Source: Candidatus Gastranaerophilales bacterium (GTDB lineage: Bacteria > Cyanobacteriota > Vampirovibrionia > Gastranaerophilales > Gastranaerophilaceae). Taken from it: a DNA stretch of 64,000 bases. Of this stretch, positions 1-64,000 are shown in pieces. The notes below the pieces were generated by a model. The model had not been told where the DNA came from and searched no databases. It saw only the letters and a program-made list of their open reading frames with translations. The stretch is taken from NCBI GenBank assembly GCA_947625495.1, contig CANQOQ010000007.1, positions 1 through 64,000 on the forward strand, read 5' to 3'. The position numbers and the translations under genes are program-made. Positions within the stretch are counted from its first letter, which is position 1, and each line of letters begins with the position of its first letter.

Positions 1-194
1 AAACCTATTATGTTTTTTACCCCAGAAAATAAAAATAAAATATCTGCCATTTCATTACCAATCATACAAGGGGGATCATCAATCACTTGAATAATTTCAC
101 CATTTTCATCTCTATATACTATTTTTGAATATTCTATACCTTCATATATTGCTGGTTCTTGAGTAATCGTATATTTTGAAGTATTATTCATCAT
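1..194 (-). CDS. Hypothetical protein, N-terminal part only
   Basis: Reading frame open from ATG at 194 down to the window edge, so only about 64 residues are visible and the gene continues outside. The visible part is polar with an acidic stretch (RDENGE, then VIDDPP) and ends in a hydrophobic patch (ADILFLFSG). I do not recognise it. The start codon overlaps the stop of the upstream gene (191-1465) in an ATGA arrangement, which suggests one transcript and translational coupling. No signal peptide is visible. The coding call rests on the uninterrupted frame and the tight junction. Confidence 0.5.
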   Translation of the reverse strand, partial: MMNNTSKYTITQEPAIYEGIEYSKIVYRDENGEIIQVIDDPPCMIGNEMADILFLFSGVKNIIG

Positions 195-1465
195 ATCCTG
201 CTTTCTATTATGTCAATAAAATCTTTTTTCAAATTACCTGATAATTTTACTTCCTCAAATAAAAAATATTTAAGTAAGTCTAATTTATTCAAGTGATAAA
301 AAATCAAGTATGTATTATAAATCATATAATATTTGTATTCTTTTAAATATTTTTTAGGAATATTCTTTATCTTTATGTATTTATAATCTATAATTTGTTG
401 ATATAAATTTTTTATAATTATTTTAGATAAATTTTTCATACAATATGCTGTTTCTTTTGTACTTATACTTTCATAGTCCTTTGCTATATAAGAACAACAT
501 ATTAAGTCATTGAATTTTAATTCATATAAAATATTTTTATACTTTTTAGTGTTTATTTTTTTATTATAATGTTTTAATATCCTTATTAAATTAAAAAAAA
601 CTCTTTCTCTGTTATTTTCTGTTGAATACTCTATTGCTGAATGTATATATTTAATAGAATTAAACATATTTTCATTCTTATCTTTATAGGCTGATATTTT
701 ATCTTTTGTACAATATAATAAAGCAAGATTATTTAGAATCAAACTATCATTAGGTTTTATATTTCTCGCTTTATCAAAATAATACTCAGCTTGTTTATTT
801 GATTTTATGGAAATTGATAAAATTCCCAGATTTTTATATATATTGAATTTAATATAATTATCATTAGACAACAATAAAGAAATTTTTAAATAATACCAAG
901 CAATAATACGCAAAATATTTATATAAATATTAAGAATATGATTTTTATTATTAGTATAAAAATAATCATTCCTAATTCTTTCTATAAGGCAGTATGCCTT
1001 ATAGTAATAACGTTCAGAATTAAAAATGCCAGAATAATATTTTGTATAGAAAATACTTGCTAAATTGAACATTTTATTTGTAAAAAAATATTCTGCAAGA
1101 TGTTTATAATTAATTTTAGAATAACTCTGATCCGGAATTATTTTAGAAATTTCTTCTGATACAGTAAGATATTCATTATTATTTTCTGTGTCATTATATT
1201 TATCAAGCCATAGTTGCAGTAATATTATTAAGTATTTTTTTTGTTGAGTTGATTTAGTGTATAAAAATCCAAAATAATCTTCAATTATTTTCAAAGAATA
1301 TACAAAAACATATTCTAGTATCAGGAATAAATATTTAAATAATAAAAATTCCCCCTTTTGTTGTTTGTGGGTTAGCTTGTAGGTTGGGTTTAAACCCAAC
1401 AACTTTTTCCACCAACTTTGCCTATTTATTTTTTCTTCTGTTATATTTTTTTCTTCGTAACTCAT
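191..1465 (-). CDS. Helical repeat (TPR-like) protein, lineage-specific
   Basis: About 424 residues, very rich in Lys, Ile, Asn and Tyr. A TPR-like segment in the middle (around residues 210-260: AEYYFDKARNIKPNDSLILNNLALLY) is typical of tetratricopeptide units; the rest is helical with hydrophobic stretches near residues 45-70 and 180-200. Two ATGs stand side by side (1468 and 1465) behind AGGA; 1465 has the better spacing. The N-terminus encodes LLGLNPTYKL from an 18-bp palindrome (1383-1400), so a repeat sequence seems to have been taken into the coding frame. It overlaps the next gene by 4 bp. Function unknown; TPR proteins usually mediate protein contacts. Confidence 0.7.
   Translation of the reverse strand: MSYEEKNITEEKINRQSWWKKLLGLNPTYKLTHKQQKGEFLLFKYLFLILEYVFVYSLKIIEDYFGFLYTKSTQQKKYLIILLQLWLDKYNDTENNNEYLTVSEEISKIIPDQSYSKINYKHLAEYFFTNKMFNLASIFYTKYYSGIFNSERYYYKAYCLIERIRNDYFYTNNKNHILNIYINILRIIAWYYLKISLLLSNDNYIKFNIYKNLGILSISIKSNKQAEYYFDKARNIKPNDSLILNNLALLYCTKDKISAYKDKNENMFNSIKYIHSAIEYSTENNRERVFFNLIRILKHYNKKINTKKYKNILYELKFNDLICCSYIAKDYESISTKETAYCMKNLSKIIIKNLYQQIIDYKYIKIKNIPKKYLKEYKYYMIYNTYLIFYHLNKLDLLKYFLFEEVKLSGNLKKDFIDIIESRI
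1383..1400. repeat. Perfect 18-bp palindrome GTTGGGTTTAAACCCAAC inside a gene
   Basis: GTTGGGTTTAAACCCAAC is its own reverse complement. It lies in the 5' part of the 191-1465 coding frame. A related GTTGGGTTA / TAACCCAAC hairpin lies outside the gene at 1566-1591, so this looks like one copy of a small dispersed palindromic repeat family. Only these two copies were noticed in the window. Confidence 0.6.
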
Positions 1466-1565
1466 CATCAAATCCTAACTTTGCTCATTATTCTCCCGAT
1501 TTAACTTATCCAAAATTTATTTTATGCCACTGTTTTTAATTTTGTTTTGTATTTCCTATTTTTTT

Positions 1566-1591
1566 GTTGGGTTACGCTCCGCTAACCCAAC
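1566..1591. repeat. Intergenic palindromic repeat (9-bp stem, 8-nt loop)
   Basis: GTTGGGTTA, loop CGCTCCGC, then TAACCCAAC forms a perfect 9-bp stem. It sits in the 166-bp gap between the leftward genes 191-1465 and 1632-2747. There is no T-run directly after the stem in the leftward direction, so it is not a classical terminator. It shares the GTTGGGTT core with the palindrome at 1383-1400. Confidence 0.6.
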
Positions 1592-1631
1592 CTGCTTGCT
1601 TTTGTTAATGTAGTAGACATATTTTTCTTCC

Positions 1632-2747
1632 CTAGTTATATATTTTTATCTTCTTATTACTTTCAAAAATAATTGCTTTATTATTACCAATGTTGAATAC
1701 AAAAGGTTCATATCCTGATGAAATAGAAACTTTTACTTTCGATAATTTTTTTGTTTTTATATTGTAAATGGCACTTTCTAAGCGTTGAGACGAATATAAA
1801 CCTTTATCAATAGTACCGCCTACTAACAAAATCTCATTTTCATTAAGTTGAATAGGAGTTGCGTTTGATGCTTTTAAGTTAATTTCTGCTATTTTTTTAA
1901 AAGTTTTAGTTGTAGGATTATATTCAGTAACATAACCACCTGTTCGAGAACCATAGAAAAATAATAGACTTCCTGTACTAATTTTGATTGGGCGAAGTAA
2001 TAATTTTAAATCATTAGGTATAATTATATTTTCAAATGTGTTTTTATTTTGATTATATATTTCAGCTATATTTTTATTTAAACTTGCAGGTGAATATATA
2101 AATACATCACCATTATCTAATAATTGAATAATAGATTTTCCAAAAGCATGGATATTATTAGTACAACAAGTTTCTTCAAGTATTCTTTTTTTGTTATATA
2201 TAGAGAACTCATTTATAATTTTTCTTTCATTTCCAACTTTTGTAAAAGTTTTTAAGGAAGGATTATACAATTCTGCTTGGCATCCTTTAATAATAAATAT
2301 TTTACCATCTTTGAGTGTGATACCGGCATCAACATTAGGTAATAAAGAATCATTAATAACCTCAAATTTATTTGTTTTTATATTATATATTTCTGCTTTA
2401 TTGAAAGCTCTCTCGTAATTATATTTATATCCTCCAATAATTAATATTTGATCATTGGTTTTAATAGCAATATATGAATTACGAGGAATGTTCATTTCGG
2501 AATTTAAATTTATAAATTTTTTTTGCTCCACATTATAAATTTTAGCTGGAATAATTTCGATTTCACGTTTACCATCTATGTTTACTTGCTTCCATCCACC
2601 AGGGAAAAAAATTTCATTTTTATTTAACTGAATTGGACAATTAATATTTTCATCCTTGTCTAATACCGAATTATTAAAAGCAAAACATTTTCCACTTACT
2701 AACAAACAAAATAGTGTTAAAACAACTGAAATTATTTTTTTATTCAT
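1632..2747 (-). CDS. Secreted Kelch-like beta-propeller protein
   Basis: About 371 residues. I start at ATG 2747 because it opens a signal peptide (MNKKIISVVLTLFCLLV, then SGKCFA) that the longer frame would bury. The mature part has repeated units with hydrophobic-GG motifs and xxYNxxxxxF ends: FFPGGW, LIIGGYKYN...AEIYNIKTNKF, AELYNPSLKTF, TEYNPTTKTF, LLVGGT...SAIYNIKTK. These are Kelch/galactose-oxidase type blades. It is likely exported and may bind a surface or sugar ligand (inference). A C9 tract lies about 45-53 bp upstream of the start. It stands alone, with no coupled neighbour. Confidence 0.75.
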   Translation of the reverse strand: MNKKIISVVLTLFCLLVSGKCFAFNNSVLDKDENINCPIQLNKNEIFFPGGWKQVNIDGKREIEIIPAKIYNVEQKKFINLNSEMNIPRNSYIAIKTNDQILIIGGYKYNYERAFNKAEIYNIKTNKFEVINDSLLPNVDAGITLKDGKIFIIKGCQAELYNPSLKTFTKVGNERKIINEFSIYNKKRILEETCCTNNIHAFGKSIIQLLDNGDVFIYSPASLNKNIAEIYNQNKNTFENIIIPNDLKLLLRPIKISTGSLLFFYGSRTGGYVTEYNPTTKTFKKIAEINLKASNATPIQLNENEILLVGGTIDKGLYSSQRLESAIYNIKTKKLSKVKVSISSGYEPFVFNIGNNKAIIFESNKKIKIYN

Positions 2748-2790
2748 AACAACATCCAAATTAGTAACCAAAGTAATTATACCACTTTTA

Positions 2791-2799
2791 CCCCCCCCC
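2791..2799. repeat. C9 homopolymer in the 5' region of the Kelch-like gene
   Basis: Nine consecutive C (nine G on the coding strand) 44-52 bp upstream of the ATG at 2747, in DNA that is otherwise strongly AT-rich. Homopolymeric G/C tracts at promoter distance in front of surface-protein genes are a known phase-variation arrangement (length changes alter promoter spacing). Here the position is suggestive; no promoter elements on either side are clear. Confidence 0.6.
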
Positions 2800-2891
2800 G
2801 TTGCAAATTTACGGTTTTATGTTTTTAGCAATAATAATTTCATTTATTATCATTCAATATCAGTACTCATTGTTTTACAATTTGACAAATT

Positions 2892-3785
2892 TTAATCAAA
2901 CAATGACAAACATTTGTCTTTAATATCAAGAGCAATGTCACGCGCTTGTTTTTCTTTTATTCCGATATTTTTAGCTACTGCTAAAATATCCTCTAAACTT
3001 GGATTTTTTCCTTCACAGTTTATTGTTGTTGCGTGTTCTCCGTTAAATGATGAACTGTAAGTCAAATCGTATGCTGGGGACAAGTGCCATTCTTTTCTAT
3101 TTTCGTCATAAAGAAAAGAGAAATTCTTTGAATGATCATCTCTGTTGTGCGCAAAAACATTAAAGCACATCAATCTGTACAATTGCTCAATATCTTGATA
3201 ATTTTTCGTTAATTCGAGAGTCAATTTCATCAAAATATTGTAATCAAGATTCGGCAAGCGATGGCTTGTTTCTAATAGTCCGCTAACTGAAACCATATGT
3301 ACTTTTTTACCGTTTTCTCTATCAAATCGTTTTATACCGAAATATCCCGAACAAATTTTAGAATCAAAAAGTTTTGTTTTACTCATTTTTATCCCGCAAT
3401 CTTTTGCGACAAGAGAGTATTTGTATTCCTGCTCTCCAATATTTTTTGGATCTTGGGAAGATGGGAATTTAATTATCCAATCTTCTCCATTTATTTTTGT
3501 CAAAATTTTTGGTCTTGCACCGCCTGATGAACCGCCGAGTTTAAAAAGTTCATCCAAATTATCAGAATTTTGCGATTCTAATATTTTCGAACATTCTTGT
3601 GCAAGTTTATCATAATCAGACTCTTGGTTAGGTGTTTCAAACTTATGCTCAGGTTGATAAGTTAATGCACCCATACCGCTTTGTTGAACAACAGCAAGAC
3701 GGTTTAAATTATCAATTTCACTTGGGTTGATATTGTTTTTTAGCAAAAGACGATCAACAAGCAATCTTCCCCAGCCATCCGACAA
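2892..3785 (-). CDS. HipA-family kinase, N-terminally truncated (probable remnant)
   Basis: The product matches the C-terminal kinase part of HipA: LGGSSGGARPK (glycine-rich loop region), DWIIKFPSS (ATP-binding Lys), FNVFAHNRDDHSKNF (catalytic loop with Asp) and LSPAYDLTYS (metal-binding Asp). HipA kinases inactivate glutamyl-tRNA synthetase or related targets in type II toxin-antitoxin systems. The frame runs upstream to a stop at 3831-3833 and still reads like HipA there (PFDGLFGVFNDS), but the first subdomain of about 100 residues is missing and the only start available is TTG at 3785 without a ribosome binding site. No HipB-like gene is adjacent. I read it as a 5'-truncated, probably inactive toxin gene. 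Confidence 0.75.
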   Translation of the reverse strand: MSDGWGRLLVDRLLLKNNINPSEIDNLNRLAVVQQSGMGALTYQPEHKFETPNQESDYDKLAQECSKILESQNSDNLDELFKLGGSSGGARPKILTKINGEDWIIKFPSSQDPKNIGEQEYKYSLVAKDCGIKMSKTKLFDSKICSGYFGIKRFDRENGKKVHMVSVSGLLETSHRLPNLDYNILMKLTLELTKNYQDIEQLYRLMCFNVFAHNRDDHSKNFSFLYDENRKEWHLSPAYDLTYSSSFNGEHATTINCEGKNPSLEDILAVAKNIGIKEKQARDIALDIKDKCLSLFD

Positions 3786-3896
3786 ACTATCGTTAAATAC
3801 ACCAAATAATCCGTCAAACGGCTCAAATTTTTATTATGATGTATTTTTATCAACTTTTGACAAAATTTTTGAAGAAAAAATTTTGTATGTATTCAC

Positions 3897-3917
3897 CTAT
3901 GTCCGTTTCTGACATAG
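3897..3917. promoter_or_regulatory. Inverted repeat CTATGTC-N7-GACATAG, possible operator
   Basis: A perfect 7-bp inverted repeat with a 7-nt spacer, about 38 bp before the start of the small rightward ORF at 3955. A TATGAT hexamer, a possible -10, follows at about 3928. The size and symmetry fit a dimeric repressor site; a hairpin in the transcript is the alternative. No second copy was noticed. Confidence 0.35.
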
Positions 3918-3954
3918 CCCTCATTTATGATATGATTAAAAAGAGGTGAATGCC

Positions 3955-4023
3955 ATGTTTAAATTTATTGAAAATATAATTAAATTTAAAAAATTGAAAA
4001 AAGACAGTTCAGTCAACACGTAA
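3955..4023 (+). CDS. 22-residue small ORF coupled to the next gene
   Basis: ATG at 3955 follows AGAGGTG with good spacing and encodes a short, very basic, amphipathic peptide (MFKFIENIIKFKKLKKDSS, then VNT). Its TAA shares one base with the ATG of the next gene (TAATG at 4021-4025). The next gene has no ribosome binding site of its own outside this ORF, so the small ORF probably serves as a coupled leader; it could also be a small membrane-active peptide. The alternative is that it is the broken 5' end of the following gene. Confidence 0.45.
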   Translation: MFKFIENIIKFKKLKKDSSVNT

Positions 4024-4532
4024 TGTTTATGGCTTTAGATGCCGGAGAATATTTTTTATTTTCTGAAGAACAAAGATGGGAAAATTTACCACCTAAAACA
4101 GAAAACTTCAAAGTTGATTATGAGGTTTCTAATAATCACAAAATATTAAAAATAAATATGCATATAAATGACAAAACATACACTCTTAATATCAATACAG
4201 AAACAGAAAGTGCCACATATTTTGCAAATTTTCTTGAATCTATATGGTGTTTTAAAGATTGGGAATCATTAGTTTATGTTTCATCAACAGATAATGTAAG
4301 TGATTTTTTATGTCTTAGGAATGTTGATTCAAAAACATTAACTCAAAGATTGGCAATAATGATAGATGCAAAAGGTAAAAAAGAAATTGTAGATATTTGT
4401 ATAGATGCTCAATTTTTTGCAAAAGAATTTATACAACCGATGTGGGATTGTGATCCTTTTAGCAAAGTAATTGAAGAAGCTGCTAAATTAGAAAAATACT
4501 CACCAAGAAAAGTTAAAATGCCATTGCCATAA
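4023..4532 (+). CDS. Hypothetical soluble protein, 169 residues
   Basis: Acidic cytoplasmic-looking protein without a signal peptide or membrane segment. Visible features are a Trp-rich middle (ESIWCFKDWESLVYV) and a C-terminal stretch FAKEFIQPMWDCDPFSKV. Its size and composition recall accessory immunity-type proteins, but I cannot assign a family. Translation probably depends on the overlapping 22-residue ORF (TAATG). It is followed after 29 bp by the frameshifted gene at 4562. Confidence 0.6.
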   Translation: MFMALDAGEYFLFSEEQRWENLPPKTENFKVDYEVSNNHKILKINMHINDKTYTLNINTETESATYFANFLESIWCFKDWESLVYVSSTDNVSDFLCLRNVDSKTLTQRLAIMIDAKGKKEIVDICIDAQFFAKEFIQPMWDCDPFSKVIEEAAKLEKYSPRKVKMPLP

Positions 4533-4561
4533 GTAACTAAAAATATTTGAGGATAATATAA

Positions 4562-5034
4562 ATGCCAGTACTAGTAAATAAATTTGTGATACCTGAATTA
4601 GGAATTGAAATAGATATGGACATTAATGCAAAAGTAACAAATGGTGGTTCTTCATTTAATAACTTTAACTATTTAGCATTTTATTTGAATGTCGTTAAAC
4701 AGAATTTAAAAGAATTTTATAATGATGAATTAAGTCAGAGAAAAGCAATTAACGCTTGCATTTCATTGTACCATATGGCTGACTGGTATATTCCAGACGA
4801 TAAGGCAAAAAGAAAAACTTTTTATAAAAAATACCCAACAATAAAATATTGGAATGTGTTACGAACGGAACAAAACATTGTAATAAAAATAAGGAATTTA
4901 AAACTGGTCAAAAAGAGGGCTCTTATATTCCAACAAAGCTTATTGTTGATAATGGTACATCAACATACGATTTAATAGACGTTTTAAAAGATATTGAGAA
5001 TTTTTGGGATATAACATTAAGTTTGAAGAAATAA
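4562..5034 (+). pseudogene. Frameshifted hypothetical gene
   Basis: Two frames make one protein. The first (from ATG 4562) reads MPVLVNKFVIPELG...ACISLYHMADWYIPDD...YPTIKYWNV; after about 4862 the sense continues one frame over as VTNGTKHCNKNKEFKTG...DLIDVLKDIENFWDITLSLKK, ending at 5034. LYHMADW followed by TNGTKH is a pairing seen in small uncharacterised phage or island proteins. A single missing base near 4863, between WNV and VTNG, explains the break; there is no homopolymer there. The real stop overlaps the ATG of the DUF4186 gene (TAATG), so the intact ancestor was probably coupled to it. Confidence 0.6.
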
Positions 5035-5384
5035 TGGAAATTTTAGATAAACTTGCAAAATCAAAATTCAGGAGCAGATTTAAACTCCGGACAAAAGAAC
5101 TTGAATATATTAAGGACAAAGGTCTTGATACTATTTATTCTCATGCCTGCGATTTTATCAGGGATAGAGTAGCTCCCTCTGAACCTGTGAACGACGGCAA
5201 ACAAACCCCAATGCGAGGCCACCCTGTTTTTATCGCTCAACACGCAACCGCCACCTGCTGCAGAGGCTGCATCGAAAAATGGCACAAGTTTCCTAAAGGC
5301 AGAGAACTGACATCAACCGAACAAGAGTATCTTGTTTCCGTCATTATGAAATGGATAAATCAACAAATTATTATAAATCAATGA
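5034..5384 (+). CDS. DUF4186 family protein
   Basis: About 116 residues starting at MEILDKLAKSKFRSRF. The sequence carries the family hallmarks: SKFRSRF, IxSHAxDFI, NDGKQTPMRGHP, VFIAQHATATCCRGC with a CCxxC cluster, and KWHKFPKGREL. The Cys/His content suggests metal binding (inference); the molecular function of DUF4186 is not known to me. I chose ATG 5034 because it overlaps the preceding stop (TAATG) and matches the usual family start; the frame is open to 5004. It converges with and overlaps the RES gene by 7 bp. Confidence 0.85.
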   Translation: MEILDKLAKSKFRSRFKLRTKELEYIKDKGLDTIYSHACDFIRDRVAPSEPVNDGKQTPMRGHPVFIAQHATATCCRGCIEKWHKFPKGRELTSTEQEYLVSVIMKWINQQIIINQ

Positions 5385-6337
5385 ATTACTTTATATTGTT
5401 CAATTTTAAAATTTTTGTTTTGGACAATATACACATTACTGTTTAAAATTTCAAAAGTTGCAAATTCTTTATCACAATCGTATTCTATACATTTATTTTC
5501 AAATATAAGAATATTTTCCCCTTTTGTATATAAAGAAGAAGGATAGATGATACCGTCATAACCCAAGTTTTCAATATACTTACTGATTTTTTGAGTTGGT
5601 TTGTAATATTCATAATCACTATAATTCGGTAATGAACACATTTGCGCAATATAATGAAATGTTAAATATTTTGAGGGATTTTCAACTTTAAAAGTATCAA
5701 ATATTTTTGTAAAATTATATAGCTTTAGAGGCTTTAATATTTTAATTTCGGCTACACTAATATTTTGCCCATTTATTGGACGTATTTCGGCAACAGCAGT
5801 TTTTATATTACTAGCAACATATAGACAATGTTGCTTTTTTGTATTTAATCGTCCCTCTTTATTTTTACTAGAATAGTTTACACCGCTATTTGCTTTATCA
5901 AATCCCCAAAATTTAACATCTTGATAATCAGAACACCATTCATTGTAAATATCTTTTATTTCATTGTAATTTGATAAAAATGGTAAATAATTAAAAAATG
6001 TTTTAATATCCGAATATGCAAAATTAAATTTTTCTAATGGAATTTTTGCTTTTAGTCTTTTATATAAATCTTGCCATGGCTTTGTATTAAACAAATCATC
6101 AAATTCTGAATTTTTAAATCCTCTAGCTCTATAAACTATTTTATTTGGCTTTAGATAATATGTGCATTTTTTCTGAAATTCTTTAATAATTTTAAAAATT
6201 TCATTGTTTTTGCTTGAACTATTACATAGGGTATCCCAATACTCTTGAGTTTCATTGTTAATATGTATCCATATTAGACCTATAGCATTAATATAATCAT
6301 AATCGTTTTTAGAGGAATTTTTTATTTGCTTTTTCAT
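5378..6337 (-). CDS. RES-domain protein (NAD-consuming toxin type)
   Basis: 319 residues. The C-terminal two thirds show the RES signature: VYRARGF (Arg), GRLNTKKQHCLYVASNI, TAVAEIRP (Glu), and LGYDGIIYPSSLYTKGENILIF (Ser, Asn). RES toxins of RES-Xre modules degrade NAD+ and stop growth. The N-terminal 60 residues are an extra helical part. No Xre/MbcA-type antitoxin gene is next to it: the upstream neighbours on the same strand are small proteins without an HTH. It is therefore an orphan or uses an unfamiliar antitoxin. No strong ribosome binding site is visible before ATG 6337. Confidence 0.75.
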   Translation of the reverse strand: MKKQIKNSSKNDYDYINAIGLIWIHINNETQEYWDTLCNSSSKNNEIFKIIKEFQKKCTYYLKPNKIVYRARGFKNSEFDDLFNTKPWQDLYKRLKAKIPLEKFNFAYSDIKTFFNYLPFLSNYNEIKDIYNEWCSDYQDVKFWGFDKANSGVNYSSKNKEGRLNTKKQHCLYVASNIKTAVAEIRPINGQNISVAEIKILKPLKLYNFTKIFDTFKVENPSKYLTFHYIAQMCSLPNYSDYEYYKPTQKISKYIENLGYDGIIYPSSLYTKGENILIFENKCIEYDCDKEFATFEILNSNVYIVQNKNFKIEQYKVIH

Positions 6338-6380
6338 AATTAGATTTTATCATAAGCATCTATATCTAATTAAAATCTTT

Positions 6381-6599
6381 CTATATACCAATTGCTATTT
6401 CCAAAATGGTTAAAGTTCCAATGGAATTCAAAATAAAAATTAAACTCCAAAGAATTGTCATCTTTGAAGTTCCAAGAGTATTTAATTGTGTTTTGCGGTA
6501 ACTTTCAAATGCGTCCTGAATTTCTTTTGCAAACTTTATCCTGAATTCAGAATATGTAATATCTAAAGTTTTTTTTGTTAATTTATTTTTCAAAATCAT
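6381..6599 (-). CDS. Small protein with C-terminal membrane segment
   Basis: 72 residues from ATG 6599, which follows GAGGG with 7-nt spacing (a longer frame would need TTG at 6605). Charged N-terminal half (MILKNKLTKKTLDITYSEF) and one hydrophobic C-terminal helix (about residues 48-70, TILWSLIFILNSIGTLTIL), so a tail-anchored small membrane protein. It overlaps the gene at 6583-6783 by 17 bp and ends 43 bp before the RES gene start. Function unknown; as the gene just upstream of an orphan toxin it deserves consideration as a partner. Confidence 0.55.
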   Translation of the reverse strand: MILKNKLTKKTLDITYSEFRIKFAKEIQDAFESYRKTQLNTLGTSKMTILWSLIFILNSIGTLTILEIAIGI

Positions 6600-6783
6600 C
6601 TTCAAACCCTCTTATATTATCAAGCTCAATATTGTAGCGTTTGCCGGTTTTATCGACACAAGTTGCAAAATCGACTGTTTTATCTGCATATTTGTTTTCC
6701 CAAAGACAAATCAGCAAACCGATTTCTTGTGTTTTAAGATTCAAAATCTTTGTTCCGTATAGCTTGTAATCTTTTTCAACCAT
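6583..6783 (-). CDS. Small hypothetical protein, 66 residues
   Basis: ATG 6783 behind AAAGG. Acidic small beta-rich protein (MVEKDYKLYGTKILNLKTQE, ...CVDKTGKRYNIELDNI). It resembles the neighbour at 6788-7000 in layout (short, beta-rich, one or two Cys, 'DKTGKRY' versus 'QDGERYVF'), suggesting two related small island proteins. No family recognised. Middle gene of a tight leftward trio, 4 bp after the previous stop. Confidence 0.55.
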   Translation of the reverse strand: MVEKDYKLYGTKILNLKTQEIGLLICLWENKYADKTVDFATCVDKTGKRYNIELDNIRGFEDDFEK

Positions 6784-6787
6784 GGTT

Positions 6788-7000
6788 TTAACCTTTCGTT
6801 ATTTTAATATCTGCGTATATCTCATCCGGCTTATCAGGATCAATCAAAAAATCTTTATCAAATACATATCTTTCACCATCCTGTGCGACGCAGCCAACAA
6901 TGTTATGCTCGCCAAAACAAACAACAGTAAATTCTTCGCTATCCTTTTCAAACAAGCCTTTCAGCTTCTTTAATCTGTATTTTTTACCGATTTCAATCAT
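6788..7000 (-). CDS. Small hypothetical protein, 70 residues
   Basis: ATG 7000 follows AAGGAG with ideal spacing. The sequence (MIEIGKKYRLKKLKG...FTVVCFGEHNIVGCVAQDGERYVFDKDFL) is compact and beta-rich, like small phage- or transposon-borne proteins. First gene of a leftward trio (7000 to 6381). The region upstream contains the rightward promoter at 7096-7124, so this trio and the DUF1804-like gene are divergent. Confidence 0.6.
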   Translation of the reverse strand: MIEIGKKYRLKKLKGLFEKDSEEFTVVCFGEHNIVGCVAQDGERYVFDKDFLIDPDKPDEIYADIKITKG

Positions 7001-7095
7001 AGTATGCTCCTTTCAAGCTACACCATTCATCGCTCTTTCTATGGAAAACATCAACCCGAAATCTCAAAATCATATCATACAGACACATTTAGGAC

Positions 7096-7124
7096 TTGAT
7101 GTTTCTGCGAAACAGAGTTATCCT
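7096..7124 (+). promoter_or_regulatory. Promoter with embedded TGTTTC-N3-GAAACA operator
   Basis: -35 TTGATG (7096-7101), 17-bp spacer, -10 TATCCT (7119-7124), pointing to the gene at 7158. The spacer holds a perfect inverted repeat TGTTTC TGC GAAACA (7100-7114). The same arrangement with GGACTTGATGTTTCT and GAAACAGAGTTA on both sides occurs, on the other strand, before the Xre repressor at 18460-18488. Only the three-base centre and the -10 differ. This is strong evidence that one repressor controls both. Confidence 0.7.
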
Positions 7125-7157
7125 GTGTGTACAAAAAGATTTACCCCGAGGTTAATT

Positions 7158-7613
7158 ATGAAAAAACAAACATTGGCAGAAGATGCTTTTAAACTTTATG
7201 CTGAAAAATTTATGTCGTTGGAAGATATTGCGAAGCAGTTTCATTTGAACGAAAGGACGCTCCGCCGATGGAAAAAGGCTGATGATTGGGAAACTAAAAG
7301 AAATGAATATATTCGGACTAAAACGACCTTGCATTCGGATTTATATGATTTTACCCGCAGTTTGATAAATTCTATCGAAAAGGATATGGAGAATAACGGT
7401 AAAATCGAGCCTGCAAGATATTACGCTGTTACTAAAATGCTGAAATTGATTGGACCGATTAAATCTTATGAGGATGAAGTGATAAGTGAAAAACAAAAGC
7501 TCCAAGAGGAAAAGCCGAAAGGCTTAACGCCGGATGTTATACGAGAAATTGAAGAACGAATTCTTGGTATAACTCACAAAGAAATTTTTGAACACGATTT
7601 GAACACCGATTAA
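7158..7613 (+). CDS. DUF1804 / terminase small-subunit-like HTH protein of Mu-like phages
   Basis: About 151 residues from ATG 7158 (GAGG seven bases upstream; the frame is open further but starts there lack a binding site). The N-terminus is a helix-turn-helix: DAFKLYAEKFMSLEDIAKQF then HLNERTLRRWKKADDW, the pattern of DUF1804 and small terminase subunits of transposable phages. The rest is helical and charged. It sits right behind the operator-promoter shared with the island's repressor. No terminase large subunit or structural gene follows, so it is a phage-derived leftover or a regulator. It converges with 7632-7838. Confidence 0.65.
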   Translation: MKKQTLAEDAFKLYAEKFMSLEDIAKQFHLNERTLRRWKKADDWETKRNEYIRTKTTLHSDLYDFTRSLINSIEKDMENNGKIEPARYYAVTKMLKLIGPIKSYEDEVISEKQKLQEEKPKGLTPDVIREIEERILGITHKEIFEHDLNTD

Positions 7614-7631
7614 ACACCTTTTAAACGGCAT

Positions 7632-7838
7632 TTAAATTTCGACATCTTTTTCGTGATCAATAAAGAACGCATTCAACACATCTGCATCGTTTCGTAGATG
7701 TTTAACTACCGGTGCGAGATTGTAGCATTCTTCAATCTCCGGTTGATTGGCTACGAAATAATCAATAACAACTGCAGTGTTATAAATATTTTCTGACCAC
7801 TTGCTTAATTGCTTAAACTCTTTTGGAGTAATATTCAA
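7632..7838 (-). CDS. Small hypothetical protein with unusual start context
   Basis: About 68 residues, helical (EFKQLSKWSENIYNTAVVIDYF...VVKHLRNDADVLNAFF). The frame begins at TTG 7838 without its own ribosome binding site. A perfect GGAGG lies just upstream, before an ATG that opens a five-codon frame (MEKSD) whose TGA overlaps this TTG. Either a one-base loss split the true start MEKSD-LNITP from the body, or the mini-ORF couples translation to the TTG. It lies 74 bp downstream of the methyltransferase gene on the same strand. Confidence 0.45.
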   Translation of the reverse strand: MNITPKEFKQLSKWSENIYNTAVVIDYFVANQPEIEECYNLAPVVKHLRNDADVLNAFFIDHEKDVEI

Positions 7839-7912
7839 TCCGACTTTTCCATACGACCTCCTTTAACGTGTCGTATTCATCACTCAAAGTCAGAATTAAA
7901 TCAAGTCTATAA

Positions 7913-9757
7913 TTATATCAACGAGAGAATGCTTTCATCACCGCAAATATTTCTCACCTTTATTCTTAACGGCTTTTTGTCGGATTTGATTTTACCGTTC
8001 CAAAATTCTTTTGTCTTATTGCCGTTAATTATTACATAAGAGGTCTTGCCGTCTATTTTGATTTCACTATCACTATGCCATACCCCGTCTGTATTGGTAC
8101 AATCAAGTGAAACATACTCTATTGTGTCTAATCCGTTTTCACTTATTGTAATCGGTGTGTATTTCTTGTCAGCACCCTTTAGTGATTGTGCATACTTTTT
8201 TGCATTGTATTCATCAATTCTTTGTATAACTCTGTCGCTTACAAACTTATTGATTGTTATCTGATATTCTTTGAATATCTTTTCTTGAATTTCTTCTAAC
8301 TTGTAGTCAATAACATCTTCAACAACAACATCATCAAGAAGTTCCTTTAAATCCCGTAGTTCAATTTCAATATTTGTTGAATCATCTTCTTCAATAAACT
8401 TCTTAATCTCATCAATGTCAGTAATATCAATATAATATACAATGACTTTTTTTACACCTGCTGGTAAATCAGGGATTGCCTTATGTATGATTTCATTCAT
8501 CATTGGTTTATCAAGCAATTTAGTTGTGCTGTCCATCAAATTAGGAGTATAGACAGGAATCATACCGTCTTTCGAATCTTGAATAGCACCTTCCCAATAT
8601 TCATCAAGTGAATCTTCATTTTTTAATCCCTGTATTATAGACTTCATTTTTTCCATTGTCTGAACAGGATTTCTATATAATGATACTCCATCTTTTATTT
8701 CTCTAACAGTAAATTCTGCCTTATCTGCTACTAATCTATCTCTTGCGGTTTGAATACTATTGACACCAATATCGCAATGTATAAATTTTCTACCTAATTT
8801 ATTCGCAGCTGCGGCAGTTACACCACTCCCACCAAAGAAATCTGCCACAAGCATATTCTCGCAAGAACTTGCTTTTATAATTCTTTCAAGTAAAGCTTCA
8901 GGTTTTTGCGTTGCATAATCGGTATTTTGAATAGAATTTCCCTGTACTGCAAAAATATCTGACCATACATCTCCGGGATTTTTCCCCTTTTCTTCAAGAG
9001 CATCGGCATCTACTGATTGATATCTTGCTTCTCCTCTATGAGCACGAGCAATAGTTTCTGGACTATATTCTGTGCGAACAGAATCTAAATCGAAATATGT
9101 ATCATCAGATTTACTATAAAAATAAATTGTTTGATGTTTTCTACCAAAGGCACTATTTGTACTTGCACCTTTTATATAATGCCAAATAATTTCATTTTTG
9201 AAATTATTTTCGCCAAAAATTTCATCCATAAGGATTTTTACATAGTGTCCTATATTATAATCTAATTGAACATAAATTGATGCTGTTTCAGACATTATAC
9301 TTTTAATTGCCATTAAGTTTTCATACATCCAATTTAAGTAATCTTCTTTATTCCACACATCTCCATACATTTTTTCTTCAAATGCTTTGAGTTCTTCTAT
9401 ATCAAGTTCCTGTTCGGCTTTTGCGATTGCCTCTGCAACTTGTGGGTTTTTCCTGATATAAACCTTTTTAGCGTAATCAGCACCACTTGCAAACGGTGGG
9501 TCAATATATACCAAATTAACCTTTATATTATTATCTTTTAGGTATGCACAAGCCGATAAACATTCACCTCTGATAATCATATTATCTAGGTTATCACCGA
9601 CAATCTCTGTTGTTTCAACTTCATATAGAGGCATACCTCTTTTGAGTTTGTCTTTTACATCCAAATTGCCTTTATACTTCAATGTTCTTGAAAAATTATC
9701 AAGTATTGCTTGTCCTTCAATCGGTTCAGGGAAATAAGGTATATATTTAATAGCCAT
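7913..9757 (-). CDS. Type III-like DNA methyltransferase (Mod)
   Basis: 614 residues. Catalytic motif IV DPPF at residues 86-89 (NLVYIDPPFASGADY) precedes the AdoMet motif ADFFGGSG at about 304-310, the order of beta-class amino-methyltransferases such as type III Mod and PF01555 proteins. The C-terminal 200 residues would hold target recognition and Res contacts. It probably methylates adenine N6 (or cytosine N4) in a short asymmetric site. Its ATG overlaps the Res stop (TAATG), with AAGGAG inside the Res end, so the two are made from one message. Res-first order is less usual than mod-res. Confidence 0.9.
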   Translation of the reverse strand: MAIKYIPYFPEPIEGQAILDNFSRTLKYKGNLDVKDKLKRGMPLYEVETTEIVGDNLDNMIIRGECLSACAYLKDNNIKVNLVYIDPPFASGADYAKKVYIRKNPQVAEAIAKAEQELDIEELKAFEEKMYGDVWNKEDYLNWMYENLMAIKSIMSETASIYVQLDYNIGHYVKILMDEIFGENNFKNEIIWHYIKGASTNSAFGRKHQTIYFYSKSDDTYFDLDSVRTEYSPETIARAHRGEARYQSVDADALEEKGKNPGDVWSDIFAVQGNSIQNTDYATQKPEALLERIIKASSCENMLVADFFGGSGVTAAAANKLGRKFIHCDIGVNSIQTARDRLVADKAEFTVREIKDGVSLYRNPVQTMEKMKSIIQGLKNEDSLDEYWEGAIQDSKDGMIPVYTPNLMDSTTKLLDKPMMNEIIHKAIPDLPAGVKKVIVYYIDITDIDEIKKFIEEDDSTNIEIELRDLKELLDDVVVEDVIDYKLEEIQEKIFKEYQITINKFVSDRVIQRIDEYNAKKYAQSLKGADKKYTPITISENGLDTIEYVSLDCTNTDGVWHSDSEIKIDGKTSYVIINGNKTKEFWNGKIKSDKKPLRIKVRNICGDESILSLI

Positions 9758-12630
9758 TATTCATTCTCCTTAAAAAATTTTTTTATTTTATCGCTTGTCA
9801 AAGTGATTAAATCGTTATCGTTCATATCATCTTGTAAGTACAAGAAATCAAAGCGGTTATATCCAAACTCTTTATTATTTTGAGGGATAAAATCGTTTTC
9901 CATAAATTCTTTTTTCTCTTTGAAATTCTTTGCAAAACCTTCACCTTTGGTTTCAACTATCATAATTTTATGAATCTGATTGTTTTTTCTTTTGATAATC
10001 AAAAAGTCTGGTGTATAAATTCCCATATACTTCCAGTTATTCTTAGTTCCATTGTATGTTTTAATCTTAAATTCGGTTAAGACTTCATCCCCGTTGTAAT
10101 AAACCTCTAAGTCGCTTTCCTCAAACGCATTAAGAGTTAATATTTTATTCAAGAATAATTGTTCAAAAGAACTGTCCGTCTTGTATGGTAGATAGTGATA
10201 TGTTTTGTCTTTGTCGGTATTTGATTTAAACTTATCTTCGATCTCTTGTGCTTGTTGTTCTAAGCCATTTGCACGCAAAGTTTTTATTGTTTGTTGCATT
10301 TCCTCTGATAAAGTAAGTTTGCCTTCATCTTCTTTAATTATCGATTCAACTTTATCCTGTGTTGGTATGAAATCTTCGGGCTTTGAAGTTTCTATAGGAG
10401 ATATAAGTTTTTCAATAACTAACAGATTTACATTGTCTTTGATAGTTTCTTCTTTTGTATTAAAACTTCTTTTATCGAAAAATGCCTTTCTGATATTTGC
10501 TTCTATTTGCGTTACATTAAATTTAGAGCTGAAATACCTTGCTTCATTACTAATGTAGGTGATTTTATTAAATACAGACTTTAAATCTTGCTCGTATTTA
10601 TACAAATCTTTCAAGGTAATATTATTAAAACTTCCTTTTGAGATTCTATGTAACCATAGGTTAAAATTAGCAATCTGCCTTCCCATTTCCTTTGCCGTAT
10701 CATGTTCTATATATTCACCTGTTACAATATCCCAAGTCTTTATTATTCCTTTATACTCTTGTCCTTCTATTGAATTTTTAATAGATTCAGATATATTTGC
10801 TTTTTCAACTACTAATGTTTCATATTGAACGGATAACTGATAATATTCAATTGGCGGTAAATTTTTCTTATCCATTCGGTTATATCTATTTATTGATACT
10901 TTTGCCTTTTGAGTTCCTTGTTCAAACTCTTTAATATCAATATGGTGTTGTTTTTGTAATTGCATATTTAACTTATCTGCATTACCTTCATTCAAATATA
11001 TCAATGCTGATTCTGTTTTGTTTTTATCAACCTGCCTTAAACATCTGCATGAAGTTTGTAATACCATATTTACTGGGCAATCACCCTCTTGCGATAAAAT
11101 AACACCTGTTAAACTCTTACAATCCCAGCCCTCTTTACCGATTTGAACTAATAAAATAATTTTCTTCTTAGATATTGATTTGTCAAGTGTATCAAATTCT
11201 AATTGGGCGTTTTGTGGTTCTGTATATTTGTTATTCCCTTTGTGAAATTTCAATACAACTTCATCAGGATTCAGTCTGTAATCATTCAGAATTTCACAAA
11301 TTTTGGGGTATATAACTTCTTCTAAATTCTCTATCGTACCGCAATAAATACCTAATTTAGCGATAGTATTATCAGCATATTTTGTATTATTATACTTATC
11401 TAAAAATTCTCTTACACCGTTTTCTACAATCTCTAAACGGTTTCTGCTATTAGATATTTTTACTATCGGTTTTTTAAGGAAATTACCTATACCGTCAATT
11501 AACGGATAATAATATACAATATTAGAAATTTCCTTGTTCTCTGTTTTAAGATCATCCGTTATTTCTATCTTCTCGGATTTTTCAAGGTATGGTGTACCAG
11601 AAAAACCAATAACGGAATTAACCGTTTCATTCTGTGTCCAAGTGTTTACAACACTTCTTAATTTGATTTCATCACTTACTGCGTGGTGAACTTCATCAAT
11701 GAATATTGATAAACTCGGAATTTCTCCTATTAAATTTCTTAATTCATTTGCCGCACGATATTTTGCTTGTTCATCTTCGGAAAGCAAAAGCATTTGGTCG
11801 TCATCTTTTTTATCAACACGGTCAAGAATAACTTTTTCTGCATTGGTTACGGCTATTAAACCAAATAATTCGGATAACGGCTGGTGAATAGCAATCTTCT
11901 GAACATTCGGATTCTTAATCTTATTGCTTTTCTTGTCTGTTTTTGATTGGTCTAAAACCTCAAACTTAATCATTCGTTTGATTTCTGTTGCCGACGGTTC
12001 AGGAATCACCCATGAGGGATTAAATTTCTGTATAGTTCTTAAACTCGGAATTACAGAACTCTTTAATCCTGACGGTGCAAATATTATAAAATTGTGAGCA
12101 AAAGACTTATTGTTTGGTTCGTTCAATGCAAAGTACAAATCCAAGTACATGAAACAAGCCATTAAGAAAGTTTTTCCAGCACCCATTGGTAAACTAAATA
12201 AATAGTCCGTGTAATCAACATTGTAGAAAATATTTTGAAAAGCTAGCTTATAATCAATATTGTCGTAATTCTCTTTGATTTCTTTTTCAAGTTTTTTTGA
12301 TATTTGTTCACCTTTATCGTTTTTGGTTACTGCGTATTGATAAAGCGATAAAGCATATGGGTTCGTAATAAAATAATCTTTTAATTGTTGCTTTATTTCT
12401 AAATCTTCAACTTTTAAGGTATTAAAAGCACCCTCGTAAAATAATTTCCACAAGGGTATGTTCTGGCATTTTATCTTTAAAAACAAATATGTCTTGATTG
12501 CATCAATTTGTGCATCTCTTAGTTCATTTGTTTCTACAATATAGTTTATCAGTTCTTTTACAGTACAATCTTGAGAACTATACCACTCATCTCTTTTGTT
12601 TTGAATAATTGAATAAAACAACTTGTACAC
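9757..12630 (-). CDS. Type III-like restriction enzyme helicase-nuclease (Res)
   Basis: 957 residues. SF2 helicase motifs in order: MGAGKT (Walker A, about 149-156), DEVHH (about 311), SGTPY (about 342) and GKEGWDC...QTSCRCLRQVD (motifs V-VI, about 500-530). The C-terminus has a PD-(D/E)XK nuclease core: PDFLII (about 874) and ETKGEG (about 892). This is the Res layout: ATP-driven motor plus endonuclease. The start is GTG 12630 (TTG four codons on is an alternative). With the adjoining Mod it forms a complete restriction-modification pair, divergent from the ATPase cassette across 122 bp. Confidence 0.9.
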   Translation of the reverse strand: MYKLFYSIIQNKRDEWYSSQDCTVKELINYIVETNELRDAQIDAIKTYLFLKIKCQNIPLWKLFYEGAFNTLKVEDLEIKQQLKDYFITNPYALSLYQYAVTKNDKGEQISKKLEKEIKENYDNIDYKLAFQNIFYNVDYTDYLFSLPMGAGKTFLMACFMYLDLYFALNEPNNKSFAHNFIIFAPSGLKSSVIPSLRTIQKFNPSWVIPEPSATEIKRMIKFEVLDQSKTDKKSNKIKNPNVQKIAIHQPLSELFGLIAVTNAEKVILDRVDKKDDDQMLLLSEDEQAKYRAANELRNLIGEIPSLSIFIDEVHHAVSDEIKLRSVVNTWTQNETVNSVIGFSGTPYLEKSEKIEITDDLKTENKEISNIVYYYPLIDGIGNFLKKPIVKISNSRNRLEIVENGVREFLDKYNNTKYADNTIAKLGIYCGTIENLEEVIYPKICEILNDYRLNPDEVVLKFHKGNNKYTEPQNAQLEFDTLDKSISKKKIILLVQIGKEGWDCKSLTGVILSQEGDCPVNMVLQTSCRCLRQVDKNKTESALIYLNEGNADKLNMQLQKQHHIDIKEFEQGTQKAKVSINRYNRMDKKNLPPIEYYQLSVQYETLVVEKANISESIKNSIEGQEYKGIIKTWDIVTGEYIEHDTAKEMGRQIANFNLWLHRISKGSFNNITLKDLYKYEQDLKSVFNKITYISNEARYFSSKFNVTQIEANIRKAFFDKRSFNTKEETIKDNVNLLVIEKLISPIETSKPEDFIPTQDKVESIIKEDEGKLTLSEEMQQTIKTLRANGLEQQAQEIEDKFKSNTDKDKTYHYLPYKTDSSFEQLFLNKILTLNAFEESDLEVYYNGDEVLTEFKIKTYNGTKNNWKYMGIYTPDFLIIKRKNNQIHKIMIVETKGEGFAKNFKEKKEFMENDFIPQNNKEFGYNRFDFLYLQDDMNDNDLITLTSDKIKKFFKENE

Positions 12631-12752
12631 CTATCTTGTATTCTAAATTTATACTACCATAAAAATAGATATAAAGTTATATAAAGATGCCATTTATATT
12701 GCATTTTTGTAGTAGAATAATTGTAGACTTAAAAGAATAGTGGAGTAGTTAT

Positions 12753-14693
12753 ATGAATTTCCCTAAAATACATAAAATTAATATATCTAATTTTTCATTG
12801 TACAAGCAAAAAGATGAGATAGAATTAAATCTAAAAGATGGTGTTTTTTGTTTAGCAGGTGCAAATGGTTTAGGGAAGTCAACATTTATTGCAATTGTAT
12901 CATATGCTCTTATGGGAATTGTTGTTGATCCAAAGAAAAATTTTGATTCTATTAATCAAATTACAGAATTTTACAAAAAAAATGAAAAATTTGCAGAAAC
13001 TTATTTTGACGGAAGAATTGATGAATCAAAAAGAAATTTGGCTAATGTTAGTATTGAGTTTTCTGTTGGAGATTTTTTATATAATTTAAAACGAAATTTT
13101 TTTGAAATAACCAATTTATTAGAATTTTCAAGAAAAAACAAAATTACAAATGAAGAAACTGTTGATAACAATAGTACTTCTACAGAATTATTGGAGCTTT
13201 ATAAAAAACATCTTACCAAAGATATTGGAGTTGCTACCTTTGAACAATTTGCATTTTTACAATCATTTGTATTAACTTTTGATGAAAGTAAAAAACTTAT
13301 CTTTTGGGATACACCAGTCATGAATAGAATATTACATTTATTTTTTGGTATAGATCCTGAATATGCAAATAGAGCTGATGATTTAAGGAAGAAGATAGCC
13401 AAACACGAATCCAACTTGCGTAATATTCAGTGGAATATTACGCAAAATGAAAGAGAAATTGTAGAGATAACAAATCCATTATTGCTAGATATCAGTGTTG
13501 CTGATGCTGAAATTTTGATAAACACAATAAAGGAAGATGAAAATTCAGTAGAAGAACTCCAAAAAAATATTGAAAAACAAGATTCAGCTATTAGTGAATG
13601 TGACTTAAATATAAAAAATCTCGCAATAAAAATAGTTGAACTGAATGCAAAATATGAGGAAGTTTTTAAATCATTAGAAAATTCTGAAATATTAATAGAA
13701 AAAGATTCCACTATAATCGCTTTATTAAGAAAAATCAGTTATAAAATTTTAAATAAGGAAGAAATAACTAATGAATTTGAAGATTTGAAAACAAGAATAG
13801 TAGAAGTTAGCAAAATATTAGATAAACATTGTCAAGAAGAAAGGATGATAGAATTAAAAAATATTGATGATGAAATTATAATTTCCAGAAAACAACAAGA
13901 AGAATATATTGCTAAGAAAAATCGTGTTGAAAAAGAAATAACTGAAAATAAAAAAATATTAGAAGACTTAAAAATTAAACTAAATAATTTAAAATATAAA
14001 AATGAAAAAATTATAAAACAGTATGATTTATATATCTCTGCTAATACAGATGATCGTATAAATTCTATCAAAAAAGTGGTAGAAAATGATAAAATAAGAA
14101 AAATAGAAGAAGGTAAATTAAGAGATAAATACAAAGAAGAATTATCAATATTGGAAAAGGATATGCGTACTCAATATCATAAGACAGAACTTGAGTTTAT
14201 TCCAATATTTAAAAAATATGCTACAAATTTTTTAGGCCTGGATATTGATATCGAATTGAAAAATACTGCAAGTACAGGTCTTTACTTGAGCTTAAAAGTT
14301 AATAGTACCGAAAGAAAAGATAAACATCAATTGTCTGAAAGTCAACAATATTTTATTGATATTGCTCTAAGATTTGCGTTGATAGAAATAAGTGCATCAA
14401 AATATGCAACAATATTTATAGATACACCTGAAGGTTCTCTTGATATTGCATATGAAAGCCGTGCAGGGAAAATGTTTGGAGATTTTGTTAAACAAGGGTT
14501 TGACATTATAATGACTGCCAATATAAATTCTTCTCAATTACTATTACAGCTTGCAAAAAAATGTTCTCAAGAAAAAATGAATCTTGAACGTATGACAGAA
14601 TGGACAATATTGTCTACAGTTCAACAGGAAGAACAGAACGTAATAGAAAAAGCATTCAATGATATTGAAGGAGCATTAAATGGTACAAACTAA
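12753..14693 (+). CDS. SMC/Rad50-like ABC ATPase of a four-gene cassette
   Basis: 646 residues. Walker A GANGLGKST at about 36-44, coiled coil across roughly 200-470, ABC signature LSESQ at about 527 and Walker B TIFIDTPEGSLD at about 552-563. The last motif resembles the IDTPxGxLD form of DndD and related defence ATPases rather than chromosome-maintenance SMC proteins. The coiled coil is short and lacks a visible zinc hook (no CxxC). It likely binds DNA and controls the partner nuclease with ATP (inference). GGAG lies before ATG 12753; the gene overlaps the next by 14 bp. Strongly AT-rich codon use. Confidence 0.85.
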   Translation: MNFPKIHKINISNFSLYKQKDEIELNLKDGVFCLAGANGLGKSTFIAIVSYALMGIVVDPKKNFDSINQITEFYKKNEKFAETYFDGRIDESKRNLANVSIEFSVGDFLYNLKRNFFEITNLLEFSRKNKITNEETVDNNSTSTELLELYKKHLTKDIGVATFEQFAFLQSFVLTFDESKKLIFWDTPVMNRILHLFFGIDPEYANRADDLRKKIAKHESNLRNIQWNITQNEREIVEITNPLLLDISVADAEILINTIKEDENSVEELQKNIEKQDSAISECDLNIKNLAIKIVELNAKYEEVFKSLENSEILIEKDSTIIALLRKISYKILNKEEITNEFEDLKTRIVEVSKILDKHCQEERMIELKNIDDEIIISRKQQEEYIAKKNRVEKEITENKKILEDLKIKLNNLKYKNEKIIKQYDLYISANTDDRINSIKKVVENDKIRKIEEGKLRDKYKEELSILEKDMRTQYHKTELEFIPIFKKYATNFLGLDIDIELKNTASTGLYLSLKVNSTERKDKHQLSESQQYFIDIALRFALIEISASKYATIFIDTPEGSLDIAYESRAGKMFGDFVKQGFDIIMTANINSSQLLLQLAKKCSQEKMNLERMTEWTILSTVQQEEQNVIEKAFNDIEGALNGTN

Positions 14694-15294
14694 CTCTACT
14701 GCTATATATGATACTCTTCTAATAGCCAAAATTTTGGTACAGTATAACAAGGATTTCAATTTTTCAGAAATTAATCTATTCTGTTATTTCGCTTGTTTGT
14801 TATCATTATACAATGGTCAACCTTTGTCATATTGGGGCTACAACTTTATAAAAAATGAATTCGGAGTACCAATATCAGCTGAAGTACAAATATCTGTTCA
14901 GCGATTAATTGAATTAGGACATTTGGCGAATACGTCTCCTGGATACTACAATATCACAGAAAAAGGTATAAATTTTTTAGATACGTTGAATTATATCCAA
15001 AGATATCAAGAACGTAGAAATTATATTGAAAATGCTTGTAACACATTGTTAGTAAATTCTATAGGACATATTAGACAAATTATTAATCAAGATCCTGTTA
15101 TATCAACAGTAAAAGAATCACCTTTAAGAGTATTGTTGAACGAAACATCTGGAACGACAGAACTTTTGTATAAACAATTCACAATATTAAAAAGTGCAAT
15201 TAAATGCGATATCGACAAGGATTTATTTATCGTTGCTTTATCTTGGTTAAAATGTGTACAAAATATTGAGGAATTTGGATATGTATACAAGTAA
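14680..15294 (+). CDS. Winged-helix-like middle component of the ATPase cassette
   Basis: 204 residues with AAGGAG before ATG 14680, inside the end of the ATPase gene. The N-terminal 100 residues look like a winged helix: helices (NLFCYFACLLSLYN, EVQISVQRLIELGHL) followed by a TSPGYYNITEKGINFL wing. The C-terminus is helical. It resembles in size and position the small middle components of ABC three-component (ABC-3C) conflict systems, or kleisin-associated winged-helix partners of SMC proteins, but I cannot assign a family. It probably bridges ATPase and nuclease (inference). Overlaps the nuclease gene by 14 bp. Confidence 0.65.
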   Translation: MVQTNSTAIYDTLLIAKILVQYNKDFNFSEINLFCYFACLLSLYNGQPLSYWGYNFIKNEFGVPISAEVQISVQRLIELGHLANTSPGYYNITEKGINFLDTLNYIQRYQERRNYIENACNTLLVNSIGHIRQIINQDPVISTVKESPLRVLLNETSGTTELLYKQFTILKSAIKCDIDKDLFIVALSWLKCVQNIEEFGYVYK

Positions 15295-16345
15295 TCAAGA
15301 AATAGATGCAGCTGTTAAATTGTTATCTGATGACTTTGCAATGAATATATATAAATGTTATGGGATTGAAATTTCTGCTTGCTTTAAAAGTGTGCTTCAG
15401 GGAATTCCTCATATTTTAAAGAATTTAGATCTAAATAAATATAAATCGATAAGAATTTTAAAATGCGATCTTGAGGATATAGATAATATAAGCTTGCTAA
15501 CTAATATTACCAATTATTCGCATTTATCAAATTTTATAAAGCCTTATATGCTTATCTATATTGTTAATACAAGTAATATATATATTTATTCTTCTGATGA
15601 TTTATATGATATAAATAATTTATTAGAAAAAACTTTTGTTTATGAGTATCATAATTGCCAAGACATTTTTCACACTAAAGAAAATAGCTATATAATTCCC
15701 AATTTATCTGGTGGAGAAAGTGTTTTTACTATATCTACATATAAAGACCTTGATGAAGCTCTTATGCAATATAAAACAGCAGTAGTTGACTGTGTAACTT
15801 GTCCTTTTATACAAAACTCTATATTTGATCCAAACCGCATATTTTTTAAGAGAAAACCAGAACATTATTTAAGAGATTCTTTAAATTATTATTTGAATGC
15901 TAGATTAAGAGGTGATAATATAGAAATTAGGCCAGAACAGATAATTGATACATCGCATCCTGTTGATATTAAAATAACTTGGGGAAATACAAATCATCTT
16001 GCCTTAATAGAAATAAAATGGCTTGGACAATCAATAAATGAAGAAACATTAGATTTAACTACAGGATATACAGAATCAAGGGCAAGGGATGGGGCTAAAC
16101 AATTAGCAGATTATCTTGATGGAAATAAGTTACAAGTTCCAAATCATAATACAAAAGGATACCTAGTAGTTTATGATTTAAGACGTAAGAATATAAACAA
16201 AGATACCAGATGTATTAACAAAGAAAATGGGCTATATTATAGAGATATGGATATTAGCTATGCCCCTAACTATGAAGCAATTAGAGATGATTTTCACAAA
16301 CCATTCAGATTTTTTATAGAACCGAGGTGTGAAGATGCATCTTAA
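15281..16345 (+). CDS. PD-(D/E)XK nuclease of the ATPase cassette
   Basis: 354 residues from ATG 15281 (GAGG nine bases upstream; the longer frame from GTG 15254 lacks support). The C-terminal half carries a restriction-type nuclease core: SHPVDIKITW with Asp229, then ALIEIKWLGQS with Glu244 and Lys246, followed by GAKQLADYLDG and GYLVVYDLRRK, which fit the later strands and helix of the fold. The N-terminal half is unassigned and could sense DNA or the ATPase. Overlaps genes on both sides (14 bp and 11 bp). The pairing with a methyltransferase suggests it cuts DNA that lacks the mark. Confidence 0.75.
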   Translation: MYTSNQEIDAAVKLLSDDFAMNIYKCYGIEISACFKSVLQGIPHILKNLDLNKYKSIRILKCDLEDIDNISLLTNITNYSHLSNFIKPYMLIYIVNTSNIYIYSSDDLYDINNLLEKTFVYEYHNCQDIFHTKENSYIIPNLSGGESVFTISTYKDLDEALMQYKTAVVDCVTCPFIQNSIFDPNRIFFKRKPEHYLRDSLNYYLNARLRGDNIEIRPEQIIDTSHPVDIKITWGNTNHLALIEIKWLGQSINEETLDLTTGYTESRARDGAKQLADYLDGNKLQVPNHNTKGYLVVYDLRRKNINKDTRCINKENGLYYRDMDISYAPNYEAIRDDFHKPFRFFIEPRCEDAS

Positions 16346-17594
16346 TGAAGAATTTTTATTAAAAGATCAAAATGTATCTACCGCAGGAGATACAATATCA
16401 TTGCCGAGACACCGCTGGTACTATTATAAAGAGGGGTTCTCACCATCATTAGTAAAAAAAGCTATTGAGATGTTGTCATTAGAAGAGAATGACTTAATTA
16501 TAGATCCATTTAATGGAAGTGGAACTGTAACCTTAACTTGTTCGGAAAATAATGTTAAATCTATTGGTCTAGAAGTCAATCCCTTTACGGCATTTATTGC
16601 AAAAACTAAAGTAAAATCAGCAAAAATTAAACAATTTGATAATGATGTTAAGTTTATAATTGAAAAAGTCCACAAACCCAAAACTTCTCCTTTACAAAAT
16701 TTTTCAACATTTACAGAATTCTCTGGTAAAACCAAATGGCTATTTAATTCTGAGGTCTTAAATTCATACTACGCAGGATTATCAAATTTAGATAATATTA
16801 AAAATGAAAATACTAAGGCTCTCATTAAATTGGCTTTAATACGTGCAATAATGGAAAATTCAAATGTTAGGCGTGATGGTAAATGTTTACGTTATCGTAA
16901 TAATTGGCAAGATTTACATTATAATAAGGAAACATATTTAGAGTCATTGGAAAAAAGATTGTGCATTATAAGAGAAGATCTTAATTGCGAAAATAAATTA
17001 AAAATTCCAAAAATAATATGTGGTGATTCTAGAAAAATATTATCGAAGAGTATGAAAGAAAAATTTTCCCTATGTATTACATCTCCACCTTATCTTAATA
17101 CATTTGATTATACTGATATATATCGACCAGAATTATTTTTAGGTGGTTTTGTGAATTCCATGGAAGAACTGTATAAGTTAAGATTAAATACTATAAGGTC
17201 ACATATACAAGCAAAATGGGAAAAACCAATAATTAATGATTTTGGTACAATGTATGCAACTGCAATATCAGAGATTTTAAAAAGGCAAGATCAACTCATG
17301 CATTGTAATATTCCTATGATGATACAAGCATATTTTGAAGATATGAGTAATATTTTAAAAATGCTAAGAAATAATGCAAAAGATAATGCAGAATTATGGT
17401 TAGTGGTTTCAACATCTGCATATGCAGGGATTGAAATCCCTGTGGACATGATTATTGGTGAAATTGGTAATAAAGTTGGTTGGGCACTTAAAGAAATTGG
17501 CGTATTGAGGCATATACGAAAAAGAAAAACAAAATATAGTAAAGAGATTGATCATTTAAGAGAGAGTGTTGTTATATTTACTGCATCAAAATAA
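16335..17594 (+). CDS. DNA methyltransferase of the ATPase cassette
   Basis: 419 residues from ATG 16335 (GAGG seven bases upstream, inside the nuclease gene end). Motif I DPFNGSGT at residues 57-64 with IGLEVNP following, then catalytic SPPY at 250-253 (CITSPPYLNTFDYTD). Motif I precedes motif IV, the opposite of the Mod protein at 7913-9757, so the two enzymes are of different classes. It likely makes N6-adenine or N4-cytosine marks. Last gene of the overlapping cassette. It could mark self-DNA against the nuclease at 15281-16345 or have its own site. It ends 20 bp before the convergent recombinase gene. Confidence 0.85.
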   Translation: MHLNEEFLLKDQNVSTAGDTISLPRHRWYYYKEGFSPSLVKKAIEMLSLEENDLIIDPFNGSGTVTLTCSENNVKSIGLEVNPFTAFIAKTKVKSAKIKQFDNDVKFIIEKVHKPKTSPLQNFSTFTEFSGKTKWLFNSEVLNSYYAGLSNLDNIKNENTKALIKLALIRAIMENSNVRRDGKCLRYRNNWQDLHYNKETYLESLEKRLCIIREDLNCENKLKIPKIICGDSRKILSKSMKEKFSLCITSPPYLNTFDYTDIYRPELFLGGFVNSMEELYKLRLNTIRSHIQAKWEKPIINDFGTMYATAISEILKRQDQLMHCNIPMMIQAYFEDMSNILKMLRNNAKDNAELWLVVSTSAYAGIEIPVDMIIGEIGNKVGWALKEIGVLRHIRKRKTKYSKEIDHLRESVVIFTASK

Positions 17595-17614
17595 ACAACT
17601 TCTAATGTAAATTC

Positions 17615-18154
17615 TTACAAATAAAAATTCATATAACTCTCATCAATAATATCCTGTTCAATGCCGATGTAGCGAAGGGTGATAGCGGAGTAGGAATGGT
17701 TAAAAATCTTCTGCAGAAGTTCAATATTATCAAATTGTTTGTAGTGGTGGTAGCCAAATGTTTTGCGCAGCGAGTGGGTGCCGATTTTGTCCTGAAGATT
17801 TAATGTTTTTGCAGCCTTATTTAAAATTCTGTATGCCTGGTTACGGTCAAGCCTGTTTCCTTGTTGCGTAATAAATAGCGGTTCCTCTTCAGGACGGTCT
17901 TTTACAAAATCTTCAAGCACAACTTTAAGCTCCGGATTTAACGGAAAACGCTTGTTTTTCTTCGTCTTTTTCTCTTTGATTTCGACAAAATCCCTACCCT
18001 TAACATCTCCGACATTAAGTTTCAAAATATCCGAAATCCGGAGTCCGCAATTTATCCCGAAAATAAAAAGCACAAGATCTCGCTTTTTGCGTTTCAAGAC
18101 CGCCTTCATTTTCTCAATATCCTCTCTATTCCTTATCGGTTGAACAATATTCAT
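17615..18154 (-). CDS. Minimal tyrosine recombinase (catalytic domain only)
   Basis: 179 residues, which is the catalytic domain alone. Active-site residues are complete: Arg39 (GLRISD), Lys in the KTKKNKRFPL hairpin, His127 and Arg130 (THSLRKTFGYHHY), His153 (NHSYS) and Tyr162 (LRYIGIEQD). No N-terminal core-binding domain is present. GGAGGGA precedes ATG 18154, 8 bp after the Xre gene, so both are one operon. Beside a replicative DDE transposase such an enzyme could resolve cointegrates (inference). Base composition is less AT-rich than the cassette to its left. Confidence 0.9.
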   Translation of the reverse strand: MNIVQPIRNREDIEKMKAVLKRKKRDLVLFIFGINCGLRISDILKLNVGDVKGRDFVEIKEKKTKKNKRFPLNPELKVVLEDFVKDRPEEEPLFITQQGNRLDRNQAYRILNKAAKTLNLQDKIGTHSLRKTFGYHHYKQFDNIELLQKIFNHSYSAITLRYIGIEQDIIDESYMNFYL

Positions 18155-18162
18155 ACTCCCTC

Positions 18163-18429
18163 CTATATCCCCAAATAGTCTACCCCCAAGTTGTACCTCA
18201 CGAAAAACTCAAAATCCTTGCTATATCTTTCGCCCGTAATGAGTTTTGAAACGTAGCTTTCTGTCATTTTGAGCCGTTTTGCAAGTTTCTTTTGTGTAAA
18301 TTCTTTTTGCCGCAAAGCAAACCGAATCGCAAGTTCTCGCCTGTATAAAAACACGCTTTTAGTCTTTGCCAAATTTTCATCGGCACGTTCTTTAATATAA
18401 TCAATGCTATGTAGCTCTTTTTTCTTCAT
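18163..18429 (-). CDS. Xre-family repressor of the Mu-like element
   Basis: 88 residues from ATG 18429, which has GGAGG at ideal distance (an upstream ATG in frame has none). The helix-turn-helix reads KEFTQKKLAKRLKMTESYVSKLITG, typical Xre. The gene lies opposite the transposase gene, as the c repressor does in Mu-like phages, and its promoter holds the TGTTTC-N3-GAAACA dyad. It likely represses itself, the DUF1804-like gene at 7158 and perhaps the transposase (inference from the shared operator). There is no large C-terminal dimerisation domain. Confidence 0.8.
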   Translation of the reverse strand: MKKKELHSIDYIKERADENLAKTKSVFLYRRELAIRFALRQKEFTQKKLAKRLKMTESYVSKLITGERYSKDFEFFVRYNLGVDYLGI

Positions 18430-18459
18430 AAAAACCTCCGAAATTCTCTGGGGAAACAC

Positions 18460-18488
18460 ATCTTAACTCTGTTTCCAAGAAACATCAA
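18460..18488 (-). promoter_or_regulatory. Repressor promoter with TGTTTC-N3-GAAACA operator
   Basis: On the minus strand: -35 TTGATG (18488-18483), 17-bp spacer, -10 TAAGAT (18465-18460). The spacer contains the perfect dyad TGTTTC CAA GAAACA as read on the plus strand (18470-18484). Around it the sequence is almost identical to 7090-7120. Autorepression is the natural reading. Confidence 0.7.
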
Positions 18489-18505
18489 GTCCATAAATTT
18501 TTGTG

Positions 18506-18564
18506 TCGGAATGATACAAAAGGGGTAAATATTAGTCGGAAACAGTTCCAATTTAAGGTCGGAA
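18506..18564 (+). repeat. Three direct TCGGAA sites, candidate transposase-binding end
   Basis: TCGGAA occurs at 18506-18511, 18536-18541 and 18559-18564, the middle one as TAGTCGGAA. All lie between the divergent repressor and transposase genes, where Mu-like elements keep control or end sites. The inverse TTCCGACTA occurs at 23179-23187 beyond the last gene of the operon, with TTCCGA again at 23190. Downstream (18580-18650) is a GC-richer stretch with a GTGC-GAA-GCAC hairpin. Assignment as end repeats is inference. Confidence 0.4.
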
Positions 18565-18679
18565 GAGTGATGAATATGATATGCGTAAGCCGGTGCGAAG
18601 CACTACGATAGCGACGTAGGATAATTGAGCCTATGAGCCGACTTAGGCGAATACAGGCGAAATACCCACAGGAGCCAAG

Positions 18680-20650
18680 ATGACCAATAAAGATAAATAC
18701 ATATCAATTCAAGAATTAGCAGACCTTAAAGGCGTGAGCACTCGGGCGATTCGGATGTCGCGAGATAAATATGTCACCCGCGAAATTATTGTCAGAGGCG
18801 GAAAAAGTTTTGAAATTCTTTTATCAAGTATTGAGTTGGATTTACAGGAAAAATATTTTGAGCAAAAGACTCAAATAACTTCGGATTCGACCGCATTGAT
18901 ACCGATTTTGCCTATAAAAAATCTTCCGACTAAAGTTAATGAGATTGCGCTTGCGCGTTTGGATTTGCTTCGCGAGTGGCAAAAATACAGAAAACATCAC
19001 CCTGATGGTAAAACCCGTGCCGGGGTTGAGTTTATTGAAAGCTACAATACCGGCATGTTGTATCCGCATATTTTTAAGGTGCTTGGCAAAACTTCGATTG
19101 GCTCGGTTGAGCGTTGGAAACGAAAGCTTGGAAACACGACAGATTATCATTTATTGCTGCCAAAATATGAGTATGCTACAGAGTTTCGAACGTCCTTGAC
19201 CGATTACGAAAAACAGGTGTTTTTGAAAATTTTGCTGCACCCGAACAAGTTTTGTGTCGGGAAAGCCATTTCGATAACTAAGCACATTTTGTCAAAAGAA
19301 GGGCCGATAAATGTTCAGGATGTGACATTCCGCCGCTACGCAAATTGGTTTCGGGATAACCATTATGACATTTGGACGTTGGCTCGTGATGGCGAAAAGG
19401 CTTTGAAAGATAAGGTTGAACCGTACATTTTACGTGATATTTCAAAACTTGAGGTCGGGGATGTGTTTGTAGCAGACGGGCATAAACTCTCGTTCTTGGT
19501 ACAAAATCCGTTTACCGGCAAACCCACAAGGGCGACTTTAATCGGCTTTTTGGATTGGAAATCGACGGCGCTTGTCGGGTATGAGATTATGCTCGAAGAA
19601 AATACCGAAAGTATAGCCTCTGCCCTTAGAAACGCCATAATCAATTTGCAAAATATCCCAAAAATCGTTTACCAGGATAACGGCAGAGCGTTTAAAGCGA
19701 AGTATTTTGTGAATACAGATTTTAAGGAAACAGGGTTTGAGGGGTTTTATGCTCGGCTTGGGATAAAGACGGTTTTTGCAAAGCCTTATAATGCAAGAGC
19801 AAAGGTCATTGAGCGGTTTTTCAAAGAATTTCAAGAAAGTTTTGAAAAACTTTTGCCAACTTATTCGGGTTCAAGTATTGAAAACAAACCCGCGCATTTT
19901 AAACGCAATGAGAAGTTTCATAAGCAGTATTTCAAGCCAAATTATTACCCGACGATTGATGAAGTTAAAATGCTTGTGGAAAAATGGCTCGAATTTAAAA
20001 ACGCTCAACCTTGTCCGAATGATAAAAGCCAAACGATTGCGGAAGTTTTTGAAAACAGGGTAAAAATCAAAATTGATACGGCTCGGCTTGACGATTTGAT
20101 GATGACGGCTGACATCAAGACGATTTATCAAAACGGTATTAGGTTCCTCGGGACTTTTTATTATTCGGATAAATTGTATGGACTCAAAACTCAGGTTATG
20201 ATTCGCTACTCGCTTTTTGATTTATCTGAGATTAAAGTTTACACAGTCAAAAATCAGTTTTTGTGTACCGCAAAACGCGTAACCAAAGCTCATCCAATGG
20301 CTTATCATCTCGGTGATATCAAAGATGTTGAGGATTTGAAACAGAAAATTCAAAAACAAAAACGGCTTAAAAATAAGACAATTAAAGAGCTGCAGAAATT
20401 CTTGCCGAATGTGGATTTGAAATTTATTGAACAGGATATTGAAGAAGATGTTCAAGAGGTGATTGAGGTTAAACCGGTAAAAACTAAAAAGCCAACACCG
20501 AGAGAGGTGCAGATGAACGCGCCTGTGTTTTTGAATAAGTACGAAAAGTTTGAATGGCTTATGAAAAACGGCTGCACTTGTGAAGATGACAGGGTGTGGC
20601 TAGCTGAATACAAGCAAAGTGAGGAATACCGAGGTCTTTATGAAACGTAA
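18680..20650 (+). CDS. Mu-like DDE transposase
   Basis: 656 residues. N-terminal winged-helix/HTH (YISIQELADLKGVSTRAIRM) like the Mu end-binding domain; a second helical DNA-binding part; then the rve catalytic core with Asp266 (VFVADGHK), Asp333 (VYQDNGRAF) and Glu378 (KVIERFF). The 67-residue spacing of the two Asp equals that of MuA. A Mu-type C-terminal region follows; the tail (about 600-625) is Lys/Pro-rich. It inserts DNA by DDE strand transfer, usually with a MuB partner, here the next gene (11-bp overlap). AGGAG precedes ATG 18680. Base composition is less AT-rich than the neighbours, which fits transfer. Confidence 0.92.
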   Translation: MTNKDKYISIQELADLKGVSTRAIRMSRDKYVTREIIVRGGKSFEILLSSIELDLQEKYFEQKTQITSDSTALIPILPIKNLPTKVNEIALARLDLLREWQKYRKHHPDGKTRAGVEFIESYNTGMLYPHIFKVLGKTSIGSVERWKRKLGNTTDYHLLLPKYEYATEFRTSLTDYEKQVFLKILLHPNKFCVGKAISITKHILSKEGPINVQDVTFRRYANWFRDNHYDIWTLARDGEKALKDKVEPYILRDISKLEVGDVFVADGHKLSFLVQNPFTGKPTRATLIGFLDWKSTALVGYEIMLEENTESIASALRNAIINLQNIPKIVYQDNGRAFKAKYFVNTDFKETGFEGFYARLGIKTVFAKPYNARAKVIERFFKEFQESFEKLLPTYSGSSIENKPAHFKRNEKFHKQYFKPNYYPTIDEVKMLVEKWLEFKNAQPCPNDKSQTIAEVFENRVKIKIDTARLDDLMMTADIKTIYQNGIRFLGTFYYSDKLYGLKTQVMIRYSLFDLSEIKVYTVKNQFLCTAKRVTKAHPMAYHLGDIKDVEDLKQKIQKQKRLKNKTIKELQKFLPNVDLKFIEQDIEEDVQEVIEVKPVKTKKPTPREVQMNAPVFLNKYEKFEWLMKNGCTCEDDRVWLAEYKQSEEYRGLYET

Positions 20651-21329
20651 ATTTGTGATAACGCAGAATGTAAAACGATTTGTGGATTTGATGGATACGC
20701 TAAAAAACGCACCCGAGAATCTGCCCAAGATGGCGCTTGTGTATGGCGATTTCGGACTCGGAAAGTCGCAAACGATTATGTGGTGGGTTACGAATAACGA
20801 TGCGATTTATGTGCGTTGCAACCACAAAATGTCTGCACGTTGGCTTTTGACCGAGATTGTCGAGGAGCTTGATGATGTGCCAACGTACCTGACCTCGCTT
20901 TTATTCAAGCAGATTGAGGATAAACTGCGCGAGCGGCCAAAGGTTTTGGTGGTGGATGAGGTGGATTTTCTTTTGAATAACTCGTCTGCGATTGAGATAG
21001 TCCGCGATTTGCACGACAAAATCGGGATTCCCGTTGTGCTTGTTGGGATGAGTCTTGCGGAAGTAAAACTCAAACGGCATAAGCATATTTATGACAGGCT
21101 TTTGGGTGTTTTGAAGTTTGAAACATTCAATAAAGATGATGTGGCAAAAATTGTGACAGAGATTTCAGAAGTCGAGTTTGAACCTGATGCATTGGAACTT
21201 GTTTGTGCAAAATTTAATCAGTTCAGGCAGATTGTGAAATTTTTAAATAAGGTCGAAAACATTGCCGAGATGAACAATTTGAAAACGATTACGCTGCCGG
21301 TTTTGGAGGGAATTTTAAATGAAAGATAA
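20640..21329 (+). CDS. MuB-like AAA+ transposition ATPase
   Basis: 229 residues from ATG 20640, preceded by GAGG and overlapping the transposase end (a GTG-type start at 20619 is less likely). Walker A GDFGLGKSQT at about 36-45 and Walker B VLVVDEVDF at about 102-110; then LVGMSLAEVKLKRHKHIYDR, a sensor/Arg-finger region. MuB, TniB and TnsC ATPases coat target DNA, activate the transposase and give target immunity. It lacks the N-terminal HTH of phage Mu MuB. Overlaps the next gene by 11 bp. Confidence 0.88.
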   Translation: MKRKFVITQNVKRFVDLMDTLKNAPENLPKMALVYGDFGLGKSQTIMWWVTNNDAIYVRCNHKMSARWLLTEIVEELDDVPTYLTSLLFKQIEDKLRERPKVLVVDEVDFLLNNSSAIEIVRDLHDKIGIPVVLVGMSLAEVKLKRHKHIYDRLLGVLKFETFNKDDVAKIVTEISEVEFEPDALELVCAKFNQFRQIVKFLNKVENIAEMNNLKTITLPVLEGILNER

Positions 21330-21972
21330 AATTTTGAAACTCGCAAAAAGGCTTGAAACATTCAGACTTGAAGATGTTGAATCTATTATGGGCGAGGGGA
21401 TAGAAGATGTTTTACAGGAACTTGTTAAGGACGGGCAGTTGAATTTGGTTGGTGAAATTTATTCATATAAAGCCGAGCGAAATTTACCCCTGCCGTTTTG
21501 TTTCAAATTCCATTCGCAGGAAAAAATTGAGATGATAACAAAGTGTTTTTGTGCCGGGGTGAAATCGAAACAGGCGAGTTTTCTCTTGGATATCGGGGAT
21601 GCGACGATGCAGAATTTTTATAAACATTTTCGGCAGATGATTTATGAACGGCAGTTGAACGCCCTTAAAACGCACTTTGAACAAAATCCGAAAATTGCCA
21701 AGATGCGGAGGTTTTACGATATACCGGTCTATTTTTATCTTTATGATAAAGAGCTTTTCGTAGTCGATAATCCGCTAAAGACAAAAAGAAAGAAACTTCC
21801 GCACACAAAAGAAGAATCTTTGCGGATAAAAGTTCTATACTCCCGCCTCCGCCGATCAATAAACCACTCCCAAATGAAACAAAACCTCGCCCAGCATGTG
21901 GCGGAACATATTTGGAGGTATGGAAGAGGGTATGCAGATATATTTTTATGTTTTGATTATAATCACATGTAA
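21319..21972 (+). CDS. Third transposition-operon protein, HTH-containing
   Basis: 217 residues. N-terminal winged-helix look (LAKRLETFRLEDVESIMGEG, VLQELVKDGQLNLVGEIYSY), then a central segment KIEMITKCFCAGVKSKQASFL that reads as a second HTH of the kind found in IS1-type InsA proteins, and a basic C-terminus. I do not know the family. It is locked between the ATPase gene (11-bp overlap) and the SIR2 gene (TAATG), so it is part of the same message. It could be a target-selection or regulatory factor. Codon use matches the transposase genes rather than the AT-rich SIR2 gene. Confidence 0.7.
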   Translation: MKDKILKLAKRLETFRLEDVESIMGEGIEDVLQELVKDGQLNLVGEIYSYKAERNLPLPFCFKFHSQEKIEMITKCFCAGVKSKQASFLLDIGDATMQNFYKHFRQMIYERQLNALKTHFEQNPKIAKMRRFYDIPVYFYLYDKELFVVDNPLKTKRKKLPHTKEESLRIKVLYSRLRRSINHSQMKQNLAQHVAEHIWRYGRGYADIFLCFDYNHM

Positions 21973-23080
21973 TGATTAATATAGAAGAACAAACAACTAC
22001 AAATACTGTTATATTTTTAGGTGCTGGAATTTCATACGTCGCGGGAGTTCCAATTCAGTCTGAAATACTAAAAACTATATGTAATAATAAAGAAATATTT
22101 TATAGCAACAATGGTAATATTTTTATCAAATTTTTAAAAGATAATTTTGGTTTAAATGAAAATTGTGATAATTTACCTACTATTGAAGAAATATATTTTT
22201 TTTTAGATTTTTTTATAAGCCAGAATGAAAATTTGAATAGTAAATATCCTGTAGAAAAATTAAAAAACATATGGAATATTTTCACACAACTAATTTGTAG
22301 TGTTATTGAAACAGAAGTGTACGTCGGTAATAAAGCAGACAATGCATATAATAAATTTTGGCAGAAATTAGTAGAGTTGAATCATAAAATATCAATTATA
22401 ACAACAAATTATGATTCTTGTTTTTTTGAATCTTTTGATAATTTATATTCGCAAAATTATTTGTTAAATTATAATATTGATTTTGCGAACTACTATGATG
22501 AATATATGAGAGATATTAATTCTTTCTTTTGGTGGGATAAAGCTGAAGAGGGAGTGAATAATACAAAAATAATTGATGTGTATAAATTACACGGTAGTTT
22601 AGAATGGCTATATTGTAGTAATTGTAATAAAGTTATGCATTTACCATTTTTTCACGCAAATTATAATTTAGAAAATGGAGAGTTAAAACAACCACTTATA
22701 TTTAATGAGAAAGGAGAGTCGATACAAAGAATAGCAACATGTCCTGTTGATAAATGCAAGTATCAAATTCTTATCGTTCCACCTACATATAATAAAAATT
22801 TTAATAACAGTATCCTTAAGGATTTATATTTTAAGGCTTTACGGAAATTGAGAATGGCAAAAAATATCATCTTTATAGGGTATTCTTTCCCAGATGCAGA
22901 TTACCATATAAAAGCATTATTCAACAGAGTAAATATGAGCAAAAAAATGTAGTTGTTATTGATAAATTTCTTGATGATTACAAAAAACGTAAATATTTAT
23001 CCATTTGTGGTCATATAAAATTTAAAGAAATTGCTTTTGAAAACTGTATTGATGAATTCACTTCTTATTTATCAGATTAG
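21972..23080 (+). pseudogene. SIR2-family NADase-like gene, frameshifted at an A7 run
   Basis: The first frame (326 residues, to the stop at 22952) has SIR2 motifs: FLGAGIS (about 15-21), TTNYDS (about 145), YKLHGSLEW (about 205), two CxxC pairs (CSNC, CPVDKC) and IGYSFPDADYH (about 303). After AGC AAAAAAA TG at 22938-22949 the sense continues one frame back (NVVVIDKFLDDYKKRK...FTSYLSD) to a stop at 23080. One extra A in the A7 run (22941-22947) restores a 369-residue protein. SIR2 proteins of this kind deplete NAD+ in anti-phage defence. Its ATG overlaps the preceding stop (TAATG). Disruption, phase variation and slippage are all possible. Confidence 0.75.
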
Positions 23081-23520
23081 AGGAACGTTGACTGTAATCA
23101 ATAGACTTTAATAATTTTTGTCCTTTATAGATGTATAAATTTATCACTAAAGTGTATAGTTTCACAATATATTTGAACTTCCGACTAGTTTCCGAGTTTG
23201 GGAATGGGCAGTTTCAAAACGGACTTTTTGTCCGGGAAACGTCAGCGGGGAATGTTCGATTATATTTAGGTTTTAGCGATTTGGGCGGATTCATTGTGGA
23301 AAGTTGCCGCCAAATTGTGGACAATAAAGTGACTTTCTGAGTAGTTCCAGTCAAGTACTCGGAAGGGGATGTAATTCAAACGTAAAGCCGAAAGTCGGCA
23401 GAAAAATATTTTTTCAAATGTCCCATTAAAACCCAATCAGTTGTCAGGGGCGGGAAAAAAGGGGGAAAAATTAAAATTTTGAAAAAATTGGCATAAAAAA
23501 AGATTTCTGCCAATCGCTGA
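23081..23520. other. Gene-free 440 bp, candidate right end of the mobile island
   Basis: No convincing gene: the one open frame (23131-23340) lacks a binding site and gives an unstructured product. The stretch is richer in G and C than the flanks. It holds TTCCGA at 23179 and 23190 (inverted relative to the TCGGAA sites near 18.5 kb), TCGGAA at 23359, and palindromic bits such as GGAC-TTTTT-GTCC (23221-23233) and GCCGA-AAG-TCGGC (23387-23399). It ends just before a tRNA pair, a common neighbourhood for island boundaries. Exact ends cannot be read off. Confidence 0.4.
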
Positions 23521-23548
23521 AACCCTTATCCTATCTTTGTTTTAAAAA

Positions 23549-23620
<72 letters not shown>

Positions 23621-23679
23621 ATATCTATATTCTTATATTAACAGAAAAATTATTATTGTAAATACTTTTTTCTAAAAAA

Positions 23680-23752
23680 AGCTGATGAAGGGAATCGAAC
23701 CCTTGACCTATTGATTACGAATCAATTGCTCTACCGACTGAGCTACATCAGC
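23680..23752 (-). tRNA. tRNA-Thr (CGT)
   Basis: Minus strand: acceptor GCTGATG/CATCAGC, D-arm AGCTCAGTCGGTAGAGC, anticodon stem ATTGA/TCAAT with loop TTCGTAA (anticodon CGT, reads ACG), T-arm AGGGTTCGATTCCCT, discriminator T. CCA is not encoded. 59 bp upstream of tRNA-Asn, so probably co-transcribed with it. Confidence 0.93.
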
Positions 23753-23782
23753 TTGTCGATATTATTATTATATTATAAAAAA

Positions 23783-26569
23783 TTATTTTTTTGAAAATAA
23801 TTCAATTAAATTTGTTGTTGTATTTTTAGATTGCGATTCAGTTTTATTTTTTGGCATTCTGTCTTTTAACGGTTTTTTACCTGTAAGAAGTCGCATAAAT
23901 TTAAAATATTTGCCTAAAAATCCTTTTCGATTTTCATTTTTTTCTTCATTTTTAAGAAGTTCTTCATAAGATTTTTTACCAATAGGCATACCTATTGATT
24001 TTCTTGTAAGGATTTCTGTAGTTATTGTATTTGGGATAGCTACTGCGGTCATACCTTTTAATGAACTGTTATATGTTGATCTGAATGTAGCATTAAACCA
24101 GTTAATTAGTAATGATTGATAAAATAAAGCACTTAATCTCTGAATAATACGTTCATTTGCTTTTTCTTTTGCACCTTCTTTATCTTCTCCGTCTGACTTT
24201 AACATGACCATATTGTAATTATCAGCTACCAAAAATGCAGAAGTAACTGCAGAGGAAGCTAATTTTGACATCATTGCCAAATCCGTATTCTTATTGTTTG
24301 ATTGAGTTACTCCGTTAAAGGATTTTTCAACTGCAGTATTAACGTATATTAGTAAATCATTTTTGGCTTTTTCTACTGCTTCTCTTGCTTTTGCAATTTC
24401 GGAATCATTACCTTTAATTATGGCTTGTCTAAATGCTTTTTCGGCATTTCTGTACGGAAGAGTTTGTTTCTGAAGCTTTTCCATTGCATTTGCAAATACT
24501 ATTTGACTTGTTTTACCTGATTTCGGTATTTTTTCGCCATATATTTCCGTTATAATTTTGTGTATTGATTTTTCAAATTTTGATAATTCAGCGTTGCCCA
24601 ATTCTGCCTGTATTGCTTTTTTCTCAACAGGAGAAACTATTATGTTAATCAATGAACTTACTATTTTAAAAGGAAGTTTCATAGCAGACATTATAAATTT
24701 GAACGGTTGAGTTACTATATCTACAAACGGTTTTAATTTTGTTTCTATTTGTATTGGTGTTTCTTTGGCTTTTTGTTTTATAGATTTTGTTATGATGTCT
24801 TGTATTAAGTCCAAATCTTCTTTATTTTCAATGATTTTTTTATTTTGTATAATTTCTGCTGCTCTTTTAGCAACGGTTGAATATTTCATTTCCGTAATTG
24901 CGGTGCCTTCATTTTTAATAGCTGTTTTAACAGATTCGGTTATTTGAGCAGTTTCATTACTCGAAAGTTCTTTTCCGTTATTTTTTAAGGTGGTGACAAC
25001 ATCATCAACAATATCTTTTGCTTTTGATTGAGATAATGCGCCTTTAAACATTTTTATTGCGCCTTCTGTTGTTTGTCTGCCGTATTTGGATTTTATAAAT
25101 TCATGACCTTCCGCAACTTCTTTACTTCCTGCATCTTTTATACTTTGTGTAATTTGTTCAAACTCTGCTTGTGTAATTTCAAAATCTTTAAAGGCTAAGG
25201 GATTATATATTTTTTTCTTGCAGAATTCTCCAAAGTCTTTAATTGCCTTTATAATTTTGCTGTTTTTTGTATAAGAACTGTTTTTTAAGAAGCTTAAAGC
25301 GAATCCTGCAGTAATTAATATTATGACTCCTTTTTTAAAGGTATCAAAGTTTATTAATGCTTTTCTTTCTTCTTTATTGTCTTTGTTATCTTTGTTATTT
25401 TTAGTTTCGGTATGGGAATCTTTGTTCAGAGCTTTAAAACTTGTAAATATATCAGGTTTTGAATCTGCGGGGGTTAATACTTTATTTTCTTCTTTTTGTG
25501 AATTATTAACGATTTTATCTGATTTTATTTCTTTTTCATTATTTTTTCTGTTATGTGCTTTTGCTTTTTCTTTAGATAGAAATAATATAGGTTTCCCGAG
25601 ACGTTTTCTGGACGTAATTTCAGAGAATAAAACAGTAGCGGCAGATGTTAGCGGAGTAAACCAAGGTATTGTATTAACTTGTTTTGCAAATGCTCCGAAA
25701 GTTAATAATTGGAAATATGCAGTAGTAAATACTCTTGAAATTTCTTGTTTTTCTCTTTCCTTCGCTTCTTTTTTAGAAACCTCTTTTTTATCACCGCATA
25801 ATACAGAAAGGTTATAAGCGTCGTTTGCAAGGAATATTACGGGTATTAATCCTGTAACTATTCTGTTTAAAGGTCTTTCATAAGCTGTATTAAAATTCCC
25901 CGTATGTTTATCAAAAAATTTATTACTTACTTTATATAAGCTTTCTTTAATAAATTCATTTGCTTCTTTTACTAATTGTTGTGCTTGAGGTGTGTCATCG
26001 GTTTTATTTAGTTGTTGAAATAAATATTCTGTTGATACGCCTTTTTCTTTTGCGAATTTTGCAACAACTTCTTGTGTTTTGTCGAATATACCTTTAATCA
26101 TATCTGTTTTAGAATCCAGTTCATTTAATTTTCTTGGAATTCTTAAAACAGGATTGTTGTATAAATTTTTAGCCCAATCTTTTAATGCGGGAACTGATTG
26201 TGCTTTTTTTAATACCCAGCTTGCTCCGTATAAAGGAAGGTTAACAAACGGGAATAAAATGTTTTCCAGTATTGATTTGCCTATGCCTTTTTCATGAATA
26301 GAAAGAGCTCCTTCTTTCATTGAAAAACGTGAGCTCTTATCTAATATATTTGAGGTTGTAACTAATTTACCGACTTTTTGTCCTAGTCTTTCACCTATAT
26401 TTCCGTAATGTTGAGAGAACACATTTAATATTTTTCTGTCTGCTTCGGTTATTAAAGTTGCAGGTCCGCCTTTAAAACTGATTCTATTGTTTAGCGATGG
26501 CGGTGTATTTTTTATTCTTATTGCTTTATTTTTATTTACTGCCGGAAATTTGGGTGTTATTGTATTCAT
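23783..26569 (-). CDS. Large lineage-specific membrane protein with internal duplication
   Basis: 928 residues, Lys/Asn-rich, no signal peptide. An N-terminal NRISFKGG motif recurs as LSFKGRQ in the 30188-31687 protein, so both may share a lineage-specific family. Hydrophobic segments occur near residues 245-265, 285-320, 420-440 and 640-670. Two blocks are duplicated: FLANDAYNLSVL...YFQLLTFGAF...SEITSRKRLGKP (about 245-345) against FLVADNYNMVML...FYQSLLINWF...TEILTRKSIGMP (about 775-870). The linker (350-420) is low complexity (NKDNKDNKEE). Probably an inner-membrane protein; function unknown. Monocistronic by spacing. Confidence 0.75.
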   Translation of the reverse strand: MNTITPKFPAVNKNKAIRIKNTPPSLNNRISFKGGPATLITEADRKILNVFSQHYGNIGERLGQKVGKLVTTSNILDKSSRFSMKEGALSIHEKGIGKSILENILFPFVNLPLYGASWVLKKAQSVPALKDWAKNLYNNPVLRIPRKLNELDSKTDMIKGIFDKTQEVVAKFAKEKGVSTEYLFQQLNKTDDTPQAQQLVKEANEFIKESLYKVSNKFFDKHTGNFNTAYERPLNRIVTGLIPVIFLANDAYNLSVLCGDKKEVSKKEAKEREKQEISRVFTTAYFQLLTFGAFAKQVNTIPWFTPLTSAATVLFSEITSRKRLGKPILFLSKEKAKAHNRKNNEKEIKSDKIVNNSQKEENKVLTPADSKPDIFTSFKALNKDSHTETKNNKDNKDNKEERKALINFDTFKKGVIILITAGFALSFLKNSSYTKNSKIIKAIKDFGEFCKKKIYNPLAFKDFEITQAEFEQITQSIKDAGSKEVAEGHEFIKSKYGRQTTEGAIKMFKGALSQSKAKDIVDDVVTTLKNNGKELSSNETAQITESVKTAIKNEGTAITEMKYSTVAKRAAEIIQNKKIIENKEDLDLIQDIITKSIKQKAKETPIQIETKLKPFVDIVTQPFKFIMSAMKLPFKIVSSLINIIVSPVEKKAIQAELGNAELSKFEKSIHKIITEIYGEKIPKSGKTSQIVFANAMEKLQKQTLPYRNAEKAFRQAIIKGNDSEIAKAREAVEKAKNDLLIYVNTAVEKSFNGVTQSNNKNTDLAMMSKLASSAVTSAFLVADNYNMVMLKSDGEDKEGAKEKANERIIQRLSALFYQSLLINWFNATFRSTYNSSLKGMTAVAIPNTITTEILTRKSIGMPIGKKSYEELLKNEEKNENRKGFLGKYFKFMRLLTGKKPLKDRMPKNKTESQSKNTTTNLIELFSKK

Positions 26570-26664
26570 CTCAATTCCTTATATATTTATAGGACATAGT
26601 CCGTTTACTTTAAACATTCAAAAAAAACTTTTTGCCATTTTTTATCAAAATGTAACAAAATATT

Positions 26665-27417
26665 TTATTCGGGATATCTTGAAGTTGCTTTTATTAGCAT
26701 TTTTGCCAATTTTTCACATCCTGAAAATCCTCTCTCTTTTATTTTTTGTGCCGATTTCTCAACATCATATTTTACCGATTTATGTGTAATTTTGTATGTT
26801 GAATCATTTTCGTTAATTTCCATAATGGCGTAGCAAGAATCAGGAGAATTGCTGAAAGGTCTTCCTATACTGCCGGCATTTACTACTGTTTGTTCTGTAT
26901 TTGTTTGATAGCCTGCAGGCATGTGGGTATGCCCGCAGAATATTACATCTGCTTTTGTATCTTTTATTATTTCTTCTATTTCTTCAATTTTCATATCGGG
27001 AAATATATTCTCATCATTTTTTCTCGGAGAACCGTGTACTAATAATATTTTTATTCCGAATAAATCTATTTCTTCCTGTTCTTTTAAAGATTTAAGAAAA
27101 TCTTTGTCTTCATCATTTAACAATTGGGAATCAGCCAAATAAGCAGCGGCCATTACTTCATTTACTTTTAGAAGTTTATTTTGGGTTTCAAACGAAAATA
27201 CAGACAACATTTTGTCTGTATTACCCTGAATTATATGAAAATCTTTAGACTTAGAAAGCTCTTTAATTCTATTTAATGTATTTATAGGTTCCGGACCTGC
27301 CATTACAATATCACCGAGACAAAATATTTTATTGCATTGTTCTGACTTAATATCATCTAAAACACTGTTTAATGCCTCAAGGTTTGCGTGAATATCAGAT
27401 ATAACAGCTATTTTCAT
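26665..27417 (-). CDS. YfcE/MJ0936-type metallophosphoesterase
   Basis: 250 residues from ATG 27417 (GGGG five bases upstream). Complete calcineurin-like motif set: SDIHANLEAL, GDIVMAGPEP, IQGNTDKM, LLVHGSPRK, CGHTHMPAGY, NAGSIGRPF. This is the two-metal site of YfcE-like phosphodiesterases acting on phosphodiester or nucleotide substrates; the natural substrate cannot be told. Cytoplasmic, no signal peptide. Divergent from ispG with 61 bp between starts, so the two probably share a promoter region. Confidence 0.9.
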   Translation of the reverse strand: MKIAVISDIHANLEALNSVLDDIKSEQCNKIFCLGDIVMAGPEPINTLNRIKELSKSKDFHIIQGNTDKMLSVFSFETQNKLLKVNEVMAAAYLADSQLLNDEDKDFLKSLKEQEEIDLFGIKILLVHGSPRKNDENIFPDMKIEEIEEIIKDTKADVIFCGHTHMPAGYQTNTEQTVVNAGSIGRPFSNSPDSCYAIMEINENDSTYKITHKSVKYDVEKSAQKIKERGFSGCEKLAKMLIKATSRYPE

Positions 27418-27478
27418 TTCTATCCCCAATATATATGTAGATTTATGCTAATATAATTTTAACAGGAATTAGAAAGTC

Positions 27479-28534
27479 ATGATACAAAGAAAAATTACAA
27501 AACAAATAAAAATCGGAAATGTAAAAATAGGCGGAGGTGCTCCAATCTCTGTACAGTCAATGACAAATACCGATACAAGGGATGTAAAATCTACCTTAAA
27601 ACAAATTAACAATCTCTCTGAAATCGGCTGTGAAATTATCAGATTGGCTGTTCTTAATGCTGATGCGGCTGATGCAATAAAAGAAATAAAGAAAAAATCT
27701 CCTGTTCCTATTGTTGCAGATATCCATTTTGATTACAGACTGGCTATAAAATGTATTGAAAACGGCATAGATGCACTTAGAATAAATCCGGGGAATATCG
27801 GAAAAGAAGAAAATGTTAAAAAAGTTGTTAAACTTGCGAAAACAAACAATATTCCTATAAGGATTGGAATAAATGCAGGTTCTCTTGAAAAAGATTTGGA
27901 GCAATTAAATATTCCTCTGTATGAAAAAATGGTCGAAAGTGCAATGCGCCATATTAAAATATTGGAAGATAATGATTTTGATAATATAAAGGTTTCTTTA
28001 AAATCCAGTGATGTACTAACGACCATTGAGGCTTACAGATTAATCTCGAAAAAAACAGATTATCCTCTGCATCTCGGAGTTACTGAAGCAGGTACGTATA
28101 CAGGCGGTATTGTAAAATCTGCAGTCGGATTAGGGACTCTTTTGGCTGAAGGTATAGGTGATACCCTGCGAGTCTCTCTTACCGATTCACCTGTAGAAGA
28201 GGTTAAAGCAGGATATATGATTCTTAAATCTCTGGGATTAAGACAAAAAGGAATTAATTTTATTTCTTGTCCTACTTGCGGAAGAACTCAAATTAATCTT
28301 ATTTCTCTTGCAAAAGAAGTTGAAAAACGCTTGGAAAATTTGGACAAACCATTAACTATTGCAGTTATGGGCTGTGCCGTTAACGGCCCGGGTGAGGCTA
28401 AACACGCTGACTACGGTATCGCAGGCGGTATTAAAGAAGGTTATATTTTTAAAAAAGGTGAAATAATAAAAAAACTCCCCGAAGAAAAATTAATTGATGA
28501 ATTTATAAATCTCATACAAATGGAGAATGGCTAA
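27479..28534 (+). CDS. ispG: 4-hydroxy-3-methylbut-2-enyl diphosphate synthase
   Basis: 351 residues, the compact bacterial form. TIM-barrel start (VQSMTNTDTRDVKSTLKQI), PVPIVADIHFDYRLA, RINPGNIG, LGVTEAGTYTGG, and the C-terminal iron-sulfur part with SCPTCGRTQ and VMGCAVNGPGE, giving the three Cys that hold the 4Fe-4S cluster, then YGIAGG. It converts MEcPP to HMBPP in the MEP route to isoprenoids, using reduced ferredoxin or flavodoxin. The MEP route fits a cyanobacterial relative. ATG 27479 is the natural family start. Confidence 0.95.
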   Translation: MIQRKITKQIKIGNVKIGGGAPISVQSMTNTDTRDVKSTLKQINNLSEIGCEIIRLAVLNADAADAIKEIKKKSPVPIVADIHFDYRLAIKCIENGIDALRINPGNIGKEENVKKVVKLAKTNNIPIRIGINAGSLEKDLEQLNIPLYEKMVESAMRHIKILEDNDFDNIKVSLKSSDVLTTIEAYRLISKKTDYPLHLGVTEAGTYTGGIVKSAVGLGTLLAEGIGDTLRVSLTDSPVEEVKAGYMILKSLGLRQKGINFISCPTCGRTQINLISLAKEVEKRLENLDKPLTIAVMGCAVNGPGEAKHADYGIAGGIKEGYIFKKGEIIKKLPEEKLIDEFINLIQMENG

Positions 28535-28593
28535 ATATTGCAATCTGTTAAAAAATAGGTTATTATATTATTGTACAAAAGGGGATTTATAAT

Positions 28594-28902
28594 ATGAAAA
28601 AGATAGCTTTTTTATTATTAATATTATTTTCGACATCAATAAATGCCAATGCTTTTGTTGATAACCAATATACATCAAGTGAGCAGTTCCTTGTTAATAT
28701 AGGATACTCTAAAGAAGCTGCTAAAGTTTTGACTATTGTCAATCAAGATCCATACAGAGAAAATTATAGTGATAACGCTCCGTACAGTCCGCTTGAGATT
28801 GCAAAAAGAGCATACCATTACTTGGTTCCCGGAGTAAATACTGATTATGATTTTTATAATCATAGCGGAGACTTTAATAGTACAAGTTGGAGAGATTTCT
28901 AA
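28594..28902 (+). CDS. Small secreted protein
   Basis: 102 residues. Signal peptide MKKIAFLLLILFSTSINANA followed by a short mature domain (SSEQFLVNIGYSKEAAKVLTIVNQDPY, SPLEIAKRAYHYLVPGVNTDYDFYNHSGDF). No Cys and no lipobox. No family recognised. A GGGG element lies before ATG 28594. A strong terminator (28921-28952) follows, so it is a separate unit after ispG. Confidence 0.7.
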   Translation: MKKIAFLLLILFSTSINANAFVDNQYTSSEQFLVNIGYSKEAAKVLTIVNQDPYRENYSDNAPYSPLEIAKRAYHYLVPGVNTDYDFYNHSGDFNSTSWRDF

Positions 28903-28920
28903 TAAGATAATTTATAGTGT

Positions 28921-28952
28921 AAACAAAGAGGCACAATTTGTGCCTCTTTGTT
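28921..28952 (+). terminator. Rho-independent terminator
   Basis: AAACAAAGAGGCACAA pairs perfectly with TTTGTGCCTCTTTGTTT-type 3' arm, a stem of about 14 bp with GAGGCAC/GTGCCTC core, followed by T-rich sequence. It closes the 28594-28902 unit. Confidence 0.85.
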
Positions 28953-29018
28953 TATTCTAAATATTGAATTATTTTTAATATACCTTTATTATAGTAAAGT
29001 GTTACTAAGAGTAATTAT

Positions 29019-29693
29019 ATGATAAAACGTATTATTAAAACTTCCGTTCTATTTTTATTAGTTTTTGTGTCAACAGGTATTTGTTGTGCTTATGAACTAT
29101 CTGATGCAAAGACATTATTAGATAAAGCTAAAACTGCTTCTTTAAAGGAAGAAAAGTATGATTATATTAATCAAGCAAGGGAAATATATTTTGAGAACTA
29201 TATGTTAAATCAAACTGATATTGATTCTCTTATAGGACTTTCTAAAACATATCAAATGATTGGAGACCGAAAAGAAGCGAAACTTTATGTTTTAAAAGCA
29301 TATAATATAAGACCTTATGATGCTTATCTGCAAAGAGAAATGGCGGATTTTTATTATTCTTTTCAAGAGTATTCAACTGCTATAGAATATTATAAGCTAG
29401 CCTTGGCTTCGGGGCTGTTAAGAGATTTTGACACTAATCTTAAAACGGCTAAATGTTATGAAAAACTCGGTGATTTAGAAAATGCTGAATTATATTATAA
29501 AATATGTAATCATTTAAATTCTCATTCGCAAGTAGTTTTGAATAAATTAAATGAATATGAATCAAGCCATCATAAAGACAACACTGATGAACTTGAAAAT
29601 GCAAAATACAAATATTTGTTTAAAGATAAACCGCTTTCAGAAAGCGAACAAAATGATAAAGATGCCGAAAAAATAATTGAACAATTAAACTAA
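29019..29693 (+). CDS. Exported TPR protein
   Basis: 224 residues. Signal peptide (MIKRIIKTSVLFLLVFVS, cleaved near ICCAYE; the Cys pair leaves a lipoprotein open but no clean lipobox). Then TPR units: LIGLSKTYQMIGDRKEAKLYVLKAYNIRP, ADFYYSFQEYSTAIEYYKLAL, AKCYEKLGDLENAELYYKIC. Probably periplasmic, in protein contacts. Its stop overlaps the convergent gene at 29690 by 4 bp. Confidence 0.75.
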   Translation: MIKRIIKTSVLFLLVFVSTGICCAYELSDAKTLLDKAKTASLKEEKYDYINQAREIYFENYMLNQTDIDSLIGLSKTYQMIGDRKEAKLYVLKAYNIRPYDAYLQREMADFYYSFQEYSTAIEYYKLALASGLLRDFDTNLKTAKCYEKLGDLENAELYYKICNHLNSHSQVVLNKLNEYESSHHKDNTDELENAKYKYLFKDKPLSESEQNDKDAEKIIEQLN

Positions 29694-30178
29694 TTTTTAT
29701 TTTGATATGTTTTAATAGCTGCTTGATTTCTTAAGTACTCATATATAGCCCCGCCGATTTCTTCCGTTGGGTCAAAATATGGAGAATTTGGCATTAGAGT
29801 CTGCCTTATAAGCATTTTATTTAAAGGACCAAATGCATCAGGTATAAGAGTTTTTCTGTATATGCCTGCAAGCATTACCTGAATATTCGGAGATGTTACA
29901 TTATTGAATCTCGATAAGGCAGGATACAATTTATCGATACCATTTACTCCTTTATCAAGCATTTTATCCAATATTTGCAAAGTATCAAGAACTTGTTCTT
30001 CCGTATTTGCTGATTTTAAAAAAGTGTCTATATAAGGAAGTGCTTCTTGCCCGTAGTTTAATATATCCCGAGTTCTTTTATCATCATAAACGGCATAATT
30101 CCTGTATTGATTGGGAAGTGATACTCCTTGCCCGAGTTTAGAAACTGTATTTGCAATTTGCGAATTAAAATTAATCAT
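29690..30178 (-). CDS. Hypothetical helical-repeat protein, end of the riboswitch-led group
   Basis: 162 residues, all helical in look (YGQEALPYIDTFLKSANTEE, LQILDKMLDKGVNGIDKLYP), close to HEAT-like pairs. No membrane segment. Starts 9 bp after the 30188-31687 stop, so it is the third gene of the leftward group that begins at 32381 behind the cobalamin-type riboswitch. Family unknown. Confidence 0.65.
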   Translation of the reverse strand: MINFNSQIANTVSKLGQGVSLPNQYRNYAVYDDKRTRDILNYGQEALPYIDTFLKSANTEEQVLDTLQILDKMLDKGVNGIDKLYPALSRFNNVTSPNIQVMLAGIYRKTLIPDAFGPLNKMLIRQTLMPNSPYFDPTEEIGGAIYEYLRNQAAIKTYQNKN

Positions 30179-30187
30179 TATTTATAC

Positions 30188-31687
30188 CTATGTATATACG
30201 TATGGCGGCCCGTTTTTTGTCTCTTGCAAAATATTATCTGCCAAACTTTTAAGTTCTTCACGGTTTTTCAATTCGGATTTTGCAAGCTTTGTAAAATTGT
30301 CTATTAAAGGATTTATAGCGCTTTCTTTTTTTGATTTAAAATTTCGTATCTCTATTTCAACAAGTCTTTTTCTTAAATCAAGTTCGGTTTTTGCATTTTC
30401 TTTTATAACAGTTACATCTTTAACCGCATCCATTGCCTGTTTAAATAAATATCCTGCAGCACTTGAGAGAGTGAATGCCGTAAAAATATATTTGGTAAAT
30501 TTATTTTCGGGGTTTAAAATCCAGTTGTAAAGATGTCCTCTATTTTCATCAATATAACAGTAATATTGAATTTTCTTGGGAATCCCGCCTAAAGCAGTCG
30601 GTGCATCCGCAAATATAGTCTTTTTTGTTTGATTAACCGATTTAATAATTTCTTCCGTTTCCGCTTGAGACAGATTATATTTAGCGCCTATTTCTTTGAT
30701 ATATTCGGGCTTTGCACATATTGATTTCAGCATTTCAATAATTGATGGAATATCTTTTTTTTCTGCATTTTGTGCAGTTTTATTAATTGCATTAATCGTA
30801 TTTTCAGTAAAGTTATTTGCATATTGGCTTGAATATTGAGCAGTTTTTCTCAAATTTGACAGGCTTATTTTTCCTGCCATAAGTGCTATAGCTGTAACTC
30901 CAAGGGTTAGCAGTATAAATTTAATATCTTTTTCTTTATTTTTATTTCCGTTTTCATTTTTTGCTTCTTTTTGTCTGCCTTTAAATGACAAGTATTTATT
31001 TAATATATTTGTAGATTGATTTGTATTATTAAGAACCGAATCAAAATATTTTATATTTTTTTGAAGCATTTCGTTAACGGTTTTGAGTTTTCCGGAAAAA
31101 GAACTTGTTTCAACTTCAATAAGATTTTCCTGTAAATCTCTTTCTATATCGGCCGATTGTTTTTTTATCCAGATATCTTTTGCGCCGTCAACAAAGTTTT
31201 TGCAGGCTATTGTAATTCCGCTCATGATGAAAATTGCACAAGCACCAAGAATATTTTTAAAATTTGGATCTCGAATAGCTCTATATATTGCAAATTGCGG
31301 TTCTTCTTTGATATTCATATTTACGGCTAAATCAGGCAGCTGCTCAAAACTTTTGGAAGTAAGAAGAGTCTTTGATGAATGTTTAATAATGCTGCTTAAT
31401 CCGAGTATTGTACCTGCAAGTATTCCTGTTCCTATAATTAACGGTTTAATTGCTTTTTTTATATCAAAACTGCTTTCATGTTCTATTTTTTGCTGTTTTT
31501 CAGGTATGTTAAAATATTGGGGCGTATCTATTACTAAAAGTGAATCTTGTATATCATTAAAAGAGATATAATTTCCGTTTGGATTTGAAACATGATTATT
31601 TATTAACACACCTTTTAGCGTCTTATTTATATTTTCATCACGTGTTTTAGTTCTTGTTTGATTTATTTTTAATGCTTCTATTGGCAT
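30188..31687 (-). CDS. Lineage-specific membrane protein, 499 residues
   Basis: Hydrophobic segments near residues 90-110 (IKPLIIGTGILAGTILGLSS), 150-170, 260-280 and 405-425; between them long charged helices. It contains LSFKGRQ near residue 238, echoing SFKGG in the 928-residue protein at 23783-26569. No signal peptide, so an inner-membrane protein with large cytoplasmic parts. ATG 31687 lies inside the end of the CPHG gene (41-bp overlap), showing coupled translation and shared control by the riboswitch. Function unknown. Confidence 0.7.
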   Translation of the reverse strand: MPIEALKINQTRTKTRDENINKTLKGVLINNHVSNPNGNYISFNDIQDSLLVIDTPQYFNIPEKQQKIEHESSFDIKKAIKPLIIGTGILAGTILGLSSIIKHSSKTLLTSKSFEQLPDLAVNMNIKEEPQFAIYRAIRDPNFKNILGACAIFIMSGITIACKNFVDGAKDIWIKKQSADIERDLQENLIEVETSSFSGKLKTVNEMLQKNIKYFDSVLNNTNQSTNILNKYLSFKGRQKEAKNENGNKNKEKDIKFILLTLGVTAIALMAGKISLSNLRKTAQYSSQYANNFTENTINAINKTAQNAEKKDIPSIIEMLKSICAKPEYIKEIGAKYNLSQAETEEIIKSVNQTKKTIFADAPTALGGIPKKIQYYCYIDENRGHLYNWILNPENKFTKYIFTAFTLSSAAGYLFKQAMDAVKDVTVIKENAKTELDLRKRLVEIEIRNFKSKKESAINPLIDNFTKLAKSELKNREELKSLADNILQETKNGPPYVYT

Positions 31688-32381
31688 CTTTATCTCGTCT
31701 CTTAATTAATTTAGGGATTTGCAGCAGATATTTTTTTAATTCTCTTGATTTGAAAACTGCTAATATGTCATCATTTTTGTAATTTTCATCTTCTATATCA
31801 GGCATAAAAAACAGAAAAAAATTTTTTGTTATTTTCTTTAATTTTTCACTTAATTTTCTGTTAAGAAAATTTTTAATATCACCAAATATTGCGGTAAGTT
31901 TTTCTGTAATTTGAATAAGAAATTCAGATATATTTTTTTGTATTTGTGCAAACTTTTCAATTATTTTAGGAATTTGCATTAAAATATTTATTAATGGAGA
32001 AATTATAATATTTATAACGATGCCTATAGGTTTTGAAATAATATTAGGCAAAGTATTTTGGATTTGAGATAATGTATTTCTGATTTTGTCAGCAATATTT
32101 TGAATATTTTTTGATAATTTATGAGCGAATTCAATTTGTCTTTCAAATGCGGTTTTTGCATTTTGTTCTCTTGCTTCTTGTGCTTTCATTCTTAGACCAA
32201 CGGCATAACATTTAAGCCAAGACCATTCATTTGAAGGTTTTGGTTTTGAAACAGTGTTATCTCTCATTTTACCTGCTCCGCCCGCCATTTTCTGGCTGCA
32301 TATCGGACAAGCAGCGGGCGGCAGCCCGTGCGGGCATAATCCTGCTTTATTTGTTGTTTGATTTAGTATTGGTGTTGACAT
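31647..32381 (-). CDS. CPHG...CPIC protein behind a cobalamin-type riboswitch
   Basis: 244 residues. The N-terminus has a compact Cys/His cluster, LCPHGLPPAACPICSQKM, able to bind a metal, followed by a Gly-rich link. The middle (about 105-140) is a weakly hydrophobic amphipathic stretch with repeated PxIISxP turns, and the C-terminus is very basic. No enzymatic motif. Its ATG follows directly on the U-run of a terminator whose 3' arm holds the ribosome binding site. Control by cobalamin would make a role in cobalt or B12 handling likely (inference), but the sequence alone does not show it. Confidence 0.7.
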   Translation of the reverse strand: MSTPILNQTTNKAGLCPHGLPPAACPICSQKMAGGAGKMRDNTVSKPKPSNEWSWLKCYAVGLRMKAQEAREQNAKTAFERQIEFAHKLSKNIQNIADKIRNTLSQIQNTLPNIISKPIGIVINIIISPLINILMQIPKIIEKFAQIQKNISEFLIQITEKLTAIFGDIKNFLNRKLSEKLKKITKNFFLFFMPDIEDENYKNDDILAVFKSRELKKYLLQIPKLIKRRDKDANRSIKNKSNKN

Positions 32382-32516
32382 AAAAAAACCTTACTGTTTA
32401 GTTAACGTAAGGCGCCGTATTTTATATTTAACCGGATTACGCAGTTAAAATATAAATTAGAGCATTCCGGCTTTAACGGCTGCGTTCCAGCTAAGGATTT
32501 ACACCTTATTTCCTCA
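32382..32516 (-). promoter_or_regulatory. Cobalamin-type riboswitch with terminator/RBS expression platform
   Basis: Read on the minus strand: TGAGGAAAT, then AAGG-TGTAAAT-CCTT (the GGUGnnAnUCC core closed by AAGG/CCTT), then GCTG-GAACG-CAGC followed by CGTTA (position of the CAGU-CCCGC-ACUG-UAA part of the consensus), then AGCCGGAATGCT near the 3' side. The order and spacing match the B12-box core of RF00174-type riboswitches. Downstream, CCTTAC...GTAAGG plus seven U (32412-32382) is a terminator touching the ATG; AAGG of its 3' arm is also the only ribosome binding site. Gene control by ligand is inferred. Confidence 0.7.
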
Positions 32517-32568
32517 TATTAACAAAAATATATTATCATGATGATTTTTAAGATAACAGTATTTTTTA

Positions 32569-33666
32569 CTAAATATTAAATCTGAAATGAACTATATCTC
32601 CATCTTGTATAATATAATCCTTACCTTCAAGTCTTGTTACACCTTTATCTCTTGCGGCAGCATAAGAACCGGAGTCGACAAAATCTTTATATGAAGTAAC
32701 TTCTGCCCTTATAAATCCTTTCTCAAAATCGGTATGAATGACACCTGCAGCTTTTGGAGCTTTTGAACCTGCTTTAACAGTCCAAGCTCTTACTTCTTTT
32801 TCTCCCGCCGTAATAAACGTGGTTAAATTTAGTAATTTATATACTGATTGAATCATTCTTTCAATCCCTGAACTTGTAACACCAAGGTCAGATAGATATG
32901 CTTTTGCTTCTTCTTTTGATAAATCAACAAGTTCAGCTTCTATTTTTGCTGAAATAACGACTACATCAGCATTATGTTTTTTTGCATATTCTCTTACCTG
33001 TTCAACATAATTATTACCTTTTGCAAGGTCTTTTTCACTGACATTGGCTGCATATATAACGGGTTTTATACACATTAGTTGAGATGATCTTGCTATTTCA
33101 AGTTCATCACCTTCAAAATGGTCTTCTATATTTATAAACATTGCGTCAGATAGTAATTCATTTAATTTTGTAAGAACTTTATGTTCCAATACAGCTTGTT
33201 TTTCACCGCCTTTTACCTGTTTAGTCAGTCTTTCAAGTCTTCTTTCTATTGAAGCCATATCAGCCAAAGCAAGTTCCGTATTTATTGTTTCAATATCATC
33301 AATAGGATTTATTTTCCCTGCGACGTGAATGGTATTATCATCGTCAAAACATCTTACTACTTGAATAATGGCATCAACCTCTCTTATATTATGTAAAAAT
33401 TGATTGCCTAGTCCTTCACCTTTACTTGCACCTTTAACAAGTCCTGCAATATCAACAAATTCAATAGCTGTAGGAATTACTACATTAGTTTTTACTAAAT
33501 CTTTTAATACGTCTAATCTCTCATCAGGAACATTAACAACACCGACATTGGGCTCTATGGTGCAAAAAGGATAATTCTCACTTTGTGCATTATTTGATGA
33601 GGTCAGTGCGTTAAATAAAGTTGATTTTCCGACATTAGGAAGTCCTACAATACCTGCTCTTAACAT
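32569..33666 (-). CDS. ychF: Redox-regulated GTPase/ATPase YchF (Obg family)
   Basis: 365 residues, full length. G1 GLPNVGKSTLFN at about 8-19, switch region and G3 DIAGLVKGASKGEGLGNQF, the coiled-coil insert around 130-170, and the C-terminal TGS domain (GVTRLEGKDYIIQDGDIVHF). YchF prefers ATP over GTP because of a changed G4 motif (here YAANVSE). It binds ribosomes and affects stress responses. Conserved housekeeping gene; the start at MLRAGIVG is the family start. Confidence 0.95.
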   Translation of the reverse strand: MLRAGIVGLPNVGKSTLFNALTSSNNAQSENYPFCTIEPNVGVVNVPDERLDVLKDLVKTNVVIPTAIEFVDIAGLVKGASKGEGLGNQFLHNIREVDAIIQVVRCFDDDNTIHVAGKINPIDDIETINTELALADMASIERRLERLTKQVKGGEKQAVLEHKVLTKLNELLSDAMFINIEDHFEGDELEIARSSQLMCIKPVIYAANVSEKDLAKGNNYVEQVREYAKKHNADVVVISAKIEAELVDLSKEEAKAYLSDLGVTSSGIERMIQSVYKLLNLTTFITAGEKEVRAWTVKAGSKAPKAAGVIHTDFEKGFIRAEVTSYKDFVDSGSYAAARDKGVTRLEGKDYIIQDGDIVHFRFNI

Positions 33667-33728
33667 AATATTTCCCTTTCACGCTAAATAAAGAGTAATA
33701 TAAAAATAAAAGCTAATCAACAGGTATA

Positions 33729-34520
33729 TTAACCTTTAATTTCGGTATCGGAGGAAACTTTTATAATAAAAGACGTTCCGGCAGGAAGTGAGAGATTCCC
33801 ACCCTTTGTAAATATGGTAATAATTGGAGCTGTTACTATATTTACGGTATAAAATGCAGCACCGCCGAGCAGCGGAATAAAAGAAAATATGTTTACGATT
33901 GGTATTGCAGCCATTGCACTTGCTGCTGTTTGAGTAGTTCCAAAAAACTTTCTGCCCGGTTGTGTTGTTTTTGCGAAATTATGCCAGTATGAACGTTTTC
34001 CCTTTATATTACTGAAAAATACTTTTTTTGAATTGGCTGAACTTAGTTTTGTTTCTATTTTTGAAGCGATTCCGTTAAAATAAATTTCATCAATTTTAAG
34101 TTCTATCAACCCTCCGTTCCCGCTTAATTGCGGAGGATGTGCATCTGTTATTGTGCCTTTAAACAGAGTTCCTGCAGGTATTATTGTTTTATCTTTTGTT
34201 TCAAATCCGTTTTGGCTTACAAATGATATTTTGCTGCCTTTGTTTATTCGGTCTGAAATCGCACGCTGAGAGTTAAGTATTATTTTTGTTCCGCCCTTTA
34301 TCACATATATTTTACCCGTAGGATTATATTGTGGTTTTTCATTTATAACGTTGGTTGTATCCGTAGGAACTACACTCGGAAGTGCAGGTAGTACTTCTTT
34401 GTCAGATGAAACATTATAGTTTTTTCTGATGTTAGCATCTATTGAAGTGTCAAATTCCACTGCCATAACGGGCATTAGATTAAGATTCACCATTAATAAC
34501 ATTATAATTATCTTTTTCAT
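33729..34520 (-). CDS. Exported hypothetical protein with hydrophobic C-terminal segment
   Basis: 263 residues. Signal peptide MKKIIIMLLMVNLNLMPVMA. The middle resembles the domain of conjugation TrbI/TraB-like and related envelope proteins: IPAGTLFKGTITDAHPP, GLIELKIDEIYFNG and a final LSLPAGTSFIIKV. A hydrophobic stretch at about 210-240 (AMAAIPIVNIFSFIPLLGGA) splits these. Probably periplasmic or membrane-tethered; no exact family assigned. Read in the same direction as the 34571-36361 gene but separated from it by a terminator. Confidence 0.65.
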   Translation of the reverse strand: MKKIIIMLLMVNLNLMPVMAVEFDTSIDANIRKNYNVSSDKEVLPALPSVVPTDTTNVINEKPQYNPTGKIYVIKGGTKIILNSQRAISDRINKGSKISFVSQNGFETKDKTIIPAGTLFKGTITDAHPPQLSGNGGLIELKIDEIYFNGIASKIETKLSSANSKKVFFSNIKGKRSYWHNFAKTTQPGRKFFGTTQTAASAMAAIPIVNIFSFIPLLGGAAFYTVNIVTAPIITIFTKGGNLSLPAGTSFIIKVSSDTEIKG

Positions 34521-34541
34521 AATTATATTTTATAATTAATC

Positions 34542-34570
34542 AAAAAAATTTCCCTCAATTAAATGAGGGA
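34542..34570 (-). terminator. Rho-independent terminator
   Basis: On the minus strand CCCTCA-TTTAAT-TGAGGG followed by AAATTTTTTT, starting directly at the stop codon of the 34571-36361 gene. Clean stem and U-run. Confidence 0.85.
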
Positions 34571-36361
34571 TTATTTCTTGCTGTCGGTATTGGTTTTTAA
34601 AGGTTCTGCATATTGAGGAGTTAGTCCTGTCCAGAAATTATCATATTCTTCTTTAACCACATCAGCAACAGAGCCTGATTTCTTATATTTTTTATATAAT
34701 TTATCAGCATAATTTCCAAGTCTGCTTAGTATTACACCCGAAACAAAAGTAAATGCAAGGTTTTTTGCACCTGATAACATTTTTGTTGTACCGTATACGA
34801 AAGTGGCAAATGAACCGACAAGAGGAATGCAGGTTGTTAATGTGGCGGATATTTTTTCGTCTTTATCTTCGCCTTTTGCTATTGAATATGTACCTGCTCC
34901 GATTGGAAATAATACTGATAATACATCGGTAGGGGCGGAACCTACTTTTAGTTCTGCCTGTTTTAAAAAATATTCGCCGGCTTCAAGTTCTGTAGCGTCT
35001 TTTAAACCGGTACTTATTTTTGATGCCAATTTTGAAAATTCTTTATAGGAATTATCAGATACAACTTTTTTGCCTGTTGACTCTATAACAGACCCGTTTA
35101 AACCTTTTAAGATTGTCATAATTTCTTCAACGGCACCTTTTGAATTAATACCTGATGTCGATACTGTATCTTTAATAGATGATAGGTATTTTAATAAATC
35201 ACTTTTTACATTTTGAGAATATGCTTCATTTGATTCAATTGATTGTATTATGTTATCTGTAAGTTCAGATATTTGGCTTGAAATTTTTTCTCTTGCAGCT
35301 GTTTCATTGCTTCCTGAACATTTTCTAAAATTATCTAATAATATTTTAAGCTGTTTTATGGATTTTTCCGTTACTTCATCCTTAGGTAGTATATTATCGT
35401 TTATGGAATTAAGATTTGTTCTTAATTGTTCGTATATGTTTGATATGTTATTGGAAATTTGTTTTTTAGCGTTCATAATTTCGCTTCTGAGTTCAGCCTG
35501 AGCAGATTTTGACAAATCTTCAGTAGCATAGTTCTTATAGTTTGAAGTATTGAAAATACTGTTTTTATCCTTGAAAAATCTTTCTCCTATTTTTTGAGGT
35601 AAATCGGATAATAAAGATTGTCTCTTATTATCTCTTATCCTTCTTGCACCAAGACTGAAACTGTTTTCAAAATTTGATTGCAGTCTTTGATTTTGTTTAG
35701 AGATTATATTTATCCATTCTTCTAAAGTATGCGTAACTCCTTTTATGGTGATTTTTTGAAGTTTATCAGCTTCCGTAATGTTAGATAGGGAATCCGTATT
35801 ATAATTTTTCAACAGTGAAGTTAAGTTATTAACATTAATTTCTACTTTATCATAGTGTTTGCCTAGAGTTTTATCTGTAATTCTTTTGAATAAATTATAA
35901 GAAGATTGGGCAAATTTTTTTGTGATTTTATTTGCTTTAAATATTTTATCTGAAATCCAGTCTTTTATCGCCGTAAAATTAGAGCATGCCTGCATCGTAT
36001 TTATTGCTTTTTTTACACTTTTTTTCGTGTAATATATTGCTTTTTGATTTATATTGCCTGATTGTGATGTTATATCTTCAGTATATTTAGAAAGCTTTTT
36101 TAGAAAGCTTCCGTGTATACCTTTGGCAAATAACATACTAAAGATACCGACAGTCAGAATTGTTGATGCAATAGTAGAACCAAATATAATTTTCTTCTTT
36201 TTTGATATTTTTGTTTTGTTATTAATATCTGTATTATAGACATCAGATTTTATTTTTTTATTTTCAGCCGTGTTTTTTACACTACTATTGGCTTGTCCCA
36301 GTGTATATTGCGGAAACAAGCCAAAAATATTATCTTGTGTTGTATTATTTATTATTGTCAT
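34571..36361 (-). CDS. Lineage-specific membrane-associated coiled-coil protein
   Basis: 596 residues. A short disordered N-terminus, a basic KKKK stretch and one membrane helix (about 57-75, IIFGSTIASTILTVGIFSML), then about 300 residues of helical coiled coil, and two hydrophobic segments near the C-terminus (LSVLFPIGAGTYSIA, LVGSFATFVYGTTKML). No enzymatic motif. Its layout (basic patch, helix, long helical body) is like the other unassigned proteins of this stretch. It follows the 95-residue gene at 36375 by 13 bp, so the two form an operon. Confidence 0.7.
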   Translation of the reverse strand: MTIINNTTQDNIFGLFPQYTLGQANSSVKNTAENKKIKSDVYNTDINNKTKISKKKKIIFGSTIASTILTVGIFSMLFAKGIHGSFLKKLSKYTEDITSQSGNINQKAIYYTKKSVKKAINTMQACSNFTAIKDWISDKIFKANKITKKFAQSSYNLFKRITDKTLGKHYDKVEINVNNLTSLLKNYNTDSLSNITEADKLQKITIKGVTHTLEEWINIISKQNQRLQSNFENSFSLGARRIRDNKRQSLLSDLPQKIGERFFKDKNSIFNTSNYKNYATEDLSKSAQAELRSEIMNAKKQISNNISNIYEQLRTNLNSINDNILPKDEVTEKSIKQLKILLDNFRKCSGSNETAAREKISSQISELTDNIIQSIESNEAYSQNVKSDLLKYLSSIKDTVSTSGINSKGAVEEIMTILKGLNGSVIESTGKKVVSDNSYKEFSKLASKISTGLKDATELEAGEYFLKQAELKVGSAPTDVLSVLFPIGAGTYSIAKGEDKDEKISATLTTCIPLVGSFATFVYGTTKMLSGAKNLAFTFVSGVILSRLGNYADKLYKKYKKSGSVADVVKEEYDNFWTGLTPQYAEPLKTNTDSKK

Positions 36362-36374
36362 TAATCTGTATTAC

Positions 36375-36662
36375 TTATTTATGAGGAATATGGTTTTTTA
36401 TTGAAGAAAAAAATTTCCCCATTGCTTTAAATGGATTTATAGCATGAATTTTACCTTTTGCTGCTCCGTATATCACGGCAGCACCTGCGGCAATTGCTGC
36501 CGTTATGGCTGCAAATTTTGTAATTTTTTTCTTGGAAGCTTTTTTGATATCTACAGTATCCTGCCCTTTTGTTTTCTTGTATGTAAACTTGTCCTGCAAG
36601 GGTTTAGAACCATATCTTGATGTATATGCCGGCTCCAGAAAGTTTATTCCACCAAAAGCCAT
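36375..36662 (-). CDS. Small membrane protein, 95 residues
   Basis: Polar N-terminus (MAFGGINFLEPAYTSRYGSK), a Lys-rich patch (KKASKKKITK) and one Ala-rich membrane helix (FAAITAAIAAGAAVIYGAA). This basic-patch-then-helix layout is the same as in the downstream 34571-36361 protein. First gene of that two-gene operon. AAAGGAG-like sequence lies before ATG 36662. Function unknown. Confidence 0.65.
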   Translation of the reverse strand: MAFGGINFLEPAYTSRYGSKPLQDKFTYKKTKGQDTVDIKKASKKKITKFAAITAAIAAGAAVIYGAAKGKIHAINPFKAMGKFFSSIKNHIPHK

Positions 36663-36838
36663 ACTTGACTCCTTTTCTTTTCCTATTTATATAAAAACAA
36701 ATTATGTTAAAAAATTGTCTTATAAATTTTAATTTATTAACTGGATGTGGATATACTACTCCAAACGTTGTATTTTAAGGAAAAAAGGTTCCAATTTTGT
36801 GAAATTTATTAGATGATAATATGTGGGGGAAAAGTTTA

Positions 36839-38509
36839 ATGTTTGAAAAAACAGTACAACAAACTTTAAAAACAGCAGAAAAAAATAATCTTGAAATAAT
36901 GGCTCAAGATTGTATGGAGGAAGCAAGACGCTATCACGAAAATTATCTTGTAAAAGGTAATAAATCAGATTTGCAAAATGCTGTTGACAGTTATATTGAT
37001 GCTATTAAATTTAACCCTAATATTGCAGAAGCATATTACCGTCTTGCAACTTTATTATGGGATAAGGGTGAAATAAATCTTAGTTCTGCAATAGAACAGT
37101 GTATGTCGGCTGTTAATATTTCGCCTAAAAATCCAAATGCAAGAATTTATGCGGGATTTTTTCTTGAACTGGCAAAAAAGTATGATGAAGCCGAAAAGGA
37201 ATTTAAAGAAGCAATAAAATTGAATCCGTTTAAATCCGCACGTTCAAGATTATCACTTGCTTCTTTATACATTGATAAAATGCACGATACAAAATTAAAT
37301 GCTAAAGAATTTTCTTTATCGTTGTATTATATGCTTTCGGGTGCTTTAAGCGTTGCTCTGGATTCACCGTCTTTAAAAATGCTGTATAAAAATTTAAGTA
37401 AAAATTTTACTTTAATGTTCTATGATTTTGCAGGAAATTTGCTTGAAAAAACAAAATATTATTCAGTTGCTCTTAAAGCTTATGATATTGCCGCAAATTC
37501 GACGGGAAGAAATGAAGTTTATTATAAAAAAATCGGTGATATTAATTTTAAAAAAGATGAAGTTTCTTTGGCAAGAGATTCTTATATTAAAGCTCTTGAA
37601 TCTAATCCATACAATAAAGAGATACTTTTAAAAGTTGCGTCATTGACTAAATTATATTTTGAAGATGATATTGATACCGCAATGGAGTGTTATTCCAGAC
37701 TTCTGGAAATAGAAGAAAATAATGCCGATATTTATTATGAATTAGGGCATATCTATCTTAAAAAAGAAGATTTTATAAATTCTATAAATGCATTTAAACT
37801 AGCATTGGAAAAAGATGAAGAAAATCCCTTTTATCATAATGCTTTAGCTTATGCGCTGGTAAGAGCCGAGCAGTTTGAAGAAGCCTGCGAGCATTATAAA
37901 TATGCAATTGACAAAAATCCCAGCCCAGAATGGACTGCTATTGTTTGTCAAGCTTTAGCTTCTCTTTACAATAACGTGTATGGTGATGTTGACAGTGCAT
38001 TGTCTTTCCTTAAAACCGCTATTATTTTAGATCCTTCCAATGATGATGTTTTTGTTGAACTGGGTGATATTTATCTTGATTGTGAAGACTTAGACAGCAG
38101 TATTAAATCATACTGTGAAGCTATTAAACTTAATCCGAAAAATCCTGTTGCTTATAATAAATGTGCAATGGTATTGTGGCAGAAAGACTATATTGAAGAG
38201 GCTATTATTGCATATAATAAGGCTTTAAATATAAATCCCGATTATTATCCTGCCTATAATAATTTAGGCGTTATATATTTGGACGGAATAAGAAATTTAA
38301 AAGAGGCGGCTAGATTATTTAAAGCTGCTATCAAATTAAATCCCGAATATGTTATGCCTTATTTTAATCTTGGCAGAGTATTAGAACAGCAGGGACAAAA
38401 TATCAAAGCTGCTAAAATGTTTCAAAAAGCACTTGAGTTGAATGAAATAAAAGAAGAACTTGATTCTGACGAAATAAGAAATAAACTTTTTGGTTTATTT
38501 GAAGTTTAA
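36839..38509 (+). CDS. TPR-repeat protein, 556 residues
   Basis: I start at ATG 36839 because GGGGGA (36825-36830) stands eight bases before it; ATG 36821 has no binding site. At least ten TPR units cover residues 40-540, for example AIKFNPNIAEAYYRLATLLWDKGE, YDIAANS...KKIGDINFKKDE, YYELGHIYLKKEDFINSINAF, VELGDIYLDCEDLDSSIKSY, YNNLGVIYLDGIRNLKEAA, YFNLGRVLEQQGQNIKAA. No signal peptide: a cytoplasmic scaffold. Partner unknown. It converges with the sigma factor gene with no gap. Confidence 0.85.
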   Translation: MFEKTVQQTLKTAEKNNLEIMAQDCMEEARRYHENYLVKGNKSDLQNAVDSYIDAIKFNPNIAEAYYRLATLLWDKGEINLSSAIEQCMSAVNISPKNPNARIYAGFFLELAKKYDEAEKEFKEAIKLNPFKSARSRLSLASLYIDKMHDTKLNAKEFSLSLYYMLSGALSVALDSPSLKMLYKNLSKNFTLMFYDFAGNLLEKTKYYSVALKAYDIAANSTGRNEVYYKKIGDINFKKDEVSLARDSYIKALESNPYNKEILLKVASLTKLYFEDDIDTAMECYSRLLEIEENNADIYYELGHIYLKKEDFINSINAFKLALEKDEENPFYHNALAYALVRAEQFEEACEHYKYAIDKNPSPEWTAIVCQALASLYNNVYGDVDSALSFLKTAIILDPSNDDVFVELGDIYLDCEDLDSSIKSYCEAIKLNPKNPVAYNKCAMVLWQKDYIEEAIIAYNKALNINPDYYPAYNNLGVIYLDGIRNLKEAARLFKAAIKLNPEYVMPYFNLGRVLEQQGQNIKAAKMFQKALELNEIKEELDSDEIRNKLFGLFEV

Positions 38510-39172
38510 TTAATAGTCGTAATGTTCTTTTTTATTTAAATATTCTCTTACGGTATTAAGCGAAGCCTGAATAATTCTTGTGATACGAGAAGATGACAGT
38601 CCGATTCTTTCAGCTATTTCTTTAACCTGCATGTTTCTGTAGAATCTGTATTCAATAATTGTTCTTTCTTTTTGGGGAAGTTTTGCGATAGCTTCTCTGA
38701 TAACTTTTCCGAGTTCGGATATTTCTGCTTTTTCATCCGGAAGCGCAGACGGATCTTTAATAAAATCAAAAGGTGAATCATTATCAGATGCTGCCGCAGC
38801 CAGACTATCTATAGATAAAATGGTTTCATAGATAGCTTCTCTTACTTTTCCAGGGGTAATTGCATTATCACTTCCGTCTTCACCGGTATTAGAACTTTCA
38901 TCAGTTTCTTCTGTATTGGAATGTTTTAACGAATACCATTTATATCTGTTTCTTAATTCATTTCTTATAGCCCATCTGACAGCTGTTGCTATATAAGCGT
39001 TATTATATCTTGCCAACTGCTCTTCAGTTTTATCTTTTATCATTACCTGTATGGCAATAATACCTATGCTGACAAGTTCATCATAATCTACCATATGCGA
39101 AGGAATACGCTTATGTTCAACTCTGGCTACTTTTTCAATTATATCAATATAATCTTGTATTTTTGCTTGCAT
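38510..39172 (-). CDS. Sigma-70 family factor (FliA/WhiG-like)
   Basis: 220 residues. Region 2: DYDELVSIGIIAIQVMI...NAYIATAVRWAIRNELRNRY; region 4: AIAKLPQKERTIIEYRFYRNMQVKEIAERIGLSSSRITRIIQASL. Between them an acidic, Ser-rich linker. Size and order match alternative factors of the FliA type. It lies 5 bp behind the FlhB-like gene, the same pairing as in flagellar operons, so I infer a flagellar or envelope regulon; a general stress role cannot be excluded. No anti-sigma gene is adjacent. Confidence 0.8.
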   Translation of the reverse strand: MQAKIQDYIDIIEKVARVEHKRIPSHMVDYDELVSIGIIAIQVMIKDKTEEQLARYNNAYIATAVRWAIRNELRNRYKWYSLKHSNTEETDESSNTGEDGSDNAITPGKVREAIYETILSIDSLAAAASDNDSPFDFIKDPSALPDEKAEISELGKVIREAIAKLPQKERTIIEYRFYRNMQVKEIAERIGLSSSRITRIIQASLNTVREYLNKKEHYDY

Positions 39173-39177
39173 TTTTT

Positions 39178-40272
39178 TTATAATCTGTTGTCTTTATCTT
39201 TTATATTACTACCTTTTTGAGTATTTCGCAAACTGTAAACAAAAATCAAAATTTCAGCAACAGCTTTATATAATTCCGGCGGAATTGATGAATTAATCTC
39301 AACCATTCTGAATATTGCTCTTGCAACAGGCGGATTTTCTATTACGGGTATTGAGTGTTCACGTGCAATTTCAATTATTTTTTTTGCAAACAACTCGGTG
39401 CCTTTTGCAAGCAGCTTAGGTGATTCCATTTCTTTAGAATCATATTTTAATGCACAGGCAACATGAGTCGGATTTGTAACAACGAAATCACAATCCGGAA
39501 CCGAGTCCATCATTTTTTTCTGAAGCAGCTGTTGTCTCCTCTGTCTTAAGGCTGCTTTTACTTGCGGATCGCCTTCTGAGTTCTTATATTCATCTTTTAC
39601 TTCTTTAAATGACATTTTTTGATCTTGCAGAAATTTCCATCTTACCATTCCGTAATCTGCTGCGGCTATTATTAAAAATGCTATTCCTGCTTTTATTACA
39701 AAGTCTATTATTAAACTTCCAAATTCATTTAATATTGCAAAACTGTTGTCTATATTTGCAAGTCCCAATATCGCAGGCAGATGTGTATTATATACCATCC
39801 AGCCGATTATTCCGAGTAATGCTACTTTAACAATATTTTTAACAAGTTCAAATAAAGTTTTTGGCGACATTATATTTTTAAAATATTTTGTTGGGTTTAG
39901 TTTATCCAATTTTGGTTCAAGCGGTGTTGTGGTAAAAAGCGGTCCAACTTGAATAAAATCCCCCACTATCGCTATAAATGCAGCCATTATTAATATGGGG
40001 CCTATTATTAATACAGTGGGTATAAATATTGCAACCGCTAAATGCGCATAACCCATATCTTCTATATGTTTTTCGGGTATTTTATCATACAAATATACAA
40101 ATAATTGTGATATCTGATCCCATATAAACGGTGATAGTTTTACTATAATAATAAACATTACAAGCAGTGCAAGAGCCGTTGAAAAGTCTTTTGATTTTAC
40201 AACCTGACCTTCTTTTCTTGCTTTTTGAAGTTTTTGCTGGCTTGCTTCAAATTGTTTATTCTCGTCGCCCAC
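39178..40272 (-). CDS. FlhB/SctU-type export switch protein
   Basis: 364 residues, starting at GTG 40272 with GGAG nine bases before it. N-terminal basic part (KLQKARKEGQVVKSKD), four membrane segments (about 30-50, 80-110, 145-165, 190-210), then the cytoplasmic domain with the self-cleaving NPTH motif (VVTNPTHVACALKY, about 264-267). FlhB and its virulence counterparts set substrate class in type III export. No other export gene (flhA, fliPQR) is in the window, so the apparatus is either elsewhere or lost. Part of a leftward operon with apt and the sigma factor. Confidence 0.88.
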   Translation of the reverse strand: MGDENKQFEASQQKLQKARKEGQVVKSKDFSTALALLVMFIIIVKLSPFIWDQISQLFVYLYDKIPEKHIEDMGYAHLAVAIFIPTVLIIGPILIMAAFIAIVGDFIQVGPLFTTTPLEPKLDKLNPTKYFKNIMSPKTLFELVKNIVKVALLGIIGWMVYNTHLPAILGLANIDNSFAILNEFGSLIIDFVIKAGIAFLIIAAADYGMVRWKFLQDQKMSFKEVKDEYKNSEGDPQVKAALRQRRQQLLQKKMMDSVPDCDFVVTNPTHVACALKYDSKEMESPKLLAKGTELFAKKIIEIAREHSIPVIENPPVARAIFRMVEINSSIPPELYKAVAEILIFVYSLRNTQKGSNIKDKDNRL

Positions 40273-40289
40273 TAAATATTACTCCGAGT

Positions 40290-40817
40290 TTAGTATTTAA
40301 TCATTGATACAACTTCAATACCGCCGGGAATATTATTTCTGCCTTTTAATTCTTCAAGTTCTATAATAAATGCAGCCGCTTTAACATCTGCTCCCGCTTT
40401 TTTTAATAATTTGCATGCAGCTGTTATTGTTCCTCCCGTTGCTAATAAATCATCTATTACAATTACTTTTTTCCCGGGTTCTATTGCATCTTTATGCATT
40501 TCCAGTTTATCTGTTCCATACTCAAGCGAGTATTCTTCACTAATCGTTTCAGCCGGCAGTTTACCGGGTTTCCTTATTAATATGCAGCCTGCATTTATAT
40601 TGTAGGCTAATGCACTGCCAAACACAAATCCTCTTGATTCCACTACGGCTACGTAATCAATTCCTTTATTTTTAAACCTTTCGGTTAGAAAATTTATCAT
40701 TCCTTGCAGCGCATCTTTATCTTTTACGGCTGTTGTTATATCTCTGAATATTATCCCTTTAACCGGAAAGTCTTTTATACTTCTTATTTTGTTTTTTACT
40801 AATTCTATACTATCCAT
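40290..40817 (-). CDS. apt: Adenine phosphoribosyltransferase
   Basis: 175 residues, full length. Typical start SIRSIKDFPVKGIIFRDITT-type (KNKIRSIKDFPVKGIIFRD), VVESRGFVFGSALAYN, IRKPGKLP, and the PRPP loop VIVIDDLLATGGTITA. It salvages adenine to AMP with PRPP. Starts 37 bp after maf and ends 18 bp before the flhB-like start, so in one leftward operon. Confidence 0.95.
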   Translation of the reverse strand: MDSIELVKNKIRSIKDFPVKGIIFRDITTAVKDKDALQGMINFLTERFKNKGIDYVAVVESRGFVFGSALAYNINAGCILIRKPGKLPAETISEEYSLEYGTDKLEMHKDAIEPGKKVIVIDDLLATGGTITAACKLLKKAGADVKAAAFIIELEELKGRNNIPGGIEVVSMIKY

Positions 40818-40853
40818 TTTAACTCCTTCGTATTTAATAATATTCTATATCAA

Positions 40854-41429
40854 TTACACTATGAAAGATATTTCTTGAAGCATTTTTATTAAGATTTTTG
40901 AGGGAAGTCCTACTATATTATCGAATTCTCCTTTTATTTCTTTTATAAATTCTTGTGGTAATTCCTGTATACCGTATGAACCTGCTTTATCATAAGGCTT
41001 ATATTGTGAAATGTATGCATCTATTTTTTCTTCATTTATTCTATTAAATGTTACTTCACTGGTTTCCGATTTAATTATTTGATTTTTATTTGCACAATCC
41101 GTAACACAAACAGCCGTTACAACTTTGTGAGTTTCTCCGTTTAATTTGGATAACATTTTGAAGGCTTCCTGATAGTCTTTAGGTTTTCCCATTACTTCAT
41201 TTTTATATATTACAACGGTATCTGCACTTATAACTATTGAGTTATTGTCAACATAATTTATTACCGATGCGCATTTGTTTTTTGCTATTTCTTCTATCTT
41301 TTCATAACTGAATATTTTATTTTCAATATTTTCATCGTATTTAGGAGAAATTGTTTCAAATTTTAGTCCTAAATTTTTAAGTATTTCTTTTCTTCTCGGT
41401 GAAGTTGATGCAAGTACTATTTTTTTCAT
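40854..41429 (-). CDS. maf: Maf-family nucleoside triphosphate pyrophosphatase
   Basis: 191 residues from ATG 41429 (MKKIVLASTSPRR is the family start; ATG 41438 three codons earlier is possible). Motifs ASTSPRRKEIL, ISADTVV, GKPKDYQEAFKMLSKLNGETHKV and DKAGSYGIQE are the Maf active site; it hydrolyses dTTP/UTP or modified nucleotides. A house-cleaning enzyme. A 21-bp perfect inverted repeat lies just upstream (41442-41488). Confidence 0.93.
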   Translation of the reverse strand: MKKIVLASTSPRRKEILKNLGLKFETISPKYDENIENKIFSYEKIEEIAKNKCASVINYVDNNSIVISADTVVIYKNEVMGKPKDYQEAFKMLSKLNGETHKVVTAVCVTDCANKNQIIKSETSEVTFNRINEEKIDAYISQYKPYDKAGSYGIQELPQEFIKEIKGEFDNIVGLPSKILIKMLQEISFIV

Positions 41430-41441
41430 ATTTCCCATAAA

Positions 41442-41488
41442 AAATAATTAACTTTTAATTATATTTTAATTAAAAGTTAATTATTTTA
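41442..41488. repeat. 21-bp perfect inverted repeat, 5-nt loop
   Basis: AAAATAATTAACTTTTAATT(A), loop TATTT, then the exact reverse complement to 41488. It fills the gap between the 84-residue gene (41521-41775) and maf, both leftward. All-AT stem; with A/T runs on both sides it can act as a terminator or mRNA 3' end in either direction. It sits very close to the maf start. Confidence 0.7.
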
Positions 41489-41520
41489 AAATTCAGATTT
41501 AATTTTATTTACAATATAAA

Positions 41521-41775
41521 TTATTTATTGCGTAATTTAGGCGGGATAAAATTAAGTTTTAAATATACAACTGATTTTGATGTAACATCCGAGCAGATGC
41601 TTTTTAATTTTGAATTCATATCCAGCATACTTCTTTGCATCATTGCATAATCATTCATTGCCGCTAACATTTTTTGTGAATCAACCAATTTGGTTGTTTC
41701 CGGATTATCCATTTTTAATTTTGAATACTTTTTAACAAGTTCTTTGTCAATTCGGTCTTTTGCTCCAACAGCCAT
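41521..41775 (-). CDS. Small helical hypothetical protein, 84 residues
   Basis: Helical, charged (RIDKELVKKYSKLKMDNPET), with a Met-rich middle (MLAAMNDYAMMQRSMLDM) and a final LKLNFIPPKLRNK. No signal peptide, membrane helix or known motif. AGGGA-type binding site before ATG 41775. Lies between ald and maf on the same strand; the gaps (113 and 91 bp) allow its own promoter. Confidence 0.6.
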   Translation of the reverse strand: MAVGAKDRIDKELVKKYSKLKMDNPETTKLVDSQKMLAAMNDYAMMQRSMLDMNSKLKSICSDVTSKSVVYLKLNFIPPKLRNK

Positions 41776-41888
41776 AACTTATATTCCCTCTGTGAAAATC
41801 TATTCCCCTAGTCGTATATATATAAAAAAATTCGATATATAAAAATTGCCGATAGTTATTTTAAATATTACGAAATATTAAGAAGCTT

Positions 41889-43010
41889 TTAAAATCCTAT
41901 TAATTCGGGGAGTTCAGTATATTCAAGATTAAGAGATTCGGCAACACCCTTATTTGTAAGTTTACCGTTATAAGTATTAATTCCTTTTGCTAAATCCGGA
42001 TTTTGTTTTATGGAATTTATAATTCCGTTATTTGCAATTTTTAGTAAATATTTAATAGTTTCATTAGTAAGAGCAAAAGTAGAAGTTCTGGCTACACTTC
42101 CGGGAATATTGGCAACGCTGTAATGAATTACGCCGTATTTCTCATAAGCAGGATTTTCGTGGGTAGTAATACGATCTATAGTTTCTACAATACCGCCTTG
42201 GTCAATAGAAACATCCACAATTACTGATCCCTTTTTCATGTTTTTTACCATCTCTTCAGTAATAATTTTAGGAGCTTTATGTCCTGCAATCAGTACGGCA
42301 CATATTAAAACATCTGCTTCCCGTGTAAGCTGCTTTAATGTATTTTCGTTTGAAATAAAAGTTTTAACTTTAGAAGAAAATATATTATCAATTTTGCGGA
42401 GTTTATCCGTATTAATATCGGCAACTGCGACATCAGCTCCCATTCCAACTGCAATTTTGGCAGCATTAATTCCTACATTACCTGCTCCAATAATTAAAAC
42501 TTTACCTTTAGGCACTCCTGCTATACCGCCTAATAAAATCCCCGCCCCTTTATTTCTGTTTTCAAGTAAATTTGCTGCTATTTGTATGGACATTTTACCT
42601 GCGACTTCACTCATGGGAGTCAGTAAAGGCAGACTTCCGTCAGGGTTTTCAATAGTTTCATAGGCTATTCCTGTTATTTTTTTCTCAAGCAATACTTTTG
42701 TTAAAGCCGGTTCTACTGCCAAGTGCAGATATGTAAATAGTATTTGCCCCTTTTTTAATAATTTATATTCGGACGGCTGTGGTTCTTTTACTTTTATTAT
42801 AATGTCAGAGTCAGAATATATTTCTTCTTTTGTATTTAATATTTCCGCTCCTGCGTTTTTATAGTCATCATCTGTAAAACCGCTCCCTACTCCAGCCGTT
42901 TTTTCGATTAATACTTTATGATTATTTTTAATCAGAGATTTTACGCCGTTAGGTGTAATTCCTACTCTGTCTTCCATATTTTTTATTTCTTTAGGAACTC
43001 CTATAATCAT
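41889..43010 (-). CDS. ald: Alanine dehydrogenase
   Basis: 373 residues, full length. Motifs: MIIGVPKEIKNMEDRVGITP, KVKEPQPSEY, LTPMSEVAGKMSIQ, the NAD-binding GAGNVGINAAKIAVGMGADV and DVSIDQGG, and the final SVANIPGSVARTSTFAL. It interconverts L-alanine and pyruvate with NAD and ammonia. 3 bp after pyrF on the same strand, so co-transcribed. Confidence 0.95.
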   Translation of the reverse strand: MIIGVPKEIKNMEDRVGITPNGVKSLIKNNHKVLIEKTAGVGSGFTDDDYKNAGAEILNTKEEIYSDSDIIIKVKEPQPSEYKLLKKGQILFTYLHLAVEPALTKVLLEKKITGIAYETIENPDGSLPLLTPMSEVAGKMSIQIAANLLENRNKGAGILLGGIAGVPKGKVLIIGAGNVGINAAKIAVGMGADVAVADINTDKLRKIDNIFSSKVKTFISNENTLKQLTREADVLICAVLIAGHKAPKIITEEMVKNMKKGSVIVDVSIDQGGIVETIDRITTHENPAYEKYGVIHYSVANIPGSVARTSTFALTNETIKYLLKIANNGIINSIKQNPDLAKGINTYNGKLTNKGVAESLNLEYTELPELIGF

Positions 43011-43013
43011 AAT

Positions 43014-43775
43014 TTATATTCCTTTTTCTTTGAGTATGAGAGCTTCTTCAATTTCGGTAATAATCAATTTTGCTGCCGCAACCGGATCATGAGCTAATGT
43101 AACAGGTCTTCCTATTACCATATAGTCAGCTCCTGCTTTTATTGCATCGGAAGGCGATACTATTCTTATTTGGTCGTTAACTATTGCCCACGTTGGTCTA
43201 ACTGCAGGACATACAACTATAAAATCCTCGCCCAGCTCCTTTTTTATCTTTTCTGCATCGGTATCAGGTGCTACAACCCCTGAAAGTCCCGATTCCTTAG
43301 CTATTCTTGCAAGTTTAAGCGCATATTCGGAAATATTCATTTCAACACCTAACTCATTTGTTAGTGTTTTTTGTCCGAAGCTTGATAGTAATGTAGCCGC
43401 AAGTATTATCGGAGGCGCTATTTCATTCTTTTTTGCATATTCATTACAGGCATCTAATGTACTTGTCATCATCTTTGAACTGCCCGTTGCACTTATGTTA
43501 AAAAAATCTATTCCGTGTTTTAATAAATTGATGCATGTTTGAGCAACCGTATTGGGTATATCCTGAAACTTCCCGTCAAAATATACCTTACCGCCATGTT
43601 CTTTTATAACTTCAACGGATTTATATCCGCATGAAGTAAATAACTGTAAACCTACCTTAAAAAAACCTACATAATCTTTTAATAAATCAACGTATTTAAT
43701 AACTTCTTCCGTGCTGTCTACATCAAGCGCAAGTATTATCCTGTCTTTTGCCGTTGTTGGTTTTATTATTTCCAT
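43014..43775 (-). CDS. pyrF: Orotidine-5'-phosphate decarboxylase
   Basis: 253 residues from ATG 43775; the TTG at 43787 is less likely. LALDVD near the N-terminus, KVGLQLF, the catalytic YFDGKFQDIPNTV (Asp and Lys of the type I/II active site) and VCPAVRPTW...IVSPSDAIKAGADYMVIGRPV. It makes UMP from OMP, the last pyrimidine step. First gene of the pyrF-ald pair. Confidence 0.93.
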   Translation of the reverse strand: MEIIKPTTAKDRIILALDVDSTEEVIKYVDLLKDYVGFFKVGLQLFTSCGYKSVEVIKEHGGKVYFDGKFQDIPNTVAQTCINLLKHGIDFFNISATGSSKMMTSTLDACNEYAKKNEIAPPIILAATLLSSFGQKTLTNELGVEMNISEYALKLARIAKESGLSGVVAPDTDAEKIKKELGEDFIVVCPAVRPTWAIVNDQIRIVSPSDAIKAGADYMVIGRPVTLAHDPVAAAKLIITEIEEALILKEKGI

Positions 43776-43841
43776 AACTTTTCTCAATATATAAATAATG
43801 AAAATATATTATCACTATAAGAATAAGTTATCAATCTTTTA

Positions 43842-44210
43842 TTAAATGCAGGCAGCTCCGATTTCCATTAATTCTTCTTCTGCCAGAAGTGCTTTCATAT
43901 ATGCTTCTGAAGGCTCCATTCCCGTTTTAATATAATCGTTATATATGTGATTAAATATATCTTCGCACCCGCATAATAAAGCAGGATTATTTTGCGCAAG
44001 TCGTACGGCTTCTTCTATACTTTTTTGGATATCAGCATCATGAATACTTTTGACTTGAGAACGACCAAGGATTCCCGTATCAGGTATATAGTTATGTTCC
44101 TTTTGTTCTTCTTGTACAGCAGTTTCTTTTTTCGGCTCATTGTTTATCTTGGTGCCGATTTTATCGGTGTTCCTTCCAAAATTTGGTATATTATTATTAA
44201 TCTCAGCCAT
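43842..44210 (-). CDS. Hypothetical soluble protein, 122 residues
   Basis: Start at ATG 44210, six bases behind GGAG; earlier ATGs in frame lack this. N-terminal 60 residues are disordered and charged (KKETAVQEEQKEHNY), the C-terminal half is helical (DIQKSIEEAVRLAQNNPALLCGCEDIFNHIYNDYI, SEAYMKALLAEEEL). A CGC pair is the only notable motif. No family recognised; single gene. Confidence 0.6.
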   Translation of the reverse strand: MAEINNNIPNFGRNTDKIGTKINNEPKKETAVQEEQKEHNYIPDTGILGRSQVKSIHDADIQKSIEEAVRLAQNNPALLCGCEDIFNHIYNDYIKTGMEPSEAYMKALLAEEELMEIGAACI

Positions 44211-44490
44211 TTTCATCTCCGTGTTCATTTGCATTTTATTTTAAAACCTGTTACAAAAATTTTTTGCTAGTCTTTTTTTAAATATATACTTTTTTTTATG
44301 TTATTAATGTTTTAAATAGGTTTAAATGCCTTTTGTAATAATGGTTTTAGATATATTGATTTATTGTTAACATTTCTTAATATAATATATAAATATTAAG
44401 TATAAAATATCTAAACTTTAAAATAAAATAATTTTATTGTCAAATAATCGGTTGATTGAAAATAAAATATTTTTAATTCAAAATTATAAT

Positions 44491-45564
44491 ATGTTAAGAG
44501 TAGTAATTTTATTAATTTTTTTAATATATGCAATGCCTGTATTTCCTAAAAGTACTGAAAAACTGGATGTAAAGTCTCAAAGTTTTATGGATTTGGGCAG
44601 ATATGTAGAGACTTTAGAAATAAATGAATCTGATGAACCTCAGGAAAATAAAGAAATTGAGGAGGATAATACCTTTGAGGACGAGGCTATTCTTGATGTT
44701 GAAAAAAGATATGAACGAAATGCCGTTGAACTAAACTTATATGATACCTCGGATGAGGCTTTATCTGATGTAAACAGTGACAGAGTATTCAAATTAAAAG
44801 TAAACGAAACGCAGGTAAAAATAGAAAATGAAATAAAAGCTGAAAATATGATTTGGGATGGTTCTAAAGCTTTTTCAAATGCATTTTTTACGGATACAAG
44901 ACAATTAGCGCCAATACCGGGAGTTGTTAATTCTCAAGAATTGTCGGCAAAAATATCACCATCTCTGTCTGCTTCATTGGGACAGACATACTTAAATGAT
45001 TCGTTAGGGACATCTGTTCTTTTTGTACGTACTAATGAATCAACTTATAATACAGGCTCTGTCGTTGCGTATAAGGGTAATGCTTTGAATTTTTCCTTAG
45101 GCTCCTTTTCTTCTTCCTATAACCATGCAGCTTCAGGAGGTGCCATATTATCTACTAATCCTCTGTCTCTCCCAAAAAATACGGGCAGTTTAAGCTTCGG
45201 AGGCGCCTATTTCGCTAATGAAGCGCAGGAAAATAATAAAATTACAAGCGGATTATTCGGAGAATATAAATTTAAAAGGTTAAAACTTAATGCTCAAGTT
45301 GCGCAAAGCAAATATTCGGATGATATTAATTATAATACCAGTTTATATTTTATTCCCGAATATAGAATTTCGGATTCTTTTTATTTAAAAACACGTTTTA
45401 TAAGGAATGTTTCTCAAAACACAATGCAGGATGAACTTGTTTTATCATATAAACCTATAAAAAGTAAAAGAAATCTTGAAATAGAACTTAATGCTTCAAA
45501 TCAATACTCGGATACTTCAAATATAAAACAGAGATTAAAACTTTCAACAACCTTTAGAATATAA
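44491..45564 (+). CDS. Outer-membrane beta-barrel-like protein
   Basis: About 357 residues from ATG 44491, which opens a signal peptide (MLRVVILLIFLIYAMPVFPK); the longer frame starts at TTG. After an acidic, disordered part (residues 30-90) come alternating strands (SLSASLGQTYLNDSLGTSVLF, NALNFSLGSFSSSYN, GSLSFGGAYFANE, LKLNAQVAQSKYS, FYLKTRFIRNVS, LELNASNQYS-type) and a final RLKLSTTFRI. That ending, with aromatic third from last, is a BAM-recognition signal. Likely a 10-14 strand barrel. The upstream 250 bp are very AT-rich with no clear gene. Ends in a shared terminator. Confidence 0.7.
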   Translation: MLRVVILLIFLIYAMPVFPKSTEKLDVKSQSFMDLGRYVETLEINESDEPQENKEIEEDNTFEDEAILDVEKRYERNAVELNLYDTSDEALSDVNSDRVFKLKVNETQVKIENEIKAENMIWDGSKAFSNAFFTDTRQLAPIPGVVNSQELSAKISPSLSASLGQTYLNDSLGTSVLFVRTNESTYNTGSVVAYKGNALNFSLGSFSSSYNHAASGGAILSTNPLSLPKNTGSLSFGGAYFANEAQENNKITSGLFGEYKFKRLKLNAQVAQSKYSDDINYNTSLYFIPEYRISDSFYLKTRFIRNVSQNTMQDELVLSYKPIKSKRNLEIELNASNQYSDTSNIKQRLKLSTTFRI

Positions 45565-45594
45565 AAAAAGAGAGGCTTTTAACCTCTCTTTTTT
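45563..45594. terminator. Bidirectional terminator
   Basis: AAAAAAAGAGAGG-CTTTTAA-CCTCTCTTTTTT: GAGAGG/CCTCTC stem flanked by A- and T-runs, between the convergent barrel gene and tpiA. Confidence 0.88.
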
Positions 45595-45608
45595 ATTCGA
45601 TTTATCAA

Positions 45609-46385
45609 TTACATAGCGCCTTTAACAATTTGGCTGAAGCTTTCAACTTTAAGACTTGCGCCGCCTACTAAAGCTCCGTCTATATCTGATTGAGCCATTT
45701 GTTCTTTTATTGTTTCGGGTTTTACGCTTCCTCCGTATAATATTCTGATTGAATCAGCAGTATTAGCATCATATAAACCTTTTACAACATTTCTTATCAT
45801 TGCAATAACTCTGTTTGCTTCAACGGAATCACAAGTTTTTCCTGTTCCTATTGCCCAGATTGGTTCATAAGCTATTATTGATTTTGCAACCTGTTCTTTA
45901 GTTAATTCTCTTAGAGCTTTTGTTATTTGAGATGATATATGATAGTCCGTAACTCCTGCTTCTCTTTGTTCTAAAGATTCACCGCAGCATATAATCGGAA
46001 TTAAACCGTTAGCTAAGATAGCCTTTGCTTTTTTATTTACCATTTCATCAGTTTCACCGAAGTATTCTCTTCTTTCAGAATGACCGATAATAATATATTC
46101 ACATCCGGCATCTTTAAGCATTTCAACAGAGCATTCGCCTGTAAATGCACCTTGTGTTTCAAAGTAGCAGTTTTGAGCAGCTAATCTTACTTTCCCGCAT
46201 CCGCAATCTTTTAAAGCTTTATTTGCTGCATATAATGATGTAAATGTAGGGGCTATTATTACTTCGGGAAGTGCTGATTTTTCCTCATCTTTTAATGCCT
46301 GCATAATTCCGTTTGTTAATTCTATGGCTTCGGATTGAAGCTTATGCATTTTCCAATTTCCTGCAATAACGGGTCTTCTTGACAT
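45609..46385 (-). CDS. tpiA: Triosephosphate isomerase
   Basis: 258 residues. RPVIAGNWKMHK at the N-terminus (active Lys), YIIIGHSERREYFGE (His), IIAYEPIWAIGTGK (catalytic Glu) and ILYGGSVKPET with GALVGGASL (phosphate loops). Full-length dimeric TIM of glycolysis and gluconeogenesis. Stands alone, not next to gapA or pgk. AGAGG lies before ATG 46385. Confidence 0.96.
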   Translation of the reverse strand: MSRRPVIAGNWKMHKLQSEAIELTNGIMQALKDEEKSALPEVIIAPTFTSLYAANKALKDCGCGKVRLAAQNCYFETQGAFTGECSVEMLKDAGCEYIIIGHSERREYFGETDEMVNKKAKAILANGLIPIICCGESLEQREAGVTDYHISSQITKALRELTKEQVAKSIIAYEPIWAIGTGKTCDSVEANRVIAMIRNVVKGLYDANTADSIRILYGGSVKPETIKEQMAQSDIDGALVGGASLKVESFSQIVKGAM

Positions 46386-46817
46386 ATTTTACCTCTTTTC
46401 TTTGTACTATCCACATGAAAATATTAGGCAAAACACATTTTTTTATCAAGTTTTATTATGCGGATATATAATCCAATACCGCAACCTTCCGCTTGCTTCA
46501 TTGAAACTGCTTTATGCTCGGTCTTGTCGTTTCTTCTCGGAATACGTGAAATCTTTCTCTGACAATAATTTTATTTGTCTATTTTAACAGGACAGTATAC
46601 ATATTCTTTTTCTTTAATGGGAAATAAATACCGCAAAAGGTTTAAAATAACTTTAGTAAAATTCAAAACACTATTCATTATTATATATCGTACCCCTTTT
46701 GTTCAAAAACACTTTGACATTCTACATCATTTATAAAAATTTTTCCAGTGTTATGTATACATTTGTTAAATTATATGTTTTGTTGTAAAATATCCATAGG
46801 AAATGAGGGATTTTATA
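46386..46817 (+). promoter_or_regulatory. Intergenic 432 bp with a clear sigma-70 promoter
   Basis: No gene: the 61-codon frame at 46402 has no binding site. Near the right end a promoter TTGTTA (46763-46768), 17-bp spacer, TAAAAT (46786-46791) points to the gene at 46818. The left half (46440-46560) is a GC-richer patch with short repeats of the GCGGAAGG type on the minus strand, in style like the block at 59431-59700; it may be repeat-derived or a small RNA. Confidence 0.6.
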
Positions 46818-47585
46818 ATGTCTGAGAACTGGATTTTTGTTATTAATGTTATTTCACTTGTATTAGTTCCCTTTTTAATTATTTTTTATATTTTACTGAG
46901 AAATAAAATGACAAAACTTTGGCATATTTTGTATTTGTTTATATTCTTAGTTGTTATTGCCTCATTTATTGCAAGTTTTATTATAATTTATAATAATAAA
47001 TATTTTGATTCGATTGCTTTTCAAATCGGTAATATTTTGTACAGTAGTTATTATTATATTTTTCTTTTAAGTTTTGTTTTGCTTATTGCTCTGGTTACAC
47101 TTTCTTTTAAGTCAAATTATATAGAGGAAAAATCAGTTAAAAATATTGAAATATGTGTTCTTATAACATGTATACTTTTATATTTATCTTCGCCTGTATT
47201 TATATGTAAGTCGAAGATTATCTCAAAATTAATGCCTAATTCAAAGTATAATATACAACTTGTTATGATAAATATGGAAAAGATATCTCCATTAAAGGGG
47301 ATTCTTGCTTCTAAAACTGCAAAAAGTATTACGGAAAGAATGATTTCATATTATAACAATCAGGATAAATTATATGTTGAATTTTCTCCTGTTGCCTTAG
47401 AATTATATGATATAGCTGCAAGTTACGGAAATTATTCCGATGAATATCTAAATCTTGCGGATTTATATTATAACCTCGGGCAATATGAAGATGCTCTTTC
47501 TGTTTTAGAATTGATAAAAAACAATGAATCAAAATCTAAATTAAAAATTAAAAAGTTAGAAAGAAAAATTAAATCAAAATCTTAA
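46818..47585 (+). CDS. Membrane protein with C-terminal TPR-like part
   Basis: 255 residues from ATG 46818 (GAGGG upstream; ATG 46803 sits too close to its AGGA). Four membrane helices in the first 140 residues (VINVISLVLVPFLIIFYILL, LWHILYLFIFLVVIASFI, YYIFLLSFVLLIALVTL, ICVLITCILLYLSSPVFI), then a soluble tail with one or two TPRs (YDIAASYGNYSDEYLNLADLYYNLGQYEDAL). Basic end KSKLKIKKLERKIKSKS. Function unknown. Overlaps the convergent YhcH-family gene by 17 bp. Confidence 0.7.
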   Translation: MSENWIFVINVISLVLVPFLIIFYILLRNKMTKLWHILYLFIFLVVIASFIASFIIIYNNKYFDSIAFQIGNILYSSYYYIFLLSFVLLIALVTLSFKSNYIEEKSVKNIEICVLITCILLYLSSPVFICKSKIISKLMPNSKYNIQLVMINMEKISPLKGILASKTAKSITERMISYYNNQDKLYVEFSPVALELYDIAASYGNYSDEYLNLADLYYNLGQYEDALSVLELIKNNESKSKLKIKKLERKIKSKS

Positions 47586-48012
47586 ATATAGCTTTTTTTA
47601 CGTGTTTGGGATTATCAATACAAAGAGCCGGCATGTGAGCATCCTGAGGATAAAATATCAAAAATACGTTTTTATCTGCTTTTATTTTATCCACACTGCC
47701 TGATAAAAACATAACATCTTTATCTGTGTCATAATTTTCCGTAACTTTTGTGTTATCTGAATTTGTATACCCCATATATTCTTCACCCGAAACAACGACT
47801 TGAATGTCAATATATTTCTTGTGTGCTTCAAGTTTTTGAACGGGTTTTGTTTCATATTCCTGAAGATTAAAAAAGACTTCATCTCCTCTGATTTGGTGTT
47901 TTCCGCATTCTAATTTATTTAAATCATTATTTTTTATAAAATCAAAAACAATTTTAAAATCTTTGTGTAAACAGTTGTATTTATCCGTATTTTTAATATT
48001 ATCAACTATCAT
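47569..48012 (-). CDS. YhcH/YjgK/YiaL family protein
   Basis: 147 residues, full length for the DUF386 family. Cupin-like motifs GKHQIRGDEVFFNLQEYETKP, EAHKKYIDIQVVVSGEEYMGY and FLIFYPQDAHMPAL place the metal-binding His/Glu residues. Members act on sialic-acid or related sugars (anomerase-like) or are linked to biofilm formation; the substrate here is unknown. AAAGGAG lies before ATG 48012. Confidence 0.9.
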   Translation of the reverse strand: MIVDNIKNTDKYNCLHKDFKIVFDFIKNNDLNKLECGKHQIRGDEVFFNLQEYETKPVQKLEAHKKYIDIQVVVSGEEYMGYTNSDNTKVTENYDTDKDVMFLSGSVDKIKADKNVFLIFYPQDAHMPALCIDNPKHVKKAIFKILI

Positions 48013-48132
48013 TTTAATTCTCCTTTTAATGTAACAAAAATTTTAACAATTGTTTAAAAAAAAGGCAATTCTTTCATTAAAAAAAACTTTATATAAATAC
48101 TAGGGAATTTAGACTTTTTTCGGGGGAAAATA

Positions 48133-48336
48133 ATGAACGAAGAACAACTAAATGTAGTTTTAGGTACGATATCAGAACCAATAAAAAATGCTTATAGTAT
48201 TACTTCGAGAAAACAAAGAGAAGAAATTCAACGTATAACAAGAATTTTTATAATAAACGAAGAACAAAAAAATAAACATAAATTGCTTGCTATAAAGAAT
48301 CTGGCAACAATGAAAGTTGTATTTAGTAATAATTAG
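48133..48336 (+). CDS. Small hypothetical protein, 67 residues
   Basis: Charged helical protein (MNEEQLNVVLGTISEPIKNA...RKQREEIQRITRIFIINEEQKNKHK). CGGGGGA stands nine bases before ATG 48133, one of the best binding sites in the area, which argues for a real gene. No Cys, signal or membrane helix. Ends directly against the GNAT gene on the other strand. Confidence 0.6.
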   Translation: MNEEQLNVVLGTISEPIKNAYSITSRKQREEIQRITRIFIINEEQKNKHKLLAIKNLATMKVVFSNN

Positions 48337-49332
48337 TTAAATATTAGATGCAGGATGATATGCCATCGGATAAGAGTATTGCTCTGTAAATCCGTTGGCA
48401 TTATACATATTAACGGCTGCCATATTATCGGAATCACAGCTTGCGTTAATTTCTTTTAATTCCCATCCACCTGTTATTGCGGAAGTTAAGAGGTTATCAA
48501 TCATATATTTTAAAAGCATTTTCCCGTATCTTTGATGTCTGTATTTTTTTAATATAGCAACAATAGGAACATTAGCTATTTTATCATTGGTTAAATTTGC
48601 GAAACAAAATCCGACGGGTCGTTTTTTATAGACAAGCACCTTTGTAATTCCGGGCAGGAATTGTCCGTAGATATTTTCTGTGATTTTATCGAGTATATCT
48701 CTGCATCCTTGAACAGAGGTGAAACGGCTGTCAAAGAGTGCATCTGATGAATCTCTGAATGCCTGATATATTATATCTGCTGCTTCTCTTGAATATATTG
48801 TTTTCCAATTTGTAATCGTAAAATCTTTCGGGAGTTTTGGAACATATATTTCTTTTGATTTATTTATGGCATTAATATCGGAGAAATTAAAAGCCATAAC
48901 TGAAGTATTAACGGTTTTAAATCCGTATTCTTCAATATCCTGAACAAAAGATGATTGTTTCCCCAGCATCGGGTAAGTTACAATCTTATCACGCATTAAA
49001 GGTTTATTGATTTCAATAAATTTTTCCAAAAGTAATCTTCGTTTTGAATTAATATTTTCGTTTCCGATACAGTGAATAATGTTAAGTTCAATGGCTTCCG
49101 AAATGACTGTAGTATATACAAGAAATCCTGTCGGAATATCATCTTCAAAAAGAATCAGACAGTTTAAAAGTCCTTTTTCAATACTTTTTATAAAGTTTTC
49201 ATAATCTAAAGGTGCAAGTTCAAAATTATAATCTGAAAATGCACATTGCCTGAAATTATTATAAACTCCGGAAAAGATTTTGTAATATGTTGTATTATAT
49301 TGTTCTACTTTAAAAATCGTAATGCTTGCCAT
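48337..49332 (-). CDS. GNAT-family N-acetyltransferase
   Basis: 331 residues, about twice the single-domain length. The C-terminal half carries the acetyl-CoA loop (AILKKYRHQRYGKMLLKYMI, the R/QxxGxG/A position) and NASCDSDNMAAVNMYNANGF. The N-terminal half has a second, more degenerate GNAT fold (IPTGFLVYTTVISEAIELNI, SKRRLLLEKFI). Tandem GNATs usually act on amines or peptides; substrate unknown. It ends the leftward ribE-ribBA-GNAT run, 11 bp after ribBA. Confidence 0.85.
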   Translation of the reverse strand: MASITIFKVEQYNTTYYKIFSGVYNNFRQCAFSDYNFELAPLDYENFIKSIEKGLLNCLILFEDDIPTGFLVYTTVISEAIELNIIHCIGNENINSKRRLLLEKFIEINKPLMRDKIVTYPMLGKQSSFVQDIEEYGFKTVNTSVMAFNFSDINAINKSKEIYVPKLPKDFTITNWKTIYSREAADIIYQAFRDSSDALFDSRFTSVQGCRDILDKITENIYGQFLPGITKVLVYKKRPVGFCFANLTNDKIANVPIVAILKKYRHQRYGKMLLKYMIDNLLTSAITGGWELKEINASCDSDNMAAVNMYNANGFTEQYSYPMAYHPASNI

Positions 49333-49343
49333 ATTCTTTTCTC

Positions 49344-50558
49344 TTATAAATCAATTAAGTGCTCCATTTTATCCACTTTTGTGTGAATATATTTTTCATT
49401 ATACTTATTTAAGTGTGTTTTTAAAGCTACCCTTTCGGCTACTTCTAAACCATAACCTTTTAGGGCAATAATTTTAGTCGGGTTATTAGTAATGAGTTTA
49501 AACTTCGTATAGCCCAAGTCTCTAAGAATTTGAGCGCCTATGCCGTAGTTTCTTAAGTCGGGAAGAAATCCCAGTGATATATTTGCTTCAACTGTATCCT
49601 GTCCTTTTTCCTGAAGTGCATAAGCTTTAATTTTGTTAACGAGACCTATACCTCTGCCTTCATGCCCTCTCATATAAATAAGAGCGCCTTTTCCGTATTC
49701 TTCAATAAGTCTTAAAGCTGATTCCAATTGGTTTTGGCAGTCACATCTTTTAGAGTGGAATATGTCACCCGTAAGACATTCAGAGTGTACACGAACAAGA
49801 GGAATTTTATCAGTTCCGTCATCTTTAACAATTGCGACTTGCTCTGTTCCGTTAAGTTTATTTGTATAGCCGTATACTTTAAAATCTCCATAGTCAGAAG
49901 GCAGGTTTGCAACTGCTTCACGTACCATAAACATTTCTTTTTGGAGCCTGTATTCAATTAACTGTGCAACTGTTATGAACTTTAAGTTATGCTGTTTTGA
50001 AAACTCCACCAGATTATCTCTTCTTGCCATTGTACCGTCATCGTTAACTATTTCGCATATAACGGCAGCAGGAGTTAAACCTGCTAATCTGGACAAATCG
50101 ACAGAGGCTTCAGTGTGTCCGACTCTTTCAAGTACACCGCCCGTACGTGCAATTAAAGGAAATATATGACCCGGACGTGATAAATCGGATGAAGTTGCAT
50201 CATTGGCTACTGCAACTTCTATTGTTTTTGCTCTGTCATAAGCACTTACGCCTGTTGTTACTCCGTATTTTTTAACGGCGTCTATACTCTGTGTGAATGC
50301 TGTGCCTTTAGGGTCAGTATTATGGCTCACCATTTCGGACAATCCGAGTTTATCCGCTTTTTCTCTTGTCAAGGCAAGACATACAACACCTCTGCATTTT
50401 GAAATCAGAAAATTGATAACGTCAGGTGTTGCAAACTGAGCCGGAATGATAACGTCACCTTCATTTTCTCTGTCTTCATCATCAGCTACTATAACAGGTC
50501 TGCCGTTTTTAAAATCTTCTATTGCTTCTTCTATTGTATTAAACTTAATTTCACTCAT
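49344..50558 (-). CDS. ribBA: Bifunctional DHBP synthase / GTP cyclohydrolase II
   Basis: 404 residues. RibB domain: VIVADDEDRENEGD, SKCRGVVCLAL, RPGHIFPL...HTEASVDL, then RibA domain with the zinc Cys cluster SECLTGDIFHSKRCDC, RGHEGRGIGLVNKIKAY and NYGIGAQIL...ITNNPTK. It makes both riboflavin precursors, from ribulose-5-phosphate and from GTP. 1 bp after ribE, so coupled. ribD and ribH are not here, and no FMN riboswitch is visible upstream of ribE. Confidence 0.97.
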   Translation of the reverse strand: MSEIKFNTIEEAIEDFKNGRPVIVADDEDRENEGDVIIPAQFATPDVINFLISKCRGVVCLALTREKADKLGLSEMVSHNTDPKGTAFTQSIDAVKKYGVTTGVSAYDRAKTIEVAVANDATSSDLSRPGHIFPLIARTGGVLERVGHTEASVDLSRLAGLTPAAVICEIVNDDGTMARRDNLVEFSKQHNLKFITVAQLIEYRLQKEMFMVREAVANLPSDYGDFKVYGYTNKLNGTEQVAIVKDDGTDKIPLVRVHSECLTGDIFHSKRCDCQNQLESALRLIEEYGKGALIYMRGHEGRGIGLVNKIKAYALQEKGQDTVEANISLGFLPDLRNYGIGAQILRDLGYTKFKLITNNPTKIIALKGYGLEVAERVALKTHLNKYNEKYIHTKVDKMEHLIDL

Positions 50559-50559
50559 A

Positions 50560-51201
50560 TTAAACGAATCCGTTTTCCGATAAAAAATTATAATTAATTT
50601 TATTTGTATTATCTTTTGAAATTAAAATTTTTTCAACATATTTAGCCATTATATCTGTTTCAATGTTTACAATATCACCTTTCTTTAAGCCGGATAGATT
50701 AACTGATTTTATTGTTTCAGGAATAAGTTCAACTGAAAATATATTATCTTCTATGGAGGCAATTGTAAGGCTTACTCCGTTAACAGCAACAGAGCCTTTA
50801 TAAATGACATATTTTTTAAAATTATCGGGCAGTTTGAAAAACATTTTTTTGGAAAAGCCGTCATCTATAGATTGAACAAAAACGGCAGTGCAGTCGATGT
50901 GCCCTGATACTATATGTCCGTCAAGTCTTTTGCTTAATGTTAATGCTCTTTCTAAGTTTACAATGTCACCTGATTTGAAATTTTTAAAATTGGTTACTTT
51001 CAATGTTTCATTAGAAGCTTGAACGGTAATAGAATTTGTGTCGAATGAAATAACACTCTGGCAGGCTCCGTTTATACAAATACTTGCGCCTTTATTAATA
51101 TCCTCTAATATCTTATTGCATTCGATAATAAGCGTCATACCTGATGATGAAGCTTTTATTCCTTTTATTTTACCCTGTTCTTCTATAAGACCTGTAAACA
51201 T
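50560..51201 (-). CDS. ribE: Riboflavin synthase alpha chain
   Basis: 213 residues, two repeated lumazine-binding domains: MFTGLIEEQGKIKGI with GASICINGACQSVISFD, and GHIVSGHIDCTAVF with KGSVAVNGVSLTIASIE. It joins two lumazines to riboflavin. First gene of the rib pair. Only 51 bp separate it from the autotransporter end, with an AT-rich promoter region and no RFN-type fold. It is called ribC in some species. Confidence 0.95.
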   Translation of the reverse strand: MFTGLIEEQGKIKGIKASSSGMTLIIECNKILEDINKGASICINGACQSVISFDTNSITVQASNETLKVTNFKNFKSGDIVNLERALTLSKRLDGHIVSGHIDCTAVFVQSIDDGFSKKMFFKLPDNFKKYVIYKGSVAVNGVSLTIASIEDNIFSVELIPETIKSVNLSGLKKGDIVNIETDIMAKYVEKILISKDNTNKINYNFLSENGFV

Positions 51202-51252
51202 AAATAAAGTTTAGCATAAATAGATATACTTTATTTAAACTTTGAATTATTA

Positions 51253-54200
51253 TTACAATTTATCAATATTTTTGTTTTTGTTTTTATTTTTGTTTTTGCC
51301 AACCGACCAATTAAAACCGAAAGACAAAGCGACTCCGTTTCTTCCGCCCGATCTGGCTATTGCTTGAGTGTATCCTGTAAAGTTATCATTATAGATTTTT
51401 TGTATTCCCAAGCCGTATTCAGCGTATGGTTTAATGCTTAAGGAAGGTAATTGAAATTCGTTTGCATAAACCTGAGTTTTATCCAAAATATTATAAACGG
51501 CACCTGCTGTAATATATGGCTGCCAGCCGTTTTTAAAATTATATATAAATTTAACAGAGGGATTTAATTGAAGTGCATGAAGCGGAGAAGAGTTAATTCT
51601 GTAACCGTATGCATTTGTATAGTTAAACTGATTTAAAAAAGTATAAGATATAAGTAAATTAGGTTGTATAATATATTTACCGTCATTTAATTCAAAATTA
51701 TAACCTGTTTTAGATGCAACACCGGACATAAACATCGTATAATCTTCATTTCCTGCAATTGTGTCGGAATTACCGACAGATGCACCTGCGGCACCTGATA
51801 TTGCGGAGAAGAAACTGCCTTTATAAAATGTACCTACAGCTCCGATTAATCCGCCGTTTTGATTTGTATGAACACTACGATAATTTTGATTTGAACCGTT
51901 GTATCCTGCATATCCCGAAAGAACAAAGTCCCATCCGTTTCTAAGCTCTATAAAACGGCTGTCTGCTCCTACCAATGTACCGTAATTTATTGTATTAACT
52001 GATACGCCGTTTTTTAAAGATACACTTTCGAATGATGTATATGGTTTTACCCAAAATGCATCTCTGTTTACCCGTTCATTGTAGTAATGTATTATGTTAT
52101 TCTTTTCATTTATAGCATATTTATTGGAATTTTTCATTTGCATTCTTAAACGTTCGGGTAATGCAGTATACATATTTGAATGATTAAATGAATATTCATA
52201 AGCTTGGGTCATTGAAGCAAATCCGCCTAATTGTTGAGCTACAGAGCTTGATAAAACTGCGGGGTTATATCCGTCTTTTTTGAAAAGCATAATACCCTGA
52301 TTCGTTCCGTATGTTCCGTTACTATCGTATGATACTTGATATTTATGAACAGGTGTTAAAGCTTCCGTTAGCGATAATTTAACATTATCTTTTATATTTT
52401 CATCGGCAAAAACTATATCGGTAACCGGTAATTCACCATCATTGAGCAAGTTTAAACTTTTAACATCAATATTTTTATTTTGACTTTCAATCTGATAATT
52501 ATTTGCTGAAATTCTTCCCATTTTTTTATTTTTTAAATCAACATCAACTGAATACAAATTTATGGTACTGTCTTTTAAAGTCAAATTATTAACATTAATA
52601 CCGTCTGTATCTGTATGAAAAATATTAATTATTCCGTTGTTTAAAGTTATTGAATTTTCTTTGTTGTTTATATATTTACTTTCATAGATATTTGTATTTA
52701 CATTGTTTTGTGTAATATTGGCTTGTTTTATATTATTGTTAATATTTATATTTCCGGATAAATCACCTGAAAGATTAAGATTGTAAGAGCTGCCGTTAAT
52801 TTGGTCATCAAACTGGATTATACCGTTATTGACGGATTTAAGATTAAGATCTGAGGAATCTAAATATACAGCTTCATAATCTTTTTCGGAGTTATCATTT
52901 TGTACATAATTATTTTTGAATAAAGATAATCCGTTATCGGCAGTAATATTTATGGCAGCATTTTCAGAGTATATGGCTCCTCCATGTGTCTGTCCTTCGG
53001 AAGTTTTGGCACTATTTTCAATAAAGGATGAATTAATAAATTCTCCTATTTCTGCAAGATTATAAACAGCACCTCCAAAACCGTTTTTTGCTGAATTTTG
53101 AATAAAATTACCTTTAATATTTCCTATTTTACTACTTTGTGTATTGTATATAGCTCCACCTGAAGTATTAGCGGTATTATTGGAAAAACTTCCGGTTATA
53201 TCACCTATTGTGCCGGCGTTTGTATTATAAATTGAACCACCGTTGTCTGCCGAGTTGTTAATAAAGCTGCTTTCTAAATTACCAACTATGCCTTTATCAT
53301 TATAAAAAGCCCCGCCTGAACCAGTTGCGGTATTATTGGAAAAATCACCTGTTACATTACCTATTTCACTGCTTGAATAATTTAAAACAGCACCTCCAAA
53401 ACCGTTTTTTGCTGAATTTTGAGTAAAATTACCTTTAATATTTCCTATTTTACTACTTTGTGTATTGTATATAGCTCCACCATTAGTTGAAGCGGTATTA
53501 TTAGAAAAATTACCCGTTATATCTTCTATTGTACCATTATTTGCATTAAAAATAGAACCGCCGTTATTTGCAGAGTTGTTAATAAAGCTGCTTTCTAAAT
53601 TACCAATTTCACTGTTATCATTATACAAAGCCCCGCCTGAACTAGTTGCGGTATTATATGAGAAATCACCTGTTATATTACCTATTTCACCGTTTGTGAT
53701 ATTTTCAATAGCACCGCCAAAACCGTTTTTTGCTGAGTTTTGAGTATAATTACCTTTAATATTTCCTATTTTACTGCCTTTTGAATTGTATATAGCTCCA
53801 CCTGAGGTATTAGCGGTATTATTGAAAAAATTACCCGTTATATCTTTTATTGTACTATTATTTACATTATAAATAGAACCACCGTGGTTTGCCGAGTTGT
53901 TAATAAAGCTGCTTTCTAAATTACCAATTCCGCTGTTATCATTATACAAAGCTCCGCCTGATTTGGTTGCGGTATTATCGGAAAAATCACCTGTTATATT
54001 ACCTATTTCACCGTTTGTGAAATTTTCAATAGCACCGCCAAAACCGTCTAGTGCTGAGTTTTGAGTGAAATTACCTTTAATATCTCCTATTTTACTGCCT
54101 TTTGTATTGAGTATAGCTCCGCCGGAAGTATTAGCATTATTTTTGAAAAAATTACCCGTTATATCTTCTATTGTACCATTATTTACATTATAAATTGAAC

Positions 54201-55323
54201 CGCCGTTGTTTGCCGAGTTGTTAATAAAGCTGCTTTCTAAATTGCCAATTTTGCTGTTATCATTATACAGAGCTCCGCCAGAATTAGTTACGGTATTATC
54301 GGAAAAATCACCTGTTATATTACCTATTTCACTGTTTGTGAAATTATTAATCGCACCGCCAAATTTTGCGTAGTTCCCCGTAAAATTACCTTTGATATCT
54401 TTAATTGAGCCGCTATTATAGTTATAAATAGCCCCGCCATTATCACTTTCAGCGGTATTTGAAGTATAATTACCGTTTAAATTGCCAAATTTACCATTAT
54501 TGTTGTATATAGCCCCGCCTGAACCGGTTGCGGTATTATCGGAAAAATCACCGTTTATATCTCCAATTTTACCACTTTGTGCATTGTATATAGCACCACC
54601 ATTATTTGAAGCGGTATTATTGGAGAAATTACCAGTTATATCTTCAATTGTACTACTGTTTGAATTATAAATTGAACCGCCGTATTTTGCAGAATTGTTA
54701 GTGAAGTTACTTTCTAAATTACCTAATGTACTTTGGCTATCATTATAAATTGTACCGCCGGAATAAGATGCGGTGTTATCGGAGAAATCACCATTTATAT
54801 TACCCATTGAGCCATTATAATTATGGATAGCTCCGCCATAAGCTCCGGAATTTTTCGTAAAATTACTTTCTAAATTACCGATTGAGCTGCCATTATTATA
54901 GATAGCTCCGCCGGAACCCGCTTCTGAGGAATTTCCGAAAAAATCGCCTTTTATGTTATTGATTGAACTGTTGTTGTAATTATATATAGCCCCTCCATGT
55001 TTTGAAGAGGAATTATTTGAGAAGTTACCTTCAATATCACCGATTGTTCCGTTATTATTATAAATAGCTCCTCCATTGTCATTAGAGTTATTTAAAAAAT
55101 CACCTATAACCTTCTCTCCGTTCATATAGGTTCCGTCATTATTATCAATTCTCTCATGGATAGAATTAGCAGTATATACGGCTTTTTTGTTATCCAATCC
55201 TTTTTTTATCAATGGTGATAAATCGTTTATATTTATTTTGGCATTTGCTGTGTAAGAATTCATTTGTACAGGAAAAAATGCACATAAAAACACTATTGAT
55301 AATAAAGTGATGTTCCTATTCAT
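51253..55323 (-). CDS. Pmp-like autotransporter adhesin with GGA(I/L) repeats
   Basis: 1356 residues from ATG 55323 (AGGA five bases upstream; the longer frame hides the signal peptide MNRNITLLSIVFLCAFFPVQ). Residues about 75-800 are 27 units of about 27 residues, each GGA(I/L)YN...IGN(I/L)xGxFxxNxA. GGA(I/L/V) plus FxxN is the hallmark of chlamydial Pmp passengers, a right-handed beta helix. After a linker comes an autotransporter barrel (about 1080-1340: VKPYTSFESVSL, GYNFELNDGKYIIQPNLLISYTF, ALSFGFNW). It ends not on the barrel strand but on a KNKNKNKNKN tail. Likely a surface adhesin. Confidence 0.88.
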   Translation of the reverse strand: MNRNITLLSIVFLCAFFPVQMNSYTANAKININDLSPLIKKGLDNKKAVYTANSIHERIDNNDGTYMNGEKVIGDFLNNSNDNGGAIYNNNGTIGDIEGNFSNNSSSKHGGAIYNYNNSSINNIKGDFFGNSSEAGSGGAIYNNGSSIGNLESNFTKNSGAYGGAIHNYNGSMGNINGDFSDNTASYSGGTIYNDSQSTLGNLESNFTNNSAKYGGSIYNSNSSTIEDITGNFSNNTASNNGGAIYNAQSGKIGDINGDFSDNTATGSGGAIYNNNGKFGNLNGNYTSNTAESDNGGAIYNYNSGSIKDIKGNFTGNYAKFGGAINNFTNSEIGNITGDFSDNTVTNSGGALYNDNSKIGNLESSFINNSANNGGSIYNVNNGTIEDITGNFFKNNANTSGGAILNTKGSKIGDIKGNFTQNSALDGFGGAIENFTNGEIGNITGDFSDNTATKSGGALYNDNSGIGNLESSFINNSANHGGSIYNVNNSTIKDITGNFFNNTANTSGGAIYNSKGSKIGNIKGNYTQNSAKNGFGGAIENITNGEIGNITGDFSYNTATSSGGALYNDNSEIGNLESSFINNSANNGGSIFNANNGTIEDITGNFSNNTASTNGGAIYNTQSSKIGNIKGNFTQNSAKNGFGGAVLNYSSSEIGNVTGDFSNNTATGSGGAFYNDKGIVGNLESSFINNSADNGGSIYNTNAGTIGDITGSFSNNTANTSGGAIYNTQSSKIGNIKGNFIQNSAKNGFGGAVYNLAEIGEFINSSFIENSAKTSEGQTHGGAIYSENAAINITADNGLSLFKNNYVQNDNSEKDYEAVYLDSSDLNLKSVNNGIIQFDDQINGSSYNLNLSGDLSGNININNNIKQANITQNNVNTNIYESKYINNKENSITLNNGIINIFHTDTDGINVNNLTLKDSTINLYSVDVDLKNKKMGRISANNYQIESQNKNIDVKSLNLLNDGELPVTDIVFADENIKDNVKLSLTEALTPVHKYQVSYDSNGTYGTNQGIMLFKKDGYNPAVLSSSVAQQLGGFASMTQAYEYSFNHSNMYTALPERLRMQMKNSNKYAINEKNNIIHYYNERVNRDAFWVKPYTSFESVSLKNGVSVNTINYGTLVGADSRFIELRNGWDFVLSGYAGYNGSNQNYRSVHTNQNGGLIGAVGTFYKGSFFSAISGAAGASVGNSDTIAGNEDYTMFMSGVASKTGYNFELNDGKYIIQPNLLISYTFLNQFNYTNAYGYRINSSPLHALQLNPSVKFIYNFKNGWQPYITAGAVYNILDKTQVYANEFQLPSLSIKPYAEYGLGIQKIYNDNFTGYTQAIARSGGRNGVALSFGFNWSVGKNKNKNKNKNIDKL
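53050..54360 (-). repeat. Four 321-bp super-repeats inside the autotransporter gene
   Basis: The four-unit block (E.IGN.TGDF..., GGALYND...NLESSF, GGSIYN...I.DITG.F, GGAIYN...KIGNIKGN) recurs about every 321 bp (107 codons). The marker 'aaaaccg-ttttttgctga' and its variants stand near 53075, 53395, 53715 and 54037. Neighbouring copies are close to identical in DNA, so slipped recombination can change the copy number in frame. Confidence 0.8.
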
Positions 55324-55486
55324 AATTCCTACAACTATAATTCTAACTATAATTATAATAATACCACATTTTTGTAAATATGATAACCTTTTCAAACTTT
55401 ATTTCATCCTAAATTTGGTTAAAATTTTTTAACTGATATCTTGTAATTTAAGAAAAATAATAATAGAATGTTTTTAAGGAGTTCTA

Positions 55487-55993
55487 ATGGCAGTAGCGTA
55501 TTTGTGTTTAGGTTCAAATATAGGAGACAAGCTTGGTAATGTACAGCAAGCTGTTAGAATGCTTACTCAGACATCAATGGTAACTGTTGTACGTTCATCA
55601 GCATTTTATGAAACAGAACCTTGGGGTAATAAAGAGCTTGATTGGTTTGTTAATGCGGTTATTGAGATAAAAACGAAATTATCGCCCCGAGAACTGCTTG
55701 ACTTATGTAAAAATACCGAAATTCAAATGGGTAGAAAAAAAACAGAGTCCAAAAATTATGAACCGAGAATTATTGACATAGATATTTTATTTTACGGTGA
55801 TTTGATTATAAATGAGCCTGACTTGATAATTCCGCATCCGCATTTGCATGAAAGAGCATTTGCAATAGTTCCTTTGCTTGAATTAATACCTGATTATGAA
55901 CATCCAAAGTATAAAAAATCTCTGTTGCAGCTTCATGAAGAATTAGAAACAGTAGACGACGTATTTTTATATGGAACAAGAGTCGATATATAA
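55487..55993 (+). CDS. folK: 6-hydroxymethyldihydropterin pyrophosphokinase
   Basis: 168 residues, full length. YLCLGSNIGDKLGNV (start of the fold), SAFYETEPWGNKELDWFVNAVIEI, the metal and ATP part PRIIDIDILFYGD and IIPHPHLHERAFAIVPL. It adds pyrophosphate to the pterin in folate synthesis. AAGGAG before ATG 55487. Overlaps the next gene by 23 bp. Confidence 0.96.
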   Translation: MAVAYLCLGSNIGDKLGNVQQAVRMLTQTSMVTVVRSSAFYETEPWGNKELDWFVNAVIEIKTKLSPRELLDLCKNTEIQMGRKKTESKNYEPRIIDIDILFYGDLIINEPDLIIPHPHLHERAFAIVPLLELIPDYEHPKYKKSLLQLHEELETVDDVFLYGTRVDI

Positions 55994-57263
55994 AAGCCCC
56001 AGAAAATTTCGCAATAAGAAATATTTGCAAAATTTTGAAGCGGCAGCTTTAAAAGGAGAGCATTTGAACGGCGACTATGAGGCGGCGGCAAAGTTTGACA
56101 GCGAATTAAATATTGCCGTTATAGGACTAGGTGCTTCAGGCGGTTTAGCCAGCGTTTTGCTTGTTAAAAATCCCTATAATAAAATTTTTGGATTTGATGA
56201 AAAACCGCCTTTTTCAACGCTTCTTCCGACAGGCGGCGGAAGATGCAACCTTACATATGCCGAAGATGATGTTAAAGAGTTTGTGAAAAATTATCCGAGA
56301 GGCAATAAATTTCTGCTGTCCGTTTTTTCAAGGTTTTCTCAAAGCCAAACCCGTAAACTCTTTGAAGATTTAGGTATAAAAACTTATGTACAGAAGGATA
56401 AAAGAGTATTTCCGTCCTCTGACAGTTCAAAAAAAACTGTTGAAATTTTGAGAAAACATCTTGAATGTCAAAATTTTAAGTATATAAAAGAAAATGTCAT
56501 AAAAATTGAAAAGCTAAACGGCAAGTTTATACTTTATACAAAAAAATCAAAATATGAATTTGATGTTGTAATTATAGCTTCAGGCGGTAAAAATGAAGGC
56601 TTTGAACTTGCTAAGCAGATGGGGCATAATATAATAAATCCTGTTCCCTCTTTATGTGCTTTAGATATTGAAGAAAGAAATTTTTATAAGCTTTCAGGGC
56701 TTACATTTAAAAATGTCGAGGCAAAAGTGAATAAATACAGCGCTGAAGGTGATATTCTGTTCGCTCATAAATTTATAACCGGACCTTGTATTTTTAAAAT
56801 TTCTTCTCTGTGCGCCTATAATAATCTGCCTTTTGAGATAACTTTAAAACTCACAAAAGAAAGCAGAGAAGAAATAGAAGAATATTTAAAAAATAATCCC
56901 GTAAAAACAATAAAAAAAGCTTTTTCAAGATTTGCACCAGAAACTTTTATTTCTGAAATTTTAAAAATAAATTCGATAGAAGGAACAAAACAAACAGCAC
57001 AAATAAAAAAAGCGGAGAAAGAAATATTAATAAATTCTCTGACTGCATTAAAACTGCATGTTAAAGGCAGGATAAAGGATTCAGAAATAGTAACCGCAGG
57101 CGGAGTTGACTTAAATGAGATTTATTCAAAAACAATGGAATCTAAACTTCATAATAATTTGTATTTCATTGGAGAAATATTAAATATAGACGGATTCACG
57201 GGCGGATTTAATCTTCAAAACTGCTGGTCAGATGCTTATCTTTGTACGAAAAGTATTAATTAA
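55971..57263 (+). CDS. BaiN/HI0933-family flavoprotein
   Basis: 430 residues. FAD-binding IAVIGLGASGGLASVLL near residue 50, then TGGGRCNLTYAEDDVKEF, the HI0933 family fingerprint, RVFPSSDSSKKTVEILRKHL, VIIASGG, and the C-terminal VTAGGVDLNEI...LYFIGEILNIDGFTGGFNLQNCW. Such proteins are NAD(P)/FAD oxidoreductases; BaiN is linked to bile-acid and other reductions, but the substrate here is unknown. A 45-residue N-terminal extension precedes the usual start and overlaps folK, with no binding site; translation probably is coupled to folK. Confidence 0.88.
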   Translation: MEQESIYKSPRKFRNKKYLQNFEAAALKGEHLNGDYEAAAKFDSELNIAVIGLGASGGLASVLLVKNPYNKIFGFDEKPPFSTLLPTGGGRCNLTYAEDDVKEFVKNYPRGNKFLLSVFSRFSQSQTRKLFEDLGIKTYVQKDKRVFPSSDSSKKTVEILRKHLECQNFKYIKENVIKIEKLNGKFILYTKKSKYEFDVVIIASGGKNEGFELAKQMGHNIINPVPSLCALDIEERNFYKLSGLTFKNVEAKVNKYSAEGDILFAHKFITGPCIFKISSLCAYNNLPFEITLKLTKESREEIEEYLKNNPVKTIKKAFSRFAPETFISEILKINSIEGTKQTAQIKKAEKEILINSLTALKLHVKGRIKDSEIVTAGGVDLNEIYSKTMESKLHNNLYFIGEILNIDGFTGGFNLQNCWSDAYLCTKSIN

Positions 57264-57296
57264 AAAGAACGGGAGTTTTAACTCCCGCTCTTTTTA
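57262..57296 (+). terminator. Rho-independent terminator
   Basis: AAAAAGAACGGGAG-TTTTAA-CTCCCGCTCTTTTT: a CGGGAG/CTCCCG stem followed by a T5 run, just behind the flavoprotein stop; the A-run lets it also serve the convergent gene. Confidence 0.85.
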
Positions 57297-57302
57297 TGGA
57301 TT

Positions 57303-58079
57303 TTATTGTTTTTCTCTCGGAAAAATAATTCTTAAGAACTGTCCTGTTAAGTCCAAAGTAATAATACTTCCGAGACCGCCGATTATTGTTGCTATAAGAG
57401 ATGATATAATAATAGCATTTGATGCGGATACTGCCGAATTTGCGATTGGTACGAGTGAAGAAACTCCAAATATAAAACCAATCGGAATAGTAATACAAAG
57501 GTCGATTAAAACAACTGCTATTATAATAACAATAATCTTAAAAAAGTATATTATAAATGATTTGATATTACTTGTTATTGTTTTAAATACCTTTTTATAA
57601 TTGAAATATTCTTTAAATTTTAAGGTTGTTAAAAATTGGAAATTAAGTGTTATTGTTAATAAAATTAGTGCGAAATACAAAATTATACCTAATATAGCGG
57701 CTACAGATTGCAGCTTCATAAGAGATACAGCAAAAACTCCTATTATAATACCGAATATAACACCGTTTAATAAAGCTCCGGCTATCGCTTTTAGCGAAAT
57801 AAGTAAAATATTAGCAAAATCGTCAACTATAGAAGGGAAAACAGATTTCTTTTCTCTATATAAATTGTGAACTCCCAGCATATTAATACCGCTTGTTAAC
57901 AAACTAAAGATTAGAAATACTACAACAGCTGTAATTATAGTTTCATTTGATTCTCCCTTTTTTATAAATGTAAAACTTAATTGAGCAATTACAGCTAAAA
58001 TCAAATAAACAAGAATATTTAATTTGTTATATTGTTCTGATAATGTATTTTTAAATGCACTCCTAATACTAATTTTCAT
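57303..58079 (-). CDS. Multi-pass membrane protein, 258 residues
   Basis: Start ATG 58079 behind GGAGGAGGA. About six membrane helices (LNILVYLILAVIAQLSFTF, ITAVVVFLIFSLLTSGI, ALLNGVIFGIIIGVFAVSL, AILGIILYFALILLTITL, FIIYFFKIIVIIIAVVLID, IISSLIATIIGGLGSIITLD) with small polar loops. It resembles the DUF-type membrane domain proteins used as six-helix integral modules; no transport signature. Function unknown. Opposite in direction to the ribosomal cluster. Confidence 0.75.
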   Translation of the reverse strand: MKISIRSAFKNTLSEQYNKLNILVYLILAVIAQLSFTFIKKGESNETIITAVVVFLIFSLLTSGINMLGVHNLYREKKSVFPSIVDDFANILLISLKAIAGALLNGVIFGIIIGVFAVSLMKLQSVAAILGIILYFALILLTITLNFQFLTTLKFKEYFNYKKVFKTITSNIKSFIIYFFKIIVIIIAVVLIDLCITIPIGFIFGVSSLVPIANSAVSASNAIIISSLIATIIGGLGSIITLDLTGQFLRIIFPREKQ

Positions 58080-58273
58080 ATTATCCTCCTCCAACTTAAC
58101 AGGTATAATTCTAATATATTTTTTGCGATTTGTAAATTTATGTTTGAAAAAAAATATGTTTAATATATGATGTTAACAGTAATTTTAAACAAAGGAAGTA
58201 GAATATAAGGAAAAAAGATATATTCTATAATTTTCTATTGTAAAGAGAAATAGAAATAATAAGGAAAAACACA

Positions 58274-58441
58274 ATGGGAATCAAAGGAAAAAACGACAGA
58301 ATGGTAGTTCTTGCTTGTGAAGAATGCAAAAGAAGAAACTATACAACAGTAAAAAATAAGAAGAACTCAAAAGAAAGAATGGAACTGAATAAATATTGTC
58401 CGTTCTGCCAAAAACACGTATTGCACAAAGAAACAAAATAG
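58274..58441 (+). CDS. rpmG: 50S ribosomal protein L33
   Basis: 55 residues: [50 protein letters not shown]. Two CxxC pairs (CEEC, CPFC) make it the zinc-binding form of L33. AAGGA lies before ATG 58274. It heads the rpmG-trnW-secE-nusG order seen in many bacteria and ends 13 bp before the tRNA. Confidence 0.96.
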
Positions 58442-58454
58442 GCAAATATAGTGA

Positions 58455-58527
58455 GCGTCCTTAGTTCAGTTGGTAGAACGTCGGTCTCCAAAACCGGATG
58501 TCGAGGGTTCGAGTCCTTCAGGGCGCG
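58455..58527 (+). tRNA. tRNA-Trp (CCA)
   Basis: Acceptor GCGTCCT/AGGGCGC with one G-T pair, D-arm AGTTCAGTTGGTAGAACG, anticodon stem CGGT/ACCG with loop CTCCAAA (anticodon CCA), T-arm AGGGTTCGAGTCCTT, discriminator G. Lies between rpmG and secE as in many bacteria. Confidence 0.95.
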
Positions 58528-58547
58528 AATTATAAAAAGGAAAATCA

Positions 58548-58739
58548 ATGGAAAAATTCGTAACATACTTTAAAGGTGTAAAGTCGGAATGGGGTAAGAT
58601 AACCTGGCCGGAAAGAAAACAAGTTGTAGTCCAAACAGTAATAGTACTTGTTATCGTTATTGCCTTTACAATATATACTTACGGTTTGGATATCCTGTTT
58701 GAATCAATAATTAAAAATGTATTCAAACTGGGAACATAA
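58548..58739 (+). CDS. secE: Preprotein translocase subunit SecE
   Basis: 63 residues, the short single-helix form: FKGVKSEWGKITWPERKQVV is the conserved amphipathic part, followed by one membrane helix (TVIVLVIVIAFTIYTYGLDI). Clamps SecY in the Sec translocon. AAAGGAAA before ATG 58548; 31 bp before nusG. Confidence 0.95.
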   Translation: MEKFVTYFKGVKSEWGKITWPERKQVVVQTVIVLVIVIAFTIYTYGLDILFESIIKNVFKLGT

Positions 58740-58770
58740 CGAGTTAGAAGAAGATAGGAATAATTAACTA

Positions 58771-59430
58771 ATGACAAAAGACAAACAAGAAATAGTAGAA
58801 CATTTGGCTGATATGGAACTCGGGCAGGAAGGTGTTTCTAAAAAAGAAGAAATAACGGAAGAAAAAGAAACCGAGTTTAAGGAAGCACAGAAAGAAGCCA
58901 AAGCACCTCAAAAAAGATGGTATATCGTTCATACTTATTCGGGTCATGAAAATAAGGTTAAAGTTAACCTTGAAAAACGCATAGAATATATGAATATGGG
59001 GGATAAGATATTCAGAATAGAAGTACCCCAGAAAACAGTAACAAAAATGAAAGACGGGAAGAAAACAGACAGAGAAGAAAAGATATTCCCGGGCTACGTT
59101 CTTGTTGAAATGATAATGGATGATGATTCTTGGTATGTAGTAAGACATACGGCAGGAGTAACAAAATTTGTCGGGTCTGCGAAAAAACCGATTCCCGCAA
59201 AAGACAGTGAAATTAAGAAAATCATTCATAAAACACAAAATCAGGTTACGAAAGTTGAACTTGATGTTAAAGCAGGTGATAAGGTCAGAATTATTTCAGG
59301 ACCGTTCTCTGAATTTATTGGTGATATTACGGAAGTTTATCCGGATAAATCTAAATTAAGAGCAATGGTATCGATATTCGGACGTGAAACGCCTGTAGAG
59401 CTTGAATATAAGCAAATTCAGAAAATATAG
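58771..59430 (+). CDS. nusG: Transcription antitermination factor NusG
   Basis: 219 residues. An acidic N-terminal extension of about 45 residues (VSKKEEITEEKETEFKEAQKE), then the NGN domain (KRWYIVHTYSGHENKVKVNLEKRI, FPGYVLVEMIMDD, VRHTAGVTKFVGS) and the KOW domain (AGDKVRIISGPFSEFIGDI). Binds RNA polymerase and, via KOW, S10 or Rho. The extension is longer than in E. coli NusG. A GC-rich repeat block starts at the base after its stop. Confidence 0.96.
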   Translation: MTKDKQEIVEHLADMELGQEGVSKKEEITEEKETEFKEAQKEAKAPQKRWYIVHTYSGHENKVKVNLEKRIEYMNMGDKIFRIEVPQKTVTKMKDGKKTDREEKIFPGYVLVEMIMDDDSWYVVRHTAGVTKFVGSAKKPIPAKDSEIKKIIHKTQNQVTKVELDVKAGDKVRIISGPFSEFIGDITEVYPDKSKLRAMVSIFGRETPVELEYKQIQKI

Positions 59431-59700
59431 CGAAATTCCGGACGGACGAAAGTCCGGTTAGCGAGGAACGAAGCGAGGACAAGGCGAAGCCAAACGAGCG
59501 GCAGTTCTGAGCGAGAAGGAATTTCAAGAGGCGAAATTCCGCAGGGTGGAGCAAAGCGAACCCGAGGAAAGCGGATGCCGAAGTGAGGACAGCCAAAGGC
59601 GAACGAACGACAGGCAAACGCGAACAGGAATTTCAAGAGGCGAAATTCCGCAGGGACGGAAGTCCGAAGGGTGTAGCTATTTAATAAACGAAAAATATAC
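59431..59700. repeat. GC-rich degenerate tandem repeat between nusG and rplK
   Basis: CGAAATTCCG occurs at 59431, 59532 and 59641, i.e. units of about 101 and 109 bp. A 30-bp stretch is exact in two copies (59517-59546 and 59626-59655) and contains the hairpin GGAATTTC-N7-GAAATTCC. A further hairpin CCGGAC-N8-GTCCGG is at 59438-59457. The stretch between copies is purine-rich with GCGAAGC/GCGAACG words. Frames across it (such as 59418-59702 minus) give low-complexity products and are not genes. Composition is unlike the rest of the chromosome; origin unknown. Confidence 0.75.
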
Positions 59701-59705
59701 AAACA

Positions 59706-59736
59706 GTGGAAGGAAGTAAAATTCCGCCATTACCAC
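59706..59736 (+). promoter_or_regulatory. Hairpin leader before rplK, likely ribosomal-protein control site
   Basis: GTGG at 59706 pairs with CCAC at 59733; inside, GGAA-GTAAAA-TTCC forms a second stem separated by asymmetric loops (AA on the left, GCCATTA on the right). The ribosome binding site GGAG follows at 59741. A second element of the same design but different inner stem stands before rplA (60192-60218). L1 is known to control the rplK-rplA message in bacteria, so an L1 site is the likely reading. Confidence 0.55.
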
Positions 59737-59752
59737 GAAAGGAGAAAACAAA

Positions 59753-60178
59753 ATGGCAAAGAAAGTTGTAGGAAAAATTAAACTACAAATTCAAGCGGGT
59801 AAAGCAAACCCATCACCGCCGGTAGGACCTGCACTTGGTCAGCACGGTGTAAACATTATGGAATTCTGTAAGCAATTCAATGCAAAAACAGAATCACAAG
59901 CAGGATACATTATACCTGTTGTTATTGATGTGTATGAAGACAGATCATTCTCATTCGTAACAAAATCACCGCCGGCTGCTGTATTAATTAAAAAAGCAAT
60001 TAATTTAGCAAAAGGCAGCGCAGCACCAAACAAAACAAAAGTAGGGCAAATTACAAGAGCTCAACTTGAAGAAATTGCTAAAATTAAAATGGAAGACCTT
60101 AACGCAACTACTATGGATTCTGCAGTTGAAATGATTAAAGGTTCTTGCAGAGCAATGGGTGTTACCGTAACAGATTAA
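59753..60178 (+). CDS. rplK: 50S ribosomal protein L11
   Basis: 141 residues, full length: [55 protein letters not shown], and the RNA-binding C-terminus [16 protein letters not shown]...[13 protein letters not shown]. Base of the factor-binding stalk. GGAG before ATG 59753. Confidence 0.98.
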
Positions 60179-60191
60179 TTAAAAACAAAAG

Positions 60192-60218
60192 GTGGAAGCA
60201 AATTTGCGTTATGACCAC
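60192..60218 (+). promoter_or_regulatory. Hairpin leader before rplA, twin of the rplK element
   Basis: GTGGAA, inner stem GCAA-AT-TTGC, then GTTATGA and CCAC. Same outer GTGG/CCAC stem, same AA on the left and a similar (C/T)(C/T)AT(T/G)A on the right as at 59706-59736, while the inner stem differs in sequence but still pairs. The ATGACC part recalls the UGACC of the L1-binding region of 23S rRNA. GGAG of rplA follows at 60223. Confidence 0.55.
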
Positions 60219-60231
60219 AAAAGGAGAAAAA

Positions 60232-60957
60232 ATGTCAAAATTAACTAAAAAACAAAAGAAAATTGCTGAAATGATGGAAGGGTTTAATCAGCCTTGCTCA
60301 GCTGTTGAAGCTATAAAAAAATTGCAGGAAGTATCAAAAGAAACCTGCAAATTTAACGAAACTGTTGAATGCCATATGTCATTGGGTATTGATGTTAAAC
60401 ACGCAGATCAGCAGATACGTTCAACCACAGTTCTGCCTGCAGGACTTGGTAAAACAGTAAGAGTATGTGTTATAGCAAAAGGTGCAAAAGCAACTGAAGC
60501 AAAAGAAGCAGGTGCTGATGAAGCCGGTGCTGAAGAAATTATCGATAAAATTGCAGGCGGCTGGTTCGAATTTGATACCTTAATTGCTACTCCCGATTGT
60601 ATGGGTATGCTCGGTAAATTAGGACGTGTTTTAGGACCTAAAGGTTTAATGCCTAACCCTAAAACAGGTACTGTTACTTTAGATGTAGCTAAAGCTGTTA
60701 AAGATGCTAAAGCAGGTAAAGTTGAATTCAGAGCCGACAAACAAGGTATGATTCACGTACCAATCGGTAAAATTCAATTCTCTCATGAAGATTTAATGAA
60801 AAACTACATTACATTGGCAGATGCCGTATTGAGAGCAAAACCTTCATCAGCTAAAGGTATTTATTTAAAATCAGTATATTTAACTACAACAATGGGTCCA
60901 AGTATTAAATTGGATTCAAAAAATGTTGCAGCTGAAGTTAAAGAAAATATTCAGTAA
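60232..60957 (+). CDS. rplA: 50S ribosomal protein L1
   Basis: 241 residues from ATG 60232 (AAGGAG upstream; the frame's earlier start at 60145 lies within rplK). Motifs: [96 protein letters not shown]. Primary 23S rRNA binder and translational repressor of its own operon. rplJ and rplL do not follow. Confidence 0.98.
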
Positions 60958-60975
60958 AGTATCGTATTAAATTTT

Positions 60976-61006
60976 GTGGGTACATCATATTATGTGGTGT
61001 ACTCAC
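60976..61006 (+). terminator. Hairpin behind rplA, probable terminator
   Basis: GTGGGTACATCA-TATTATG-TGGTGTACTCAC: a 12-bp stem with two G-U pairs and a TTAATTTAATT tail. Weak T-run, but position and stem length fit the end of the rplK-rplA message. Confidence 0.5.
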
Positions 61007-61130
61007 TTAATTTAATTCGGTATAAAATGTGAATCCATGCTATCCATACTATACAGCGGTGCTTCGCATTGTAACACACTTGACGAACCCGTATAAATAC
61101 TCGTACAATTTATAAGGAGCTTATAAAATA

Positions 61131-61793
61131 ATGAAACAAGATACGACTATTTCGGCTAAAGTTCAAATGTGGATTTTAATAAAATTCTTAAAATTGTTTT
61201 TTTTGACTGAACAACATCTTCTAAAAATAAAAAGTATAAATTATCCCACGGAACAGTTTATATTTTCGATGTGGCATTGTCACCAGTGTTTAGTGTACGG
61301 AGTAAAAGATAAATCTAAATTTTATGCTCTTATAAGTGCATCAAATGACGGAGAAATAATAGCAGAAGCGGCAAAATGTTTGAATATAAAATCAATAAGA
61401 GGCTCAAGTAAAAGAAAAGCTGTATCAGCTTCTTTAGAAATGATTGATAAGCTAAATGAAGGTAATTCTATAGGTATAATGGTTGACGGCCCTAAAGGAC
61501 CAAAGGGCAGAGTCAAAGACGGGATTATTAATATAGCAAAATTGTCGGGAGTTCCTATAGTACCTGTAGCTTGGGCTTCAAAAGATAAAACGTTTTTTGA
61601 ATTAAAAACTTGGGATAAGTTTAAACTCCCGTTAGGACCCTGTCAAACAGTTGCTTTATATGGTGAGCCTATTTATGTTCCTTCAGAATTAACGAAAGAA
61701 GAAACTAAAGAATTGTGTTTGAAAGTGGAAAATGAAATGAATAGACTGCAAACTGACTTGGAAAATAATTACGATAAATATTTAGAAGCATAA
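61131..61793 (+). CDS. DUF374 lysophospholipid acyltransferase-like protein
   Basis: 220 residues. IFSMWHCHQCLV gives the HX-type position of the family, then SASNDGEIIAEAAKCLNIKSIRGSSKRKA and IGIMVDGPKGPKGRVKDGIINIAKLSGVPIVPVAW, the DUF374 fingerprint (cousin of the PlsC/LpxL acyltransferases). Peripheral membrane enzyme, probably acylating a lipid head or lipid A precursor; substrate unknown. AAGGAG before ATG 61131. It lies where rplJL is found in most bacteria. Confidence 0.85.
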   Translation: MKQDTTISAKVQMWILIKFLKLFFLTEQHLLKIKSINYPTEQFIFSMWHCHQCLVYGVKDKSKFYALISASNDGEIIAEAAKCLNIKSIRGSSKRKAVSASLEMIDKLNEGNSIGIMVDGPKGPKGRVKDGIINIAKLSGVPIVPVAWASKDKTFFELKTWDKFKLPLGPCQTVALYGEPIYVPSELTKEETKELCLKVENEMNRLQTDLENNYDKYLEA

Positions 61794-61823
61794 AAAAAGA
61801 GGATTTTTAAGTCCTCTTTTTTA
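61794..61823. terminator. Bidirectional terminator
   Basis: AAAAAAGAGGA-TTTTTAAG-TCCTCTTTTTT: GAGGA/TCCTC stem with A- and T-runs on each side, between the convergent acyltransferase-like gene and rpaB. Confidence 0.85.
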
Positions 61824-61840
61824 TTTATTTTGTACTTTAT

Positions 61841-62590
61841 TTATGAAATTCTTTGAAACATATATCCGATACCGCGTGCCGTAAGAATTAATTCAGGGTT
61901 TGCGGGATCAGTTTCAAGTTTAGAACGAAGTCTTGAAATATGAACGTCTACAACTCTGGTATCAATTCTGTGATCCGGCGGATAAGACCAAACGTGCTGA
62001 AGAATTTCATTTCTTGAATATGCTTGTCCTGAATTATTAACTAATAATTCAAGTAAACTAAATTCCATACCGGTAAGTCTGATACGTTCATTTTTTCTGA
62101 ATACTTGTCTTCTTGCCGTATCAATTCTTATATTACCTGTAGTAATAACATTTTTAGCAATTTTACTTGTCGGTGCGGAAACTTCTTTCGTATTAGTTCT
62201 TCTTAAAACCGCCTTAACTCTGGCTTCAAGTTCTTTAGGACTGAAAGGTTTAATAACATAGTCATCAGCACCCAGTTCAAGACCTGTAATTCTTTCGGAT
62301 ACATCACCTAAAGCGGTAAGAATAATAATAGGAACATCAGATGTTCTTCTTATTTCTCTGGTTACTCCGTAACCGTCAACTTTTGGCATCATGACGTCTA
62401 AGACAATTAAGTCGGGATTGTATTTGTTAAAAGCAGCAATAGCCTCTTCACCGTCAGTCGCTGTAATTATTTCATAGCCAATCATACTCAAACGTGCTTC
62501 AAGAATTCTTCTTATGCTGGCTTCATCGTCTGCTACCAGTATTTTTTGATGCGAATCTTGTTCGGCTTGTAATTCGTTGTTTTCAGTCAT
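61841..62590 (-). CDS. rpaB: RpaB-type OmpR-family response regulator
   Basis: 249 residues. Receiver: ILVADDEASIRRILEARLSM, phospho-acceptor Asp65 (DLIVLDVMMPKVDGYGV), ITGLELGADDYVIKPFSPKELEARV (Lys). Output: winged helix GNIRIDTARRQVF, RIRLTGMEFSLLELLV, DTRVVDVHISRLRSKLE, LILTARGIGYMFQRI. The wording of nearly all these segments is that of RpaB (Ycf27) of cyanobacteria and plastids, where it is an essential light/stress regulator under the kinase NblS. No kinase is adjacent here. It is the main phylogenetic marker of the window. Confidence 0.92.
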   Translation of the reverse strand: MTENNELQAEQDSHQKILVADDEASIRRILEARLSMIGYEIITATDGEEAIAAFNKYNPDLIVLDVMMPKVDGYGVTREIRRTSDVPIIILTALGDVSERITGLELGADDYVIKPFSPKELEARVKAVLRRTNTKEVSAPTSKIAKNVITTGNIRIDTARRQVFRKNERIRLTGMEFSLLELLVNNSGQAYSRNEILQHVWSYPPDHRIDTRVVDVHISRLRSKLETDPANPELILTARGIGYMFQRIS

Positions 62591-62777
62591 TTTTTAGACC
62601 CCTTAATGTTGCAAAATATTACCTTTGTTTACATTATATTACAAAATATAAAAAAATCAAAATATTTCTTAAACTTTGATAAAATTGTTTAATAAATTTC
62701 TTCAAATCTTGATTTTTAAATTATTTTATTTAATGATTTTACTATTGTATCAAAGGGAATTGAGGATTTTTTATGAA

Positions 62778-63743
62778 ATGAAAGATTTTTTGTCAAAATA
62801 TAAAAACCAGAATGAGTTATTTGCATATTTGTCAATAGCAATTGCAGTAATATTATATGGTACAACATTAACTGCAACAAAAATATGTTTAGGATATTAT
62901 ACAACTCCTCAATTAATGTCATTCAGGATGATTGTTTCTGCTATTCTCTTTCTTCCCTTTATTTTTACAGTATATAAGAATATCAAAATTGAAAAAAAGG
63001 ATATATGGTTAATATTGCTCATGATGTTGTGTGAGCCGTGTTTATATTTTATATTTGAAACAAATGCTTTAAAATATACGACATCAGGTCAAGCAGGGAT
63101 TGTAAGTTCATTAGAACCGGTAATTTTGGTTATCGGGGCAAGAATTATTTTGAAAGAAAAATTTGTCCGAATAGTATATTTGGGTCTATTTATATCTATA
63201 ATAGGCTCAATCCTTTTAAGTGTATCATCAGATGTTTCGGAGCTTGCACCAAACCCTCTGCTCGGGAATTTTTTGGAACTGATAGCGATAATATTAACCG
63301 ATACTTGCGTAATAACAACCAAATATTTAATGGACAGATATCCTCCGTTCTTTTTGGCAGGAATTGCCGTAATTGGCGGTGCAATATTTTTCTCCGTAAT
63401 AAATTTGGCAAGCCATGGTTCATTCCATGTGGTTTTAAATACAAGTCTGTTTTTGGTTATTTATCTCGGAATATTAACGGTAGTGGCGTATGCTTTGTAT
63501 AATTATGCAATATGTACACTGCCTGCGAGCAAGTTTTCACCGTTTTTATTTGTTTTGCCTGTGGCTGCAGTAATTTTTGGCTGGTTCTTTCTTGGTGAAA
63601 CAATTAATATAAAACAATTTGGCGCTTGTATCCTTGTTTTTGCGGGTATTTGTATATGCCAGATAAATGATAAGAAAAAGTACATAAAATTAATTAAGAA
63701 AATACCATTTTCCAAAGAGCTTTTAACTTTAAGCAAAAAATAA
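62778..63743 (+). CDS. EamA/DMT-family transporter
   Basis: About 321 residues from ATG 62778. Ten membrane helices in two EamA halves (LSIAIAVILYGTTLTATKICLGYY..., and LLGNFLELIAIILTDTCVITTKYLM... to FGACILVFAGICICQI). Conserved SLEPVILVIGARIILKE and LFVLPVAAVIFGWFFLGE segments close each half. Exports or imports small metabolites; substrate unknown. The best GAGG lies before ATG 62773, which opens only ATGAAATGA (Met-Lys-stop) overlapping the true start. Confidence 0.88.
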   Translation: MKDFLSKYKNQNELFAYLSIAIAVILYGTTLTATKICLGYYTTPQLMSFRMIVSAILFLPFIFTVYKNIKIEKKDIWLILLMMLCEPCLYFIFETNALKYTTSGQAGIVSSLEPVILVIGARIILKEKFVRIVYLGLFISIIGSILLSVSSDVSELAPNPLLGNFLELIAIILTDTCVITTKYLMDRYPPFFLAGIAVIGGAIFFSVINLASHGSFHVVLNTSLFLVIYLGILTVVAYALYNYAICTLPASKFSPFLFVLPVAAVIFGWFFLGETINIKQFGACILVFAGICICQINDKKKYIKLIKKIPFSKELLTLSKK

Positions 63744-63787
63744 TTTTTTTGTGTTATAATGCCCTTGAAGTTTGAAAAGGAATATAA

Positions 63788-64000
63788 ATGCAGATAGGAA
63801 TACCGAGAGCTTTATCATATTATAATTTTTTCCCGTTTTACTACGGATTTTTTTCCGATTTGGGAATCGAAATAGTTTTATCGGATAAAACGACAAAACA
63901 AACAATGACAATAGGTTCATCTCTGGTTGTACCGGAAACTTGTCTGCCTGTTAAAGTTTATGTCGGTCATATTTTAAATTTACTTGATAAAGGTATAGAT
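63788..64000 (+). CDS. Acyl-CoA dehydratase activase-related protein (DUF2229), partial
   Basis: 71 residues to the window edge from ATG 63788, with AAGGA upstream. MQIGIPRALSYYNFFPFYYG, FFSDLGIEIVLSDKTTKQTM and VVPETCLPVKVYVGHILNLL are the N-terminal hallmarks of DUF2229, found in proteins related to the 2-hydroxyglutaryl-CoA dehydratase activator (the Cys of ETCLPVK is conserved). Associated with 4Fe-4S and radical-type chemistry in anaerobes. The rest of the gene is outside. Confidence 0.8.
   Translation, partial: MQIGIPRALSYYNFFPFYYGFFSDLGIEIVLSDKTTKQTMTIGSSLVVPETCLPVKVYVGHILNLLDKGID

Follow-up and report, generated by a model that had tools for sequence, protein, structure and literature searches.

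The DNA analysed here, a stretch of 64,000 nucleotides that we call the window, carries at positions 12753-17594 of the plus strand four intact, overlapping genes for an ABC ATPase, a winged-helix (WH) protein, a PD-(D/E)XK nuclease and a methyltransferase (MTase) with an SPPY motif, which constitute a conserved and real module that is apparently still unnamed. We consider it probable that this module is a defence system of the restriction-modification (RM) type. That reading is based on which genes are present and linked, on the conservation of their active sites, on purifying selection and on the exchange of MTases between loci. The occurrence of the cassette beside other RM genes, as well as on Mu-like phages and plasmids, also speaks for it.

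The first gene (12753..14693) encodes a Rad50/SMC-like ABC ATPase of 646 aa (Pfam AAA_23, 8e-8), with the Walker A motif at 12858-12884, SESQ at 14334-14345 and the Walker B/D-loop segment IDTPEGSLD at 14418-14444. It is followed by the gene for the WH middle protein (14680..15294; 204 aa), for which a wHTH domain at about residues 5-112 and a helical C-terminal part were predicted (model pLDDT 89), and by that of the nuclease (15281..16345; 354 aa; model pLDDT 91), with a D229-E244-K246 core encoded at 15965-16018 and a QxxxY motif (Q274, Y278) at 16100-16114. The last gene (16335..17594) specifies a circularly permuted amino-DNA MTase of 419 aa, in which DPFNGSGT (16503-16526) precedes SPPY (17082-17093). 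With ATG starts at 15281 and 16335, which were also the starts used in the first-pass annotation, neighbouring genes share 14, 14 and 11 bp, and the protein lengths are those given above, so that the compact four-gene arrangement proposed there is confirmed. Its motif assignments were recovered as well, both in the ATPase (GANGLGKST at residues 36-44, LSESQ at 527-531 and IDTPEGSLD at 556-564) and in the other two enzymes (D229-x14-E244-x-K246 in the nuclease, DPFNGSGT ahead of SPPY in the MTase). Earlier GTG starts, at 15254 for the nuclease and 16329 for the MTase, would yield proteins of 363 and 421 aa; a GAGG-type sequence is present upstream of each of the two ATG starts. Promoter and terminator scans gave signals at or below chance. 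In comparison with a 58-77% identical relative, dN/dS values were 0.16 for the ATPase, 0.22 for the WH protein, 0.21 for the nuclease and 0.11 for the MTase, which indicates purifying selection on all four genes.

The possibility that this gene set would be restricted to a single genome did not hold, since it was found across many bacterial phyla, in one archaeon and on Mu-like phages. A tblastn search with the window ATPase led to two plasmids, from Burkholderia stagnalis (L004) and Azospirillum brasilense (L005), both with all parts, the ATPase gene of the latter being split over two frames. Searching with an ATPase alignment added three IMG/VR loci (L008, L009 and L011) and 21 genome loci, and profiles made from the first loci detected the WH protein, nuclease and MTase next to the ATPase in nearly all loci (the WH protein of L022 was assigned by position and alignment). 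The three partner genes accompany the ATPase in 25 of 25 untruncated loci found by searching with the ATPase alone, a count that includes one locus (L045, genome G510) from the source organism's own family and leaves out L010 and L021, which are cut by contig ends, and L032, which has a different, longer ATPase. Such recurrence is more than would be expected by chance. In L035 the contig ends after the ATPase and MTase genes. Used as a single query, the window nuclease retrieved almost no relatives. When viral contigs were scanned, or plasmids and phages searched, with one window protein at a time (nuclease or ATPase), the yield was nothing or only two plasmids; the other relatives were reached with alignments.

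The hosts belong to the Bacteroidota, Pseudomonadota, Actinomycetota, Bacillota, WOR-3 and Kiritimatiellota, and include one Methanosarcinaceae archaeon, a range that makes transfer between distant lineages likely. Mobile carriers are the Mu-like phages L009 and L011 and the plasmids L004 and L005. The cassette is rare in the family of the source organism, with a strong ATPase match in three of 383 genomes. When the search was reversed and started from the MTase, the triad of ATPase, WH protein and nuclease was present in eight of nine untruncated viral loci with a close MTase (L053 stops at a contig edge), and absent from all five loci with distant MTases. The exception is a prophage (L057, 7962-13398) in which an MTase of the cassette clade is located beside two unknown genes and one for a KaiC-like ATPase of 849 aa, which may be another set of restriction partners. 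Thus, the cassette MTase clade is tied strongly, but not absolutely, to the triad, and the presence of one clade member with other partners argues against the RM reading.

The sequence of the ATPase suggests a switch rather than a motor. Walker A and SESQ are kept without exception in the 25 aligned ATPases. The position following the acidic residue of Walker B, where ABC ATPases usually have the catalytic glutamate, is occupied by threonine in 20 and by alanine in five of these proteins, which points to slow or no hydrolysis and to a function as a switch or clamp rather than as a translocating motor. The SMC-type motor that was initially proposed is therefore not upheld. A displaced glutamate, E560, is found in 24 of the 25 proteins and could act as a substitute catalytic residue. 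The statement that a zinc hook is missing is correct for the window ATPase, which has lost both CxxC motifs at about residues 330-351, but it does not apply to the family, since 23-24 of the 25 aligned ATPases have two CxxC motifs in the coiled-coil region.

No reliable Pfam match was obtained for the WH protein and the nuclease. PDB sequence searches returned nothing beyond generic Walker A, motif I and designed-protein matches. The WH model, a winged helix with a helical part, was most similar in fold to a chain of 7yk3, the DarTG toxin-antitoxin complex of M. tuberculosis (Z 11.5 over 136 residues), a hint that the fold may restrain effectors; PadR-type regulators also matched, as did, with weak similarity, chain 9uxh_D of a type II Lamassu system (Z 7.3 over 119 residues). 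In the nuclease model, a PD-(D/E)XK domain starts at about residue 151, with residues 151-351 aligning to BamHI, EndoMS, McrC and Can2 at modest Z scores of 7-8, and the N-terminal part of about 150 aa gave no clear match in the fold search. Residues E194, E219, E244, K246, Q274 and Y278 are invariant in 23 of 23 nucleases and D229 is nearly so; we take the conserved QxxxY motif to resemble that of RecB-type nucleases. The MTase was recognized by both Pfam (N6_N4_Mtase, 8.6e-14) and PADLOC (MTase_II, 1.7e-60). Its motifs I and IV are intact, SPPY is invariant (25/25), and its gene is linked to that of a nuclease with an intact predicted catalytic core. In amino-methyltransferases SPPY is a pointer to N4-cytosine methylation, and on this basis the cassette MTase is probably an N4-cytosine (m4C) enzyme.

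In its general design the cassette is similar to Lamassu, ABC-3C and DdmABC, with a coiled-coil ABC ATPase that is Rad50-like and about 650 aa long, a small winged-helix-like middle protein and a PD-(D/E)XK effector, but judged by sequence it is not a member of Lamassu/ABC-3C. An altered catalytic glutamate position is shared with Lamassu, for which an E-to-Q change in LmuB was reported (PMC10586767). The order of the genes is different, ATPase-WH-nuclease in the cassette and effector-middle-ATPase in Lamassu (A-C-B in genuine loci), and the cassette ATPases have SESQ and PExSLD where the LmuB proteins aligned here have GSGxNW and DQP. Furthermore, the MTase is present in all ATPase-led loci, whereas none of this MTase family occurs in the genuine Lamassu loci examined from the source organism's phylum. 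These loci, of which PADLOC clearly detects LmuA, LmuB and LmuC, served as controls. Against LmuB model PDLC03859 the window ATPase scored 41.5 bits, whereas clear LmuB loci reached 230-480 and chromosomal proteins of SMC length 72-80; membership of LmuB, suggested by a PADLOC E value of 2.6e-11, was rejected since after calibration the score falls below this chromosomal SMC background. Profile-profile alignment with LmuB covered a 52-column Walker A region only. The LmuC model matched one of 23 cassette WH proteins, with a best E value of 0.0042 (genuine LmuC, 1e-9 to 1e-52), and the LmuA model none of 23 cassette nucleases (genuine LmuA, 6.5e-28 to 1e-122); the hhalign probabilities were 3% for WH against LmuC and 0.1% for nuclease against LmuA. 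As a separate observation, three LmuACB loci from this phylum (L085, L086 and L090) adjoin a DPPY MTase and a Dam-like MTase that resemble a DpnII-type RM set, with a third gene of that set in L085 and L090.

Other known systems share features with the cassette too. PADLOC convincingly named the MTase only (as a type II methyltransferase), and the proposed mismatch with named defence systems was borne out in that no PADLOC system matched all four genes. Pairing of a DNA MTase with a restriction function is common to type I, II and III RM systems, BREX, DISARM and MADS, but in the cassette the ATPase is Rad50/SMC-like and a helicase, S subunit or Res/HsdR subunit is missing; Pfam and PADLOC detected neither an SF2 helicase restriction subunit of type I/III systems nor BREX signature genes among the four genes. 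Of the MADS models, mad2 and mad3 gave generic matches, and none matched the WH protein or nuclease. The mad3 match, obtained with 25 of 25 members, was rejected because the model recognizes generic ABC proteins and has matches in all 14 control genomes. Like the cassette, Wadjet (JetABCD) has a nuclease and winged-helix partners next to its SMC-like ATPase, but the cassette is devoid of a full-length SMC protein, a kleisin and a TOPRIM-type JetD, and has an MTase. A Zn-hook ABC ATPase is shared with DndD and with the CxC ABC-ATPase/DndE systems (PbeABCD), some loci of which include cytosine-N4 methylases (PMC10853773). In PbeABCD the ATPase is accompanied by DndE, a small disordered protein and a fusion of HKD nuclease and SF2 helicase, instead of a WH protein and a PD-(D/E)XK nuclease with an MTase. 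No account of the four-gene set was found in the literature covered; a survey of conflict-system ABC ATPases from 2020 (Krishnan et al.), which lay outside that scope, may contain an earlier description.

The order ATPase-WH-nuclease is constant in all loci, usually with overlapping genes, but the MTase gene is found downstream on the same strand in 15 loci, convergent in 10, upstream in three and elsewhere, including divergent, in the rest. Sequence comparisons indicate that MTases have been swapped between deeply diverged triads. In the Hylemonella/Diaphorobacter pair (L013 and L027) the MTases are 74% identical, against 19% for the ATPases, 18% for the WH proteins and 16% for the nucleases, and L009 has a window-type MTase (45%) with a distant triad (11-17%). 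The Burkholderia stagnalis plasmid (L004, 1683-11806) has a single MTase flanked by two diverged triads with ATPases that are 25% identical. The deepest split common to the ATPase and nuclease trees separates two triad clades (support 99-100), and the MTase tree groups the loci differently; in AU tests triad clade A was rejected as a group by the MTase data (p = 2.7e-4), and the MTase-I group by the ATPase (9e-45) and nuclease (2e-8) data. Since the trees are quick searches with some long branches, the plain identities should be given more weight. If a restriction enzyme had a fixed target of its own, a change in MTase specificity would not be tolerated; this leaves three options, namely that recognition is provided by the MTase, that the various MTases have a common target, or that restriction is independent of the mark. 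We favour the first of these, as an inference from the exchange, but the exchange may also indicate a triad to which methylation is irrelevant.

If the cassette is an RM-type system, the MTase would methylate a specific sequence in host DNA, probably to m4C, while an ATPase dimer with the WH subunit would bind DNA as an ATP-driven clamp or switch. Where the mark is locally absent, the ATPase/WH assembly would license the PD-(D/E)XK nuclease to cut. The triad would be the fixed restriction core and the MTase an interchangeable module that probably also bears sequence specificity. We infer the formation of a complex, methylation as the self mark, the cutting of invading DNA and a site-reading subunit. 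What the first-pass annotation had put forward, a conserved cassette of restriction-like type that comprises a nuclease and an MTase as a candidate for marking self, is supported, and the putative self-marking by methylation fits the linkage of the MTase.

What Lamassu and other SMC-like relatives sense is not methylation but DNA ends or structures (PMC12904381), and the trigger of the cassette could accordingly differ from missing methylation. The triad might act as a Lamassu-like abortive system that kills the cell on sensing the ends or structures of phage DNA, whether methylated or not, with the MTase protecting some host sites or being auxiliary. The shared three-part logic, the alignment of the WH model to a Lamassu chain and the lost catalytic glutamate, which recalls the substitution in LmuB, are in agreement with this explanation, but an MTase that accompanies the triad in all 25 loci would not be expected if it were auxiliary, an MTase of the cassette family is missing from those genuine Lamassu loci of the same phylum that were examined, and the sequence relation is limited to Walker A; we regard it as rather unlikely. 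The frequent mobile context, on phages and plasmids and with a recombinase beside the window copy, would suit an addiction module of mobile elements, in which dilution of MTase activity upon loss of the element exposes the host to the nuclease, as in some type II systems, and phage defence is secondary. However, RM-type selfishness is compatible with defence, and the window copy resides on the chromosome, in an island with other RM systems alongside. We consider this explanation improbable.

Least probable is a modification-dependent system, where the triad attacks foreign-marked DNA, with the linked MTase as a competitor for sites or a regulator of expression. McrC is among the fold neighbours of the nuclease (Z 8.0) and winged-helix partners are able to read modified DNA, but an adjoining MTase that has a DNA target of its own and an intact active site would put marks on host DNA instead of avoiding them. 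An RM-type function is preferred over these explanations. A more far-reaching proposal, that the cassette represents a separate RM class in bacteria and archaea, is made tentatively, as we consider it possible rather than likely. In such a class the place of the helicase motor or of the site-specific endonuclease would be taken by an ATP-switched Rad50/SMC-like clamp with a WH adaptor, and the MTase would be an exchangeable marking-and-recognition module that gives specificity to unrelated triads. Methylation-based self-marking and SMC-like sensing are treated separately in a 2026 review (PMC12904381); the cassette would join these two branches of bacterial immunity. The exchange of MTases between distant triads makes it testable whether the MTase gives restriction its target recognition.

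The surroundings of the window copy are a chromosomal defence island with exchangeable RM systems, of which the four-gene cassette is the constant part. Type III mod/res genes (7913..12630, minus strand) are divergent from the cassette and form a separate, exchangeable neighbour outside the system. At the corresponding place L045 has type I hsdMSR genes (8828-15100), with homologous flanks on both sides; the cassette, the recombinase and the flank are common to both. The recombinase, a tyrosine recombinase at 17615..18154 on the minus strand, adjoins the cassette, as does its homologue in L045. Further downstream, at 18680-22952, genes for a Mu-type transposase (rve/Mu-transpos_C), a TniB-like ATPase, a small unknown protein and a SIR2_2 protein, which together resemble a Tn7/Tn5053-type element with SIR2 cargo, are followed by tRNA-Asn and tRNA-Thr. 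Near the island, genes for HipA-like and RES-domain proteins of the toxin-antitoxin type occur at 2892-3785 and 5378-6337, and in L045 DNA matching the HipA-like gene is also found next to the recombinase.

Follow-up and report, generated by a model that had tools for sequence, protein, structure and literature searches.

In this Gastranaerophilales genome, the leader RNA in front of three contiguous genes, here termed A, B and C, is almost certainly a cobalamin riboswitch, as judged by comparison with its relatives. The same comparison indicates that it belongs to the AdoCbl-II class (RF01689) rather than to RF00174, and it supports the aptamer helices, the kissing loop, the hairpin at the start codon and the tie of this RNA to A-B-C across the order. 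The RNA itself adds an ordinary new occurrence to a known riboswitch class. In the account that we consider probable as a whole, the switch represses translation of A-B-C, and the three proteins take part in corrinoid acquisition or handling.

The leader RNA and its family

The leader lies in the window, i.e. the whole stretch of 64,000 nucleotides analysed here, between ychF and the start of gene A (Table 1). A cmscan search of positions 32300-32620 recovered a full-length match to RF01689 (model positions 1-81, 36.2 bits), with E = 3.6e-7 for this 321-nt stretch and 4.9e-7 for the whole genome, and no other credible family. This score falls 0.3 bits below the RF01689 gathering score of 36.5, which counts against the riboswitch reading, and at gathering thresholds the window yields tRNAs only. 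Related genomes extend the evidence: the leader was found by DNA similarity in 30 of 58 relatives, the RF01689 model matched 48 of the 58 at E <= 0.1 (30 of the 58 above the cut-off), and the best orthologous leader, which precedes the same A-B-C operon, reaches 50 bits. A chance resemblance, with no riboswitch at all, would accord with the sub-threshold score of the single sequence, but it is refuted by the covariation described below and opposed by conservation throughout the order, such that its probability is negligible.

The original prediction was of a cobalamin-type riboswitch of family RF00174, with an Infernal search using that family as the proposed check. The cobalamin type is borne out by RF01689; the family is not, as RF00174 is ruled out by zero matches anywhere in the source genome (G000; 1.88 Mb, 97% complete), while control genomes did give matches. 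It is the sister family RF01689 that matches instead, and only once in this genome, at the window leader preceding A-B-C. All the strings on which the prediction was built occur on the minus strand: AAGG-TGTAAAT-CCTT at about 32507-32493, GCTG-GAACG-CAGC-CGTTA at 32491-32474, AGCCGGAATGCT within 32471-32460, and, abutting the ATG at 32381, CCTTAC...GTAAGG-U7 at 32412-32382. The element placed at 32382-32516 is real, but the aptamer match reaches 32531, past 32516. Lack of a covariance-model match together with unconserved pairs had been named as grounds for abandoning the idea; neither was found, since RF01689 matches and the pairs covary.

Beyond ychF, positions 34571-36361 of the window encode a 596-aa protein with two hydrophobic regions, which is conserved beside ychF in the genus and has no family match.

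Table 1. Positions in the window of the leader RNA, its parts and the adjacent genes
Feature	Positions	Strand	Basis or remark
Leader, ~150 nt	32382-32531	minus	between ychF and start of gene A (32381)
ychF	32569-33666		TIGR00092
AdoCbl-II (RF01689) aptamer match	32452-32531	minus	Infernal, 36.2 bits
Aptamer core P2-P6	32460-32515	minus	Rfam match and alignment of 23 distinct leaders
P2 GAG/CUC	32515-32513 with 32462-32460	minus	invariant
P4 UAAGG/CCUUA	32508-32504 with 32496-32492	minus	covaries
P5 GCUG/CAGC	32491-32488 with 32482-32479	minus	covaries
P6 CCG/CGG	32479-32477 with 32469-32467	minus	invariant
L5 side of kissing loop, ACGCA	32481-32485	minus	5 Watson-Crick pairs with L13
L13 side of kissing loop, UGCGU	32439-32443	minus	pairs with L5
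P13 hairpin carrying L13	32421-32456	minus	predicted fold, window and genus leaders
Shine-Dalgarno-sequestering hairpin	32388-32413	minus	core CCUUAC (32412-32407) / GUAAGG (32394-32389)
U7 tract	32382-32388	minus	between hairpin and start codon
Extended -10 element TG-A-TAATAT	32530-32538	minus	by eye, pattern kept in genus leaders
Gene A, 244 aa	31647-32381	minus	CPHG...CPxC near N-terminus, Gly-rich stretch, one hydrophobic segment
Gene B, 499 aa	30188-31687	minus	at least three hydrophobic segments, long predicted helices
Gene C, 162 aa	29690-30178	minus	all-helical (predicted); most conserved of A, B and C

Aptamer, kissing loop and expression platform

The conserved P2-P4-P5-P6 core that characterizes RF01689 is present in the leader. 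In 23 distinct genus leaders, standard pairs fill 99.1% of the cells in these four helices, vs 93.1% in shuffles; the core pairs include 17 double-change cells, and five pairs change on both sides vs 2.3 in shuffles, with none of 500 shuffles being as good. When the partners are slid by 1-3 columns pairing falls to 22-53%, a control that leans in favour of the structure because the latter was taken from the Rfam match; the covariation counts are independent of that choice. The leader of A in one relative (L103 of G039) is RF01689-like; its P4 loop holds a long insertion, and the model search overlooked it.

The L5-L13 kissing loop, a further feature of RF01689, was also found. A P13 hairpin is predicted in all the genus leaders folded; its stem sequences differ widely between species. 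The pairing between the two loops covaries, with the forms CGC:GCG, CAC:GUG (in G012 and G028) and GGC:GCC (in G032). Summed over 18 unique pairs, L5-L13 complementarity amounts to 195 vs 174 (sd 5.7) after loop exchange between species, and only 3 of 20,000 exchanges were as good as the own pairs, a test limited by loop sequences taken by hand from predicted folds. L5 of the window's genus differs from the published UCCCG consensus (PMC10653944). This departure, the position of the window copy just below the gathering score and a genus without NrdJ and the MetH reactivation domain would fit a relative of the cobalamin riboswitches whose ligand was changed or lost in the genus, with A-B-C answering another signal. 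We consider this very improbable, however, given that P2 and P6 are invariant while P4 and P5 covary, that orthologous leaders reach 50 bits, and that another member of the genus (G030) has the same switch class before both a btuB-like operon and A-B-C.

Downstream of the aptamer a two-hairpin layout is common to every genus leader folded, and the only visible Shine-Dalgarno sequence lies within the second hairpin, which leads into U7 and then the AUG. The claim that a Shine-Dalgarno-sequestering platform stands ahead of the three-gene group is hence borne out by the sequence, the folds and the relatives. Alternatively, the hairpin and U7 could act as an intrinsic terminator, making control transcriptional rather than translational, which would agree with the run of 5-7 U that follows a stable stem in most relatives. 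However, the U tract directly abuts the start codon, and no Shine-Dalgarno is visible outside the stem; the tract is absent in G003, G007 and G029, and the stem is altered in G029. No terminator was called in the window by a scan whose 8-nt loop limit excludes this 12-nt loop. As the U tract is not universal, translational control is favoured, and we regard a terminator as unlikely.

Inspection by eye also points to a TGnTAnnAT pattern shortly upstream of the P2 GAGG in the 25 genus leaders listed, three closely related ones reading TGATAAACT or similar; a consensus scan did not pick this element out. The pattern suggests that the leader has a promoter of its own, with the transcript beginning close to P2.

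Equilibrium folding of the window leader gives a closed Shine-Dalgarno hairpin with probability 0.99 when free and 1.0 with a locked aptamer. With closure predicted in either state, thermodynamics does not account for the switch; such folding was rejected as proof of switching, and the case for repression is one of homology. In characterized corrinoid riboswitches, binding of the corrinoid brings L5 and L13 together in a kissing loop, which stabilises P13 and favours formation of a ribosome-binding-site or terminator hairpin (PMC10653944). By analogy, repression by corrinoid is very likely here too.

We propose the following course of events, in which the ligand, the sign of regulation (repression), the pairing of the open state and the function of A-B-C are what we infer. 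The leader would be a cis-acting AdoCbl-II switch that represses A-B-C translation when corrinoid is plentiful: corrinoid binding would order the P2-P6 core and let L5 (ACGCA) kiss L13 (UGCGU); the kiss would fix P13, the adjacent CCUUAC/GUAAGG hairpin would close over the Shine-Dalgarno before the AUG, and synthesis of A, B and C would stop. Without corrinoid L13 would be free, and its CGUAA is a possible partner, in this species, for UUACG of the hairpin's 5' arm; the pairing would keep the Shine-Dalgarno open during transcription. Given the folding result, the open state would have to be a kinetic one. A-B-C would then be made under B12 scarcity and serve in acquiring or handling corrinoids. 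Several relatives show, by eye, another candidate open-state pairing, of the P2 3' strand with the pre-hairpin linker (CUCCA:UGGAG and variants); we rejected it because the window leader does not have it and because such a helix alone would not suffice to release the Shine-Dalgarno.

The switch and its genes across the order

Of the 44 sampled genomes that have B, about 40, across several families of Gastranaerophilales, carry the switch ahead of A-B-C homologues. The neighbourhood sample holds 37 RF01689-bearing leaders preceding A or B homologues, the window's included; beyond these, one leader is cut by the contig end (G015), one matches the model in part only (G036) and one was recognised by eye (G039). 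A and B are kept without the riboswitch in four of the 44 (G009, G016, G021 and G052). The upstream neighbour is ychF within the genus and a different gene in other families; hence, the switch appears to travel with A-B-C and not to mark a fixed locus.

A class-wide sample of 382 genomes shows B in at least 264 and RF01689 in at least 325 (E <= 0.01). Among the matches listed, 64 RF01689 matches are in genomes for which the position of B is also listed, and 57 of these switches stand on the strand of B, 714-989 nt upstream of it; on inspection, the remaining seven precede nrdD-nrdG in three cases, btuB-like operons in two, a divergent nrdD-like gene in one and a small gene in one. Again among the matches listed, another 29 switch loci include 23 with A and B adjacent to the switch, and seven genomes of genus g38 are without both B and the switch.

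Several individual loci vary this layout. In L189 (G382) the switch is followed by A and then directly by two C homologues, with no recognisable B. L106 (G028, contig C57) carries a second A-B-C copy, whose B is 75% identical to the window's B vs ~64% for the other G028 copy; it may represent contamination or duplication, as only the last leader bases are on the contig. RF01689 precedes a small protein of about 95 aa in L194 (G320) and L031 (G004). In four loci from other families (L199, L201, L198 and L200, of G062, G074, G080 and G059, respectively) it precedes a different gene of 506-591 aa; in three of them a second gene follows, whose 226-245 aa product contains a Gly-rich stretch. The pair member tested from these loci has no Pfam match, and homology was shown neither between B and the large protein of this sister-order pair nor between A and the small one (27% probability).

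Elsewhere in the order, the same switch class stands 5' of genes of B12 metabolism: NrdD with NrdG, MetE, and BtuB-BtuC-BtuD-like operons. The NrdD and MetE identities are based on NCBIfam matches above the cut-offs; the BtuB, BtuC, BtuD and BtuF calls are the best-named NCBIfam matches below cut-off, to which Pfam adds TonB-barrel and plug domains in BtuB and a periplasmic binding protein domain in BtuF. The switch is also followed by genes that, on their N-terminal sequence only, look CobT- or CbiM-like. Known cobalamin regulons comprise B12 synthesis, transport of B12 or its precursors, cobalt transport and B12-independent isozymes (PMC3766115), and because they match these classes the other regulon members can be regarded as textbook ones.

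A candidate role for A-B-C and comparison with known systems

A, B and C are contiguous and their homologues keep the same order in relatives. None of the three has a Pfam or NCBIfam family above cut-off, a PDB sequence match at a meaningful level, a detectable enzyme domain, or a FecCD, plug or CbiQ domain, and none resembles a transporter. In an alignment of 24 A proteins C16, P17, H18, G19, C25, P26 and C28 are invariant, and the CPHG...CPxC motif is possibly metal-binding; hydropathy places the hydrophobic segment of A at about 110-137. The AlphaFold2 model of B is too poor (pLDDT 63) for a fold search, and its hydrophobic segments are few for a transporter, which counts against uptake. 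C is modelled well (pLDDT 91.6), and its structure search gives only weak armadillo/HEAT-like matches; overall, PDB sequence and structure searches yielded nothing decisive. No homology of A with B was shown.

The distribution of B12 importers and users bears on the role more directly. In G000 no FecCD/BtuC, TonB plug or CbiQ importer was detectable, nor NrdJ or a MetH reactivation domain; those of its proteins with a B12-binding domain that were inspected belong to the radical-SAM group, by themselves a weak sign of B12 need in this genome, which counts against the proposal. Many genus members likewise have A-B-C with neither NrdJ nor the MetH reactivation domain. Three genomes (G039, G044 and the 82% complete G048) combine B12-dependent NrdJ and A-B-C without FecCD, TonB plug or CbiQ; importers of other families are possible. 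In G001 and G006 a divergent btuBCDF-like operon lies between ychF and the A-B-C leader, and G018 and G020 are arranged alike, judging from where their FecCD and plug matches lie. G037 and G049 have riboswitch-linked CbiM/CobT-type genes and strong CbiQ matches and are without B, which argues against a cobalt role. Of the earlier suggestion that the three proteins handle cobalt or corrinoids, the corrinoid part is thus favoured indirectly, by neighbours and absent importers, and the cobalt part disfavoured.

The leader might also be a true cobalamin riboswitch whose operon is unrelated to uptake, A-B-C being a B12-independent stand-in, or an envelope or cytoplasmic complex for times of B12 shortage. 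The control of the B12-independent isozymes NrdD and MetE by the same switch in this order, the dissimilarity of A, B and C to known transporters, and the presence of A-B-C in genus members both with and without a btu-like operon are consistent with such a role; yet no enzyme domain is detectable in any of the three proteins, and the divergent btuBCDF-like neighbour and the NrdJ-bearing genomes without importer markers fit uptake better, making it somewhat unlikely. For corrinoid uptake or handling by A-B-C we hold the chances to be about even, in view of the lack of family matches, the absence of importer markers, the NrdJ-bearing genomes without importers, and G037 and G049 without B. More tentatively, A-B-C could be a previously unrecognised corrinoid uptake or scavenging system across Gastranaerophilales, replacing BtuBCDF or acting beside it.

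Riboswitches are reliable pointers to gene function, and B12 is an object of competition in the gut. A switch before the same three genes across an uncultured gut order gives A-B-C its first testable role, and because this association is order-wide the genes are strong candidates for an unrecognised B12 acquisition or handling system; in the NrdJ-bearing genomes without the importer markers searched they are the obvious suspect for acquisition. The open-access literature yielded nothing about the A-B-C operon and, for Gastranaerophilales or Melainabacteria, nothing about cobalamin riboswitches or B12 uptake.

Among known systems, BtuB-BtuCDF import is under the same riboswitch class in related genomes and is encoded divergently beside A-B-C in four species, but A, B and C have no detectable similarity to any Btu component. 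The RF00174 cobalamin riboswitch belongs to the same clan and has the same core logic, but is without a match in the G000 genome. The switches of E. coli btuB, env8HyCbl and P. megaterium metE, in which the L5-L13 kissing loop shuts expression (PMC10653944), share that loop with the present leader; unlike in these, L5 and L13 here depart from UCCCG yet covary, and the open-state partner is putative. AdoCbl-II (AdoCbl-variant, RF01689), the class of the present leader, was described by Weinberg et al. 2010 from taxa given as marine (PMC2864571), whereas the present occurrences are in uncultured, gut-associated Gastranaerophilales. The leader differs from the 2010 description in the separate Shine-Dalgarno hairpin after P13 in the genus and in a target operon without a family match; common to both are a compact P2-P6 aptamer without the long P6 extension of RF00174, a kissing loop with a downstream platform, and a place before B12-related genes, which the class also occupies in this order.
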